The translations under genes and the position numbers were made by a program. The notes under the pieces were generated by a model, which made no database searches, had not been told where the DNA came from, and saw only the letters and a program-made list of their open reading frames with translations. Below are positions 1-49,716 of a stretch of DNA of 49,716 bases, piece after piece; within the stretch, counting starts at the first letter, position 1; every line of letters starts with the position of its first letter. The DNA is from Bifidobacterium breve (GTDB lineage: Bacteria > Cyanobacteriota > Cyanobacteriia > PCC-6307 > Cyanobiaceae), in assembly GCA_943325005.2 (NCBI GenBank), contig CALPNT020000003.1, positions 1-49,716 of the forward strand, written 5' to 3'.

Positions 1-660
1 CACCAGCTGCTGATCGAGGTCTGCCCCAGTCGCGAGGGCAGCCATCTCTACGCCTATCCCTTCGAGGGCCGCTTCGTGCACGAAGGTCTGGGCTTCCTCT
101 GGGCCTGGCGCTTGGCGCGACATCAAGCCGGCACGATCACGGTGTCGGTAAACGACTACGGCTTCGAGCTGCTGGCCCCCAGGGGCTATCCGTTCGAGGC
201 CCTGGTGGCTGAGCACGCTGCTGCCTTGCTCAGCGCCGCCGATCTGGACGCGGACCTGCAGCAAGCGATCAATCTCTCGGAACTCTGCCGCCGCCGTTTT
301 CGTGCCATTGCCCAGGTGAGTGGGCTGGTGCTGAACGGCTATCCCGGCCAGGCCCGCTCCGGCAGCCAACTGCAGATCAGCGCCGCCCTGCTCTACGACG
401 TTTTCCTGCAGCACGAACCGGCCAACCGGCTGCTCGCCCAGGCACGCCAGGAGGTGCTCGATGAGCAGCTGGAGCGCCACCGGCTGCAGGCGGCCCTGAC
501 CCGGCTGCAGCAGTGCGAGCTGCTGTTGCAACGCACGGCGCGCGCCGGCCCCTTCGCCTTTCCGTTACTGGCCGAACGCCTCAACAATCGCCTCAGCAAC
601 GAATCGCTGCTGGAGCGTCTGAGCCGTCTACGGGCCGAGGCGGAGCGGCTGGAGCCTTGA
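1..660 (+). CDS. Ligase-associated DEXH-box helicase, C-terminal part (5' end outside window)
   Basis: Open from base 1 in frame 1 to the TGA at 658-660; 219 residues are visible. They correspond to the C-terminal region of Lhr-like helicases, with the recognisable run HLYAYPFEGRFVHEGLG followed by VNDYGFELL, as in the ligase-associated DNA damage response DEXH helicase family. The helicase motor motifs lie upstream of the window. These proteins act in a bacterial repair set with an ATP-dependent ligase, a beta-CASP exonuclease and the PdeM phosphoesterase; PdeM is present here at 4353-5123, which supports the call. The family assignment comes from remembered sequence patterns. A general Lhr-type helicase is the main alternative. 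Confidence 0.8.
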   Translation, partial: HQLLIEVCPSREGSHLYAYPFEGRFVHEGLGFLWAWRLARHQAGTITVSVNDYGFELLAPRGYPFEALVAEHAAALLSAADLDADLQQAINLSELCRRRFRAIAQVSGLVLNGYPGQARSGSQLQISAALLYDVFLQHEPANRLLAQARQEVLDEQLERHRLQAALTRLQQCELLLQRTARAGPFAFPLLAERLNNRLSNESLLERLSRLRAEAERLEP

Positions 661-679
661 GCCAGGGTGGCCCGGACGA

Positions 680-763
680 TCAGGAGGCTTTCTCGAGCCG
701 GCGCACGATCGTCACCATCAGCCCCATCGAAACGACGAGGGCGATCAACAGGGCAATGGTCAT
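680..763 (-). CDS. 27-residue single-pass membrane microprotein, unidentified
   Basis: A leftward ATG at 763 opens 27 codons closed by TGA at 680. The product is one hydrophobic helix (MTIALLIALVVSMGLMVTIV) followed by a short basic tail, RRLEKAS, the build of small photosynthetic or NDH/cytochrome complex subunits. A GAGG Shine-Dalgarno element sits about 7 nt before the ATG, and CATAAT, a fair -10 box, lies about 23 nt upstream, so the expression signals fit this strand. I could not match it to PetL, PetM, PetN, PsaM, PsbM, PsbX or Psb30 from memory. It is convergent with the helicase and divergent from the cyclotransferase gene. Confidence 0.5.
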   Translation of the reverse strand: MTIALLIALVVSMGLMVTIVRRLEKAS

Positions 764-788
764 CTCGGAGCCTCATCAGCACGGGATT

Positions 789-1442
789 ATGGAGGAGCAC
801 CCCGGCCGTGGAGCTCCAACCCTGGATCTGGTGTTCGTCTACGGCAGCCTCAAGCGCGGCCAGTCCAATCACCACCTGCTCGCTACGGCGCGCTTTGAAG
901 GGGAAGCTCAGGCCCCTGGACTCAGCCTCCATGATCTCGGTCCCTTCCCGATGGCCATCGCCGCGGCCCAGCCCGAGACAGGATCCGCAACGGATCCCGA
1001 GACCGTTCCGGTCTCCGGCGAACTGTTTGCCGTCGAGGCCGAAACCCTGGAGCGGCTGGATCGGTTCGAAGGGGTGCCGCGGCTCTACCAGCGCCAGCGC
1101 TTGGTGCTGCTTGATGGCCGCTTGGCCTGGGTCTATCTCGGCCAGCCCCACCAGGTGCGGCATGTGCCGAGGCTGGCGGCCGGGTGCTGGCCAGCCCTGC
1201 TGCTTCTGCTCAGTGCCTTGCTTGGGGCGCTGGCCCCGCCCAGCCTGCGGGCCGACACCGGCCTGGCTGCCTGCAATCGCTGGCAGCGCAGCCAGGGCGT
1301 CAGCCGCCTCGAGCTCGGCAACCAGATCGGCGCCGCCCATTACCTCACCAAGCTGCAGCGCCTGCAGCAGAGCCCCCCGGAAGCCCCCGTGGCTCTCTAC
1401 GCCGCAAGCGATCTGCAGCGGGCCTGCGACAACGCCCGTTGA
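789..1442 (+). CDS. Gamma-glutamylcyclotransferase-family protein with C-terminal membrane tail
   Basis: 217 residues. Residues about 14-134 are a gamma-glutamylcyclotransferase (AIG2/GGCT-like) domain: the loop VFVYGSLKRG, then GELF and LDRFEG before a conserved Y. The family acts on gamma-glutamyl peptides such as glutathione degradation intermediates. The domain normally ends around the position of GCW (132-134), but here the frame runs straight into a hydrophobic segment (PALLLLLSALLGALAPP, about 135-151) that resembles a signal peptide or membrane helix, then about 65 further residues of unknown type. I chose ATG 789; in-frame ATG 756 and GTG 831 are alternatives. It converges on the iron-sulfur gene with a 28-bp gap. 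Confidence 0.75.
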   Translation: MEEHPGRGAPTLDLVFVYGSLKRGQSNHHLLATARFEGEAQAPGLSLHDLGPFPMAIAAAQPETGSATDPETVPVSGELFAVEAETLERLDRFEGVPRLYQRQRLVLLDGRLAWVYLGQPHQVRHVPRLAAGCWPALLLLLSALLGALAPPSLRADTGLAACNRWQRSQGVSRLELGNQIGAAHYLTKLQRLQQSPPEAPVALYAASDLQRACDNAR

Positions 1443-1470
1443 GACTGCCCCGCGGCGCCCCCTGTTGACC

Positions 1471-3672
1471 TCAGAACGCCGCCACCAGCCAGCGCCCGCC
1501 GGCCCCCAGCAGCAGGGGCAAGCCACTGAGCCACAGCCAGTGGCGGAGCTCGAGTTGCAGCAGACGGCGCAGCAGCACGATCGAAGCGAGCACCCCGAGC
1601 GCCACCACCAGGCTCTGGCAGAAGGCGATCACATGACCGTCCGCACTCCATTGCCAGCCGTTCAGCATCGAGCTGGACCCCAGCGGTGCGAGCGCCACCG
1701 GCAGCAGTTGCCCCGCCTCCGCCATGCCCAGCGGTAGATGCTGGGCCAGCATCAGCGCCCAGAGCAGCGGCAGCAGGGCGTAAAGCAGCAGCCAGGAGCG
1801 GCCGGCCCCAGCACCGCCGAGCCAGCCTTGCCACCGCACGGTCCACCGCAGCAGCAGCCACAGGGCCGCCGGCAGGGCCAGGGCCAGCACGGCGAAGGCC
1901 AGGCGCGGCAGCAGGGAACCACTCTGCAGCGAGTCCGGCGCCAGGGGCAACCAGCCCAGCAATCGGTTCCAGTGCTGCAGGCTGAGGCCACCGGCCAGCA
2001 CCAAGATCAGGCCCGCCTCCCCCGCCGGCGGTGTCATCTCGCGTTGCAGATCGGCGGCGGGCGGCCGCAGCCGCAATTGCACGGAGCGATGCGGACAGGC
2101 CTGGGCACAGGTGAGACAGAGCACGCAATTGCGGTTGTCATCGAGATGGGCGGGATGGGTGCCGAGCGGGCAACCCTCCGTGGCCAGCCCTTCCCCTTCC
2201 GCCGGTCCGCCCTTGAAGCAGGCGTAACTGCTGCAACTGCCGCTGCAGGTGCCCACCTGGGCCCGCAGTTCGCTGATCGCGAGCTTGGCGAACAACCCAT
2301 TCATGCCGCCGATCGGGCAGAGATACCGGCACCAGAAGCGTTTCTCGAAGCGCAGGGAACCGATCACCGCACCGGCGGTGATCAGCAGCAGCAGGCAGCT
2401 GCTCAGCCAGGCGGTGTTGACCAGATCCCCCACCTCCTCCCAGATCAGGATGGCGGCGAAACCCGCGGCCAGGGCCGGCGCGGCCCAGCGATCGGTTTCA
2501 CCGCGGGGCCAGCGTTGGGGCTGATAGCCCAGGTGTCGTGCCAGCCGTTGGCTGATCTCGCCCCAGACCATGAACGGACAGAAGGAACACCAGAGCCGAC
2601 CCACCAGGGGATAGGCCAGCAGGATCAACGGCCACCACCAGGCCCAGAACAGATTCAGGGCGCCGTTGTGCTGGCGATCCTGGGGGCCGAGCCAGAGCCA
2701 GAGATTCACCAGCACGAACACCCAGCTCACCAGGCCGAACAGCAGGCCGTTCCAGAGCCGGGGGGAGCGCATCCAGTCGCGCAGTTGTGGTTTCCAGCGC
2801 CAGAGGTCGAAGCGGGCCCGTTGCGGTCCGCGCCGGCCAGTCCAGAACACGTCGTCGGGCAACATCTGGGGATAACGGCCGGCACCGCACTGCCGCAGGG
2901 CCCGCTCAATCAGCTGCGACAGCTCCCGCACATTGCCGGGGAAGTCGTAGGTCTGCAGCCGTTTGACCAGCTCCTCACTGACGCCGGGCGGCCGGCTCCA
3001 GCCCAGGCTGAGGGCCTTCTGGCGCACGCCGTAGCGCAGCCATTCCCCCAGATCCTGGCGGCGCACCCGCAGGGGCGGCACCCGAATCAGCTGGCAGCAG
3101 CCATCCAGATCCGGCAGTGCTTTCTCCGCCGTGAAAAAGACCCGCCCCGGGAAAACGAAGCGTCGGCCCGGTTGATCCGGATCACTCCAGCTGCCGTCAC
3201 GGGCCAGTTGCAACAGCAGCGGTCGCAACGGCGCCGGGGCCAGATCCACCTGATCGATCAACAGTGAGCCGGCTCCGAGACAGGCCAGCAAGGACAGTTC
3301 GCCGGCGCCGCTGGCGAATAATTCGGCGCCATCAGGCCGCAGCAGGGCGGCATTGAGCCGTACCAGCAGCTGGTTCCGGGCTGAGGAACCGAAATGGATC
3401 AAGGCGGCGATGTTGTCTTTTTCCAGGCCGGGCTCGCCGCTGATCAGCACGGCCCTGCCATCGACGGCAGCGGCGGCCCGGCGAATCGACTCCCGCAGGT
3501 TCTGGGCATAGCGGCTGCTGCCGACGATGCCGCGGCGGGCGCGGCCCAGCAGATGGGGGGCCAGGCGCAGCAAACAGGTGGCTGAGTCGGCCGCCGGCTC
3601 GCTGCGCGGCCCGACCAGGGGCTCAAGCTGCTGCTCGTGGGCCGGCCCGCAGTCCTGGGAAGCCGATGTCAC
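1471..3672 (-). CDS. Sigma54-interaction-like AAA domain fused to NosR/NapH-type polyferredoxin membrane protein
   Basis: About 733 residues from a GTG at 3672. Residues 45-280 resemble the AAA module of NtrC-type activators: a Walker A position reading GEPGLEKDN instead of GESGTGKE, a Walker B-like LLIDQVD, and DFPGNVREL near 243-251. The GAFTGA loop that contacts sigma54 is absent. Residues about 300-450 are membrane helices with WCSFCP (361-366) and WCRYLCP (447-453), typical of NosR/NapH/CcoG proteins. A Cys-rich stretch (476-502) and a ferredoxin-like CVLCLTCAQACP (516-527) follow, then more helices to the end. Cyanobacteria generally lack sigma54, so it is unlikely to be a classical activator; I infer a membrane redox sensor or electron carrier. 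The start codon is uncertain. Confidence 0.75.
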   Translation of the reverse strand: MTSASQDCGPAHEQQLEPLVGPRSEPAADSATCLLRLAPHLLGRARRGIVGSSRYAQNLRESIRRAAAAVDGRAVLISGEPGLEKDNIAALIHFGSSARNQLLVRLNAALLRPDGAELFASGAGELSLLACLGAGSLLIDQVDLAPAPLRPLLLQLARDGSWSDPDQPGRRFVFPGRVFFTAEKALPDLDGCCQLIRVPPLRVRRQDLGEWLRYGVRQKALSLGWSRPPGVSEELVKRLQTYDFPGNVRELSQLIERALRQCGAGRYPQMLPDDVFWTGRRGPQRARFDLWRWKPQLRDWMRSPRLWNGLLFGLVSWVFVLVNLWLWLGPQDRQHNGALNLFWAWWWPLILLAYPLVGRLWCSFCPFMVWGEISQRLARHLGYQPQRWPRGETDRWAAPALAAGFAAILIWEEVGDLVNTAWLSSCLLLLITAGAVIGSLRFEKRFWCRYLCPIGGMNGLFAKLAISELRAQVGTCSGSCSSYACFKGGPAEGEGLATEGCPLGTHPAHLDDNRNCVLCLTCAQACPHRSVQLRLRPPAADLQREMTPPAGEAGLILVLAGGLSLQHWNRLLGWLPLAPDSLQSGSLLPRLAFAVLALALPAALWLLLRWTVRWQGWLGGAGAGRSWLLLYALLPLLWALMLAQHLPLGMAEAGQLLPVALAPLGSSSMLNGWQWSADGHVIAFCQSLVVALGVLASIVLLRRLLQLELRHWLWLSGLPLLLGAGGRWLVAAF

Positions 3673-3735
3673 ATCCAGTCCACGGCTGCTTCGATTCTGG
3701 ACCGTGGATGATGGCCTGACCGTTCCAGCTTCACG

Positions 3736-4353
3736 ATGAGCCTGACCCTCTATGGCGCCGCCCGCAGCCGGGCCTCGATGGTTCGCTGGTATCTCGAGGA
3801 GAAGGAGATCGCCTACCAGTGGATCAGCCTCGATCTCGGCGCCGGCGAGCATCGGCAACCAGCCTTCCTGGCGATTAATCCCTTCGGCAAAGTGCCGGCC
3901 CTGGTGGACGACAGCCTGGCCGGTCCGGATGGGCAGCCTCTGAAACTCTTTGAAAGCGGCGCCATTCTCCAGCATCTGGCCGAACAGCACGGCCAGGAAT
4001 TTGCCGGGACCGGCGGTGCGGCTCGGCGTTCGTTGTCGCTGCAGTGGCTGTTGTTCGCCAATGCCAGTTTCGGGCCCGCCCTGATCCAGGCCGCCGCCAA
4101 ACCGGAGGACCTCGAGCGGCAGCTGACGATCCTCGATGCCCTGCTCAGCGCTGGCCCCTCCCTGCTGGGCGCTGCCGGATCTGAAACCACCGCCGCGGGC
4201 TGGGGAGCGGCCGATTGCGCCATCCAGTCCTATCTGGCCTACCTGCCCCTGTTCTGCCCCCAGGTGGATCTGGCCCCCTTCCCCCACGTGCAGGCCAGCA
4301 TCGACGCCACGCGGCAACGGCCCGCCTACCAGCTGGCGATGGGCCAGGGCTGA
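3736..4353 (+). CDS. Glutathione S-transferase family protein
   Basis: 205 residues from ATG 3736. The N-terminal thioredoxin-like domain reads SLTLYGAARSRASMVRWYLEE, with the cis-proline region INPFGKVPALVDD and the glutathione-binding FESGAILQHLAEQ (about residues 73-85). The helical C-terminal domain ends SIDATRQRPAYQLA. S17-class GSTs usually use the N-terminal Ser, present here in RSRAS. The substrate cannot be told from sequence. The gene is divergent from the AAA/iron-sulfur fusion, and its stop overlaps the start of pdeM (TGATG), so the two are probably co-transcribed. Confidence 0.88.
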   Translation: MSLTLYGAARSRASMVRWYLEEKEIAYQWISLDLGAGEHRQPAFLAINPFGKVPALVDDSLAGPDGQPLKLFESGAILQHLAEQHGQEFAGTGGAARRSLSLQWLLFANASFGPALIQAAAKPEDLERQLTILDALLSAGPSLLGAAGSETTAAGWGAADCAIQSYLAYLPLFCPQVDLAPFPHVQASIDATRQRPAYQLAMGQG

Positions 4354-5123
4354 TGGCCCCTGCTGTCACGGGGCCTTCGACGGAGCCTGCCAACGAGTCT
4401 TCGGCCCTTTCCCAAGGCTCCGAGCCCGCCAGCCGGGCGGCCTTGGTCTGGCAAGGCCATCGACTGGAGCTGCTGGCGGCCCGGGCCCTCTGGGATCCAG
4501 CCCAGTCCTTACTGCTGCTGGCGGATCTGCACCTGGGCAAGGCCGAAAGTTTTCAGGCTCACGGCATTCCCTTGCCCAGTGACGGCGACGCCGAAACTCT
4601 CAATGCCCTGCTGGAGCTTGCCCACCAGTGGCGACCGCAGCAGGTGATCGTGCTCGGCGATCTGGTCCACGACCGCCTCGGTCTCACCGACAGCCTGCGG
4701 CAGAAGCTGGCCGCACTACCGGCTCTGCTGGGCTGTCCCCTGCGGTTGATCGGTGGCAACCACGATCGCGGCCAGTGGCATGAGGGCCTGCCCCAGGAGC
4801 CAGCCCAGGCGAGCGGCCCCCTCTGGCTCAGCCATGGTCCCGATCCCCGCCCGGGCCTGCTCAATGTCTGTGGCCATTTGCATCCGGTGGTGCAGCTCGG
4901 CGGCGGCGCTGATCGCCTGCGCCTGCCCTGCTTCGCCCTGGATCGGCGCCGCCAGCAGTTGGTGCTGCCCTCCTTCGGCCGCCTGACGGGCGGCCATCCC
5001 TACCCGCAGCCCGCTGAGCTCTGGGTTGTGGCCGAGGACGCCATCGTGCCCTGGCCAGCGGTCAGAACCCCAGCCAGAACAGCAGCCAAAACGATGGCTG
5101 GAACTGGCAGGTACGAGGCTTGA
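4353..5123 (+). CDS. pdeM: Ligase-associated DNA damage response endonuclease PdeM (metallophosphoesterase)
   Basis: 256 residues. All calcineurin-type metal motifs are visible in order: LADLHLGK, VLGDLVHDR, GGNHDRG, LSHGPDP and CGHLHP. The spacing, and the characteristic LGKAESFQAHGIPLP, match the PdeM family of the ligase-associated repair cassette whose helicase lies at the left edge of the window. The product is a small metal-dependent endonuclease or phosphoesterase. The ATG overlaps the GST stop; about 45 residues precede the first motif, so a later start is possible. It ends 21 bp before the convergent CBS gene. Confidence 0.85.
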   Translation: MAPAVTGPSTEPANESSALSQGSEPASRAALVWQGHRLELLAARALWDPAQSLLLLADLHLGKAESFQAHGIPLPSDGDAETLNALLELAHQWRPQQVIVLGDLVHDRLGLTDSLRQKLAALPALLGCPLRLIGGNHDRGQWHEGLPQEPAQASGPLWLSHGPDPRPGLLNVCGHLHPVVQLGGGADRLRLPCFALDRRRQQLVLPSFGRLTGGHPYPQPAELWVVAEDAIVPWPAVRTPARTAAKTMAGTGRYEA

Positions 5124-5144
5124 GCCCCGAGTGAGCCGCCGGAC

Positions 5145-5612
5145 TCAGGCTTCGGCGGCCAAGGCCCGCACCACATCACCGCGGGTGAGCACGCCTGCGA
5201 GTTGGCCGGCCTCATCGAGTACAAACAGACGCTGGATGCCGTGGTCATGGAGCTGGCGGGCGGCCACGGGCAGGCTGGTCGCAAGGCTGCAGGTGTGGGG
5301 ATGGGTGCCCATCACATCACCGACAAGATTGCCCAGCACCTGATGCACCTGCCGATCCCACTGCAGCGGATTGCGCAGATAGATCACGGCATCGAGCAGC
5401 ATCACGTAGGGGCCGGCATCGAAACCGCTCTCCCGCACCATCAGATCCTTTTCGGTGAGTTCGCCCACCAGCTCACCGGTTTCGGTAAGCACCGGCAGGC
5501 CGGAGACGTGATGATCGCTCATCAATTGCACTGCCTCCTGGAGGGGCGTGTCGCGCCGCACCTGCAGCACGGGGCTGCTCATCACCTCTGCAACGGAGCG
5601 CTCGACAACCAT
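5145..5612 (-). CDS. CBS-domain pair protein
   Basis: 155 residues from ATG 5612 (an in-frame ATG at 5636 would add eight). Two CBS modules are clear: VAEVMSSPVLQVRRDTPLQE with HHVSGLPVLTETGELVGELT, and VGDVMGTHPHTCS with GIQRLFVLDEAGQLAGVLTRGD. The insert between them (ESGFDAGPYVMLLDAVIYLR) is typical of a stand-alone cyanobacterial and plant CBS family. Such proteins bind adenosyl ligands and tune partner enzymes; in plant chloroplasts, related CBSX proteins act on thioredoxins. The partner here is unknown. It is divergent from the phosphatidyltransferase gene with almost no spacer. Confidence 0.88.
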   Translation of the reverse strand: MVVERSVAEVMSSPVLQVRRDTPLQEAVQLMSDHHVSGLPVLTETGELVGELTEKDLMVRESGFDAGPYVMLLDAVIYLRNPLQWDRQVHQVLGNLVGDVMGTHPHTCSLATSLPVAARQLHDHGIQRLFVLDEAGQLAGVLTRGDVVRALAAEA

Positions 5613-5626
5613 GCGGGATTTTCCGG

Positions 5627-6277
5627 ATGGGGGCATTCTGCTGCGGCGCCGGCTGGAGATCGCGATTTGGCCGCTCCTTGAGCAGCGAGGATGGCTCGAA
5701 CTGTCACCAGGAGCGCCAGCTGCGCCGCCTCGCCGATCTGCTCACCATCAGCCGGGCGCTGCTGGGGCTGCCGCTGCTGCTGGCCTTGGCTGGCGGCCAT
5801 CAGGCTCTGGCCTGGGTGCTGTTGCTCCTGGGCGGACTGAGCGACTGGGCCGATGGCGCCCTGGCCCGCCGTAGTGGCGGCGGTTCGGTGTGGGGTGCGC
5901 GGCTCGATCCACTCACCGACAAAATCCTGGTGGCGGCCCCCCTGCTCTGGCTGGCTGCGGAGCGGGCCCTGCCGCTTTGGGCGATCTGGCTGCTGCTGGC
6001 GAGGGAATTGCTGATCTCGGGCTGGCGCGCCGGCCAGGGCAGTGGCGGGCCAGCGTCCTGGGGAGGCAAGGCGAAAACGATCCTGCAGTTCCTGGCGTTG
6101 CTGCTGCTGCTCTGGCCGGCCGACTGGGGTCTGCCGGGCGGCTTCGGAGCAGCGGGCTTCGAGCTGCCGCTGCTGCTGCGGGGGGTCGGTTGGTGGCTGT
6201 TCTGGCCTTCGCTGCTCCTGGCCCTCAGCTCAGCTCTTGGCTACCTGCGGCAGGGCAGGCGAGACAACGGCACCTGA
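5627..6277 (+). CDS. pgsA: CDP-alcohol phosphatidyltransferase, probably phosphatidylglycerophosphate synthase
   Basis: 216 residues. The family signature D-G-x2-A-R-x8-G-x3-D-x3-D is complete (DGALARRSGGGSVWGARLDP followed by LTD). Several hydrophobic helices surround it. The domain starts at LADLLTISRALLG, residue about 36, so ATG 5627 gives an unusual N-terminal extension; an in-frame TTG at 5678 would shorten it. Phosphatidylglycerol is required for photosystem function in cyanobacteria, and PgsA makes its phosphate precursor from CDP-diacylglycerol and glycerol-3-phosphate. The exact substrate is inferred, since cardiolipin synthases share the motif. Confidence 0.78.
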   Translation: MGAFCCGAGWRSRFGRSLSSEDGSNCHQERQLRRLADLLTISRALLGLPLLLALAGGHQALAWVLLLLGGLSDWADGALARRSGGGSVWGARLDPLTDKILVAAPLLWLAAERALPLWAIWLLLARELLISGWRAGQGSGGPASWGGKAKTILQFLALLLLLWPADWGLPGGFGAAGFELPLLLRGVGWWLFWPSLLLALSSALGYLRQGRRDNGT

Positions 6278-6287
6278 CGGTTCGAAC

Positions 6288-6305
6288 CCGTGGCCGCGGC
6301 CACGG
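6288..6305. terminator. 18-bp perfect palindrome between convergent genes
   Basis: CCGTGGCCGCGGCCACGG equals its own reverse complement. It lies 10 bp after pgsA and 80 bp before the end of the convergent epimerase gene. There is no T-tract, so a bidirectional terminator is an inference. A second inverted pair, GTTCCCTG at 6330-6337 and CAGGGAAC at 6359-6366, lies in the same gap. Confidence 0.4.
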
Positions 6306-6387
6306 ATAATGACCGGGCTGAGCCGTCCGGTTCCCTGTCGGCAGGGGAAGCTGAACGGCAGGGAACGGAATGCCCAACCTGCCAGCC

Positions 6388-7308
6388 TCAGCGGGCCAAC
6401 AGGGCGGCGTCGGCGCTGAAATCCGGCTGGGTCGGCGGTTGCAGGTTGTAATCGTTCTGAAAGCTGTCGCTCAGGGTGGCCTCGAGGTCGAAGGCCGGTT
6501 CCCAGGCCAGCTCCCGGCGCAGCCGCTGGATATCGGTGAGGAAATGGGCCAGCCGCAAGGGGAAGGCTTTGCGGGCTTTCTTGTCGAGGTCGGCCGGATC
6601 AAAGAAGCGAATCTCCACTTGGCTGGGATCCCTGCCGCAGGCCCTGGCCGCGGCGTTGACCAGACCGCGGAAGGTCACCCCTTTGGCACCACTGCAGTTG
6701 TAGATCCGGTTGGTCGCGGCTTCCACTTCTATGCAGCGGGCCATGGCTGCCGCCAGATCGGCCACATGGCCCAGCTGGGTGATCGTGTTGCCATCGCCGG
6801 GCAAGGGCACCGGACGGCCATGGACGATGCGATCGAAGAACCAGCTCTCGACCGGGTTGTAATTGCCGGGGCCGACGATGTAGGTGGGTCGGAAGCTGGT
6901 GAACGGGATGGCCTGCTGCCGCAACCAGGCCTCGGTTTCAGCCTTGCCGGCATGACGACTGGCCGGATCGAGCGGCGATTCCTCATCCAGTGGCCAGAGT
7001 TCACTGTCGGCGTAGACACCGGCAGAACTCACGTAGACAAAGCGATGGCTGGGGGCACCGGTGCGCTCGATCACCCGCCGGCTGTCTTCAAGATTGCGCC
7101 CGGAACTGTCGACGATCACATCGAACTGCCGGCCTTCCAGGGCCAGGAGCCCCGCCTCGCTGCTGCGGTCGCCCGCCAGGTGTTCCACTCCTGCAGGCAG
7201 CGGTTGGCGACCGCGAGTGAACAGGGTGAGCGTGTGACCCGCCGCGAGCAGATGGGCCACCAGGGGTCGGCCGACAAAGCGGGTGCCGCCCATCACCAGG
7301 ATTTTCAT
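6388..7308 (-). CDS. NAD-dependent epimerase/dehydratase family protein, CSP41-like
   Basis: 306 residues from ATG 7308 (MKILVMGGTRFVGRPLVAHL). The atypical short-chain dehydrogenase fold shows the glycine-rich GGTRFVG motif, SSAGVYADS and a TYIVGPGNYN segment. Homologues include plant CSP41 chloroplast stem-loop-binding proteins, which associate with RNA and ribosomes, and cyanobacterial proteins annotated as sugar epimerases. The classical YxxxK is not clear: after SSAGVY the expected region reads SRHAGKAETE, so enzymatic activity is doubtful. Divergent from hisA, with a 123-bp gap. Confidence 0.82.
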   Translation of the reverse strand: MKILVMGGTRFVGRPLVAHLLAAGHTLTLFTRGRQPLPAGVEHLAGDRSSEAGLLALEGRQFDVIVDSSGRNLEDSRRVIERTGAPSHRFVYVSSAGVYADSELWPLDEESPLDPASRHAGKAETEAWLRQQAIPFTSFRPTYIVGPGNYNPVESWFFDRIVHGRPVPLPGDGNTITQLGHVADLAAAMARCIEVEAATNRIYNCSGAKGVTFRGLVNAAARACGRDPSQVEIRFFDPADLDKKARKAFPLRLAHFLTDIQRLRRELAWEPAFDLEATLSDSFQNDYNLQPPTQPDFSADAALLAR

Positions 7309-7326
7309 CAGCCAACCCCAAACCAT

Positions 7327-7349
7327 GCCGGGCCATTCAAACGCCCGGC
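7327..7349. repeat. Inverted repeat in the divergent epimerase/hisA gap
   Basis: GCCGGGC at 7327-7333 and GCCCGGC at 7343-7349 form a perfect 7-bp stem with a 9-nt loop. It lies between two divergent genes, so it is more likely an operator or leader element than a terminator. Confidence 0.35.
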
Positions 7350-7431
7350 CGGGCAGCTCGTGCCGGCCATGGTGGCAATCCGGAGAGCCAACGGGCACGG
7401 TTGATGATGGGGCCTGTGCACCGCAAGCCGC

Positions 7432-8193
7432 ATGCAAGTCATCCCTGCCATCGATCTCCTCGACGGACAGTGCGTCCGGTTGCATCAGGGGGATTACGGC
7501 CAGGTGACCCGCTTCAGCGATGATCCGATCGCCCAGGCCCTGGAGTGGCAGCGGCAGGGGGCCCAGCGGCTGCACCTGGTGGATCTTGACGGTGCCCGCA
7601 CCGGCCAACCGGTCAATGATCGGGTGGTGCGAGCGATCACCGCAGCCCTTTCGATTCCCGTCCAGCTCGGCGGTGGCGTGCGCAGCGCTGAGCGGGCCGA
7701 AGCCCTGTTGGCTTACGGACTGGATCGGGTGATTCTCGGCACGGTGGCAGTGGAACAACCGGAGTTGGTGCGCGAACTGGCCGACCGCCATCGCGGCCGC
7801 ATCGTGGTGGGCATCGATGCCAAGGATGGCCGGGTGGCAACCCGGGGCTGGATCGAGGCCAGCACGGTGGAAGCCAGCGCCCTGGCCAGCAGCCTGGAAG
7901 GCTCGGCGGTCGCCGCCCTGATCACCACCGATATCGCCACCGACGGCACCCTGGCCGGTCCGAATCTGGCGTTCCTGCGCACGATGGCCGAGGCCAGCTC
8001 GATCCCGGTGATCGCTTCAGGCGGCATCGGCGATCTGTCCGATCTGCTCTCATTGCTGAGCTTGGCACCCCTGGGGGTGGAGGGGGTGATTGTCGGCCGC
8101 GCCCTCTACGACGGCCGCCTCGATCTGGCCGAAGCGCTGCAGGCCATCGGTCCCGAACGGCTGCAGGATTCCGTCAGCCTTCCTGTGGCCTGA
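7432..8193 (+). CDS. hisA: Phosphoribosylformimino-5-aminoimidazole carboxamide ribotide isomerase (HisA)
   Basis: 253 residues, the usual length. It begins MQVIPAIDLLDGQCVRL, with the catalytic Asp8 in AIDLLDG; the second acidic residue lies in TTDIATDGT. Phosphate-binding loops LGGGVRS and VIASGGIGD are present. The enzyme carries out the fourth step of histidine synthesis, an Amadori rearrangement of ProFAR to PRFAR, in the cytoplasm. It stands alone, as is usual for scattered cyanobacterial his genes. No doubt about family; TrpF-like bifunctionality is not indicated. Confidence 0.97.
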   Translation: MQVIPAIDLLDGQCVRLHQGDYGQVTRFSDDPIAQALEWQRQGAQRLHLVDLDGARTGQPVNDRVVRAITAALSIPVQLGGGVRSAERAEALLAYGLDRVILGTVAVEQPELVRELADRHRGRIVVGIDAKDGRVATRGWIEASTVEASALASSLEGSAVAALITTDIATDGTLAGPNLAFLRTMAEASSIPVIASGGIGDLSDLLSLLSLAPLGVEGVIVGRALYDGRLDLAEALQAIGPERLQDSVSLPVA

Positions 8194-8253
8194 AGGGCCT
8201 GCAGCGTGCCAGTTGGCCTGAGCCTCAGCCCGGCAGCGCTTGAAACGTTCTCC

Positions 8254-8259
8254 TATAAC
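8254..8259 (+). promoter_or_regulatory. Possible -10 box upstream of the Fur-family gene
   Basis: TATAAC lies 133 bp before the GTG start preferred for the regulator. It would fall inside the gene if the far upstream TTG at 8240 were used, so it argues mildly for the shorter protein. No matching -35 box is visible. Confidence 0.25.
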
Positions 8260-8386
8260 TGACATCACTGCCCTGGTCGCGCGCGTGGCTATCGCCACCA
8301 TTCCTACCCCCGCCAGCCCAGGCGGCTTTGACCCGCACCCTGCCAGAGGCGAGCTTTGTGGCGGCGAATCCAGCCCCGCCGGGCCG

Positions 8387-8803
8387 GTGGCATTGCAGGG
8401 CGTCGAAGACGTCTATCGCCGTTGTCGGGAACTGGGCATGCGCCTGAGCCGCCAACGGCGCATGGTGCTCGATCTGCTCTGGGCCGAAAAAAGCCACCTC
8501 AGTGCTCGGGACATCTTCGAAAAGCTCAATGATCAGGGCCGCAACATCGGCCACACGTCTGTTTACCAAAATCTCGAAGCCCTGCAGTCGGCTGGCGTGA
8601 TCGAATGCCTGGATCGTGCCAGCGGCCGGCTGTACGGCTACCGAGCCGATCCCCACAGCCATCTCATCTGCAGTCAGTCTGGTGCCATCCAGGATCTCGA
8701 TGTGACCCTGCCTGCTGAATTGCTCCGCCAGATTGAAGCTCTCACCGGCTTCACAATTGAGTCCTACACCCTGCATCTCTGCGGCCGGCCGCGGGGCCAC
8801 TGA
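8387..8803 (+). CDS. Fur-family transcriptional regulator
   Basis: 138 residues from GTG 8387 (TTG 8240 and ATG 8438 are other in-frame starts). The winged helix reads GMRLSRQRRMVLDLLW and GHTSVYQNLEALQSAGVI; the dimer and metal domain begins at GYRADPHSHLIC. Of the two CxxC structural zinc sites usual in Fur/PerR/Zur, the first is reduced to CSQS and the second is absent (LCGRPRGH at the end). It is therefore a divergent member, most like the PerR branch in the DNA-binding part. Its target metal or stimulus cannot be inferred. It is followed by an AT-rich gap. Confidence 0.85.
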   Translation: MALQGVEDVYRRCRELGMRLSRQRRMVLDLLWAEKSHLSARDIFEKLNDQGRNIGHTSVYQNLEALQSAGVIECLDRASGRLYGYRADPHSHLICSQSGAIQDLDVTLPAELLRQIEALTGFTIESYTLHLCGRPRGH

Positions 8804-9243
8804 GGATCTGAAACGATTGAGTTCGCCTCAAGCCGGGCCCGCTCCAGAATGGCTGAATCCCCATGGCTGGTGGCCTGATGAAGATTTTTGCATCAGACAG
8901 AACCTCAAGATGATAAGGCGATCTAGGCAGGCAATACACTGTTTTCCATTATTAAATCTCTCGATCAAGAGTTTTCCATCGCCAAGAATGGGGTGATTGG
9001 CATGGTTTTTGTTGAACATTTTTTGCCTTTCAATTTGTGCCGCTGAGATCATTTTTGCCGGAGAATTCATCCGACTGAAGAGGCCAATACCAGAGAAGCT
9101 GGATCCCTCAAGCGGCGCAAAGGCCAGATCCAGTCAATCCACCGGGCACGTTCCTCTGTTCCCTGTGCCATTCCAGTCAAGTTGCCGGGGGAGCTGGATT
9201 CGCAGCGCCAGTCTCGTTACCGTGAATTGATTCGCCTCACCTT
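8804..9243. other. AT-rich intergenic region, no gene recognised
   Basis: 440 bp without a convincing gene. Bases 8881-9060 are about 40% GC by hand count, far below the surroundings. It holds a small inverted repeat (CTGATG 8875-8880 with CATCAG 8891-8896), a 9-bp direct repeat GTTTTCCAT (8941-8949 and 8971-8979), and TACACT at 8934-8939 as a weak -10 candidate. Short open frames exist on both strands but lack good ribosome-binding sites and resemble nothing I know. A small RNA or the remains of a lost gene are both possible. Confidence 0.5.
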
Positions 9244-10899
9244 GTGGCCCGCCGCGACCCAAAGGTCCCAACCCAGCCGCAGTCTTCGGCCCAGTTGCTG
9301 GTTTTTGCTGAGCCGTTGCAACGCGATGGTCTGCTGGTCTGGCTGGCGGCGGGCGATGGGGCTTGGACACCGGTCACGGCGCCGGAGCAGCTCGAGGGTG
9401 CTCCCCAGTTGGTGATCTGGAGCCTGAGTGCCCAGCCCGAGCCCGCGGCCCTGGCTGCCGAATTGCAGCAGCTGCAGGAGCGCTGGCAGCCCGCACCCCT
9501 GCTACTGCTGCTGCCCCAGGCCCATCGTTACCCCACGAGCGTTCTGCTGCAGCTCCCCCTGCAGGGCCTGCTGGAACAGCCCGATGCCGCCGGCTTGCGC
9601 CAGGCGGTGTCCACCCTGCTCGGTGGCGGCCGGGTGGTGGAACTGGGCGCTGCCGCAACGGCGGAGCGTGGCCAGGAAGCCGGGGCCGCCCTGGGCCTGG
9701 GCCAGTGGCTGTTGATCAGCGGTCTGCAGCAGATCGATGCCGAAATCCGTGTCTGCCGGCGTCTGCTGGATCCGCCCCCCGAAGCCTGGCTGGCCGAACT
9801 GGTGTTGCTGGGCCGGCTGCGGGAACTGGCGGCCGCCCGCCAGCTGCTGCTCTGGCTCTGGGGTCCGGTGGGCCTCGCCTGGTCTGGCAGCGCCGACGGG
9901 CGGGTGGAACTGCCGCAGCCTGCGACCAGGGGCGTGACCATCAGCCTGCGGCAACGCAGTGCCGATGGTCTGTGGCAGGCGCTGCGCGAGCGCCTCAACC
10001 AGTCCGCCGCGGCGCCGGCGCTGCCGGACCAGGCCCAGCTGCTCGCCCTCGACGGGCTCAACCCCGATCGGCGCCGCGATCTGCTGCTGGCCCTGCTGGA
10101 ACAGTTCGAGCAATTGCGTCAGCGCCTGCAACACGATGGCGTCGGCGGCGAGGCCCTGCTGCAACGCTGGCAGGATCTGCAGCCCGAACTGCGGCGCCAG
10201 GCGCTGCGACGCATGGCAGGAAGTTATGTGCAGCTGCCCTGGCAAGGCGATCTGCGCCCGGTGGCCGCAACCCTGATGGCCAGCAGTGAGTTGACCTTGC
10301 TGGACGGTGACCTTCCCGATCCGGTGCCGATGCTCGGCACCCTGATCCAGGCCAGGCCTCTGCTGGTTGAAGGCCGGCTGCTGGCCCCCGATGAGCCCCA
10401 GGCGCTGCTCTATCTGGAACTGCTGCTCAGCAATTGGCTGGTGCGCAGCGCCGAGTTGATCAGCGCCGAAGTGCTCGCCGCCTGCGCCGACTGGCCCGAG
10501 TTGCGTCGCTACCTGCTGCGACCGGAGCTGCTTGCCACCCGCAATCTCGAACGCCTGCGCAACCAGCTCAACGCCCGCCAGCGCTGGAGCAGCTGGTTCG
10601 AACGACCGATCCAGGTGTATGAGAGCCGCAGGCCTCTCTACCGACTGGAGCACGGGGCGATCCAGACGGTCGATCTGCTGGAACCGCGGGACCAGGAGTT
10701 GCGTCAGCTCGGCTGGTTGCAGCAGGCCGTCACCCTGGCGCTGGAAAGCCGCGATGCCCTGGCGCCCCAGCTGCGCAGCCTGGTGCGGGGGCTGGGAAAC
10801 CTGCTGGTGATGCTGCTCACCCAGGTGGTGGGTCGGGCCATCGGCCTGATCGGACGGGGCATTCTTCAGGGCATGGGCCGCAGCGTCGGTCGCAGTTGA
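9244..10899 (+). CDS. DUF3685 / Ycf55-like protein
   Basis: 551 residues from a GTG at 9244. The protein is rich in Leu, Gln and Arg and mostly helical. The C-terminal 300 residues, with GSYVQLPWQGDLRP, LLVEGRLLAPDEPQALLYLE and WFERPIQVYESRRPLYRLE, match the cyanobacterial DUF3685 family related to the algal plastid protein Ycf55. A hydrophobic segment near the end (LGNLLVMLLTQVVGRAIG) could be a membrane anchor. The N-terminal 120 residues are looser, similar to degenerate response-regulator receivers, with no clear phospho-acceptor. Function unknown. Recognition is from remembered motifs. Confidence 0.72.
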   Translation: MARRDPKVPTQPQSSAQLLVFAEPLQRDGLLVWLAAGDGAWTPVTAPEQLEGAPQLVIWSLSAQPEPAALAAELQQLQERWQPAPLLLLLPQAHRYPTSVLLQLPLQGLLEQPDAAGLRQAVSTLLGGGRVVELGAAATAERGQEAGAALGLGQWLLISGLQQIDAEIRVCRRLLDPPPEAWLAELVLLGRLRELAAARQLLLWLWGPVGLAWSGSADGRVELPQPATRGVTISLRQRSADGLWQALRERLNQSAAAPALPDQAQLLALDGLNPDRRRDLLLALLEQFEQLRQRLQHDGVGGEALLQRWQDLQPELRRQALRRMAGSYVQLPWQGDLRPVAATLMASSELTLLDGDLPDPVPMLGTLIQARPLLVEGRLLAPDEPQALLYLELLLSNWLVRSAELISAEVLAACADWPELRRYLLRPELLATRNLERLRNQLNARQRWSSWFERPIQVYESRRPLYRLEHGAIQTVDLLEPRDQELRQLGWLQQAVTLALESRDALAPQLRSLVRGLGNLLVMLLTQVVGRAIGLIGRGILQGMGRSVGRS

Positions 10900-10941
10900 A
10901 TCGAGGTCGCAGCCCATGGGGTCGCAGGGCACAATGACCTG

Positions 10942-11663
10942 ATGCGAGCTCCAGTCCCGGCCCTCCAGCACCCTGGCCCCACCACCGGCCTGGAGGCTGG
11001 TCCAACCCATTCCCAGCCAGTGGCACCGATCAGCAGTGATCACCAGGGTCGGCCCCTTGGTTGGTTCCCTGTTCAGTCGGCGCGCACCAGCGCTGGCGTC
11101 CGACGGCTGGCCCGGGCCCTGAGCTCGCTGCTGGCGATTGTGCTGCTGCTGGTCGGCAGCCTCAGCGCCCTGGCGGCACCAGCCGCCGCTGCCCTGGACG
11201 ACGACCGCTACGACGGCAATATCTTCGCCCTCTATGCCGGCAATGGCTCCCTGGTACCGCCCCGCAGCAGCCTGGCCCAGGCCCAATTGGACGGCCGCGT
11301 CACCGTGCTGATCTACTACCTCGACGACAGCTCCGCCAGCAAGCGCTTTGCGCCGGTGGTCTCGGAATTGCAACGACTCTGGGGACAGGCGATCGAACTG
11401 ATTCCGCTGGTCACCGACCCGCTGCAGAACCGCCCGATTGAAGGGCCGGCCGATCCGGCGGGCTACTGGAACGGCACAATCCCCCAGGTGGTGATCTTCG
11501 ACAGCAACGGCAAGCTGGTCTTCGATGCCAGTGGCCAGGTCAACGTGGATGCCATCAATAGCGTGATCAGTGCGGCCACCGGCATCCCGATGGCGCCGCG
11601 CAGCGGCAACAGCACCACGGTGAGCTTCAACGAGCTCAACAGCGAAGTGGTGCCGTCCAGCTG

Positions 11664-11664
<1 letters not shown>
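10942..11664 (+). CDS. Thylakoid lumenal thioredoxin-fold protein, photosystem I accumulation factor type
   Basis: 240 residues. After a long N-terminal region, the hydrophobic helix [20 protein letters not shown] (about 53-72) and an AAPAAAA cleavage-like site export the rest. The exported part begins [20 protein letters not shown] and has a thioredoxin-like fold ([21 protein letters not shown]) with no CxxC pair, so it is not a disulfide reductase. This matches the cyanobacterial family annotated as thylakoid membrane photosystem I accumulation factor; I rely on memory of that family. The N-terminus before the helix is unusually long, and a later start is possible. Its stop overlaps the fumC start (TGATG). 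Confidence 0.68.
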
Positions 11665-13088
<1,424 letters not shown>

Positions 13089-13106
13089 GCGGCAGCCGAT
13101 CGCCGT

Positions 13107-13359
13107 TCACGATGCAGGCCGGTGCTCGCGCCTGCCATCCCTCAGCACGATTTTGGTCCCCTGTCCGACCTGGGTCACGATCGTCTTGACCTCCTGGGGC
13201 GTGAGGCTCTGGGCCTCATCCACCACCATGGACTGGCGCGTCACCAGCAGCCGGTCATCGAGCTGTTCATCGCCACCACGACGTTGTGGTCCTGAAACCT
13301 GGTCAGGGCGTTGGTTCGTGTGGCAGGACATTGGTGTCCAGAACGAAGGTCTTGCGCAT
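13107..13359 (-). pseudogene. Remnant of a PIN-PhoH (PhoH2-type) ATPase/ribonuclease gene
   Basis: Reading leftward from ATG 13359, the start of a PIN domain is recognisable (MRKTFVLDTNVLPHE). After a frame change comes NALTRFQDHNVVVA, the next conserved PIN segment. After another frame change comes RQSMVVDEAQSLTPQEVKTI, then VTQVGQGTKIVLRDG, the Walker B region of the PhoH domain. The roughly 300 residues that normally separate these parts, including Walker A, are missing, as is the end of PhoH. At least two frameshifts and one large deletion are needed, so this is a decayed gene. It lies between fumC and the CofE-like gene. Confidence 0.8.
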
Positions 13360-13448
13360 GCCAGTCGCGTTGCCGGTGCCCTGGCTGGGAACGTAAGACC
13401 GCTGACGCCTCTACGCTCCGGCAGTTCGCGACCCGATGGGTTTCTGGC

Positions 13449-14627
13449 TTGCCGCTCCCGATCTCCCTCTTTCTCCTTCTGCTGCTGCTGTTCGGTCTCA
13501 GCTTGCTGTGGCTGGAGTTACGCCACCGCCTGCGCCCGGCCTCCCCACTGCGCCTTCTGCCCGGACCCTTCCAGGTGAAACGCAAGGCCCAGGGGTTGGA
13601 GCTCAGCGGCGAGATCACGATTCGCAACCCCCATGGCCGTATGGAGGTGTTCGTGCCGGAGATCAACGTGCAGCCCGTCTTGCTGGGCCGAGCCGATCTC
13701 ACCGAGGTGCGCTCCGAGGTGCGCATCACCCCGCTCCATCCCGATGAAGAAGCCCGCCCTGACCACTACTGGGCCGCTTACATCGTCAAGGGGCACAAAA
13801 GCACAGCGGTCCAACTGCGCATCAACCTGATCGGTCCGGCCGGCACCGACCTCGAAGGTCTGATCGACACGGTCTGGCTGGACATCCAGTGGATCAACTA
13901 TGGCCCCTTCGGTCGGTTGTGGCGACGGGACGGGATTCTGGTACCGGTGCAGAAACCGGAGCCGACCCCGGCGGCGATTGCCAGCTGGCGGGAAGGCGAA
14001 CACTGCCGGGTGCTGCCGGTGCGAACCCACCTGCTCGGGGTCCTCGATGATCCGCAACAGGTGCTGGAGCACTACACCGGCCATCTGCTGCAACCGGGTG
14101 ATGTGCTCACCATCGGCGAGACCCCGCTGGCGGTGATGCAGGGCCGTTATCACCATCCCTCGATGGTGGAGCCCTCGATGCTCTCGCGGCTGCTCTGTCG
14201 GGTGTTCCACCCCACCAGCAGCCTGGCCACCGCCTGCGGACTCCAGACGCTGATCGACATCGTCGGCCCGGCTCGGGTGCTCTGTGCCTGGCTGGCGGGC
14301 AGCGCTCTGAAGCTGATCGGCATCAAGGGAGGCTTCTATCGCCTCGCCGGCGATCAGGCTCGCTTGATCGACGATGTCACCGGCACCACCCCTCCCTATG
14401 ACCAGACCCTGGTGCTCGGCCCCGAGGCGCCGGAGCTGTTCTGCCATCGGGTCGCGGCGGCCCTTGGTGTGGCCGTGGCGGTGGTGGATGTCAATGACCT
14501 GGGCCGGGTGAAGGTGCTGGCGAGCAGCCGGGACTGTGACGAGGAGCTGCTGCACAGGGCCCTCAAGCCCAATCCAGCCGGCAACGCCAACGAGCGCACA
14601 CCACTGGTGCTGGTGCGTCCCGCCTAA
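13449..14627 (+). CDS. Membrane-anchored protein with F420-0:gamma-glutamyl ligase (CofE)-like domain
   Basis: About 392 residues if translation begins at TTG 13449; the open frame continues upstream to 13311 but there it overlaps the PhoH remnant. One N-terminal membrane helix (LFLLLLLLFGLSLLW) is followed by a beta-rich segment (QGLELSGEITIRNP). From about residue 180 comes a domain similar to CofE/FbiB ligases: VRTHLLGVLDD, LQPGDVLTIGETPLAVMQGR and ALGVAVAVVDVNDLG. Cyanobacteria use F420 in some photolyases, but the real substrate of this conserved family is not known. The start is uncertain. Confidence 0.6.
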   Translation: MPLPISLFLLLLLLFGLSLLWLELRHRLRPASPLRLLPGPFQVKRKAQGLELSGEITIRNPHGRMEVFVPEINVQPVLLGRADLTEVRSEVRITPLHPDEEARPDHYWAAYIVKGHKSTAVQLRINLIGPAGTDLEGLIDTVWLDIQWINYGPFGRLWRRDGILVPVQKPEPTPAAIASWREGEHCRVLPVRTHLLGVLDDPQQVLEHYTGHLLQPGDVLTIGETPLAVMQGRYHHPSMVEPSMLSRLLCRVFHPTSSLATACGLQTLIDIVGPARVLCAWLAGSALKLIGIKGGFYRLAGDQARLIDDVTGTTPPYDQTLVLGPEAPELFCHRVAAALGVAVAVVDVNDLGRVKVLASSRDCDEELLHRALKPNPAGNANERTPLVLVRPA

Positions 14628-14630
14628 AGT
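14625..14630 (+). promoter_or_regulatory. Possible -10 box TAAAGT before the GNAT-like gene
   Basis: TAAAGT overlaps the stop codon of the CofE-like gene and lies 67 bp before ATG 14697. The same hexamer occurs at 41290 and 45086 in the same kind of position. No -35 box is evident. Confidence 0.3.
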
Positions 14631-14696
14631 CGAAGTCGAGGATTGTCGAACTTCCTCACAACCCCTTCATTGCTGCCTGTGCCTTCTCCCACCACC

Positions 14697-15806
14697 ATGT
14701 CAGTGCCGGGCCAACCGGCCGAGGCGGGGGGGCCGCAAGCCAACAGCGCGCACTGGAGTATTCAATCGTTACAGGGTTGGCATCTACCCCTGCTGGACGA
14801 CCCCGCCTTCCTGCCACTCCAACCCCTGCTGCAGCGCAACCTGCTGTTGTCGGTGCCGGAACGGTTGCTCACCGCCCTGGTTCACCGCCCACCGCTGGCC
14901 TCCGACGTGTTGGTGGCGCTGCGAATCCTTCCCTCCGGTCGCCATCAGGCGCTGGGCCTGATCATCTGCCGTCGCCTCAACCGCAGCGGCACCAGCTGGC
15001 AGGTGGACCATCTGCGGCTCGCCCTGTTGACCCAGGACGATCCGGCAGCGCCGACGCGTCATGCGGTGGCGGCAGCCCTGCTGCGCGAGGCGATCCAGCG
15101 GGCCCGGAGTGCCACCAGCTGGATGGCCACCGCCTCCAGCCTCGACAGCACGCGCTTGGCGGTGCTGCGCGAGCAGGGCTTCCAACCGCAGCGCACCGAT
15201 CAGTTCTGGCGCTGGCAAGCCGATCGCGCCACCGGCTCCCCGCCGCCGGCGCTGCCGGCTCAGCTGCAATTGCGCTCGCTCAACCGGCGCAGTGCCTCTT
15301 TGCTGTGGCATTTGGAGCAGGCCACCTGCCCCGCCCAGTTGCGCCAGTTGCTCGATCGCCGCATCGAAGACCTGCTTGACCAGAGCGGCAGCCGCGGCTG
15401 GCTGCTGGTGGACACCAGCCGCAACGAAGCGGTCGCTGGTGTGCGCTGGCTGGCGGATCAGCCCGGTGGCGGCCAGCGGGTGGAGTTCACACTGCATCCT
15501 GCCTGGCTGCATTGGCTGGGCCCGGCTGGCGAGCTGCTGCTGCGGCGCTATGCCGCACCGGGATCCACGCTGTGGCTGGTCAGTGACGTGGCCGATACGG
15601 CACGCCACGACTGGCTGCAGCGGCTCGGTGCCGAACCCCAGGGCGAACAGGTGCTGATGGCCCGCAGTGTCTGGCGGCGTCATGGCCCCCAGCCGGCCGA
15701 ACGCGCCGCCCGCCGGATTGAGGCCGTGCTCGAACAGTTCCAACCCCGCCGCCGTCCCCTGCCCACTCCGGTGGGCCCCCTGGGTAGCGCGCTCCGCCAA
15801 CTCTGA
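14697..15806 (+). CDS. Cyanobacterial conserved protein, GNAT-like
   Basis: 369 residues from ATG 14697; a TTG at 14643 would add 18. Residues about 75-165 look like a divergent N-acetyltransferase fold (VLVALRILPSGRHQALGLII, VDHLRLALL, AALLREAIQRA), followed by EQGFQPQRTDQFWRW, the usual end of a GNAT unit. The C-terminal half is of unknown type. No acetyl-CoA P-loop of canonical form is visible, so activity is uncertain. It opens a tight run of genes through proB: its stop is 2 bp from the ruvX start. Confidence 0.5.
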   Translation: MSVPGQPAEAGGPQANSAHWSIQSLQGWHLPLLDDPAFLPLQPLLQRNLLLSVPERLLTALVHRPPLASDVLVALRILPSGRHQALGLIICRRLNRSGTSWQVDHLRLALLTQDDPAAPTRHAVAAALLREAIQRARSATSWMATASSLDSTRLAVLREQGFQPQRTDQFWRWQADRATGSPPPALPAQLQLRSLNRRSASLLWHLEQATCPAQLRQLLDRRIEDLLDQSGSRGWLLVDTSRNEAVAGVRWLADQPGGGQRVEFTLHPAWLHWLGPAGELLLRRYAAPGSTLWLVSDVADTARHDWLQRLGAEPQGEQVLMARSVWRRHGPQPAERAARRIEAVLEQFQPRRRPLPTPVGPLGSALRQL

Positions 15807-15808
15807 CG

Positions 15809-16375
15809 ATGGTTGCCGCCGCTGACGAAACGGGCCCCGTCTCCGATCTGCAACGGGTTGCCGATCAACAACCGGCCGCCAGTCGGGTGCTGGGACCCTG
15901 CTCGGCGTTGGCCCTGGATGTGGGCCAGCGCCGCATCGGCCTGGCTGGCTGCGATGCCCTCGGCCTCACGGTCACACCCTTGCCTGCCCTGCTGCGAAAC
16001 CCGTTTGAGCGGGATCTACACCATTTCCAGGCCCTGGTGCAGCAGCGGCGGGTACAAGTTCTGGTGGTGGGTCTGCCCCTGGACGCCAACCAGCAACCGA
16101 CGCGGCAGGCGCTCCACTGCCGGCGCTATGGGCTGCGGCTGGGCCGGGCCTTGGCTGCAGCCGGCCTGAATCTGCCTGTGGCCTGGGTGAACGAACACAG
16201 CAGCAGCTGGGCCGCCGGTGAACGCTTCGGCCTGCATGGCGATCGCAGCGGCCGACTGGACAGCGCCGCCGCCATGCTGCTGTTGGAGCAATGGCTCAGC
16301 GATGGCCCTGCGGCCGAACCGGTCGTAACGGCGACCATCACGGCCGGACAGCGGCCGGTCGTTGCTCCATTCTGA
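15809..16375 (+). CDS. ruvX: RuvX/YqgF-family putative Holliday junction resolvase
   Basis: 188 residues. The RNase H-like fold begins ALALDVGQRRIGLAGCD, containing the first catalytic Asp, continues with VLVVGLPLDANQQPTRQA and ends DSAAAMLLLEQWL, which supplies the last acidic residue. The middle motif, usually DERLTT/S, reads NEHSSSWAA, so the Arg and one Asp are replaced. Bacterial YqgF proteins act in pre-16S rRNA 5' maturation and are also called Holliday junction resolvases. About 25 residues precede the domain. Member of the 14697-18582 gene run. Confidence 0.85.
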   Translation: MVAAADETGPVSDLQRVADQQPAASRVLGPCSALALDVGQRRIGLAGCDALGLTVTPLPALLRNPFERDLHHFQALVQQRRVQVLVVGLPLDANQQPTRQALHCRRYGLRLGRALAAAGLNLPVAWVNEHSSSWAAGERFGLHGDRSGRLDSAAAMLLLEQWLSDGPAAEPVVTATITAGQRPVVAPF

Positions 16376-16394
16376 GACGACACGCGCCTGCCCC

Positions 16395-16949
16395 ATGAAC
16401 GCCGAGTCCCCTGCCATGCCGGCCTCTGGAGATGTGCCCACCCTGGTGGTGCGCGATAGCAACGGTCGTCAACTGCTCTGTTTCCTCGAGGAACTGATCC
16501 CCCTCGATGGCCACGACTATGCCCTGCTCACCCCGGTGGACACCCCGGTTTGCCTGTTTCGCCTCGGCGAGGACGATGACGAACCGGAATTGATCGAAAC
16601 CCTTGAAGCCACTGAGCCGGTGCTCTCGGTGGCCGATGTGGTGCTGCAGGAACACGATCTCACCCTGGTGCGGTCGGCGATCACGCTCACCGTCAGTGGC
16701 GAGTTGGATGAACCCGATCCCGACGAGCTCGATGAGGAGGACGCTGCTGACGAGGAGAGCGAAACCTACGAATTGCTGGTCAGCTTCATGGCGGGTGAGC
16801 AGGAATACGGCCTGTACATCCCGCTCGATCCCTTTTTCGTGGTGGCCAGGCTCAATGGCAGTGAGGCGATCCTGGTTGAAGGCGAAGAGTTCGATCGGGT
16901 GCAGGGACGGATCGAGGCGGAACTCGAAGAGCGGGAGCTGGGCGACTGA
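16395..16949 (+). CDS. DUF3727 protein
   Basis: 184 residues from ATG 16395, chosen because conserved sequence starts at about residue 11 (PTLVVRDSNGRQLLCFLEEL). The N-terminal half ends with DYALLTPVDTPVCLF. A strongly acidic linker follows (DEPDPDELDEEDAADEESE, about residues 112-130), then a second beta-rich unit ETYELLVSFMAGEQEYGLY. This two-part arrangement is the DUF3727 (DUF1292-related) family of cyanobacteria and plants, with no established biochemical function. Its stop overlaps the yqeG start. The overlap and the linker suggest a small soluble partner protein rather than an enzyme. Confidence 0.75.
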   Translation: MNAESPAMPASGDVPTLVVRDSNGRQLLCFLEELIPLDGHDYALLTPVDTPVCLFRLGEDDDEPELIETLEATEPVLSVADVVLQEHDLTLVRSAITLTVSGELDEPDPDELDEEDAADEESETYELLVSFMAGEQEYGLYIPLDPFFVVARLNGSEAILVEGEEFDRVQGRIEAELEERELGD

Positions 16950-17458
16950 TGTTGCGGCAGCTGCTCACTCCCGACTGGCTGGCGACCACCACCCTGGCCC
17001 AGTTGCCGCTCGAGCAACTGCTCGAGCGCGGCATTCGCGCCCTGGTACTTGATGTCGATCGCACCTTGTTGCCCAGGCGGTGCACGGCCATTCCGCCTGT
17101 CGCCGAGCAGTGGCTGCGCCATGCCTTGTTGCAGCTGCCGATCCATCTGCTCAGCAACAATCCCTCCCGCCACCGGATCGGCAGCGTGGCCGACCGGCTG
17201 GGGCTGCCTTACACCACCTCGGCCGGGAAACCGCGCCGTTCAGCGCTGCGCCGGGTGCTCAATGAACTGGGCTTGCCGCCGTCCCAGGTGGCCCTGGTGG
17301 GTGATCGCCTCTTCACCGACGTCCTGGTGGGTAACCGCCTCGGCCTGTTCACCGTGCTGGTGAAACCGATCGATCCGCACGGTCTGCCTTGCCGCCATGA
17401 CCGCTTGCAGAATCTGGAACTGCGCCTGGCCCGCTGGCTGGGCACCGGAACGCTCTGA
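16949..17458 (+). CDS. YqeG-family HAD IIIA-type phosphatase
   Basis: 169 residues. HAD motifs are visible: LVLDVDRTLLPR (nucleophile Asp), LLSNNPSRHRI, the Lys in TSAGKPRRSALRR, and VALVGDRLFTDVLVGNRLG with acidic motif IV. The family includes plant PGPP1 and cyanobacterial YqeG proteins, some of which dephosphorylate phosphatidylglycerophosphate; that would complement pgsA at 5627, but this is inference. It overlaps its neighbours on both sides by 1 bp, which indicates translational coupling with DUF3727 and proB. Confidence 0.82.
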   Translation: MLRQLLTPDWLATTTLAQLPLEQLLERGIRALVLDVDRTLLPRRCTAIPPVAEQWLRHALLQLPIHLLSNNPSRHRIGSVADRLGLPYTTSAGKPRRSALRRVLNELGLPPSQVALVGDRLFTDVLVGNRLGLFTVLVKPIDPHGLPCRHDRLQNLELRLARWLGTGTL

Positions 17459-18582
17459 TGGGGGACGCGTCCAGGCCCATTCGCCGCGTGATCAAGGTGG
17501 GCACCAGCCTGCTGCGGGGAGATGCCGATCGCCCCACCGCCGCCGTGATCGCCGATCTGGCGGCCAGTCTGAGTCGCCAGCAGCGCCGCGGTGAACGCAT
17601 CGCCCTGGTCACCAGCGGTGCGGTCGGGCTCGGCTGTGAGCTGCTGAAGATCGAGAAGCGCCCGACAGAAGTGGCCGCCCTGCAGGCCGCCGCCGCCGTG
17701 GGCCAGGGCCGGTTGATGGCCCTGTATCAGGACGCCTTCGCGCTCCGCGCCCTCACCGTGGCCCAGGTGCTGCTCACCCGCGGCGATCTGGCCTCCAGGC
17801 GCCGCTATCAGCGGGCCTGTCGCACCCTGGAACAACTGCTGGAGTGGGGCGTGGTGCCGATCGTCAACGAAAACGACACCCTCGCCACCGACGAGCTGCG
17901 CTTCGGCGACAACGACACCCTCTCGGCCCTGGTGGCGGTGGCGATCGGCGCTGATGAGCTGGTGCTGCTCACCGATGTCGACAGCCTCTACTCCGGCGAT
18001 CCCCGCACCGACGCCCAGGCCAGTCCGATCGCTGAAGTTCGCGATCTGGCTGAGCTTGAACGCTTGCGCGGCGTCGCCACCGGCGGCGGCCAATGGGGCA
18101 CCGGTGGCATGACCACCAAACTCACCGCCGCCCGGATCGCCACCTCCAGCGGCATCCGGGTGCGCCTGGCCGATGGCCGCGATCCCGCCGTGCTGGAAGC
18201 GTTACTGGCCGGCGAGACGCTGGGCACCGTGTTCCAGCCGAGTCCCACCCCCCTCACCGATCGCAAGGGTTGGCTGGCCCATGCGCTGCTGCCCAAGGGC
18301 AGTCTGCGCATCGATCAGGGCGCTGAACGGGCTCTGGTCGAGCGCGGTGCGTCGTTGCTGGCCGTGGGCATCCAGGCGGTGGAGGGCCTGTTCGAGCGCG
18401 GCGAAGCGGTGCGGGTGCTTGCCAGCGACGGCCGTGAACTGGCGCGGGGACTGAGCAGTTTCAACAGTGAGGAGCTCACCGCGATCATCGGCCTGGGCAC
18501 CGGCGAGATCCGCCGCCGGCTGGGGGACGTGGGTGATGCGGTGATTCACCGCGACCAACTGGTGCTCGTCACCACCGGCTGA
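17458..18582 (+). CDS. proB: Glutamate 5-kinase
   Basis: 374 residues. The amino-acid kinase domain opens [13 protein letters not shown], with [10 protein letters not shown], the substrate motif [30 protein letters not shown] and the [15 protein letters not shown] loop. The C-terminal 90 residues ([33 protein letters not shown]) are a PUA domain, as in full-length bacterial ProB. The enzyme phosphorylates glutamate, the first and proline-inhibited step of proline synthesis. Start overlaps the yqeG stop (TGATG). Nothing unusual. Confidence 0.97.
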
Positions 18583-18592
18583 GCGCTGGCCC

Positions 18593-18598
18593 TACGAT
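18593..18598 (+). promoter_or_regulatory. Possible -10 box TACGAT before lpxD
   Basis: TACGAT lies 25 bp upstream of the lpxD ATG in a 40-bp gap after proB. The same hexamer precedes acsF at 45643. No -35 match is evident. Confidence 0.3.
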
Positions 18599-18622
18599 CC
18601 GGCCCGATCTGGACACCGGGGA

Positions 18623-19708
18623 ATGCGTTTCAGCAGCCTGCTCAGCCTGCTCAGCGAGGTGAGCGACGCCACCCCAAGACACCTGGGTGAAGATCCGCAT
18701 CTGAGCGGCGCCCAGGCCCTTGATGCAGCCGGTCCGACCCAGCTCAGCTTTCTGGAGGACGGCCACGCCCTGACGGCTGCGCTGGCCGCTAGTGGTGCCG
18801 CCGCCGTGCTGATCCCGGCCCGAGGTGAAGATGCGGCAGTACTGCAGCAGCAGGCCACCGAGCGCAATCTCGCCTGGGTGGCGCTGCACAATCCGCGCCT
18901 GGGCTTCGCCGAGGCGCTCGAGGCTCTCTATCCCCGGCTGCGTCCTGAGCCGGGGGTCCACCCCACGGCCGTGGTCCATGCCACGGCCAGGCTCGGCAGC
19001 AACGTCCACCTGGGGGCCCACGTCGTGGTGGGGGCCGGCAGCAGCGTCGGCGACGGCTGCATCCTGCATCCGTCCGTAGTGCTCTACGAGGACGTGATCC
19101 TGGAACCGGACTGCGAGCTTCATGCCCAGGCCGTGCTCCACCCCGGCAGTCGTCTGGGCCGCGCTTGTGTCGTGCACTCCGGGGCCGTGATCGGCTCGGA
19201 AGGCTTTGGCTTCGTACCCACCGCCGCTGGTTGGCGCAAGATGCCCCAGACCGGATTGGTCGTGCTCGAGGACGGGGTGGAGGTGGGCTGCGGCAGCACC
19301 CTCGATCGTCCCTCGGTGGGTGAAACCCGCATCGGTGCTGGCACCAAGATCGACAATCTCGTTCACATCGGCCATGGCGTGGTCACGGGCCGGGGCTGTG
19401 CCCTGGCGGCCCAGGTGGGCATCGCCGGCGGCGCCCGCCTCGGCGATGGCGTGATCCTGGCCGGCCAGGTGGGGGTGGCGAATCGGGCGGTGATCGGCGA
19501 TCGCGCCATCGCCTCCTCCAAATCCGGCATCCACGGGGAGGTGGCTGCCGGCGAGGTGGTGAGTGGCTATCCCGCCATTCCCAATCGCCTCTGGCTGCGC
19601 TGCTCCGCCGTGTTCAACAAGTTGCCGGAGATGGCCCGCACTCTGCGGCAGCTGAAGGCGACCGGCGAGGGGGGCACGGCGGCCGTCAGCCGCGAACCGG
19701 CCCAGTAG
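18623..19708 (+). CDS. lpxD: UDP-3-O-(3-hydroxyacyl)glucosamine N-acyltransferase
   Basis: 361 residues. An N-terminal uridine-binding domain ([13 protein letters not shown]) is followed by a left-handed beta-helix with hexapeptide repeats from [13 protein letters not shown] to about residue 310. The catalytic His is in [10 protein letters not shown], and the signature GSEGFGFVP is present. A helical C-terminus ([19 protein letters not shown]) closes it. The enzyme adds the amide-linked acyl chain in lipid A synthesis. Its presence is notable because several marine picocyanobacteria have reduced lipid A; here the enzyme looks intact. Confidence 0.95.
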
Positions 19709-19736
19709 CCTCGCCGGTTGCGCCGACCGCCCTCTG

Positions 19737-20816
19737 ATGACCAGCCACCGGATCACCCTCCTGCCAGGCGATGGCATCGGCCCGGAGATCACGGCGGTGA
19801 CTCGCCAGTTGCTCGATGCGGTGGCGGCGCGCCACGGCTTCAGCCTCAACTACGACGAACGGCTCATTGGCGCGGCGGCGATCGACGCCCATGGCGTTCC
19901 CCTGCCGGAGAGCACCCTGGAGGCCTGCCGCACCGCCGAGGCCGTGCTGCTGGCAGCGATCGGCGATCCGCGCTGCGACAGCCTGCCGCGGCAGCTGCGG
20001 CCCGAAAGTGGCCTACTGGCGCTGCGCTCCGGCCTGGGCCTGTTCGCCAACTTGCGACCCGTCAAGATCATTCCCGCCCTGATCGGCGCCAGCAGCCTGC
20101 GGCCGGAGGTGATCGAGGGGGTCGATCTGCTGGTGGTGCGCGAGCTCACCGGCGGGGTGTATTTCGGCACACCCAAAGGGCGCGTGGAAGCCGATGGGGC
20201 CGTGCGGGCCTTTAACACCATGGCTTACTTCGACTGGGAGATCGATCGCATCGCCAGGGTTGGTTTTGACCTGGCCCGAGCCCGCCGTGGCCGGCTCTGC
20301 TCGGTGGACAAGGCCAATGTGCTGGATGTGAGTCAGCTGTGGCGCGATCGGGTCGAGGCCATCCACGCCGAGTTCCCGACCGTGGAGCTCAGCCACATGT
20401 ACGTGGACAACGCCGCGATGCAGCTGGTGCGTGCCCCCCGCCAGTTCGACGTGCTGCTCACCAGCAATCTCTTCGGCGACATCCTCAGCGATGAGGCCGC
20501 CATGCTCACCGGTTCGATCGGCATGTTGCCCTCGGCCTCCCTGGGAGAAAGCGGTCCAGGCCTGTTCGAGCCCGTGCACGGCTCTGCCCCGGACATCGCC
20601 GGCCAGGACAAGGCCAACCCGATGGCGATGGTGCTCTCGGCGGCGATGCTGCTGCGGGTCGGTCTGCACCAGGACGGTGCCGCCGCCGACCTGGAGACGG
20701 CGGTGGACCGGGTGTTGGCCGCCGGCCTGCGCACCGGCGATCTGCTGGGCGAGGGTTGCACCCTGCTGGGCTGCCGGGCCATGGGCGAGGCCCTGCTGCA
20801 GGCCCTGCCGGCCTGA
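19737..20816 (+). CDS. leuB: 3-isopropylmalate dehydrogenase
   Basis: 359 residues, standard length. Begins MTSHRITLLPGDGIGPEITA. Substrate-binding Arg residues are in LLALRSGLGLFANLRPVK and VVRELTGGVYFG; the metal-binding Asp residues are in NLFGDILSDEAAMLTGSIG; the NAD-binding region reads EPVHGSAPDIAGQ. It catalyses oxidative decarboxylation of 3-isopropylmalate in leucine synthesis. It follows lpxD by 28 bp and ends at a strong hairpin. Confidence 0.97.
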   Translation: MTSHRITLLPGDGIGPEITAVTRQLLDAVAARHGFSLNYDERLIGAAAIDAHGVPLPESTLEACRTAEAVLLAAIGDPRCDSLPRQLRPESGLLALRSGLGLFANLRPVKIIPALIGASSLRPEVIEGVDLLVVRELTGGVYFGTPKGRVEADGAVRAFNTMAYFDWEIDRIARVGFDLARARRGRLCSVDKANVLDVSQLWRDRVEAIHAEFPTVELSHMYVDNAAMQLVRAPRQFDVLLTSNLFGDILSDEAAMLTGSIGMLPSASLGESGPGLFEPVHGSAPDIAGQDKANPMAMVLSAAMLLRVGLHQDGAAADLETAVDRVLAAGLRTGDLLGEGCTLLGCRAMGEALLQALPA

Positions 20817-20836
20817 GCCCCCGGGGCGCCTTGCGT

Positions 20837-20868
20837 CCCGCCCCGCCCGAGGCGCTCGCCGGGGCGGG
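20837..20868 (+). terminator. GC-rich hairpin after leuB
   Basis: CCCGCCCCG at 20837-20845 pairs perfectly with CGGGGCGGG at 20860-20868 across a 14-nt loop, 20 bp after the leuB stop. No T-tract follows, so it may be a terminator or a processing stem. Confidence 0.55.
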
Positions 20869-20911
20869 GTCCGGCGATCTGCGAAACTCTGAATCTCCGC
20901 TCCCTGCGTCG

Positions 20912-21814
20912 ATGTCGAAGCGTCACCCGGTCGTCTCCGTCACCGGTTCCTCCGGCGCAGGAACCAGCACCGTCAAGCGCGCCTTCGAGCAAATCTTCAA
21001 ACGCGAGGGGATCACCCCAGCGGTGGTTGAGGGCGACAGCTACCACCGCTATGAACGCGGTCCGATGAAGGAGGCGATGGGCGCCGCCCTGGCCAAGGGC
21101 GAAAACTTCTCCCACTTCGGTCCGGAAGCCAACCTGTTCGACAAGCTCGGCGAACTGTTTCAGAGCTACGGCGAAACAGGCAGCGGCGAGAAGCGCTACT
21201 ACCTGCATTCAGTCGAGGAAGCCGCCGATCACAACGGCCGCCTTGGCACCAACCTGCAACCCGGCCAGTTCACGCCCTGGGAGCAGATCCCCAGCGGCAC
21301 CGACCTGCTTTTCTACGAAGGGCTGCACGGTGGCGTCCAGGGTGAGGATTACGACGTCGCCGCTCTGGCGGACCTGCTGGTGGGCGTGGTGCCGATCGTC
21401 AACCTGGAGTGGATCCAGAAGATCGCCCGCGACAACGCCGAACGGGGCTACTCCGCCGAAGCCACGGTGGACACGATGCTGCGGCGGATGCCGGACTACA
21501 TCAACCACATCTGCCCCCAGTTCAGCCGCACTGACATCAACTTCCAGCGGGTGCCTACGGTGGACACCTCCAACCCGTTCATGATCCGGAACATTCCCAC
21601 TCCGGACGAGAGCTTCGTGATCATCCACTTCCGCAAGGGGGCGAGGGAGAAGTGGGGAATCGACTTCACCTATCTGCTCGATATGATCCACGATTCGTTC
21701 ATGTCCAGCCCCACCAGCTTGGTGGTCAATGGCGGCAAAATGGGATTTGCCATGGAGCTGATTCTCACGCCGATCATTCATCGCATGATCGAGGACAAGA
21801 AGTCCGTCATCTGA
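20912..21814 (+). CDS. Phosphoribulokinase, class I (proteobacterial-type)
   Basis: 300 residues from ATG 20912. The P-loop reads SVTGSSGAGTSTVKRAFEQI; other conserved blocks are VVEGDSYHRYER, FYEGLHGG, DYINHICPQFSRTDINFQRV and VNGGKMGFAMELILTPIIH. The length and sequence are of the shorter class I type found in proteobacteria, not the usual longer cyanobacterial/plant enzyme. Only one Cys is present in the whole protein, so the thioredoxin/CP12 disulfide switch of class II enzymes cannot form. It should phosphorylate ribulose-5-phosphate, though a related substrate is possible. It stands between two strong hairpins, probably monocistronic. Confidence 0.85.
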   Translation: MSKRHPVVSVTGSSGAGTSTVKRAFEQIFKREGITPAVVEGDSYHRYERGPMKEAMGAALAKGENFSHFGPEANLFDKLGELFQSYGETGSGEKRYYLHSVEEAADHNGRLGTNLQPGQFTPWEQIPSGTDLLFYEGLHGGVQGEDYDVAALADLLVGVVPIVNLEWIQKIARDNAERGYSAEATVDTMLRRMPDYINHICPQFSRTDINFQRVPTVDTSNPFMIRNIPTPDESFVIIHFRKGAREKWGIDFTYLLDMIHDSFMSSPTSLVVNGGKMGFAMELILTPIIHRMIEDKKSVI

Positions 21815-21850
21815 TGCCCGCTGGCTCCCAGCGTCGTTGACACCCCTACC

Positions 21851-21884
21851 GGGATTGAGCCTTGGCGGCGCCAGGGTCAATCCC
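21851..21884 (+). terminator. Long hairpin after the phosphoribulokinase gene
   Basis: GGGATTGA (21851-21858) and TCAATCCC (21877-21884) form an 8-bp outer stem. The inner CCTTGGC and GCCAGGG extend it by seven pairs, with one G-U pair, one bulge and a 3-nt loop. It lies 36 bp after the stop; no T-run follows. Confidence 0.6.
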
Positions 21885-21934
21885 GCCACAAGCGGACAAC
21901 TTGTTCTCTCTGGCGCCGGTTTAAACTTCCGAGA

Positions 21935-22291
21935 TTGGCAGCGGGGACAGACATCAGCTTCAGCCCCTCATTTCAGATCCGCGGAGCCGGTGGCGACCCA
22001 ACCCCTGCGTTGCGATTGGATCGGGTCAACAGCCGCGAACTGTTTGCTTTGGCGCGTTCTGTCATGTTCCGCCACATGGAAAGCTGCCCCGATGGCCCCG
22101 AACCTATTGGGGTCGTTCTGGCCGATGGAGATCGTGAGGGTGGTGGGCTGACGCGAGGCCGGGTGGTGTTTTCAGTGCCGATCTTGCTGCCCGACGAACA
22201 GTTCGTTCCTTTGGAGCTGTTGTCAGCTAGGGCTCAGCGCTTCCCTGGGCAACGGCGCAGCCGGTTGCAGGTTTCCCGCCCTGCCCGTTGA
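21935..22291 (+). CDS. Hypothetical protein, about 118 residues
   Basis: The frame opens at TTG 21935 (ATG 22064 is a later alternative) and ends 4 bp before the prepilin peptidase start. Nothing is recognised with certainty. The sequence has a soluble, mixed alpha/beta look, with NSRELFALARSVMFRHME and VVLADGDREGGGLTRGRVVF. There is no signal peptide, membrane helix or metal motif. The close spacing to the next gene and the lack of another frame in this stretch favour a real gene. Confidence 0.5.
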   Translation: MAAGTDISFSPSFQIRGAGGDPTPALRLDRVNSRELFALARSVMFRHMESCPDGPEPIGVVLADGDREGGGLTRGRVVFSVPILLPDEQFVPLELLSARAQRFPGQRRSRLQVSRPAR

Positions 22292-22295
22292 GGTC

Positions 22296-23156
22296 ATGGC
22301 TTTCGTCCCGCCCCCGATCACAGCCGATCAGCTGACCATCCTCCTGCCTGTATTCGTGGCTGTGCTTGGCGCCTGTATCGGTAGTTTTGTCAATGTTGTG
22401 GCCTGGCGGCTGCCGCGGCAGGAGTCGCTGCTGGGGCCCGGCAGCCACTGCCCTCGCTGTGGCACGCCGCTGGCCTGGTTCGAGAACGTGCCGATCGTCG
22501 CCTGGCTCGCCCTGAGGGGCCGTTGTCGCCATTGCCACCAGCCCGTGTCTCAGCGCTATCCGCTGGTGGAACTGCTCAGTGCCGGTCTCTGGGTGGCGGT
22601 GCTGCTAGGTCATCCCGACGCCATGGGGGCAAACCCGGCCTCCCTGCCCCTGCTGTTGGCCGGATGGCTGCTGGTCAGCTGGTTGCTGCCCTTGGTGCTG
22701 ATCGATCTCGACAGTCTGTGGCTGCCGGAACCCCTCTGCCGCTTCGGCCTGCTGCTCGGCATTGCCGTCACCGCTCTGCTGGGCCTGTCCCAGGGTGCCG
22801 CCACGGGTAAGGCACTGCTGTTGTCCCACCTGATCGCCGCGGCCGCTGGGCTGCTGGGGTTTGAAGCCCTCAGTGCCCTGGCGCAACAGCTGATGGGCCG
22901 TCCGGCCCTGGGGCTCGGCGATGCCAAGCTCGCCGCCCTGATGGGTGCCTGGCTGGGCCCGATCGGCCTGCTGCTGGCGGTGGGCCTGGCCGTGTTCACC
23001 GGCGCCCTGATCGGCGCTCTCGGCCGGCTCAGTGGACGGCTGCAACGCCATCAGCCCTTCGCCTTCGGCCCCTTCCTGGCCCTCGGTGCCGTGGCGGTCT
23101 GGGTTCTGGGTGAACCCTTCTGGATGGCCGTGGCCGGCTTCTCTGCCGGCGTTTAG
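22296..23156 (+). CDS. Prepilin peptidase / N-methyltransferase
   Basis: 286 residues. The N-terminal methyltransferase part has two zinc-binding CxxC pairs ([10 protein letters not shown] and CRHCHQPVS) after [12 protein letters not shown]. The peptidase part has the two catalytic Asp sites: [12 protein letters not shown] and the family motif [17 protein letters not shown]. At least six hydrophobic helices place it in the inner membrane. It would process type IV pilins and pseudopilins, needed for competence or motility. The last codons carry a short duplication (repeat at 23141). Confidence 0.93.
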
Positions 23157-23172
23157 CGGCTCTGCCGGCGTT
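23141..23172 (+). repeat. 13-bp direct repeat across the prepilin peptidase stop codon
   Basis: CTCTGCCGGCGTT occurs at 23141-23153 and 23160-23172, 19 bp apart, with the TAG stop (23154-23156) between them. This looks like a recent local duplication that left the stop in the first copy. Confidence 0.7.
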
Positions 23173-23211
23173 AAATGGATTCACTCCCGATCTCCCTACC
23201 AATCCACCCCG

Positions 23212-24120
23212 ATGTCGCTGTTCGACTGGTTCGCTGATCGCCGCAAGAACGCCCCGGTGGTGCGTCCGAATCAGGGCGCTGAAACCGATGAAGGCGATGG
23301 GCTGTGGAGCAAGTGCCCGGAGTGCTCCCAGGTGGTGTATCGCAAGGATCTGGTGGCCAACGCCAGTGTCTGCGCTGGCTGCGGACACCACAACCGCATC
23401 GACAGCTCCGAGCGCATCCGTTTGCTGGCGGATCAGGGCAGCTTTGAAGGTCTTGACAACGACTTGGCTCCCACCGATCCCCTCGCCTTCAAGGACCGAC
23501 GCAGCTATGTCGACCGGATCCGGGACAGCCAGCAGGCGACGGGGTTGCGCGATGCGGTCGTGACCGGCCTCTGCCGGCTGGAGGGGATGCCCCTGGCGCT
23601 GGGGGTGATGGACTTCCGCTTCATGGGGGGCTCGATGGGTTCGGTGGTGGGCGAAAAACTCACCAGGCTGATCGAGGAGGCCACCGCCCGCCGTTATCCG
23701 CTGCTGATCGTCTGTGCCTCGGGGGGGGCCCGCATGCAGGAGGGAATGCTGAGCCTGATGCAGATGGCCAAGATCTCCGGTGCCCTGGAGCGCCATCGCC
23801 GGTCGGAATTGCTGTATCTCCCCCTGCTCACCCACCCCACCACCGGCGGTGTCACCGCCAGCTTCGCCATGCTGGGCGATCTGATTCTGGCCGAACCGAA
23901 GGCGCTGATCGGCTTTGCCGGGCGGCGCGTGATTGAACAGACCCTGCGCGAAAAGTTGCCCGAGGGTTTCCAGACGGCCGAGTATCTCCGTGATCACGGC
24001 TTTGTGGATGCGATTGTGCCTCGCACCCAATTGCGAGCCACCCTCGCCACCCTGCTGCGGCTGCACGACCCGGCCCGGCGGCTCCAGCCGGTGGCCGCCG
24101 CCGCCGGCATGACCCCATGA
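23212..24120 (+). CDS. accD: Acetyl-CoA carboxylase carboxyltransferase beta subunit
   Basis: 302 residues from ATG 23212 ([15 protein letters not shown]). The N-terminal zinc ribbon is CPEC and CAGC, 15 residues apart. The carboxyltransferase core shows [17 protein letters not shown], the oxyanion region [11 protein letters not shown], and [17 protein letters not shown]. With AccA, the product transfers carboxyl from biotin to acetyl-CoA, the committing step of fatty acid synthesis. Its stop overlaps the next start (ATGA). Confidence 0.97.
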
Positions 24121-24566
24121 GCAACGCGATCGGTGCAGCCACCAGGGCCCGAGCCAGAGAGCTATTGCTGGCGATGGTGCTGGTGTTGCAGCTGCTGGTT
24201 GTGCCGGCTGCCTGGGCCGGCCCGGTGAATTGGCAGGAGGTCACGGCCACGGCGGAAGGGCGGCAGTGGTGGGATTCCGGCAGCCTGCGCCGCAATCGCG
24301 AGGGCAACGTCACCGTGCTCAGCCGCTTCCAGTCCAGTCCTCCGGAAGACGAGGCCCCAGCGACGACCAGTGCACCGGCTGCGGCTCGGCCAGCCCCGCG
24401 CCTCGATGCCCGTCTCTACGTGATGGAACTGGATTGCGACCAGGGCCTGTACCGGGATACTTCGGTGAATGGCCTGCCCCAGTTCGGGCCGCAATGGTTG
24501 CCGGTCGGTAACGACGACCTCACGGCCGAGGTGCTGCGTGAGGCCTGTGCGGCGGCGCCGGCATGA
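24117..24566 (+). CDS. Secreted or lumenal protein of unknown function
   Basis: 149 residues. A signal peptide is clear ([20 protein letters not shown], cleavage near residue 35). The mature part begins [19 protein letters not shown], has a proline/alanine-rich linker (about 80-97) and ends with [35 protein letters not shown] and a final Cys. The pattern of two Cys with a Trp-rich N-terminus recalls surface-adhesin-E-like domains, but that is weak. It overlaps accD and the oxidoreductase gene by ATGA at both ends, so it sits inside an operon. Confidence 0.65.
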
Positions 24567-25660
24567 CCAGCCCCTGCCTGGAGCAGCCGCGGGCACTGCG
24601 GGTGGCGATCGCCGGCCTTGGCTTCGGCGAAAAAGTGCATCTACCCGCCCTGCGCGATTGCCCTGCCACCGAGCCGGTGGCTCTCTGGCATCCGCGCCAG
24701 CAGCGTCTCGATGTCGCCTGCGCCAGCTCCGGTTTGCCAGGCACCACGGATTTCGAGGCCCTGCTCGCCGATCCCGCCATCGACGCGATCGTGATCGCCA
24801 CGCCGCCGGCACCACGCCAGGCCCTGGCCAGTGCCGCCCTCAAAGCCGGCAAGCATCTGCTGCTCGAGAAACCCGTGGCCCTCGAGGTTGCCGGGGTGGA
24901 AGCGCTTCAGCGGCTGGCGATCCAGCAGCGCTGCTGTGTGGCGGTGGATTTTGAATACCGGGCCGTACCGCTGTTCCAGCAGCTGGCTTTGCTGCTCGAA
25001 GACGGCGTGCTGGGCGAGCCTTGGCTGGTCAGGTTCGACTGGCTGATGAGCAGCCGCGCCGATGCCAGCCGGCCCTTCACCTGGTACTCCGAGGCGGCCA
25101 GCGGTGGTGGGGTGCTCGGCGCCCTCGGCACCCATGCCTTCGACACGCTGCACTGGCTGATCGGCCCCAGCAGCCAGGTTCAGGGCCGCCTGAGCACGGC
25201 AATTCGCCAGCGACCGCTTCCCGCATCGCCAGGCACCCTGGCCGCCGTTGATGCTGAGGACATGGCCCTGATCCAACTGGATCTGCACGATCGCTGGGGT
25301 CGCTCGGTGCCAGGCCAGCTCACCCTCAGCTCGGTGGCTCGCCAGGGGCGAGGCTGCTGGCTGGAGCTCTACGGCAGCGAGGCCACGCTGGTGCTGGGCT
25401 CCAGCAATCAGGGCGACTACGTGCATGGCTTCCAGCTGTGGCTGGCCAAACCGGGCGAGGCGTTGCGCCCCATCGAGCCCAGCCCCGAGCTGGTCTTCCC
25501 CCGCACCTGGGCTGACGGGCGCATTGCCCCGGTGCGACGGCTGATCGGTTGGTGGGCGGAGGCGATTCAGCAGGGGCGGCCGATGGTGCCCGGGCTGGCG
25601 GAGGCGGCGAGCAGCCAGCACGGCTGCGATCAGGCCAAGGGTTCAGTTTCAGTTTCCTGA
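24563..25660 (+). CDS. Gfo/Idh/MocA-family oxidoreductase
   Basis: 365 residues. The Rossmann domain begins RVAIAGLGFGEKVHLPAL, then IDAIVIATPPAPRQALA and the signature LLLEKPVALEV with the family EKP. The C-terminal alpha/beta domain contains FDWLMSSR and GGGVLGALGTHAFDTLHWLIG, where the catalytic His would lie. These enzymes oxidise or reduce sugars and inositols with NAD(P). Substrate unknown. Last gene of the accD run; no sugar genes adjoin it. Confidence 0.9.
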   Translation: MTSPCLEQPRALRVAIAGLGFGEKVHLPALRDCPATEPVALWHPRQQRLDVACASSGLPGTTDFEALLADPAIDAIVIATPPAPRQALASAALKAGKHLLLEKPVALEVAGVEALQRLAIQQRCCVAVDFEYRAVPLFQQLALLLEDGVLGEPWLVRFDWLMSSRADASRPFTWYSEAASGGGVLGALGTHAFDTLHWLIGPSSQVQGRLSTAIRQRPLPASPGTLAAVDAEDMALIQLDLHDRWGRSVPGQLTLSSVARQGRGCWLELYGSEATLVLGSSNQGDYVHGFQLWLAKPGEALRPIEPSPELVFPRTWADGRIAPVRRLIGWWAEAIQQGRPMVPGLAEAASSQHGCDQAKGSVSVS

Positions 25661-25877
25661 ATCCGGGGTCCGCCCGCATGGGGGCATCTGCTGAAAGCCG
25701 AAGCCGAGAACAACGCTGAAATTCGGTAACAACCGCTACTGTTTAGTGATCGTTGACCGGTCGGCGTCCTGATCGCCCGGTGGAAGTAGGGGGAGGCCGG
25801 TTTCCGGTTCTTCCCCGAAGCAACGCGCCATCCACCCGCCTGGGACCAAGCCCCAGGGTTTCATCGGAGGCACTTCC

Positions 25878-25991
25878 ATGTCCATCACCACCGCCAGGCA
25901 ACTGGTGCGTCAGGCCGAAGCGGCCCGCCGCGCTGCCCGGGAGCTCGCGTTCAGCCTTCAAAACCTGCGCAAGCAGGAGCTGATCGGCTGA
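25878..25991 (+). CDS. 37-residue basic helical microprotein
   Basis: ATG 25878 is preceded by GGAGG at a spacing of 7 nt, an unusually good ribosome-binding site for this window. The product ([20 protein letters not shown] and 17 more residues) is predicted by eye to be one amphipathic helix rich in Arg, Ala and Gln, with no membrane segment. A textbook terminator begins 36 bp after the stop, so it is probably its own transcription unit. I do not recognise a family. The 217-bp gap before it holds no other gene. Confidence 0.6.
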
Positions 25992-26026
25992 ACGCTGCTG
26001 CGGTCCGATCGGGGATCCGTTGCTTC

Positions 26027-26050
26027 GCCCCGCCTGCGCGGGGCTTTTTT
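26027..26050 (+). terminator. Rho-independent terminator of the 37-residue gene
   Basis: GCCCCGC (26027-26033) and GCGGGGC (26038-26044) form a perfect 7-bp stem with a 4-nt loop, followed directly by six T. It is the most canonical terminator in the window. Confidence 0.92.
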
Positions 26051-26116
26051 CTGGCACGATCCGCCGGTTTGCAACCCCTTCGCAGCGGCGGCGCCAGGAG
26101 CGCAGCGGGCATCCCC

Positions 26117-26122
26117 TAGACT
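26117..26122 (+). promoter_or_regulatory. Possible -10 box TAGACT before the aldolase gene
   Basis: TAGACT lies 75 bp before the aldolase ATG and after the preceding terminator, so a promoter must lie in this stretch. No convincing -35 box is seen. Confidence 0.3.
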
Positions 26123-26196
26123 CGCCGCCAGACAAGCGGCGGAACGATTCCGTCGGCCGTCGACCATCCGTTTCCCCCACTCCTGCGAGGTTTTCC

Positions 26197-27270
26197 ATGG
26201 CGCTCGTCCCGCTTCGGCTGCTGCTTGACCACGCCGCCGAGAACGGCTACGGCATTCCGGCCTTCAACGTCAACAACCTGGAGCAGGTGCAGGCCATCAT
26301 GGAGGCGGCCGCCGAGACGGACAGCCCCGTCATCCTGCAGGCCTCCCGCGGTGCCCGCCAATACGCCGGCGAAAGCTTCCTGCGCCACCTGATCCTGGCG
26401 GCGGTGGAAACCTATCCCGACATTCCGGTGGTGATGCACCAGGATCACGGCAACAGCCCCGCCACCTGCTATGGCGCCGCTGCCAACGGCTTCACCTCCG
26501 TGATGATGGACGGCTCGCTCGAAGCCGATGCCAAGACCCCGGCCAGCTACGACTACAACGTGGCTGTCACCAAGGAAGTGGTGGACGTGGCCCATGCCAT
26601 CGGCGTGAGCGTTGAGGGTGAGCTGGGTTGCCTTGGTTCCCTGGAAACCGGCCAGGGCGAAGCGGAAGACGGCCACGGCTTTGAGGGCACCCTCGACCAC
26701 TCTCAGCTGCTCACCGACCCGGCCGAGGCGGCTGATTTCGTCGCCAAAACCAAGGTCGACGCCCTGGCGATCGCCATCGGCACCAGCCACGGCGCCTACA
26801 AGTTCACCCGCAAGCCCACCGGTGAAGTGCTGGCGATCAGCCGCATCGCCGAGATCCACAAAGCCATCCCCAACACCCACCTGGTGATGCATGGCTCCAG
26901 CTCCGTTCCCCAGGAATGGCTGGACATGATCAACAAGTTCGGCGGAGCCATCCCCGAAACCTATGGCGTGCCGGTCGAGGAGATCCAGGAAGGCATCCGC
27001 AACGGCGTGCGCAAGGTCAACATCGACACCGACAACCGCCTGGCCTTCACCGCCGCGGTGCGGGAAGCGGCCTTCAAGGATCCTGCCAACTTCGATCCCC
27101 GCCACTTCAACAAGCCGGCCCGCCAGTACATGAAGCAGGTCTGTCTGGATCGTTACCAGCAGTTCTGGTGTGCCGGCAACGCCAGCAAGATCAAACAGCG
27201 CGATATCAACTACTACGCCGCCCTCTATGCCAAGGGCGCCCTTGATCCCAAGGCTGCTGTTGCTGTCTGA
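26197..27270 (+). CDS. fba: Class II fructose-bisphosphate aldolase (Calvin cycle type)
   Basis: 357 residues from ATG 26197. Zinc and catalytic sites are visible: [10 protein letters not shown] (catalytic Asp and a zinc His), [27 protein letters not shown] (zinc His), [13 protein letters not shown] (zinc His) and the phosphate-binding [13 protein letters not shown]. This is the long cyanobacterial CbbA-type aldolase that forms fructose-1,6-bisphosphate and sedoheptulose-1,7-bisphosphate. It has its own promoter region and terminator, fitting strong single-gene expression. Confidence 0.96.
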
Positions 27271-27291
27271 GCAGCGTCATGGCGACGCTTC

Positions 27292-27318
27292 AGGGGCTCC
27301 CACAAGGGGCCCCTTTTT
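27292..27318 (+). terminator. Terminator of the aldolase gene
   Basis: AGGGGCTCC (27292-27300) pairs with GGGGCCCCT (27306-27314) over nine positions with one G-U pair and a 5-nt loop, followed by four further T. Confidence 0.9.
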
Positions 27319-27397
27319 GATGTCTTGCCGCCAGCACAGGTGGGCCATGACCTTGTTCCAGCTCGACCCACAGCTACATGGGCCGCAGTGCAGGGAA

Positions 27398-30295
27398 TCA
27401 GGGCAACACCGCCGGCATCGGCAGGTCCGCCGCCAGCCGAGCCGGGTTCAGCGCTCCGTTGTTGCGGTCCGAGGTCTGGGGTGAAGCGTTCGAAACCAAT
27501 CTGGCCAGGGCCTGGCGCAGGTCCTTTTCCATCACGAAGCGGCGGCCATCGGTCACTACCACGCGCACGAGGGTGGGCAGATCGTTGTTGCGCGACTGCA
27601 GGTAAATCGGCTCCACATACAGCAGCCCCTCGCCCACCGGCAGCACCAGCATGTTGCCGCGAAACAGCTTGGAGCCGAGTCGATTCCATAGGCCGAACTG
27701 GAAGCTGATCGTGGGATCCTGATCCACCAGGGCTGAAATCTGCTGCGGGCCCAGCAGCAGCCGTTGCTGCGGGAAGCGCACCAAGCGCAGTTCGCCGTAA
27801 TTGGGCGGGTCGTTGCGGGCCGCCAACCAGCCCACCAGGTTGGTGCGCCGCAGCGGTGTGAATGGCAGCAGCAGCACAAACTCGGGATCGCGTTGCCCCG
27901 GCAGCTGCAGGGTCACGTGGTAAGGCCGTACCTGCACATTGGCGTTGCCATAGATCTCGTAGGGAATTGCCCAGACATCGTCACCGTTGTAGAAGGTGCG
28001 CACATCGGTCACGTGGTAGCGCAGCAACCGTTCGGTCTGGATATCGAACTGGCTCTGGGGCACACGGATGTGACGCAGCAGAGCCCCCGGCATCGCTGAA
28101 AGCGGTTGAAACAGCTCCGGAAAGGCTCGGCGCCAGGTGGCCAGCAACGGATCACTGGGATCATTCACATACAGCCACAGGCGCCCGTCATGGGCATCCA
28201 CCACCGCCTTGACCGGGTTTCGGAAGTAGCGCAGCCCGGCGGGATTGGGATCGCTGTAGGGATAGGAGCGGCTTTTGGTGAAGCCATCGAGCAGCCAGTA
28301 CTGATGCTGCTCGCTGCGATAGCCGGGCGCCACACCCACCCGGGCGGTGACCAGATAGGGCTCACTCTCGAAACTCAGAAACGGCGCCAGGGTCTGCAGC
28401 CGTTGATTCACCTGGCGGCGCAGCAGCAGGCGGGAGGAGGGAGTGAACGAACCGGTGAACAGCAGCCGCGGCTCATTGAGGTAAATCGCCGCACTCAGGC
28501 GCTGCCAGGGCGTTTCCAGGGGAACACCGCGGCGGCCGTCGTAGTGGGTGTAGACATTGATTTCGCCATCGGGGTAGGCGAACTCCTGCACCTTGGTCGG
28601 GGCGATCGCATAGGGGGCGGGCCCCGAGGCGAAATAGAGGCTGGGCCGGCCCACCGGTAAGGCGGCGCGGGCATCAAGATCGCTGATTCCCAGTTCGGGG
28701 ATGCCCTGCACCTTGCCGCTGCGGCCCAGGTCCTTCACCAGAAACAGGGGCAGCCCATCGGGGCCGGCCGCATTCACTGGCGACACCGTGAAGCCATGAC
28801 CATGGGTGAACACCAGGTGGCGATTCAGCCAGGTGCGCGATTGCAATGGCAGGGCCGAGCTGTCGAGCTCCCGGGCCGCGATCAGCACCTGCTGGCTGAA
28901 GGTGCCGGCGCCACTGCGGGCCTGCAGTGGATACCGATCCACCGCCGCCGAGGAAAAGGTGTAGTAGAGGCGCAGCTGTTGCAGCTGGCGATTGGCCGCC
29001 AGCAAGGGCAGGCTGTCCCAGAGGCGGATGTTGTCGAGCGTGCCGCGCGAGGCCTTGAGATCCGCGGCTGTGATGGTCTGGCGGGGTTCCAGCGCAATGG
29101 CCTTGACCCGCTCAAGACCGAAGGCTCGCCGGGTGGCTTTGATGCTGCGGGCCAGATAGGGTCCCTCGATGGCCAGCTCCCGCGGCTGCACCAGGATGCG
29201 CTGCACCAGTGGCGCCAGCAGCAGCTCGGTGATCGGCACCAGCAGCGTGGTACCAGCCAGTGGAATCAGGGCGCCACGCCGCAACCAGCCGCGCGGCAGC
29301 GGCACCAGCAGGCCCACGGCGGTGAGCAACAGCAACAGGGCCAGCAATAGGCGCAGGGGCAGGCGCACATGCAGATCGACAAAGCCGGCACCGGAGGCGA
29401 CACCACTGCCCTCCACTAACAGGTCGAAGGGAGCCAGGGTCGAGCTGATCGCCGCCACGATCGCCAGCACGGCCAGCTGGGGTTGAAGCACCCTCTGCTG
29501 CTCGCGGCTGAGGCCGACAAAGCGCAGATCCGAGAGGCTGCTGCCTTCACTGAGGGTGATCAGCAGACAGGCGGCCAACCCCACCAGCACCTGGGCAAAC
29601 AGCACGCTCAACACCAGGCGCAGCGCCGGCAGCTGCAACACCGTGAACGACAGATCCAGGCCCGTCAGCGGGTCACCCTCACCAAAAGGCACCGCCAGCA
29701 GGGCCGGTAACCAGAGGCTCCAGCCCCGGGCCACGGCGGTGGCGGCCCCCGCCAGGGCCGCCGCCAGGGTGATGCGCAGGGTTGTCAGGGGAGCCAGCAG
29801 CAGCGGCAGCACCAGCAGCGCCGCCAGGCTCAAGGGCAGCAGCGGCGGCAGATCCCGCAGCAGCGAAAATCCAGTGATCACCTGGCCGCTGAACGGGGCC
29901 TCAATCAGGTCATGGGCCTGAACCAGGACGTAACTCAGACCGACGCTGAGCAGCATCAGCAAAGCCAGCAGAGCAACCAGCAGCTGCCGCGGTCCCAACC
30001 TCAGCAACGGCAGGGTCGAGAGACGCTTGCGACCGGCCTCAGCGCGCAGGCGCCAGCAGCGTTGCAACTGCTGCAGCTGCAACAGGGAGCCGGGGCCGAA
30101 CACCAGGACAAAGGCCAGCAGCTGAAGAACCCAGCGCCGCAACAGCACGGCCTGAACATTGAACTGACCGAACCACTGCCATTCCACAGCCAGGCGGGCG
30201 GCGCCGATCAGCGCCAGGACCAGCAGGACCGGCAGCAGCAACACCAGCAGCAGGAGAAGGCGCCGGCGCGGCGGAAAGGAGGGGACAGCAGGCAC
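27398..30295 (-). CDS. UPF0182 family large membrane protein
   Basis: 965 residues from a GTG at 30295. About seven hydrophobic helices occupy the first 340 residues, starting with RLLLLLVLLLPVLLVLALIG. A large soluble part follows, presumably outside the cytoplasm, with family blocks NIRLWDSLPLLAANRQLQQL, RTWLNRHLVFTHGHGFTVSP and TRVGVAPGYRSEQH-like text. The length and layout fit the UPF0182 (COG1615) family of actinobacteria and cyanobacteria, whose role is not established. It is convergent with the aldolase gene and divergent from thrC. Confidence 0.9.
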   Translation of the reverse strand: MPAVPSFPPRRRLLLLLVLLLPVLLVLALIGAARLAVEWQWFGQFNVQAVLLRRWVLQLLAFVLVFGPGSLLQLQQLQRCWRLRAEAGRKRLSTLPLLRLGPRQLLVALLALLMLLSVGLSYVLVQAHDLIEAPFSGQVITGFSLLRDLPPLLPLSLAALLVLPLLLAPLTTLRITLAAALAGAATAVARGWSLWLPALLAVPFGEGDPLTGLDLSFTVLQLPALRLVLSVLFAQVLVGLAACLLITLSEGSSLSDLRFVGLSREQQRVLQPQLAVLAIVAAISSTLAPFDLLVEGSGVASGAGFVDLHVRLPLRLLLALLLLLTAVGLLVPLPRGWLRRGALIPLAGTTLLVPITELLLAPLVQRILVQPRELAIEGPYLARSIKATRRAFGLERVKAIALEPRQTITAADLKASRGTLDNIRLWDSLPLLAANRQLQQLRLYYTFSSAAVDRYPLQARSGAGTFSQQVLIAARELDSSALPLQSRTWLNRHLVFTHGHGFTVSPVNAAGPDGLPLFLVKDLGRSGKVQGIPELGISDLDARAALPVGRPSLYFASGPAPYAIAPTKVQEFAYPDGEINVYTHYDGRRGVPLETPWQRLSAAIYLNEPRLLFTGSFTPSSRLLLRRQVNQRLQTLAPFLSFESEPYLVTARVGVAPGYRSEQHQYWLLDGFTKSRSYPYSDPNPAGLRYFRNPVKAVVDAHDGRLWLYVNDPSDPLLATWRRAFPELFQPLSAMPGALLRHIRVPQSQFDIQTERLLRYHVTDVRTFYNGDDVWAIPYEIYGNANVQVRPYHVTLQLPGQRDPEFVLLLPFTPLRRTNLVGWLAARNDPPNYGELRLVRFPQQRLLLGPQQISALVDQDPTISFQFGLWNRLGSKLFRGNMLVLPVGEGLLYVEPIYLQSRNNDLPTLVRVVVTDGRRFVMEKDLRQALARLVSNASPQTSDRNNGALNPARLAADLPMPAVLP

Positions 30296-30359
30296 AGGCT
30301 GAGGCTAGACAGGCCGCCGCCAACGACAAGGACCATAAAAACCGACTCATTGGGTCGGG

Positions 30360-30365
30360 TATAAG
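30360..30365 (+). promoter_or_regulatory. Possible -10 box TATAAG before thrC
   Basis: TATAAG lies 40 bp upstream of the thrC ATG. Just before it, CCGAC and GTCGG form a small inverted repeat (30342-30358) that could be an operator. A -35 box is not clear. Confidence 0.35.
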
Positions 30366-30404
30366 TGGTCATCCTGTTCGGCGCTGGTAATCTGCGTGGC
30401 AACC

Positions 30405-31688
30405 ATGGTTGGTTCCGTGACTGCCACCCTGTCCCGCTCCACTTTCACGGGCCTGCGCTGCAAGGAGTGCGGCCAGGGCTATGAGGCCACAGCCCGTCAC
30501 GTCTGCGAGGACGTCTGTTTCGGTCCGCTGGAGGTTGTCTACGACTATGAGGCGATCCGCGCCCGGGTCAGCCGGGCCACGATCGAAGCCGGCCCGATCT
30601 CGATCTGGCGCTATCGCGAGTTCCTGCCGATCGAGGGTGATCCGATCGATGTCGGCACCGGTTTCACGCCGCTGCTGCGTGCCAATCGGCTGGCGAAGCG
30701 CCTCGGACTCAAGGAACTCCACATCAAGAACGACGGCGTCAATATGCCGACGCTCTCCTTCAAGGATCGGGTGGTGTCGGTGGCTCTCACCCGCGCCCGC
30801 GAACTGGGTTTCACCACGGTGAGCTGTGCCTCCACCGGCAATCTGGCCAACTCCACCGCGGCCATCGCCGCCCATGCCGGACTGGAGTGCTGCGTGTTCA
30901 TCCCCAGCGATCTAGAGCTGGGCAAGGTGCTCGGCACCCTGGTGTACAACCCCACGCTGATGGCGGTGAAGGGCAACTACGACCAGGTGAATCGCCTGTG
31001 CTCGGAAGTGGCCAACACCCATGGCTGGGGCTTCGTCAACATTAACCTTCGCCCTTATTACTCTGAGGGTTCCAAGACCCTCGGCTATGAGGTGATCGAA
31101 CAGCTGGGCTGGCGCTTGCCCGATCACATCGTCGCCCCCCTGGCCTCCGGCTCCCTGTTCACCAAGATCCGCAAGGGCTTCGACGAATTCATCAAGGTGG
31201 GCCTGGTGGAGGAGAAGCCCGTGCGGTTCAGCGGCGCCCAGGCCGAAGGTTGCATGCCGATTGCCCAGGCCTTCGCTGAGGGTCGCGACTTCATCATCCC
31301 GGTCAAGCCGAACACCATCGCCAAATCGATCGCCATCGGCAATCCGGCCGACGGCCCCTACGCGATCGACATCGCCAATCGCAGCGGCGGCACGATCAGC
31401 GCCGTCAGCGACCAGGAGATCATCGAAGGCATCAAGCTGCTGGCGGAAACGGAGGGCATCTTCACTGAAACAGCCGGCGGCACTACGATTGCGGTGCTCA
31501 AGAAGCTGGTGGAACAGGGCAAGATCGATCCCAATGAAACCACCGTGGCCTACATCACCGGCAATGGCCTCAAAACCACCGAAGCGATCGCCACATCGAT
31601 CGGTGAACCGTTCCTGATCGAGGCCCAGCTCGACAGCTTCAACGCCGCCTGGGAGCGGGCCCAGGTCCTGCACCGCCCCAGCGCGTAG
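30405..31688 (+). CDS. thrC: Threonine synthase
   Basis: 427 residues from ATG 30405; an in-frame GTG at 30396 would add three. An N-terminal zinc-ribbon-like region (LRCKECGQGYEATARHVCED) precedes the PLP domain. The PLP Lys is in MPTLSFKDRVVSVA, the phosphate-binding loop is CASTGNLANSTAA, and the tail reads ETAGGTTIAVLKKL and AYITGNGLKTTEA. The enzyme converts O-phosphohomoserine to threonine. It is followed after 102 bp by a ThiS/MoaD-like gene, a pairing seen in many bacteria. Confidence 0.95.
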   Translation: MVGSVTATLSRSTFTGLRCKECGQGYEATARHVCEDVCFGPLEVVYDYEAIRARVSRATIEAGPISIWRYREFLPIEGDPIDVGTGFTPLLRANRLAKRLGLKELHIKNDGVNMPTLSFKDRVVSVALTRARELGFTTVSCASTGNLANSTAAIAAHAGLECCVFIPSDLELGKVLGTLVYNPTLMAVKGNYDQVNRLCSEVANTHGWGFVNINLRPYYSEGSKTLGYEVIEQLGWRLPDHIVAPLASGSLFTKIRKGFDEFIKVGLVEEKPVRFSGAQAEGCMPIAQAFAEGRDFIIPVKPNTIAKSIAIGNPADGPYAIDIANRSGGTISAVSDQEIIEGIKLLAETEGIFTETAGGTTIAVLKKLVEQGKIDPNETTVAYITGNGLKTTEAIATSIGEPFLIEAQLDSFNAAWERAQVLHRPSA

Positions 31689-31696
31689 AGCGCTGG
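31678..31696 (+). terminator. Hairpin straddling the thrC stop codon
   Basis: CCAGCGC (31678-31684) and GCGCTGG (31690-31696) form a perfect 7-bp stem; the 5-nt loop contains the TAG stop (31686-31688). No T-run follows. Confidence 0.45.
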
Positions 31697-31790
31697 CTGA
31701 GCTCTGGCCCTGGCCCTTGACCGCTGCCACCACCGCCGGCCACGGGCTCCCGTGATCGCATGTCATTCCTTACCCGCCCCCAACGCCCCC

Positions 31791-32066
31791 ATGGCCGTCC
31801 AGGTTCTGATCCCCACGCCCCTGCAGAAGTTCACGAGCAACGAAGCCAGTGTCAGCCTTGAGGCCAGCAGCGTTGATGGCCTGTTGCAGGCCCTTGAAGG
31901 GCGCTTTCCGGGCATCCTCGGTCGTCTCTGCGATGAAAACGGCAAGCTGCGCCGCTTCCTCAACGTCTATGTCAACAGCGAAGACATTCGCTTTCTCGAC
32001 AACCAGAGCACAACCCTGGCCGATGGCGATGAGGTCAGCATCGTGCCGGCGGTGGCTGGCGGCTGA
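31791..32066 (+). CDS. ThiS/MoaD-family small sulfur carrier protein
   Basis: 91 residues from ATG 31791. A ubiquitin-like beta-grasp fold is indicated by [48 protein letters not shown] and [13 protein letters not shown]. The C-terminal GlyGly is the site of adenylation and thiocarboxylation in this family. Its place next to thrC, rather than with mo or thi genes, resembles CysO-type carriers that feed a thiocarboxylate route to cysteine or related amino acids, but no CysM or Mec-type gene is in the window. Function therefore inferred. Confidence 0.85.
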
Positions 32067-32181
32067 GTAGCCCGCCCTCCTGTATCAGCGATCACGAACG
32101 CAGGCTTCAGCAACCCTGATGCTGGTCACACCCATGATCACTCCGGATCCCATAGGTTCGGTCCATGCAAGGGAGAGAACG

Positions 32182-33150
32182 ATGAACCAGAGTTCAATCC
32201 AATCGCTCACCGGGTACGACCTCTGGCAGGCCGGCATTCAACTGTTCGATTACCGCCAAGCGGCCAATCCGATCCGGGCCGGCCTCACCGAACCGATCCC
32301 CCTGCACCAGTGGAGCCCAGAGCTTCATGCCAGTGGGCCAACGGCGATCCTGCCCCTTGATCTCAGCGAACAGCTGGGCTGCCCCGGTCCCGCCACCAGT
32401 CCAGCGCTGGCGGCCCATTTCCTACGTCTGCTGGCAGGCGAGGGCATCAAGCCCAGCGCCAACGCCACCAGCTCTCTATTTTACGTACTGAGCGGCTCCG
32501 GCCAGCTGCTGCGACCCGCCATCCCTGGTGATTCAGCCCTGGAACTGTCCTGGTCCAGTGGCGATCTCTTTGTGCTGCCAGCGGGCCCTGATCCGCTGCT
32601 CCAGGCCAAGACGGAGAGCATCCTCTACTGGGTTCACGACGGGCCCCTCCTGACCTATCTGGGGGTCGACGCCAATCAGCCGCGCTTCCAGGCCAGCCAC
32701 TACCCCAGTGAACGACTGGAGGCCGAACTGCAGAACCTGCTCGCCGATCCCAGCTCCGCCCGCAGCAACAGGCTCAGTATTTTGCTGGCTCATGAGGATC
32801 TGTCGGCCAGTCGCACCGTCACCCATACCCTCTGGGCCATGCTTGGCCTCGTGCCCGATGGGGCGAGCCAGCCGCCCCATCGGCATCAATCGGTCGCCCT
32901 CGATCTGATCGTGGACTGTGATCCCGGCTGTTACACCCTGGTCGGCAAGGAGCTCGATTCGGACGGTCGGATCCGTGATGCCGAACGCATCGACTGGCAA
33001 GCCGGCGGCGCCTTCATCACACCGCCGGGCCTCTGGCATGGTCATGTCAATGAAAGCGGTCGCATGGCGAGGCTGCTTCCCATCCAGGACGCCGGACTGC
33101 ACACCTATCTCAGAAGCCTGGACATCCGCTTCTCAGGAAGCAATGTCTGA
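32182..33150 (+). CDS. Bicupin protein, gentisate dioxygenase-like
   Basis: 322 residues from ATG 32182, preceded by GGGAGAG at a good spacing. Two cupin barrels are suggested: the first around SSLFYVLSGSGQLLRP and GDLFVLPAGPDPLL (about 95-140), the second around SQPPHRHQSVALDLIVDCD and GGAFITPPGLWHGHVNES (about 230-300). The second retains the HRH and downstream H metal ligands; the first lacks the usual His residues. It resembles aromatic-ring dioxygenases of the gentisate family in layout. The substrate is unknown and no aromatic catabolism genes are nearby. Confidence 0.7.
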   Translation: MNQSSIQSLTGYDLWQAGIQLFDYRQAANPIRAGLTEPIPLHQWSPELHASGPTAILPLDLSEQLGCPGPATSPALAAHFLRLLAGEGIKPSANATSSLFYVLSGSGQLLRPAIPGDSALELSWSSGDLFVLPAGPDPLLQAKTESILYWVHDGPLLTYLGVDANQPRFQASHYPSERLEAELQNLLADPSSARSNRLSILLAHEDLSASRTVTHTLWAMLGLVPDGASQPPHRHQSVALDLIVDCDPGCYTLVGKELDSDGRIRDAERIDWQAGGAFITPPGLWHGHVNESGRMARLLPIQDAGLHTYLRSLDIRFSGSNV

Positions 33151-33155
33151 GCCCT

Positions 33156-33197
33156 TGATCAACAGAGCAAACCGTTGGGCTGCTCTGAGGCTGATCA
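33156..33197. terminator. Bidirectional hairpin between the bicupin and ftsH genes
   Basis: CAGAGCA (33163-33169) and TGCTCTG (33181-33187) form a perfect 7-bp stem with an 11-nt loop. TGATCA copies at 33156-33161 and 33192-33197 can extend it. It sits between two convergent genes, which fits a shared terminator. Confidence 0.55.
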
Positions 33198-33201
33198 GCG
33201 C

Positions 33202-35112
33202 TCAGGCCTCGCCGATCGAAACCGCCAGACGGCTGGCTGCCAGCGGCTGACGCGCTTCCCCGGTGACAGCAATCTCAGGATGGCTGCTCTCCCATACCGT
33301 CACGGACTGGCGGAAACTGTCGCCATCGATGGTTTCCTCCGCAATCAGACGATCCACCAGCACATCCATCAGTTCGCGTCGCGGAGCCAGCATCGCCACG
33401 GCCCGTTCGAGGGCTCCGCAGGCAAGCTCGCGCACTTGCCGGTCGATGCGGTTGCCGGTGTTGAGCGAGTAGTGGGGCTGGGCGCGGATCCAGTCGCGGC
33501 CAAGAAACACCTCGCCTTCATCGCTTTCGAGGGCCACCGGTCCCAGCGCTGAAAAGCCGTAGCGAGTCACCATCTCACGGCCGATGCGGCTCACCATCTG
33601 CAGGTCACTGGCCGCCCCTTGGGTAACTTCGCTGGGACCGAAAACGACGATTTCGGCAGCACGGCCGCCCAGCACCACCACCAACTTGGCTATCAGGTAA
33701 GCGCGGCTGATCAAGCCGGAATCCAGGATGTCCTCATCAGGCATGGTGCGGGCGAAACCGCCGACACCGCCAGCTCTGGGAAGCAGCGTCACCTTGTCGA
33801 GCTTGTCGGCATGGGCCACCAGGGTGGTCAGCAGGGCATGGCCCACCTCGTGGTAAGCGATCAGGCGCTTCTTGGCACTGTCCTGAAGCGGGGCCGCGGT
33901 GAGGCCCATGGTGATCCGCTCGAGTGCATGGCCGAGACAATCGTCGTCGATGCAGCTCTGCTGGCGCCGGGCGGTGAGGATCGCTGCTTCGTTGATCAGG
34001 TTGGAAAGGTCGGCACCCGAGAAGCCAGGCGTGCGGGCAGCCCAATCCGCCAGCGACACCGACGGATCAAGCGGACGGGTGCGGGCATGGACCGACAGAA
34101 TCTCCTCACGCCCCTTGCGATCGGGTAGATCAACAGTGATGCGCCGGTCGAAACGGCCCGGGCGCAACAGCGCCGAATCGAGCACATCGGCCCGGTTGGT
34201 GGCCGCCAGCAGGATTACACCGGAATTATCCTCAAAACCGTCCATCTCGGTCAACAACTGGTTAAGAGTCTGCTCCCGTTCATCATTGCCGCCACCGATG
34301 CCGGCACCGCGTTGCCGACCCACCGCATCGATCTCGTCGATGAAAATGATGCAAGGGGCTTTGGCCTTGGCCTTGCGGAATAAATCCCGCACCCGACTGG
34401 CGCCCACGCCGACAAACATTTCGACGAACTCGGAGGCCGCCATCGAAAAGAAGGGGACCCCCGCTTCGCCGGCAATCGCTCGGGCCAGCAAGGTTTTGCC
34501 AGTGCCAGGAGGGCCCACCAGCAGCACTCCCTTGGGAATCTTGGCGCCAACGGCCGTGAAACGCTCCGGCGTCTTCAGGAAGGTGACAACCTCCTGCAAT
34601 TCCTCCTTGGCTTCCTTGATGCCAGCCACGTCCTCGAAGCGAACGGGGATAGATCCTTCCGCCTGCAACTTCGGCTGACTGCGGCCGAAGCCCATCGCCT
34701 TGTTCGCCACTTGGCCCGACCGGCGCACGATCAGGGTCAGACCGACGAGCAGCAATACCAGCAGCAGGCCATTGCTGACCAAGCTGGCTGTGGCATCTTC
34801 ACCGCGCTCGTCCCGCACGGTCAAAGGCACCCGGGCCTGTTCAGCGGTGCGCAACAGCAACTGATTGTCGCTGAACACGGGCACCTGAACCCGTTGCCCA
34901 TCCTTGAAAACAACGCTCACCAACCGTTGGCGTGGCGCCAGCTCCAGCGACTGCACACGTCCCTTGCCCAGATCCTGCAGTAACTGGCTGTAGGAAGGCG
35001 TGACGCCACTGAAGCCGCCGAAGCTGAAAGGCCCACTGGTTTCCAGCCCGGGTTTCTGGCTGGACGTGGCAGGGGTGGCTAGGGCGAAAGTGGAGCTGCT
35101 GGTCACTGGCAT
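33202..35112 (-). CDS. ftsH: FtsH-family ATP-dependent zinc metalloprotease
   Basis: 636 residues from ATG 35112. AAA motifs are complete: [20 protein letters not shown] (Walker A), [16 protein letters not shown] (Walker B), the SRH-type RPGRFDRR, and the pore FVEMFVG. The protease has HEVGH. One membrane helix is plain ([19 protein letters not shown], about 138-156) after a soluble domain [20 protein letters not shown]. The first helix usual in FtsH is not evident: the N-terminus is Ser/Thr/Pro-rich. Cyanobacterial FtsH complexes degrade damaged D1 and regulate iron and stress factors. Divergent from rpmF. Confidence 0.93.
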
Positions 35113-35127
35113 ACGTGTCAGAGGGCA

Positions 35128-35133
35128 ACTGTA
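35128..35133 (-). promoter_or_regulatory. Possible ftsH -10 box
   Basis: On the minus strand TACAGT lies 15 bp upstream of the ftsH ATG, in an 82-bp divergent gap. A plus-strand TTGACG at 35139-35144 is a candidate -35 for rpmF. Confidence 0.25.
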
Positions 35134-35194
35134 GCGATTTGACGAAAGGTCAGGTGGCAGCGGAAGATCGTGGTTTGGATTCCGAGCGTTAGAG

Positions 35195-35374
35195 ATGGCT
35201 GTACCCAAGAAGAAAACCTCCAAGGGCAAGCGCAATCAGCGTCACGCCCATTGGAAGGCCAAGGCCGGCGTCGCCGCCCAGAAGGCGATGTCGATCGGCA
35301 AGGCCGTCCTCAGTGGACGCGCTCAGGGCTTCGTCTATCCGATCAGTGAGGAGGACACGGACAGCGAGTCCTGA
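35195..35374 (+). CDS. rpmF: 50S ribosomal protein L32
   Basis: 59 residues from ATG 35195. The sequence starts [20 protein letters not shown], the typical bL32 N-terminus, and continues through [15 protein letters not shown] to an acidic tail (SEEDTDSES). The four zinc Cys present in many bacterial L32 proteins are absent, as in other cyanobacterial and plastid L32. Its last 40 bp overlap the end of the convergent glycerate kinase frame. Confidence 0.97.
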
Positions 35375-36480
35375 GTCCAGCACTGCCTGTGCTGGCTGAT
35401 CAGGCAGCGGCGACGCCCATCCAGTACAGCCAGTCCCTGCAAGACCAACCCCTCTCTGGCCGGAGCCGATGGCCTCGCTGTCAACGGCTCTGATTGCCGC
35501 GGTTCAGCCGCATCCGATGCTTTTGCCTTTGTTGGGGTTTGACAGGACAGCAGGGGTTGATCAGCCAAGACGTGTGGCCAAGCCGCCGCTTGTTCACCAA
35601 CTTCCTGGGAGTTCGTGCTCCAAACGCTCCAGTTCGGCAGCGTCTCCGCTGTGCTGGTGACCCCTCCAGCCTCTTGCCAGCCTGCAAGCAGCGGATCCTG
35701 ATACAGAAGCGGCGGCAGCGAGCAGAGGCTGGATCGAACCAGGCGCTCCAGATCAGCAGCCGGTAACCAGCCACCACCGAGCCGGCGTTGGCGAGCCTCG
35801 GCTTGGAATCGCCAACGCCGTGGCTGGCTCCAGCTCCGGGGGCGCAGCACCCACAACCCATCGCAGGCCTGCCACAGGGGTCCATAGGCCTCCAGCAGTC
35901 GGTCCCAGGTTGTCAGCCAATCCAGCTCAATCGGCTTCAGAGCCGGAGCACCGTCGGGGCCCGGGTGGGTCAGATCGATGGCACCCAGGGCTGTGGCCAG
36001 GCCCTCCATACCGAGGGCCTGGCAACCCAGCAGCCAGCCTTCCAGTACCAGGGCATCGCAGGCCCCCTGGCGCCAGCCGCTGCGGTCTCCCTGGCCGTGG
36101 GCCAGGGTCTTGTCGAACCGGGGCAGGCGCAGGATGCCGCTCTGGCGCCAACTGGACAAGGCTGCCAGTAAGAGCTCCAGATCGTGACTTCCCGGCGGGA
36201 CCCGCGACACGCCAAAAGGATTACCCGCCAGCCGCCGTTGCCGTTCGGGCCAGGGCAGGTAGAGATCATCGATCGAGGCCACCATCAACCTCAAGCCAAA
36301 GGTCGGAGCGAGAGCTTCGAGCACGAGCCCCAGGCTGCTCTTGCCGGCCCCCACCGGACCATTGAGAGCGAGCAGCGGCAGGCGGGCACCACCCTCGCTG
36401 CGCTGGCTGGCCAGCTGCTGCAACATCGGCAAGACGAAGCCAGCCAGCAGCCGGGCATCGATCGTCGGCATCCCCGCCAT
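35335..36480 (-). CDS. D-glycerate 3-kinase
   Basis: 381 residues from ATG 36480; ATG 36471 and an upstream TTG overlapping ycf20 are alternatives. The P-loop reads [20 protein letters not shown], then [17 protein letters not shown] and the family block [19 protein letters not shown] with [16 protein letters not shown]. This is the GLYK type found in plants and cyanobacteria, which phosphorylates glycerate to 3-phosphoglycerate at the end of photorespiration. The C-terminal 80 residues are less conserved and run 40 bp into rpmF on the other strand. It lies downstream of cbbY and ycf20. Confidence 0.88.
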
Positions 36481-36502
36481 CTGCAACTGGCTGAGGGCCT
36501 GA

Positions 36503-36853
36503 TCAGGTTCCAAGCTTGAAGGCCTCGAACACCATCGAGTAGGTGGCACCGATCCTGAAGTTGTCGGCCATCACCCAACCCAGGGAGGCTCGGCCGCTCA
36601 CCAGCCTGGTGCGTAGCCGGACGGCCAGTTCAAACAACAGCACCACAGCCAGCACCACCAGTGGCCGACTGTCTCGAAAGTGCACCAGCGGCAACACTGC
36701 GACATTCTGAGCGAGATAAAAACCGATCAGCAGCGAGAGCAGCGACAAACTTCCAGCCCGCCAGCTGTGACGCAGTTGCCTCAGCAGAGACCCAGCCAGG
36801 TGACGTTGCACGGCCTGGAGTCGGGTTTGTTGTCGCCTCGGCTCAGCCCTCAC
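36503..36853 (-). CDS. Ycf20-like protein (DUF565)
   Basis: 116 residues from a GTG at 36853, which overlaps the cbbY stop (GTGA). After a basic start come two hydrophobic segments, LSLLSLLIGFYLAQNVAVLP and LVVLAVVLLFELAVRL, then MADNFRIGATYSMVFEAFKL. This matches the DUF565/Ycf20 family of cyanobacteria, red-algal plastids and plants. A plant homologue affects non-photochemical quenching, but the molecular role is unknown. Gene order suggests translational coupling with cbbY. Confidence 0.78.
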   Translation of the reverse strand: MRAEPRRQQTRLQAVQRHLAGSLLRQLRHSWRAGSLSLLSLLIGFYLAQNVAVLPLVHFRDSRPLVVLAVVLLFELAVRLRTRLVSGRASLGWVMADNFRIGATYSMVFEAFKLGT

Positions 36854-37635
36854 GGTTCGGTTGCTCCAGTAGCAGGCGCTGCCGCCAGCACAGCCTCCAG
36901 ATAGGAGAGCGTCACCATCGCTTCGGGGCAAGCGGGGCCCCGCAGTACGGACGCGGGTTCGGCTGCTTCACCGAGGCCATCAAGCAGCGCTCGCGCCGTC
37001 TCAAACTGCTGCGCCGGCTCGGTTGCTGAAACCTGGCTGAGCGTCACCAGCGTGCTGAGCCCGGCGGCGGCGGCGGCCCCCAGCCCTTGGGCGGAATCTT
37101 CCAGCACCACGATCTGGCTGGAATCCACCTGAACCCGCTGAATGGCCAATCGATAGGCCTCAGGATGGGGCTTCTTGCGGGCCACATCCTCGCCGCACAC
37201 CCAGAAGCTGAAGGTCCCCTGAAGATCGCCGAGACAGGCCTCCAGCAGCGCGGCCACGGCGGTGCGGCCACTGGTGGTGACAATGGCCTGGGGGATGCCC
37301 GCCTCCGCGAGCTCCGCAATCAGGCGCACCACGCCGGCACGCAGGGTGAGGCCGCCGCTCATGACCAGCTCCTGGTAATGAAGTTGCTTGCGAGCCTGCA
37401 GCTGGTCGAGTCGGGTCCCAGCCGGCACGGCGCCTTCCACCTCGGTCAGAAAGGCCCTCAGCCGCTCCCGGCCCCCAGCAACCCGAAGCAGCTGGCGATA
37501 GGTGGGCAGATCCCACTGCCAGGGCAGACCCGCTTCGGCCAGGGCCCGGTTGAAGGCGAGCCGATGGCCTGCCATCTCGGTTTCGGCCAGGGTGCCATCC
37601 ACATCCCAGAACACGGCCTTCAGACGCTGCACCAT
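36850..37635 (-). CDS. cbbY: HAD hydrolase, CbbY (xylulose-1,5-bisphosphate phosphatase) type
   Basis: 261 residues from ATG 37635. The nucleophile motif is VFWDVDGTLAETEMAGHRLA. The substrate-specific segment GHRLAFN, W-D-x2-Y-x2-LL and AGGRERLRAFL closely follows plant and bacterial CbbY. Motif II is IVTTSGR, motif III uses KKPHPEAY, and motif IV is VVLEDSAQGLGAAAAAG. CbbY removes xylulose-1,5-bisphosphate, a Rubisco misfire product and inhibitor. Another HAD subfamily IA sugar phosphatase is the alternative. It heads the leftward cbbY-ycf20-glycerate kinase operon and is divergent from recJ. Confidence 0.8.
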   Translation of the reverse strand: MVQRLKAVFWDVDGTLAETEMAGHRLAFNRALAEAGLPWQWDLPTYRQLLRVAGGRERLRAFLTEVEGAVPAGTRLDQLQARKQLHYQELVMSGGLTLRAGVVRLIAELAEAGIPQAIVTTSGRTAVAALLEACLGDLQGTFSFWVCGEDVARKKPHPEAYRLAIQRVQVDSSQIVVLEDSAQGLGAAAAAGLSTLVTLSQVSATEPAQQFETARALLDGLGEAAEPASVLRGPACPEAMVTLSYLEAVLAAAPATGATEP

Positions 37636-37717
37636 GGCTGCCAGCTGCAGGAGTTGAGCCGCGGCAGGTCGTTGCCGGGGAAGGCTAAGGATGCCGCAGC
37701 CGCCGCCGGGCCGCACA

Positions 37718-39667
37718 ATGAACCAGCCTCGCCACTTGCCGTTGCTCCCCGCTCACGACGAGCAACGCTGGCTGCTGCCCTCCCCCCTTCCCTCCCAAGC
37801 CTTTGGGATATCCCCCGCAGCTGGAGAGCTTGCGCAGCCACCGGAACTGCTGGCCGTGTTGTGGCGACGGGGATACCGCAATGCGCTGGCGATCGAGGCC
37901 CTGCTGAGCCCTCCCGCAGCGCCGGATCCCCGCCAGCACTTCCCCGATCTGGTGCGAGCGGAACAGCGGCTGGTCCAGGCCTGTGGTCAGGGCGAAACCG
38001 TGGCGATCTGCGGCGACTACGACGCCGATGGCATGACCAGCACCGCCCTGCTCGCCGGCGTGCTGCAACGCCTGGGGGCCGTTGCTCTGCCGGCGATTCC
38101 GAGTCGGATGGCGGAGGGCTATGGCCTCAACGTGGCGATGGTGGAACGGCTGGCCAAGGCGGGGGTGCGGCTGTTGATCACGGTCGACAACGGCGTTGCC
38201 GCCAGGGAAGCGCTGGATCGGGCCGTGGAGCTGGGCGTGGAGGTGATCCTCACGGATCACCACACCCTGCCGGCCGAGTTGCCACCCCATCTGGCCTTGC
38301 TCCATCCTGCGGTCACCCCACCGGACTCCCCCTTCCGCGGCCTGGCCGGTGTCGGTCTGGCCCATGTGCTGGCTTCGGGGCTCTGTCGGCGCCTGCAGCG
38401 TCAGGACGGCCTGGCGATCGCTCTCGATCTCTTCTGCATCGGCACCATCGCCGACATGGCGCCTCTGGTGGGGGTGAATCGGCGCTGGCTGATGGACGGC
38501 CTGCCCCGCCTCGGCAGCAGCACCCTGCCCGGGCTGAAGGCCCTGCAACAGATCGCCGGCATCGAGCAACGGCCGCTGGATGCGGAAACGGTTGGCTTCC
38601 AGTTGGCGCCACGGATCAATGCCGTCGGACGCATCGGCGATCCCCTGCTGGTGGTGGAGCTGCTGACCACCGAGGACCAGGACCAGGCCCTGGATCTGGC
38701 CCGCAGCTGCGAAACCATGAACCGGCAACGGCGGGAGCTCTGCGATGCGATCGAGGCGGAGGCCTTGGCCCTACTCGAGGCCGATGGCCCCCATCGGCCT
38801 ACCTTTCTGTTGCTGGCCCAGAGCCATTGGCATCACGGTGTGATCGGCATCGTGGCCTCGCGTCTGGTGGACCGCTTCGGCCTGCCGGCGGCCCTGCTCG
38901 CCGGGGAGGGCAACGGCCGGCTGCGGGCCTCGGTGCGAGCTCCGCGGGGCTTTGCCGTCGACCAGGCTCTGCTCGCCTGCAGTGATTTGCTGGTGCGCCA
39001 TGGGGGACACCCGGCCGCCGGGGGGTTCACTGTCGAAGCCGACCAGATCAGCGATCTGCATGTTCGGCTCGAAGCGCTGGCCCAGCAATGGCTCGGTGAC
39101 GGCGGCGGCGGACGCACCGTGGAGCCCGAGGCCTTGCTCAGCCTGGATCGGATCGACCGGGAGTTCTGGCAGCATCTGCGCCGGCTTGAGCCCTTCGGCA
39201 TCGGTCATCCGGCGCCGATCTTCTGGAGTGCCGGCTGCACGGTGACCAGCCAGAAGTTGATGCGGGGCGGCCATCTGCAGCTGCTGCTGGAACAGCAAGG
39301 CAGCCAACGGCGAGCCGTGGCCTGGCGCTGGCAAGGTCCGGACCAGGTTCATGGTCCGCTCGATGTGGCTTACCGCCTGCGCCTGGATCGCTGGCAGGGG
39401 GAGGAGCGGCTGCAATTGGAGTTGCTGGGCCTGCGCCCCAGTGGCGGCGATGAAGTGGTGCTGCAGCGACAGCAACGCACCTACTGGTGCAGGAGGCAAG
39501 GGGCGGTGCTGGTGATTCGCAATGCCGCCGGTGTGGAACTTGAAGCACCGGTGGCACAAGGCATGCAGCCGGATGCTGAAACAGCCGACGACCATCCCGA
39601 GGCCCACCATCCCTACGTACAGGATCTATTCAGGGATGCGGCCATGGCGCTGGGCCTGGCTGTCTGA
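37718..39667 (+). CDS. recJ: Single-stranded-DNA-specific exonuclease RecJ
   Basis: 649 residues from ATG 37718. DHH-family motifs appear in order: ICGDYDADGMTSTALLAGVL, LLITVDNGV, ILTDHHTLPAELPP, FCIGTIADMAPLVG and, in the DHHA1 part, HGVIGIVASRLV and VRHGGHPAAGGFTVEA. A C-terminal OB-fold region (residues about 490-600) follows. RecJ degrades single-stranded DNA 5' to 3' in recombination and mismatch repair. The N-terminal 70 residues match the usual cyanobacterial form. It is divergent from cbbY with an 82-bp gap. Confidence 0.95.
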   Translation: MNQPRHLPLLPAHDEQRWLLPSPLPSQAFGISPAAGELAQPPELLAVLWRRGYRNALAIEALLSPPAAPDPRQHFPDLVRAEQRLVQACGQGETVAICGDYDADGMTSTALLAGVLQRLGAVALPAIPSRMAEGYGLNVAMVERLAKAGVRLLITVDNGVAAREALDRAVELGVEVILTDHHTLPAELPPHLALLHPAVTPPDSPFRGLAGVGLAHVLASGLCRRLQRQDGLAIALDLFCIGTIADMAPLVGVNRRWLMDGLPRLGSSTLPGLKALQQIAGIEQRPLDAETVGFQLAPRINAVGRIGDPLLVVELLTTEDQDQALDLARSCETMNRQRRELCDAIEAEALALLEADGPHRPTFLLLAQSHWHHGVIGIVASRLVDRFGLPAALLAGEGNGRLRASVRAPRGFAVDQALLACSDLLVRHGGHPAAGGFTVEADQISDLHVRLEALAQQWLGDGGGGRTVEPEALLSLDRIDREFWQHLRRLEPFGIGHPAPIFWSAGCTVTSQKLMRGGHLQLLLEQQGSQRRAVAWRWQGPDQVHGPLDVAYRLRLDRWQGEERLQLELLGLRPSGGDEVVLQRQQRTYWCRRQGAVLVIRNAAGVELEAPVAQGMQPDAETADDHPEAHHPYVQDLFRDAAMALGLAV

Positions 39668-39741
39668 CTCGACGATCGGGCTCCGAGGTGGGCGGGCCAT
39701 AACCTTGGAGGACTGGAATGCCTACGTCTGCAGCCGAGAAC

Positions 39742-39849
39742 TCAGAGGGCGCCGCGACGATAAAAAAGGATAAAGATCACGGCCGGTCCTGCCAGGGTGA
39801 TCAGGGCGAGGGCTCCGAAGTTGGCGATGAGGTGAAAATCAATGCCCAT
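39742..39849 (-). CDS. psb30: Photosystem II reaction centre protein Psb30 (Ycf12)
   Basis: 35 residues from ATG 39849 on the minus strand. It reads [20 protein letters not shown], then a hydrophobic stretch and the end FYRRGAL, the picocyanobacterial Psb30 pattern. It is a single-pass thylakoid protein at the edge of photosystem II near PsbJ and PsbK, needed for full stability under strong light. The length is typical. Its upstream region contains the repeated CTTGTCACAG elements at 39902-39946. A plus-strand frame with a good ribosome-binding site runs antisense to it. Confidence 0.92.
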
Positions 39850-39901
39850 AATGACTGGCTCGTGCGATTGGCGCTCGAGCTGAACCTTAAGGTCCGGCAC
39901 C

Positions 39902-39946
39902 CTTGTCACAGGGCCAGCGCCCTCCCTCTGTGACGGCTTGTCACAG
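39902..39946. repeat. Repeated CTTGTCACAG motif upstream of psb30
   Basis: CTTGTCACAG occurs at 39902-39911 and again at 39937-39946, exactly 35 bp apart, with an inverted partial copy CTGTGAC at 39928-39934. The region lies between the divergent psb30 and YkgJ genes. The spacing and orientation suggest an operator for a dimeric regulator; which regulator is unknown. Confidence 0.5.
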
Positions 39947-40014
39947 CGATCCGGGCCCCCATGGCCAGTGCCATGACTGAATGGGCACCAGCCCCCAAAC
40001 GCTGAGACGGCGGC

Positions 40015-40515
40015 ATGAAAGTCCAGGCGCAGTGGCAATGCATCAGCGGCTGTGGCGCCTGTTGCCGGCTCGATCCAGAACTGCGGGGTGAAGCCCTCGA
40101 GGCCCTCGATCTGCAGCAGCAGCAGACCTACCTGGCGATGGTGGGCGCTGACGGCTGGTGCCTTCACTTCGATACGGGCGCTCGTCGCTGCCGGATCTAC
40201 GACCAGCGCCCCGACTTCTGTCGGGTGGACAACCTGTTGGGCCTGTTTACCGCAAGCAGCCGCGTCAGCCCCGCCGCCGCTTTCGACTCAGCCAGCAACT
40301 CGAAGTCCCCGGCGGATGTGGACAGCCAGCCAGCCGCCGACGCCTTCAGCCAGGTGACTGGCCACCTGCAGGACCGGAACGATCGGGACGAGCTGGCGAT
40401 TGCTTGCTGCCGCCAACAGATTCGCAGTGAGTGGGGAGGCCGTGGCAAGGTGATGAAGCGTTTCAATAACGCCATTCGTCACACCATTCGCCAAAGCATC
40501 CGCCAAAGACGATGA
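40015..40515 (+). CDS. YkgJ-family cysteine cluster protein
   Basis: 166 residues. The Cys cluster [15 protein letters not shown] opens the protein, followed by [22 protein letters not shown] and a late [10 protein letters not shown]. The arrangement matches YkgJ/UPF0153 proteins, thought to hold zinc or an iron-sulfur cluster. A non-conserved Ala/Ser/Asp-rich stretch lies at about 78-110. Its stop overlaps the start of the first GDT1 gene (ATGA), so the three following genes may form one unit concerned with metals. Confidence 0.88.
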
Positions 40516-40919
40516 GTGAGCTTCCCGATCCGCTCAGCCCGTCCTCGCAGGGCGAGCAAGCCGGCGAACTAGGGACTCAGGCCCAAGCCGATTCAGCTGC
40601 CGCTTCAGCCGGCAGCTGGGGAGCCGTGTTCCTGTCCACCGCCACCACGGTGTTTCTGGCTGAGCTGGGCGATAAAACCCAACTGGCGGCCCTGTTGCTG
40701 TCCGCCGAATCGGGCAGGCCCGGCGTCGTCTTTGTCGGGGCGTCCCTGGCACTGATCTGCTCCAGCCTGGTGGGCGTGCTGCTGGGACGCTGGCTTTCGA
40801 GCGTGATGGCCCCCGAGCAACTGGAACGGGCCGCCGGGCTGCTGATGGTGGCTCTCGGCCTCTGGCTCGGCCGTCAGGCCGTGCTCCAGTTCTCGCCCTT
40901 GCACCTGGCCCTCAGCTGA
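40512..40919 (+). CDS. GDT1/TMEM165-family transporter, first half-size protein
   Basis: 135 residues. About 35 soluble residues precede the membrane part (WGAVFLSTATTVFLAELGDK). The family motif E-x-G-D-K-T is AELGDKTQLA, followed by two more hydrophobic helices. GDT1 proteins (Mnx in Synechocystis) normally carry two such repeats in one chain and export manganese or calcium into the thylakoid lumen or periplasm. Here each repeat is a separate gene, and the two proteins probably pair. Confidence 0.88.
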   Translation: MSELPDPLSPSSQGEQAGELGTQAQADSAAASAGSWGAVFLSTATTVFLAELGDKTQLAALLLSAESGRPGVVFVGASLALICSSLVGVLLGRWLSSVMAPEQLERAAGLLMVALGLWLGRQAVLQFSPLHLALS

Positions 40920-40932
40920 CCTCCCTGCCGCC

Positions 40933-41292
40933 ATGCTTGCTCTTCTGGCCTCCACCTTCGTCACCGTGTTCCTGGCGGAACTAGGGGATAAGACCCAACT
41001 GGCCATCGTCAGCATCAGTGGCACCTCCAACCGCCCCGGGGCAGTCTTCGCCGGCAGCTCCTTTGCCCTGGTGCTGGCTAGCCTGGTGGGGGCTGCCGCC
41101 GGCGGCTCCCTCTCGAGCCTGGTGCCCACCGACAGCCTGCAGCTGGCGGCAGCGGCGGGCTTTCTGATCATCGGCACCCGGCTGATCCTGCGTGCCAACA
41201 AGGCTGGCGAGGCCGCTGGCGTTGCGGTGCCATCGGCTGCAACCACAGCGCCCGCCGACAGCGACAACAACGGGGCACCCACCGATCCCTAA
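40933..41292 (+). CDS. GDT1/TMEM165-family transporter, second half-size protein
   Basis: 119 residues from ATG 40933, 13 bp after the first half. It begins directly with the membrane helix LLASTFVTVFLAELGDKTQL, containing the second E-x-G-D-K-T motif, then helices around AGSSFALVLASLVGAAAGG and LQLAAAAGFLIIGTRLIL. A short polar, Ala/Pro-rich tail follows. It is expected to combine with the product of the preceding gene to make a complete cation transporter. Overlapping stop and a TAAAGT hexamer precede the next gene. Confidence 0.88.
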   Translation: MLALLASTFVTVFLAELGDKTQLAIVSISGTSNRPGAVFAGSSFALVLASLVGAAAGGSLSSLVPTDSLQLAAAAGFLIIGTRLILRANKAGEAAGVAVPSAATTAPADSDNNGAPTDP

Positions 41293-41295
41293 AGT
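41290..41295 (+). promoter_or_regulatory. Possible -10 box TAAAGT before the RNB gene
   Basis: TAAAGT overlaps the stop codon of the second GDT1 gene and precedes a leader of about 160 nt before ATG 41460. Same hexamer as at 14625 and 45086. Confidence 0.3.
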
Positions 41296-41459
41296 CCAGC
41301 TACCCCTGACCGATGGCCGGCCCCCAGCGCCATCGCGCCCAGCCCGCTCACCGCCCCAGCCGGTCCCTGCTCGAACAGCCCGCGCTGAGCACGGTTTCCA
41401 GCCTCGCCCCACCCGGCTGCAACACCGGATCCAAGCCCATACCCAGCACCCCGATGCCG

Positions 41460-43760
41460 ATGAAGTTCACGGTCGCCGATCTGCTCGACCAGCTCTCCAC
41501 TGACGAATGCCTGCAGATCAGCAAGCTGGAGAAAGCCCTCGGCCTGTCCACCAAAACCGACAAGGACCAGCTGCGGATCGGCCTTGACGCGATGGTGCGG
41601 CTTGATCTGGTGAGCGAGAAGGACACCGGTCTGCTGCGCCATGACAATCCGGAGCTGATCTCCGCCAGGCTGCGCTGTTCCAGCAAAGGCTTCTGCTTCG
41701 CCCTGCGGGACGATGGCGGCGAGGACATCTATATCCGGGATCACCAGCTCAACCACGCCTGGAACGGTGACCGCGTGCTGGTGCGCATCACTCGCGAAGG
41801 AGGGCGCCGTCGCTCTCCGGAAGGCGGTGTGCAGTGCATTTTGCAACGCAAAACCTCCAGCCTGCTGGCCCAGGTGGAGCAACAGGAGGAACGCCTGCTG
41901 GCCATCCCTCTCGACGATCGGCTGCTGACCACCGTCGAATTGCCGGCCGCCGATTCGGTTCACCTCGACCCGGCGCAGGAGTCGGTGGTGGAAGTGCAGA
42001 TCGACCAGTTTCCCGTCGGCCAGTTCGGTCCCCTGGGCCATGTCGCCCGCCGCTTGCCGGTGCGCGGTGGCGAAGCGGCAGATCTTGATCTGCTGCTGAC
42101 CAAACATCTGCTGCACGATCGCTCTCCAGCCCCGAAAACCACCCTCAAAACCCCGCAGGACAAAGGGCGCACCGACCTCACAGCCCAGCCGGCCCTGTTG
42201 CTGGAGTGCTGGTCTGGGGAGGCTGCCCCGATCTTGCCGGCCCTCTGGCTCGAAGAACTGGAGCAAGGTCGTTGGCGCCTTTGGGTCCACAGTGCCAGCG
42301 TTGCCGAACGCTTTGCCAGCGGTGGCGCCCTGGACAGTTGGATGCGCGACCAGAGCGATGCGATCGCCACCGGACGGGCCTGGCTGCCTTTGCTGAGTGC
42401 TCCGCTCGCCAAAGCGGCAGCCTTTGAGGTGGGCAAGGCGCAGGACGCGATCTCCGTCGCCCTCGAACTGGATGCAGAGGGTGGCCTGGAGCACTACCGC
42501 TTCTGTCTGAGCCGGATCCGGCCCGCCGCCAGGGTGCCCCAGGCCGCTTTCGAGGCCCTGGCCGAGCGCAAGCCCAAGGCGCGTACCGTGCCGGCGGCTC
42601 TCAAGGCCCTCAAGGATCAGCTCCCCCTGCTGGAGCATCTGGTGGCTCTGGCGGCCTTGTTGCGGCAGCGGCGACTTGCCGCCGGTTCCATCGACCTCAA
42701 TCTGCCTGTACCACCGCTGGAGCAGCTCGGCGATCTGCAGGTACCCGTCCCCGACGCCCCGCGCCAGGGCTGGATGGTGGAACGGCCAGAGGCAGATGTT
42801 TCAGAGGTGCTGCGCGAAGCCGTGCTGATGGCCCATCGAGGCCTGGGACGCCACCTGGCGGCCCTGCGTCTGCCAGCTCTTTTTGCCGTCAACCCCGCGG
42901 CTGATGCAGCCGAGATCAATGAAGTGGCCAAGGCCGCCTTGGCCCTTGAAATTCCCCTGGAGCTCTCGGTCGAGGGCAATGCCAGCGCCGCCGAGCTGGC
43001 GGCCGCCTTCGCCGCCACCGATCGCCAACGGGCGCTGCAACAACAACTGCGGGACAGCCTCAAACCAGCTCTCTATGCCAATGAGGCTGGTCCCCATGCA
43101 TTGGCAGGCGAAACCGAGGCCTTTGCTCCCTGGACCTGCCCTGCTCTCCACTACGCCGACCTCTGGAACCAGCAGCTGCTGGTCACCCTGTTGAGTGAAG
43201 GCAAGGACCGTCCCACCGTGCGCCATAAGACGAGTGCTGACATCGCCAGTGACAGTTGTCACGGCATGATCGACTGGTCGCTGCTAGCTCCCAGCCAGCT
43301 GGCCCCCTATGAGCAGGCTCTCCAGCACGGCCTTGCCCAGCGCTTGAACAGCCGTCAGGGGTTGTTGCAGGAATTTCAGGACGATCTGCTGGCCATGGCC
43401 CAGGCCCGCCATACCGAACCGCTGGTCGGCCAGGTTCTGACCGGCGTGATCAGCGGCGTGCAGAGCTACGGCTTCTTCGTGGAGGTGCCGCCTTCCAACG
43501 TGGAGGGGCTGGTGCACGTGAGCTCGCTCAAGGACGACTGGTACGAGTACCGATCACGCCAGAATCGGCTGGTGGGCAGGAAGTTCCGGCGCACCTTCAT
43601 GGTCGGCGATAGCGTGGAGGTGGAGATCCAGAAGGTGGACGCGCTGCGTCATCAGATCGATCTGGCGGTGGTGCTGCCGGAGTCCAGCGACGAAGCCATG
43701 GAGGCCGATTCCGAGGCCGATTCCGAGCCAGATCCCGAGTCCGAACCTGAGGCGGACTGA
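41460..43760 (+). CDS. RNase II/R-family (RNB) protein with degenerate catalytic centre
   Basis: 766 residues from ATG 41460 ([12 protein letters not shown]). A winged-helix and cold-shock-like region ([20 protein letters not shown]) is followed by a long RNB-like part, recognised by [44 protein letters not shown] and [15 protein letters not shown]-terminal S1 domain begins near residue 656 ([15 protein letters not shown]). The ID-x-x-x-A-x-D-x-DDA motif expected just before GRWRL is missing, and the SPIRRY arginines read CPALHY near residue 560. I infer an RNA-binding protein without hydrolytic activity. Synechocystis Zam is a related cyanobacterial protein. An acidic Glu/Asp-rich tail ends it. 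Confidence 0.8.
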
Positions 43761-43768
43761 GTGCCGTG

Positions 43769-44401
43769 ATGCGCGATTCAGATCCCGTGGTCCTGGCCGT
43801 GTCCGGGGCCTCAGCCCAACCCCTGGCCCAACGGGCGTTGCAGTTGCTGCTCGAGGCCGGTCACCGGGTTGATCTGGTCACCAGTCGAGGCGCGATCGGT
43901 GTTTGGCAGGCCGAACTGGGCCTGCGGGTGCCCTCGGAACCCGAGGCCCAGGAGGCTTTCTGGCGGCAACGCTGCGCCTGCCACAGCGGCGAGCTGCGCT
44001 GCCATCGCTGGAACGATCAGGCTGCCGCCATTGCCAGTGGCAGCTATGCCACTCGGGGGATGGTGATCCTGCCGGCGAGCATGGGAACGGTCGGTCGCAT
44101 TGCCTCGGGCGTGGCCCTCGATCTGATCGAACGGGCAGCAGACGTGCACCTCAAGGAGCGCCGGCCTCTGGTGATCGCCCCCCGTGAACTGCCCTGGAAT
44201 CTGGTGCATCTGCGCAATCTCACCACCCTTGCCGAAGCTGGGGCCCGGATTGCACCACCGGTGCCGGCTTGGTATCACCAACCACGCAGCATCGAGGAGA
44301 TGGTGGATTTTCTGGTGATCCGGGTATTCGACAGCCTTGGCCTTGAGCTCGGCCACCTGAACCGTTGGCAGGGTCCCCCCCAGCGGCCATCCTCACCCTG
44401 A
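43769..44401 (+). CDS. ubiX: Flavin prenyltransferase (UbiX/Pad1 family)
   Basis: 210 residues from ATG 43769; the GTG just before it (43766) is equally possible. The flavin-binding start is [18 protein letters not shown]; later blocks are [40 protein letters not shown] and [20 protein letters not shown], all UbiX hallmarks. The enzyme makes prenylated FMN, the cofactor of UbiD decarboxylases; in cyanobacteria this supports plastoquinone head-group synthesis. Its 3' end overlaps the next reading frame by 37 bp. Confidence 0.94.
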
Positions 44402-45036
44402 GCCCCTCCCCTTTCACCGTTCTGGCGCTGCTCCGACGCCTACTGCTGCTCCCCCTGCTGGCGCCCCTGTTGGTGGCCCTGCTGTTGGCGGCCCTCAACC
44501 CGCGGCCGAGCCTTTCGCTGCGACTGCTGATCTGGCGCACACCGCAGCTGCCGATCGGGCTATGGATCGGGGCCGGTGCGAGCGGCGGGGCGATCCTCAG
44601 TGCTGCGGCCGCTGCTCTGGCGCTGCGTCAGGGCCAGGCGTCCCAGCGTCCGAACGGCCGGCGCCGGCAGGGCCTGGCTGCTGAGAGCCCGGAGCCCTGG
44701 GAGGAGCAACCGCGCCGCTCCCCTGTGGCCAGCTGGTTCTCGCGTTCCCAGCAGGGCTTCGCCGCAATGCCCCCTGATTCGGTGGCCCCTGACCGAACGG
44801 CCTCCAATCAGGGGCTGCGATCGCGGGGCAGTGCTGGTCCCCAGCGCGCGCCGGGTGAGCCGGCCCCGACGGTGGCCGTGCCTTTCCGGGTGCTGCATCG
44901 CCCCGGGGTTTCCAATCCGCCAGCCGCTCAGGCGCCGTCCCAGCCTGTCGCTACGGCCAACCATCGGCCCCATGCCCAGGCCGAACCGATGGCGGTCGGG
45001 GACGACTGGGGGCAGAACGAGACGGACGACTGGTGA
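44365..45036 (+). CDS. Membrane protein with LapA-like two-helix N-terminus
   Basis: About 223 residues from TTG 44365, the only upstream start codon in frame, overlapping ubiX. Two helices ([20 protein letters not shown] and [20 protein letters not shown]) flank [15 protein letters not shown], the topology of LapA/DUF1049 proteins. The C-terminal 120 residues are polar, low in complexity and Pro/Ala/Gln-rich, ending [11 protein letters not shown]. The acidic-Trp ending suggests a short binding motif for a partner. Function unknown. Confidence 0.6.
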
Positions 45037-45071
45037 GAGCGGATCAGGATCCGGAACCGGGAGCGGATCCG

Positions 45072-45085
45072 GGGACTGAAGTCCC
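45072..45085 (+). repeat. Inverted repeat in the DUF2996 leader
   Basis: GGGAC (45072-45076) and GTCCC (45081-45085) flank a TGAA tetraloop. The adjacent TAAAGT at 45086-45091 is a -10 candidate for the DUF2996 gene. A GAGCGGATC direct repeat lies just upstream at 45037 and 45061. Confidence 0.35.
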
Positions 45086-45121
45086 TAAAGTTCAGTCAGC
45101 ATCTGCGCCCGAGCTCCACCG

Positions 45122-45583
45122 GTGACCAACTCCGCCCCTCCCGCTCCCGAGCCCGCCCAGGCTCCTGCAGCCACTGCTCCTGCAACCACTGCTCCTGCAA
45201 CCGCCGTCAAAGCCAAGCCGCCGGCCCTCGAGGATCGTCCCTTCGATGAGTTCGTGTCCCAGTTGCTGCTGCCGGCCCTGAGCCGCGAAATGGAGGCCTA
45301 TGGCGGATCGACGCCGAACCTGAGTTTTGAGCAGGGCCCGATGCCGGTGGTGGGCAGTCCCTGCTGGATGGTCCAAGGTGCCCTGCCCGGCGAGCGCCGC
45401 TTCTGGCTCTGCTTCACCGCAGCCGACATCAGCGCCGCCAAGACCCTGGCCGTGAGCGAGGGGGGCGGCGAACCCAGCCTGCTGGAATCCTTCCTGATTG
45501 ACGAACGAAAGATCACCCTGGCCCTGATCGTCTCGCGCCTGGTGCAACGGCTCAATGGCCAGAAATGGCTAGGGCCGAACTGA
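45122..45583 (+). CDS. DUF2996 protein
   Basis: 153 residues from a GTG at 45122. The first 35 residues are an Ala/Pro/Thr-rich, repeated low-complexity segment ([20 protein letters not shown]). The conserved domain follows: [40 protein letters not shown] and [20 protein letters not shown]. This is the DUF2996 family restricted to cyanobacteria and plastid lineages; function not established. It precedes acsF by 95 bp. Confidence 0.8.
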
Positions 45584-45642
45584 GCGTGCCAGAGGGCTGG
45601 ACCCGGGCCGTCACAACCCGACCCAGAGGGTGCCATCCCCCC

Positions 45643-45648
45643 TACGAT
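45643..45648 (+). promoter_or_regulatory. Possible -10 box TACGAT before acsF
   Basis: TACGAT lies 31 bp upstream of the acsF ATG, in the 95-bp gap after the DUF2996 gene. Identical hexamer before lpxD. No -35 is visible. Confidence 0.3.
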
Positions 45649-45678
45649 GGCGCCACATACCGTCTGAAGCGCCACACG

Positions 45679-46785
45679 ATGGTTCCTCCCGTCGCCACAG
45701 CCAGCCCCTCCACCAGCCAGGAGCTTCCGCGGCTGGGTACGCCGGATGCTCCGGCGGTGAAAGATCCGGTCAGGGACACGATCCTTACACCGCGTTTCTA
45801 CACCACAGATTTCGAGGCCATGGCGGCCATGGATCTGCGGCCGAATGAAGAGGAACTGGAGGCCATCTGCGAGGAGTTCCGTAAGGACTACAACCGTCAC
45901 CACTTCGTGCGCAACGAAGCTTTCGAAGGCGCTGCTGACAAACTCGACCCCGAAACACGCAAGGTCTTCATCGAGTTTCTGGAGCAGAGCTGCACCTCCG
46001 AGTTCTCCGGATTTTTGCTGTACAAGGAGCTCAGCCGCCGTATCAAGGACAAGAATCCTTTGCTGGCTGAGTGCTTTGCCCATATGGCCCGCGACGAAGC
46101 CCGCCATGCCGGCTTCCTCAATAAATCGATGGCAGATTTTGGCTTGCAGCTTGATCTTGGCTTTCTGACAGCCAACAAGGCCTACACCTTCTTCAAACCT
46201 AAATTTATCTTTTATGCTACCTATCTGTCCGAAAAGATTGGCTATTGGCGCTATATCGCTATTTTCCGCCATTTAGAAAAGCATCCCGAAAGTAAGATTT
46301 ATCCAATTTTTGATCTCTTCGAAAATTGGTGCCAGGATGAAAATCGCCATGGTGATTTCTTTGATGCTTTGATGAAGGCTCAGCCAGATACCGTGCGCGG
46401 CTTCACTGCGCGTCTGTGGTGCCGCTTCTTTCTGCTGGCGGTGTTTGCCACCATGTATGTCCGCGACGTGGCTCGCAAGGAGTTTTATGAAGCCCTCGGC
46501 CTTGAGGCCCGCGACTATGACAAGTACGTGATTGCCAAAACCAACGAAACGTCAGCGCGCGTTTTTCCCGTCGTGCTGGATGTGGAGAATCCCAAGTTCT
46601 GGCAGCGTCTGGAGCGTCTGGTGAGCAACAACGCTGAACTCAGTGCTGCTGACGCCTCCAGTGGGCCTGCACCCCTGCGCACCCTGCGCAAGTTGCCCTG
46701 GTGGGCCGCCAACGGACTGGAAATGGCCAAATTATTTTTGATGGCGCCCATCCGCAGCGAACATTTCCAGCCGGCCATTCGCTGA
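45679..46785 (+). CDS. acsF: Mg-protoporphyrin IX monomethyl ester oxidative cyclase, aerobic
   Basis: 368 residues from ATG 45679. The diiron ligands are visible in two helical pairs: [17 protein letters not shown] with [10 protein letters not shown], and [14 protein letters not shown]. Conserved NRHHFVRNE and the C-terminal FWQRLERLV are present. AcsF uses oxygen to close the fifth ring of chlorophyll on the thylakoid membrane. Bases 46201-46380 inside the gene are only about 37% GC by hand count, against clearly GC-rich flanks, while the protein stays conserved. It is preceded by a TACGAT hexamer. Confidence 0.97.
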
Positions 46786-46837
46786 TGGCCAAATCCGGCC
46801 ATGATTCCAACGTCCATCGCTCTCAACCATCGCTCCC

Positions 46838-48280
46838 TTGACCCAGGCTCTCCTTGCCACATCCTTGCCGGTTGCCTTTGATCTGCATGAGGCCAGCTGG
46901 CATGGCCGGCTGGAATCTCTGCTCAGCCAGGGCCAAGCCGCCGGAGCGGATCTTGTTGAGCTGTTCATCGAACGCACCGACAACCTCGGGGTGTTGGCCG
47001 AACAGGACACAATTACCAATGTGAGCCCTGCGTTCGGCATGGGCGCTGGCCTCCGGGTGTTTCTCGGCCATCGCGATGGTTTCGTTTCCACCAACGACCT
47101 CAGCGACGCCGGTCTGCTGGCGGCGCTTGATCAGGCTCTGGCCATGCTGGGGCTGCAGCGATCAGTCCAGAGTCTGAGTCACTTCAACGGCCTGCCCGCC
47201 CTGCGGGACTTCGCCAGCGAGAAACGCGACTGGCTCGCTCAAAGCCCGACCCTGGCTGAAACCACTGAGGCCCTGCTCAGGGGCACCGACCAGCTGCAAC
47301 GCCATGGCCAGCATCTCCAGTCCCGTCGCGGCAGTTATGCCCGCAACTGGCAGGCGGTGCTGGTGGCGGCCAGCGACGGCACCTTTGCCCATGACATCCG
47401 CCTGCACCAGACCCTGGGCCTGAACCTGTTGGCTGCTGATGGTGAGCATCGCGCCAGTGTCGGCCGCCGCTACGGCACCACCGACCGACCCGATGATCTA
47501 CGGCACTGGGACGCGGAAGCGGCGGCCCTCGATCTCTGCCAGAGCGCTGGCAGCATGCTCTATGCCGACTACGTCGAAGCCGGGCAGTTTCCTGTTGTGC
47601 TGGCTAACCGTTTCGGTGGCGTGATTTTCCATGAGGCCTGCGGCCATCTGCTGGAAACCACCCAAGTGGAGAGGGGCACCACCCCCTTTGCCGATCAGGT
47701 GCAGCAGCCGATCGCCCATGAAGCTGTCACCGCCATCGACGAGGGGCTCACGGGCGGAGCGTTCGGATCGATTGCCATGGACGATGAGGGCATGGCCTCG
47801 CAGCGCACGGTGTTGATCGAGAATGGTGTGCTCAAGCGTTTTCTCAGCGACCGGGCCGGCGAACTGCGTACTGGTCATCCCCGTACCGGCAGCGGCCGTC
47901 GCCAGAACCATGCCTTTGCCGCCGCCAGTCGCATGCGCAACACCTTCATCGCCGCCGGACCCCACAGCCCTGAGCAGCTGATTGCCTCGATCGATCACGG
48001 CCTCTATTGCAAATCGATGGGGGGCGGCAGTGTCGGCCCCACCGGTCAGTTCAACTTTGCCGTCGAGGAGGGGTATCGCATCGAAAACGGCCAACTGTCG
48101 AGCCCGGTGAAGGGTGCCACCTTGATCGGTGAAGCCAAGGAGGTGATGCCGCGCATCTCCATGTGTGCCAACGACCTTGAACTGGCCGCAGGCTTCTGCG
48201 GTTCCGTCAGCGGCAGTATTTTCGTTACGGTGGGCCAACCCCATATCAAGGTGGATTCAATCACCGTGGGGGGGCGCTGA
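46838..48280 (+). CDS. tldD: Metalloprotease TldD
   Basis: 480 residues from TTG 46838; no ATG or GTG is better placed. The zinc motif is HEACGH in GGVIFHEACGHLLETT; further blocks are AFGSIAMDDEGMASQRTVLI, SDRAGELRTGHPRTGSGRRQ and GPTGQFNFAVEEGYRIENG. TldD and TldE form a heterodimeric protease that trims leader peptides of modified peptides and proteins, and degrades CcdA in E. coli. The companion tldE starts 2 bp later. Confidence 0.95.
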   Translation: MTQALLATSLPVAFDLHEASWHGRLESLLSQGQAAGADLVELFIERTDNLGVLAEQDTITNVSPAFGMGAGLRVFLGHRDGFVSTNDLSDAGLLAALDQALAMLGLQRSVQSLSHFNGLPALRDFASEKRDWLAQSPTLAETTEALLRGTDQLQRHGQHLQSRRGSYARNWQAVLVAASDGTFAHDIRLHQTLGLNLLAADGEHRASVGRRYGTTDRPDDLRHWDAEAAALDLCQSAGSMLYADYVEAGQFPVVLANRFGGVIFHEACGHLLETTQVERGTTPFADQVQQPIAHEAVTAIDEGLTGGAFGSIAMDDEGMASQRTVLIENGVLKRFLSDRAGELRTGHPRTGSGRRQNHAFAAASRMRNTFIAAGPHSPEQLIASIDHGLYCKSMGGGSVGPTGQFNFAVEEGYRIENGQLSSPVKGATLIGEAKEVMPRISMCANDLELAAGFCGSVSGSIFVTVGQPHIKVDSITVGGR

Positions 48281-48281
48281 G

Positions 48282-49667
48282 ATGGACGCCACACTGGATG
48301 CTCCGGACCTGCGCACTCGCCTCGAAGCACTGGCAGTCCAGGAAGGAATCCGCCAATGGGATCTGGGAGCCGCTTGCAGTACGGATACTTCGGTGCAGGT
48401 GGACCGGGGAGAGGCCAAGCAACTCAAGGGTGCCCAGCGCCGTTCGATCACGCTGCGGGCCTGGAATGCAGCGGGGCTGGTGGGGATCACCAGCACCTCC
48501 GATCTTTCTGAGGCTGGACTGGCTCGGGCCCTGATCGGGGCCCATGAGGCGAGTGCTTTCGGGAATGCCGCTGAAACGCCTGCTTTCTCCCCCCTCGCCA
48601 CCGAGCCGCTGCCGAGCCTGAATCAGCCCCTGCGCGAGCAGCGCAGCATTCTCGACTTGCTCGACACCTTGAAAGAGGCGGAGCGGGATCTGATCGGTCG
48701 TCATGAAGCCATCGCCACCGTTCCCTACAACGGCTTGGCCCAGCGCAGCAGCGAACGGATCTATCTCAACAGCGATGGCGCCTGCCGCCAGCAACAGCTG
48801 ACCACCGCCAGCCTTTACCTCTACGCCAGAGCGGAGCAAGCAGGCCGCAAACCGCGCAGCAGTGGTGCCGTCCGGGTGGCCTACGGCGCCGATGATCTCG
48901 ATATCGCTGGCTGCATTGATGAAGCCGCCGAACGCACCATTGCCCACCTCGACTATGCGCCGATCAACACCGGCCACTACACCTGTGTGTTCAGTCCGGA
49001 GGCCTTCCTTGATCTGATCGGGGCGTTCAGCAGTCTGTTCAATGCCCGCGCCATTCTCGATGGCATCAGCCTCAGCCATAAGGATTCGATCGGTGAACAG
49101 CTGGCCGTTCCTTTCCTCTCGATCCACGACAACGGCCTCCACCCGGCCAACATCGGCGCCCTGTCCTTCGATGGTGAAGGCACTCCCACGTCCCGGTTGT
49201 GCCTGCTGGAAGGCGGCGTGCTGCGAAACTTCTTGCATTCCGAGGCCACGGCTCGTGCCTTTGGCGCCCAGCCCACCGGCCATGCCGGTCTGGGCGCCAA
49301 GGTTTCCGTTGGACCGGATTGGTTTGAAATCGGCCCGACGCCCGGAGTTGCCAGTGGCGAGCAAGGTCTGGATCGTTTTGCCAGCCGTGGCCATAGCGCT
49401 GCTGGCGAACGGGGGCTCGTGGTGATCGAATCTCTTTCCGCTCTGCATGCGGGCGTCAAGGCTTCCCAGGGTTCCTTCTCCCTGCCCTTTGATGGCTGGC
49501 TGCTGCGCCACGGTGAACAGCGATCGATCGAATCGGCCACGGTGGCCGGTGATGTTCGCCAGCTGCTGCAGGGAATCGTCGGCTTTGAAGGTCAGGCGAA
49601 GATCACGCCGAGCGGCCTCTGTCCGTGGGTGTGGGTCGACCATCTCTCGATCACCGGCGAAGCCTGA
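48282..49667 (+). CDS. tldE: TldE/PmbA metalloprotease partner
   Basis: 461 residues from ATG 48282. It shares the TldD fold: QVDRGEAKQLKGAQRRSITL, TSTSDLSEAGLARAL, PFLSIHDNGLHPANIGALSF and FLHSEATARAFG. It lacks HExxH, as expected for the non-catalytic partner. Together with the adjacent tldD it should form the peptide-trimming heterodimer. No RiPP precursor or modification gene is visible in the window, so the substrate is unknown. Confidence 0.93.
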   Translation: MDATLDAPDLRTRLEALAVQEGIRQWDLGAACSTDTSVQVDRGEAKQLKGAQRRSITLRAWNAAGLVGITSTSDLSEAGLARALIGAHEASAFGNAAETPAFSPLATEPLPSLNQPLREQRSILDLLDTLKEAERDLIGRHEAIATVPYNGLAQRSSERIYLNSDGACRQQQLTTASLYLYARAEQAGRKPRSSGAVRVAYGADDLDIAGCIDEAAERTIAHLDYAPINTGHYTCVFSPEAFLDLIGAFSSLFNARAILDGISLSHKDSIGEQLAVPFLSIHDNGLHPANIGALSFDGEGTPTSRLCLLEGGVLRNFLHSEATARAFGAQPTGHAGLGAKVSVGPDWFEIGPTPGVASGEQGLDRFASRGHSAAGERGLVVIESLSALHAGVKASQGSFSLPFDGWLLRHGEQRSIESATVAGDVRQLLQGIVGFEGQAKITPSGLCPWVWVDHLSITGEA

Positions 49668-49684
49668 GTCGAAGCGAGCGAGCC

Positions 49685-49716
49685 ATGAAAATCCTGTTCT
49701 GGGGGACGCCGGCGTA
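49685..49716 (+). CDS. fmt: Methionyl-tRNA formyltransferase, first codons only
   Basis: ATG 49685 opens MKILFWGTPAY before the window ends, the typical beginning of Fmt in cyanobacteria. It starts 17 bp after tldE, so it may be co-transcribed. The call rests on ten codons only. Confidence 0.7.
   Translation, partial: MKILFWGTPA

Follow-up and report, generated by a model that had tools for sequence, protein, structure and literature searches.

The gene at positions 41460-43760 of the window (the whole stretch of DNA that was analysed, 49,716 nucleotides) almost certainly encodes an ortholog of the cyanobacterial protein Zam (Sll1910 family) and not a canonical nuclease. The structural model shows a complete RNase R fold from which the catalytic residues have disappeared. 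Taken as a whole mechanism, with a probability of roughly 0.55, Zam would be a redox-controlled, non-catalytic regulator binding RNA or RNase E. On a large sample, the analysis confirms that the exoribonuclease label often given to this protein, which nearly all sampled Cyanobacteriia carry, cannot be taken for granted.

Thomas et al. 2022 already described Zam proteins as a clade of their own with degenerate active sites (PMC9145284), so the main point of the initial annotation, an RNase II/R homologue that has lost its active site, was correct but mostly not new. What goes beyond that paper are the new motifs in the emptied site, the reduced Rnb, the occurrence of Zam in phycobilisome-poor genomes and the ubiX-like neighbour; its main text makes no mention of Prochlorococcus, picocyanobacteria, ubiX or gene neighbourhood.

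Gene, domains and predicted fold

The features of the locus are as follows.

41460..43760, + strand: zam coding sequence, 766 aa from the ATG at 41460; RNase II/R family without catalytic residues
41652..41849, + strand: first cold-shock/OB domain (CSD1), about residues 65-130; Pfam OB_RNB
41676-41678 and 41694-41696, + strand: codons of C73 and C79, within CSD1
41850..42059, + strand: second cold-shock domain, about residues 131-200; strands in the model, position approximate
42168..43196, + strand: RNB domain, residues 237-579, pseudo-nuclease; Pfam
42195..42242, + strand: former DxDDA loop, residues 246-261, from the alignment; W251, P257, L259, P260 and A261 family-conserved
43137..43154, + strand: former SPIRRY motif, now CPALHY, residues 560-565, inside the conserved APWCCPxLHYADxWNQ
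43422..43667, + strand: S1 RNA-binding domain, residues 655-736; Pfam; with CSD1 the most constrained part
43766..44401, + strand: predicted UbiX-type (flavin prenyltransferase) flavoprotein, directly 3' of zam; Pfam Flavoprotein 2.3e-37

Pfam and the structural model revealed the domain order of the Zam family, i.e., cold-shock domains, RNB and S1, with E-values of 1.8e-19 (OB_RNB), 8.7e-08 (CSD2), 6e-42 (RNB) and 8.7e-12 (S1), the RNB match being nearly full length (profile positions 1-325 of 326). The best NCBIfam match was RNase R (TIGR02063) at 199 bits, below its cut-off of 598. In a tree with long-branch warnings, the window protein grouped with other cyanobacterial Zam sequences and not with Rnb or E. 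coli RNase R (split support 94).

The AlphaFold2 model, built from 51 sequences, had a mean pLDDT of 87 and a pTM of 0.82. RNase R was its best match in Foldseek, and VIA Z values of 37.4 against 8cdu, 35.9 against E. coli RNase R (5xgu), over 601 aligned residues, and 30.4 against the yeast pseudonuclease Ssd1 (7am1) were obtained.

Within Cyanobiaceae the gene order is largely conserved, comprising recJ, a CxxCxxCC protein, two GDT1 halves, zam, the ubiX-like gene, two small genes, acsF and tldD; recJ and acsF were named from sequence and context, UbiX by size and context, and the other neighbours by Pfam. The GDT1 halves of the window are two adjacent single-repeat cation antiporter genes at 40512-40919 and 40933-41292. 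A ubiX-like gene lies 3' of zam on the same strand, usually within ~100 bases, in 36 of the 65 non-Cyanobiaceae loci; among the other loci, several cover too little sequence to show whether one is there. It directly follows zam across many families (loci L083-L192), and in L166 DUF2996 and acsF follow as well. A link of zam to quinone or chlorophyll synthesis via these neighbours is suggestive only.

Loss of the active site within and beyond Cyanobiaceae

Alignment with B. subtilis RNase R placed VTIDGADAKDLDDAV opposite a degenerate stretch of the window Zam and SPIRRY opposite CPALHY, bearing out the loss of DxDDA and the SPIRRY replacement described in the initial annotation; the degeneration covers the catalytic TIDGADAKDLDDA and the RNB motif TIDGxDAxDxDDA. 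According to motif spacing, the four metal-binding Asp positions of RNase R correspond to E249, P257, L259 and P260, where motif spacing and alignment were used together and the automatic alignment inside the former loop is ambiguous by a few residues. The Glu at the first position is found in only 43 of 120 relatives. The RNA-clamping Tyr is replaced by A303 and the SPIRRY arginines, a criterion for RNase R, are missing; E453, the Glu in the ExMxLAN helix, is retained.

The degenerate state is common to all 120 aligned Cyanobiaceae sequences. Pairwise omega (dN/dS) was 0.05-0.15 over the whole protein, 0.05-0.17 in RNB and 0.00-0.05 in CSD1 and S1 for most pairs, with several up to 0.15. The fixed state of the site in 120 sequences together with this constraint argues against chance or sequencing error as its origin. 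Pfam, the model and dN/dS agree with the further claim that the cold-shock and S1 parts were kept under selection. One frameshifted copy (L077) was left out of the Cyanobiaceae set; in this metagenome-assembled genome zam is broken into two overlapping frames, probably by an assembly frameshift.

The emptied site is itself conserved in Cyanobiaceae as the motifs W..xxAPxLPA and APWCCPxLHYADxWNQ. Among the 120 sequences, the residues of the former acidic loop are retained in 115 (W251), 117 (P257), 112 (L259), 108 (P260) and 111 (A261) cases, and those of the second motif in 116 (W558), 108 (H564), 116 (Y565), 120 (N570) and 120 (Q571). From this conservation, we suggest that the pocket may have been put to a new use or may be needed structurally.

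For the distribution of the loss, 185 Zam sequences were compared, namely the 120 from Cyanobiaceae, of which some share an organism, plus 65 that represent 30 further families of Cyanobacteriia. None of the 185 keeps all four acids. The Cyanobiaceae proteins keep none (72) or one (48), and the others keep three (13), two (23), one (17) or none (12), the loop itself being shortened in families f13, f16 and f22. In a tree calculated without the columns of the site, many of the forms that keep two or three acids branched off close to the Zam root, and at least 20 changes in acid number were implied; this is a quick tree with long-branch warnings, in which the deep branch order is unsure. The branch leading to Cyanobiaceae Zam has a length of 1.03, indicating fast evolution. 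The loss is thus no picocyanobacterial event, erosion of the acids being seen in Zam proteins across the whole of Cyanobacteriia. A loss confined to picocyanobacteria was rejected, since none of the 65 non-Cyanobiaceae proteins keeps four acids.

The least eroded Zam proteins, which belong to other lineages, score 565-580 bits for TIGR02063, just below the cut-off of 598, and we infer from these scores that Zam may be the former RNase R of cyanobacteria.

Thomas et al. found Zam in every cyanobacterial genome searched (PMC9145284). In the present sample it is not quite universal within Cyanobacteriia: in two f32 genomes (G088 and G098, one a single 4.2 Mb contig) and in the fragmented assemblies G058 and G003 no Zam was found, the only match lying in the Rnb gene. 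Genomes outside Cyanobacteriia in the phylum sample gave only partial RNB-core matches or none. Among plasmids, the only matches were to distant rnr genes.

Proposed function and the second RNB protein

In the preferred reading, Zam, a descendant of RNase R whose exonuclease catalysis was lost, would act as a non-catalytic adaptor binding RNA and/or RNase E and tuning RNA turnover. A disulfide between C73 and C79 in the RNA-contact loop of CSD1 would serve as a redox switch, tying this action to photosynthetic electron flow. Such a redox-switched binder acting via RNase E is a published hypothesis and, by analogy, fits the window Zam.

Two redox-active cysteines, C73 and C79, are located in CSD1 of Zam, and deletion of zam or exchange of either cysteine to Ser results in less phycocyanin and an altered photosystem ratio; Zam was thereby reported to be required for normal photosynthesis (PMC9145284). 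Effects of the deletion on pigmentation, on the photosystem ratio and on tolerance of acetazolamide are published for PCC 6803 and PCC 7002 only; the redox behaviour together with the deletion phenotype was established in Synechococcus PCC 7002 (PMC9145284). Anabaena Alr1240, identified as Zam by Thomas et al. (PMC9145284), binds and stimulates RNase E and is reported to degrade RNA (review PMC10989914). It counts against the mechanism that the RNase E link rests on this protein, which may represent a less eroded Zam that is still active. Purified PCC 7002 Zam showed no nuclease activity, in line with the mechanism; RNA binding was not detected either, which speaks against it, and the authors caution because of aggregation (PMC9145284). 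As to the new RNA-binding role proposed in the initial annotation, it is plausible that Zam serves RNA metabolism without catalysis, in agreement with the published RNase E model; a role in translation is unsupported.

In the window Zam, both cysteines, here predicted to be redox-active, are present as RCSSKGFCF in the L12 loop of CSD1. The pair occurs in 115 of 120 Cyanobiaceae proteins (Ser at 73 in four, at 79 in one) and in 58 of the 65 others, including one from family f13 (G013) that has both cysteines and no acids. The Ser variants, along with family f16, where the pair is missing, imply that the disulfide is not universal. One or both of these cysteines, called invariant in the literature, are missing in L170, L174-L176 and L191 (f16) as well as in L072, L117, L127, L150, L151 and L162.

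The source genome carries a second RNB gene on another contig (G000:C15), adjoining rpsR and rpmG, with DIDD and SPIRRY intact. It belongs to the Rnb type common in cyanobacteria (compare Sll1290), and a genome without an active RNB enzyme was rejected on its intact motifs. The Rnb frame is shortened to 398-502 aa in 25 of the 76 Cyanobiaceae genomes (loci L194-L204 and L211-L213 among them), compared with ~670 aa or more in the others listed whole. The reduced form retains the acidic motif and SPxRR and lacks the N-terminal part, which in other Rnb proteins consists of CSD-like, winged-helix and HTH domains that Pfam recognises poorly within Cyanobiaceae; the order pheT-rpmG-rpsR-rnb is kept in the loci checked. 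A frameshift or a displaced upstream part was rejected, given this gene order and the lack of any N-terminal match in the DNA upstream of the short genes. By the Zam tree, the reduction probably arose at least twice, in g76 and in the Prochlorococcus-type clade. One genome (L190, G011) has a third, short RNB-like frame of 471 aa, which keeps SPLRRY and aligns without the acidic motif.

It is conceivable, if unlikely, that Zam and the active Rnb work as a pair in which Zam binds the RNA that Rnb cuts, at least in lineages whose Rnb was pared down to the catalytic core. The reduced Rnb, with its catalytic motifs kept, would suit this division: Pfam found RNB only in it, and OB, CSD2 and S1 in Zam of the two reduced-Rnb genomes scanned. 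However, Zam is also present alongside full-length Rnb, and the reduction may be plain genome streamlining. Slightly less probable again is the combined proposal that the picocyanobacterial pocket was rebuilt as a binding or contact site (W251, P257-x-LPA and APWCCPxLHYADxWNQ) and that Prochlorococcus Zam acts in trans with the stripped-down Rnb, RNA binding and cutting being divided between two proteins.

One or two phycobilisome-family genes were found in 18 short-Rnb genomes, compared with at least nine in the others tested. Prochlorococcus-type genomes without the phycobilisome gene set still have Zam, which argues that its core function is not phycobilisome-specific. The losses of Rnb domains and phycobilisomes are separate, since in G119 and G180 the Rnb is short but the phycobilisome set complete.

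We consider it improbable that Zam binds the 30S subunit in the manner of RNase R and takes part in translation or in the quality control of ribosomes; among the structural matches, RNase R on a 30S degradation intermediate ranked first, and Zam retains S1 and cold-shock domains, but any RNase R fold gives that match. There is only a slim chance that some nuclease activity persists or was regained through other metal ligands. E249 at the first Asp position, the kept E453, the three of four acids kept in other lineages and the reported activity of Alr1240 would speak for it, whereas in the window Zam three of the four acids are Pro, Leu and Pro, E249 is not family-conserved and, apart from the D/E-rich position 255, the two motif stretches hold no newly conserved acid. 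A decaying pseudogene, to which the missing catalytic residues and the fast evolution on the branch to Cyanobiaceae might point, was rejected by an omega of 0.05-0.15, with open frames through the family and conserved gene order.

Comparison with known systems

Zam of Synechocystis (Sll1910) and of Synechococcus PCC 7002 (A1543) resembles the window Zam in domain order, degenerate RNB site, the numbering of the cysteine pair (73 and 79) and the intact Rnb encoded alongside; the window protein differs as a Cyanobiaceae member whose former site holds a lineage-specific pair of conserved motifs. Cyanobacterial Rnb (Sll1290) occurs in the same genomes and shares the RNB domain but, unlike Zam, has an intact site and the N-terminal domains CSD_RNase_II, wH and HTH. 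With RNase R (VacB), a bacterial 3'-5' exoribonuclease, the window Zam has in common the fold over ~600 residues and the best NCBIfam match, TIGR02063, from which it departs in its missing catalytic acids and arginines and in its score (199 against a cut-off of 598 bits).

The fungal pseudonucleases Ssd1/Sts5 are similar to Zam in having an RNase II fold, lost acids and retained cold-shock domains, and their catalytic loss was repeated in several lineages (PMC8097288; PMC8934651). They differ in being eukaryotic, in their independent origin from Dis3L2 and in their link to Cbk1 kinase sites, and a redox cysteine pair is not reported in the literature consulted. In several Zam lineages the acids eroded stepwise, with S1 and the cysteines of CSD1 largely preserved, which is the order proposed for fungal Ssd1.
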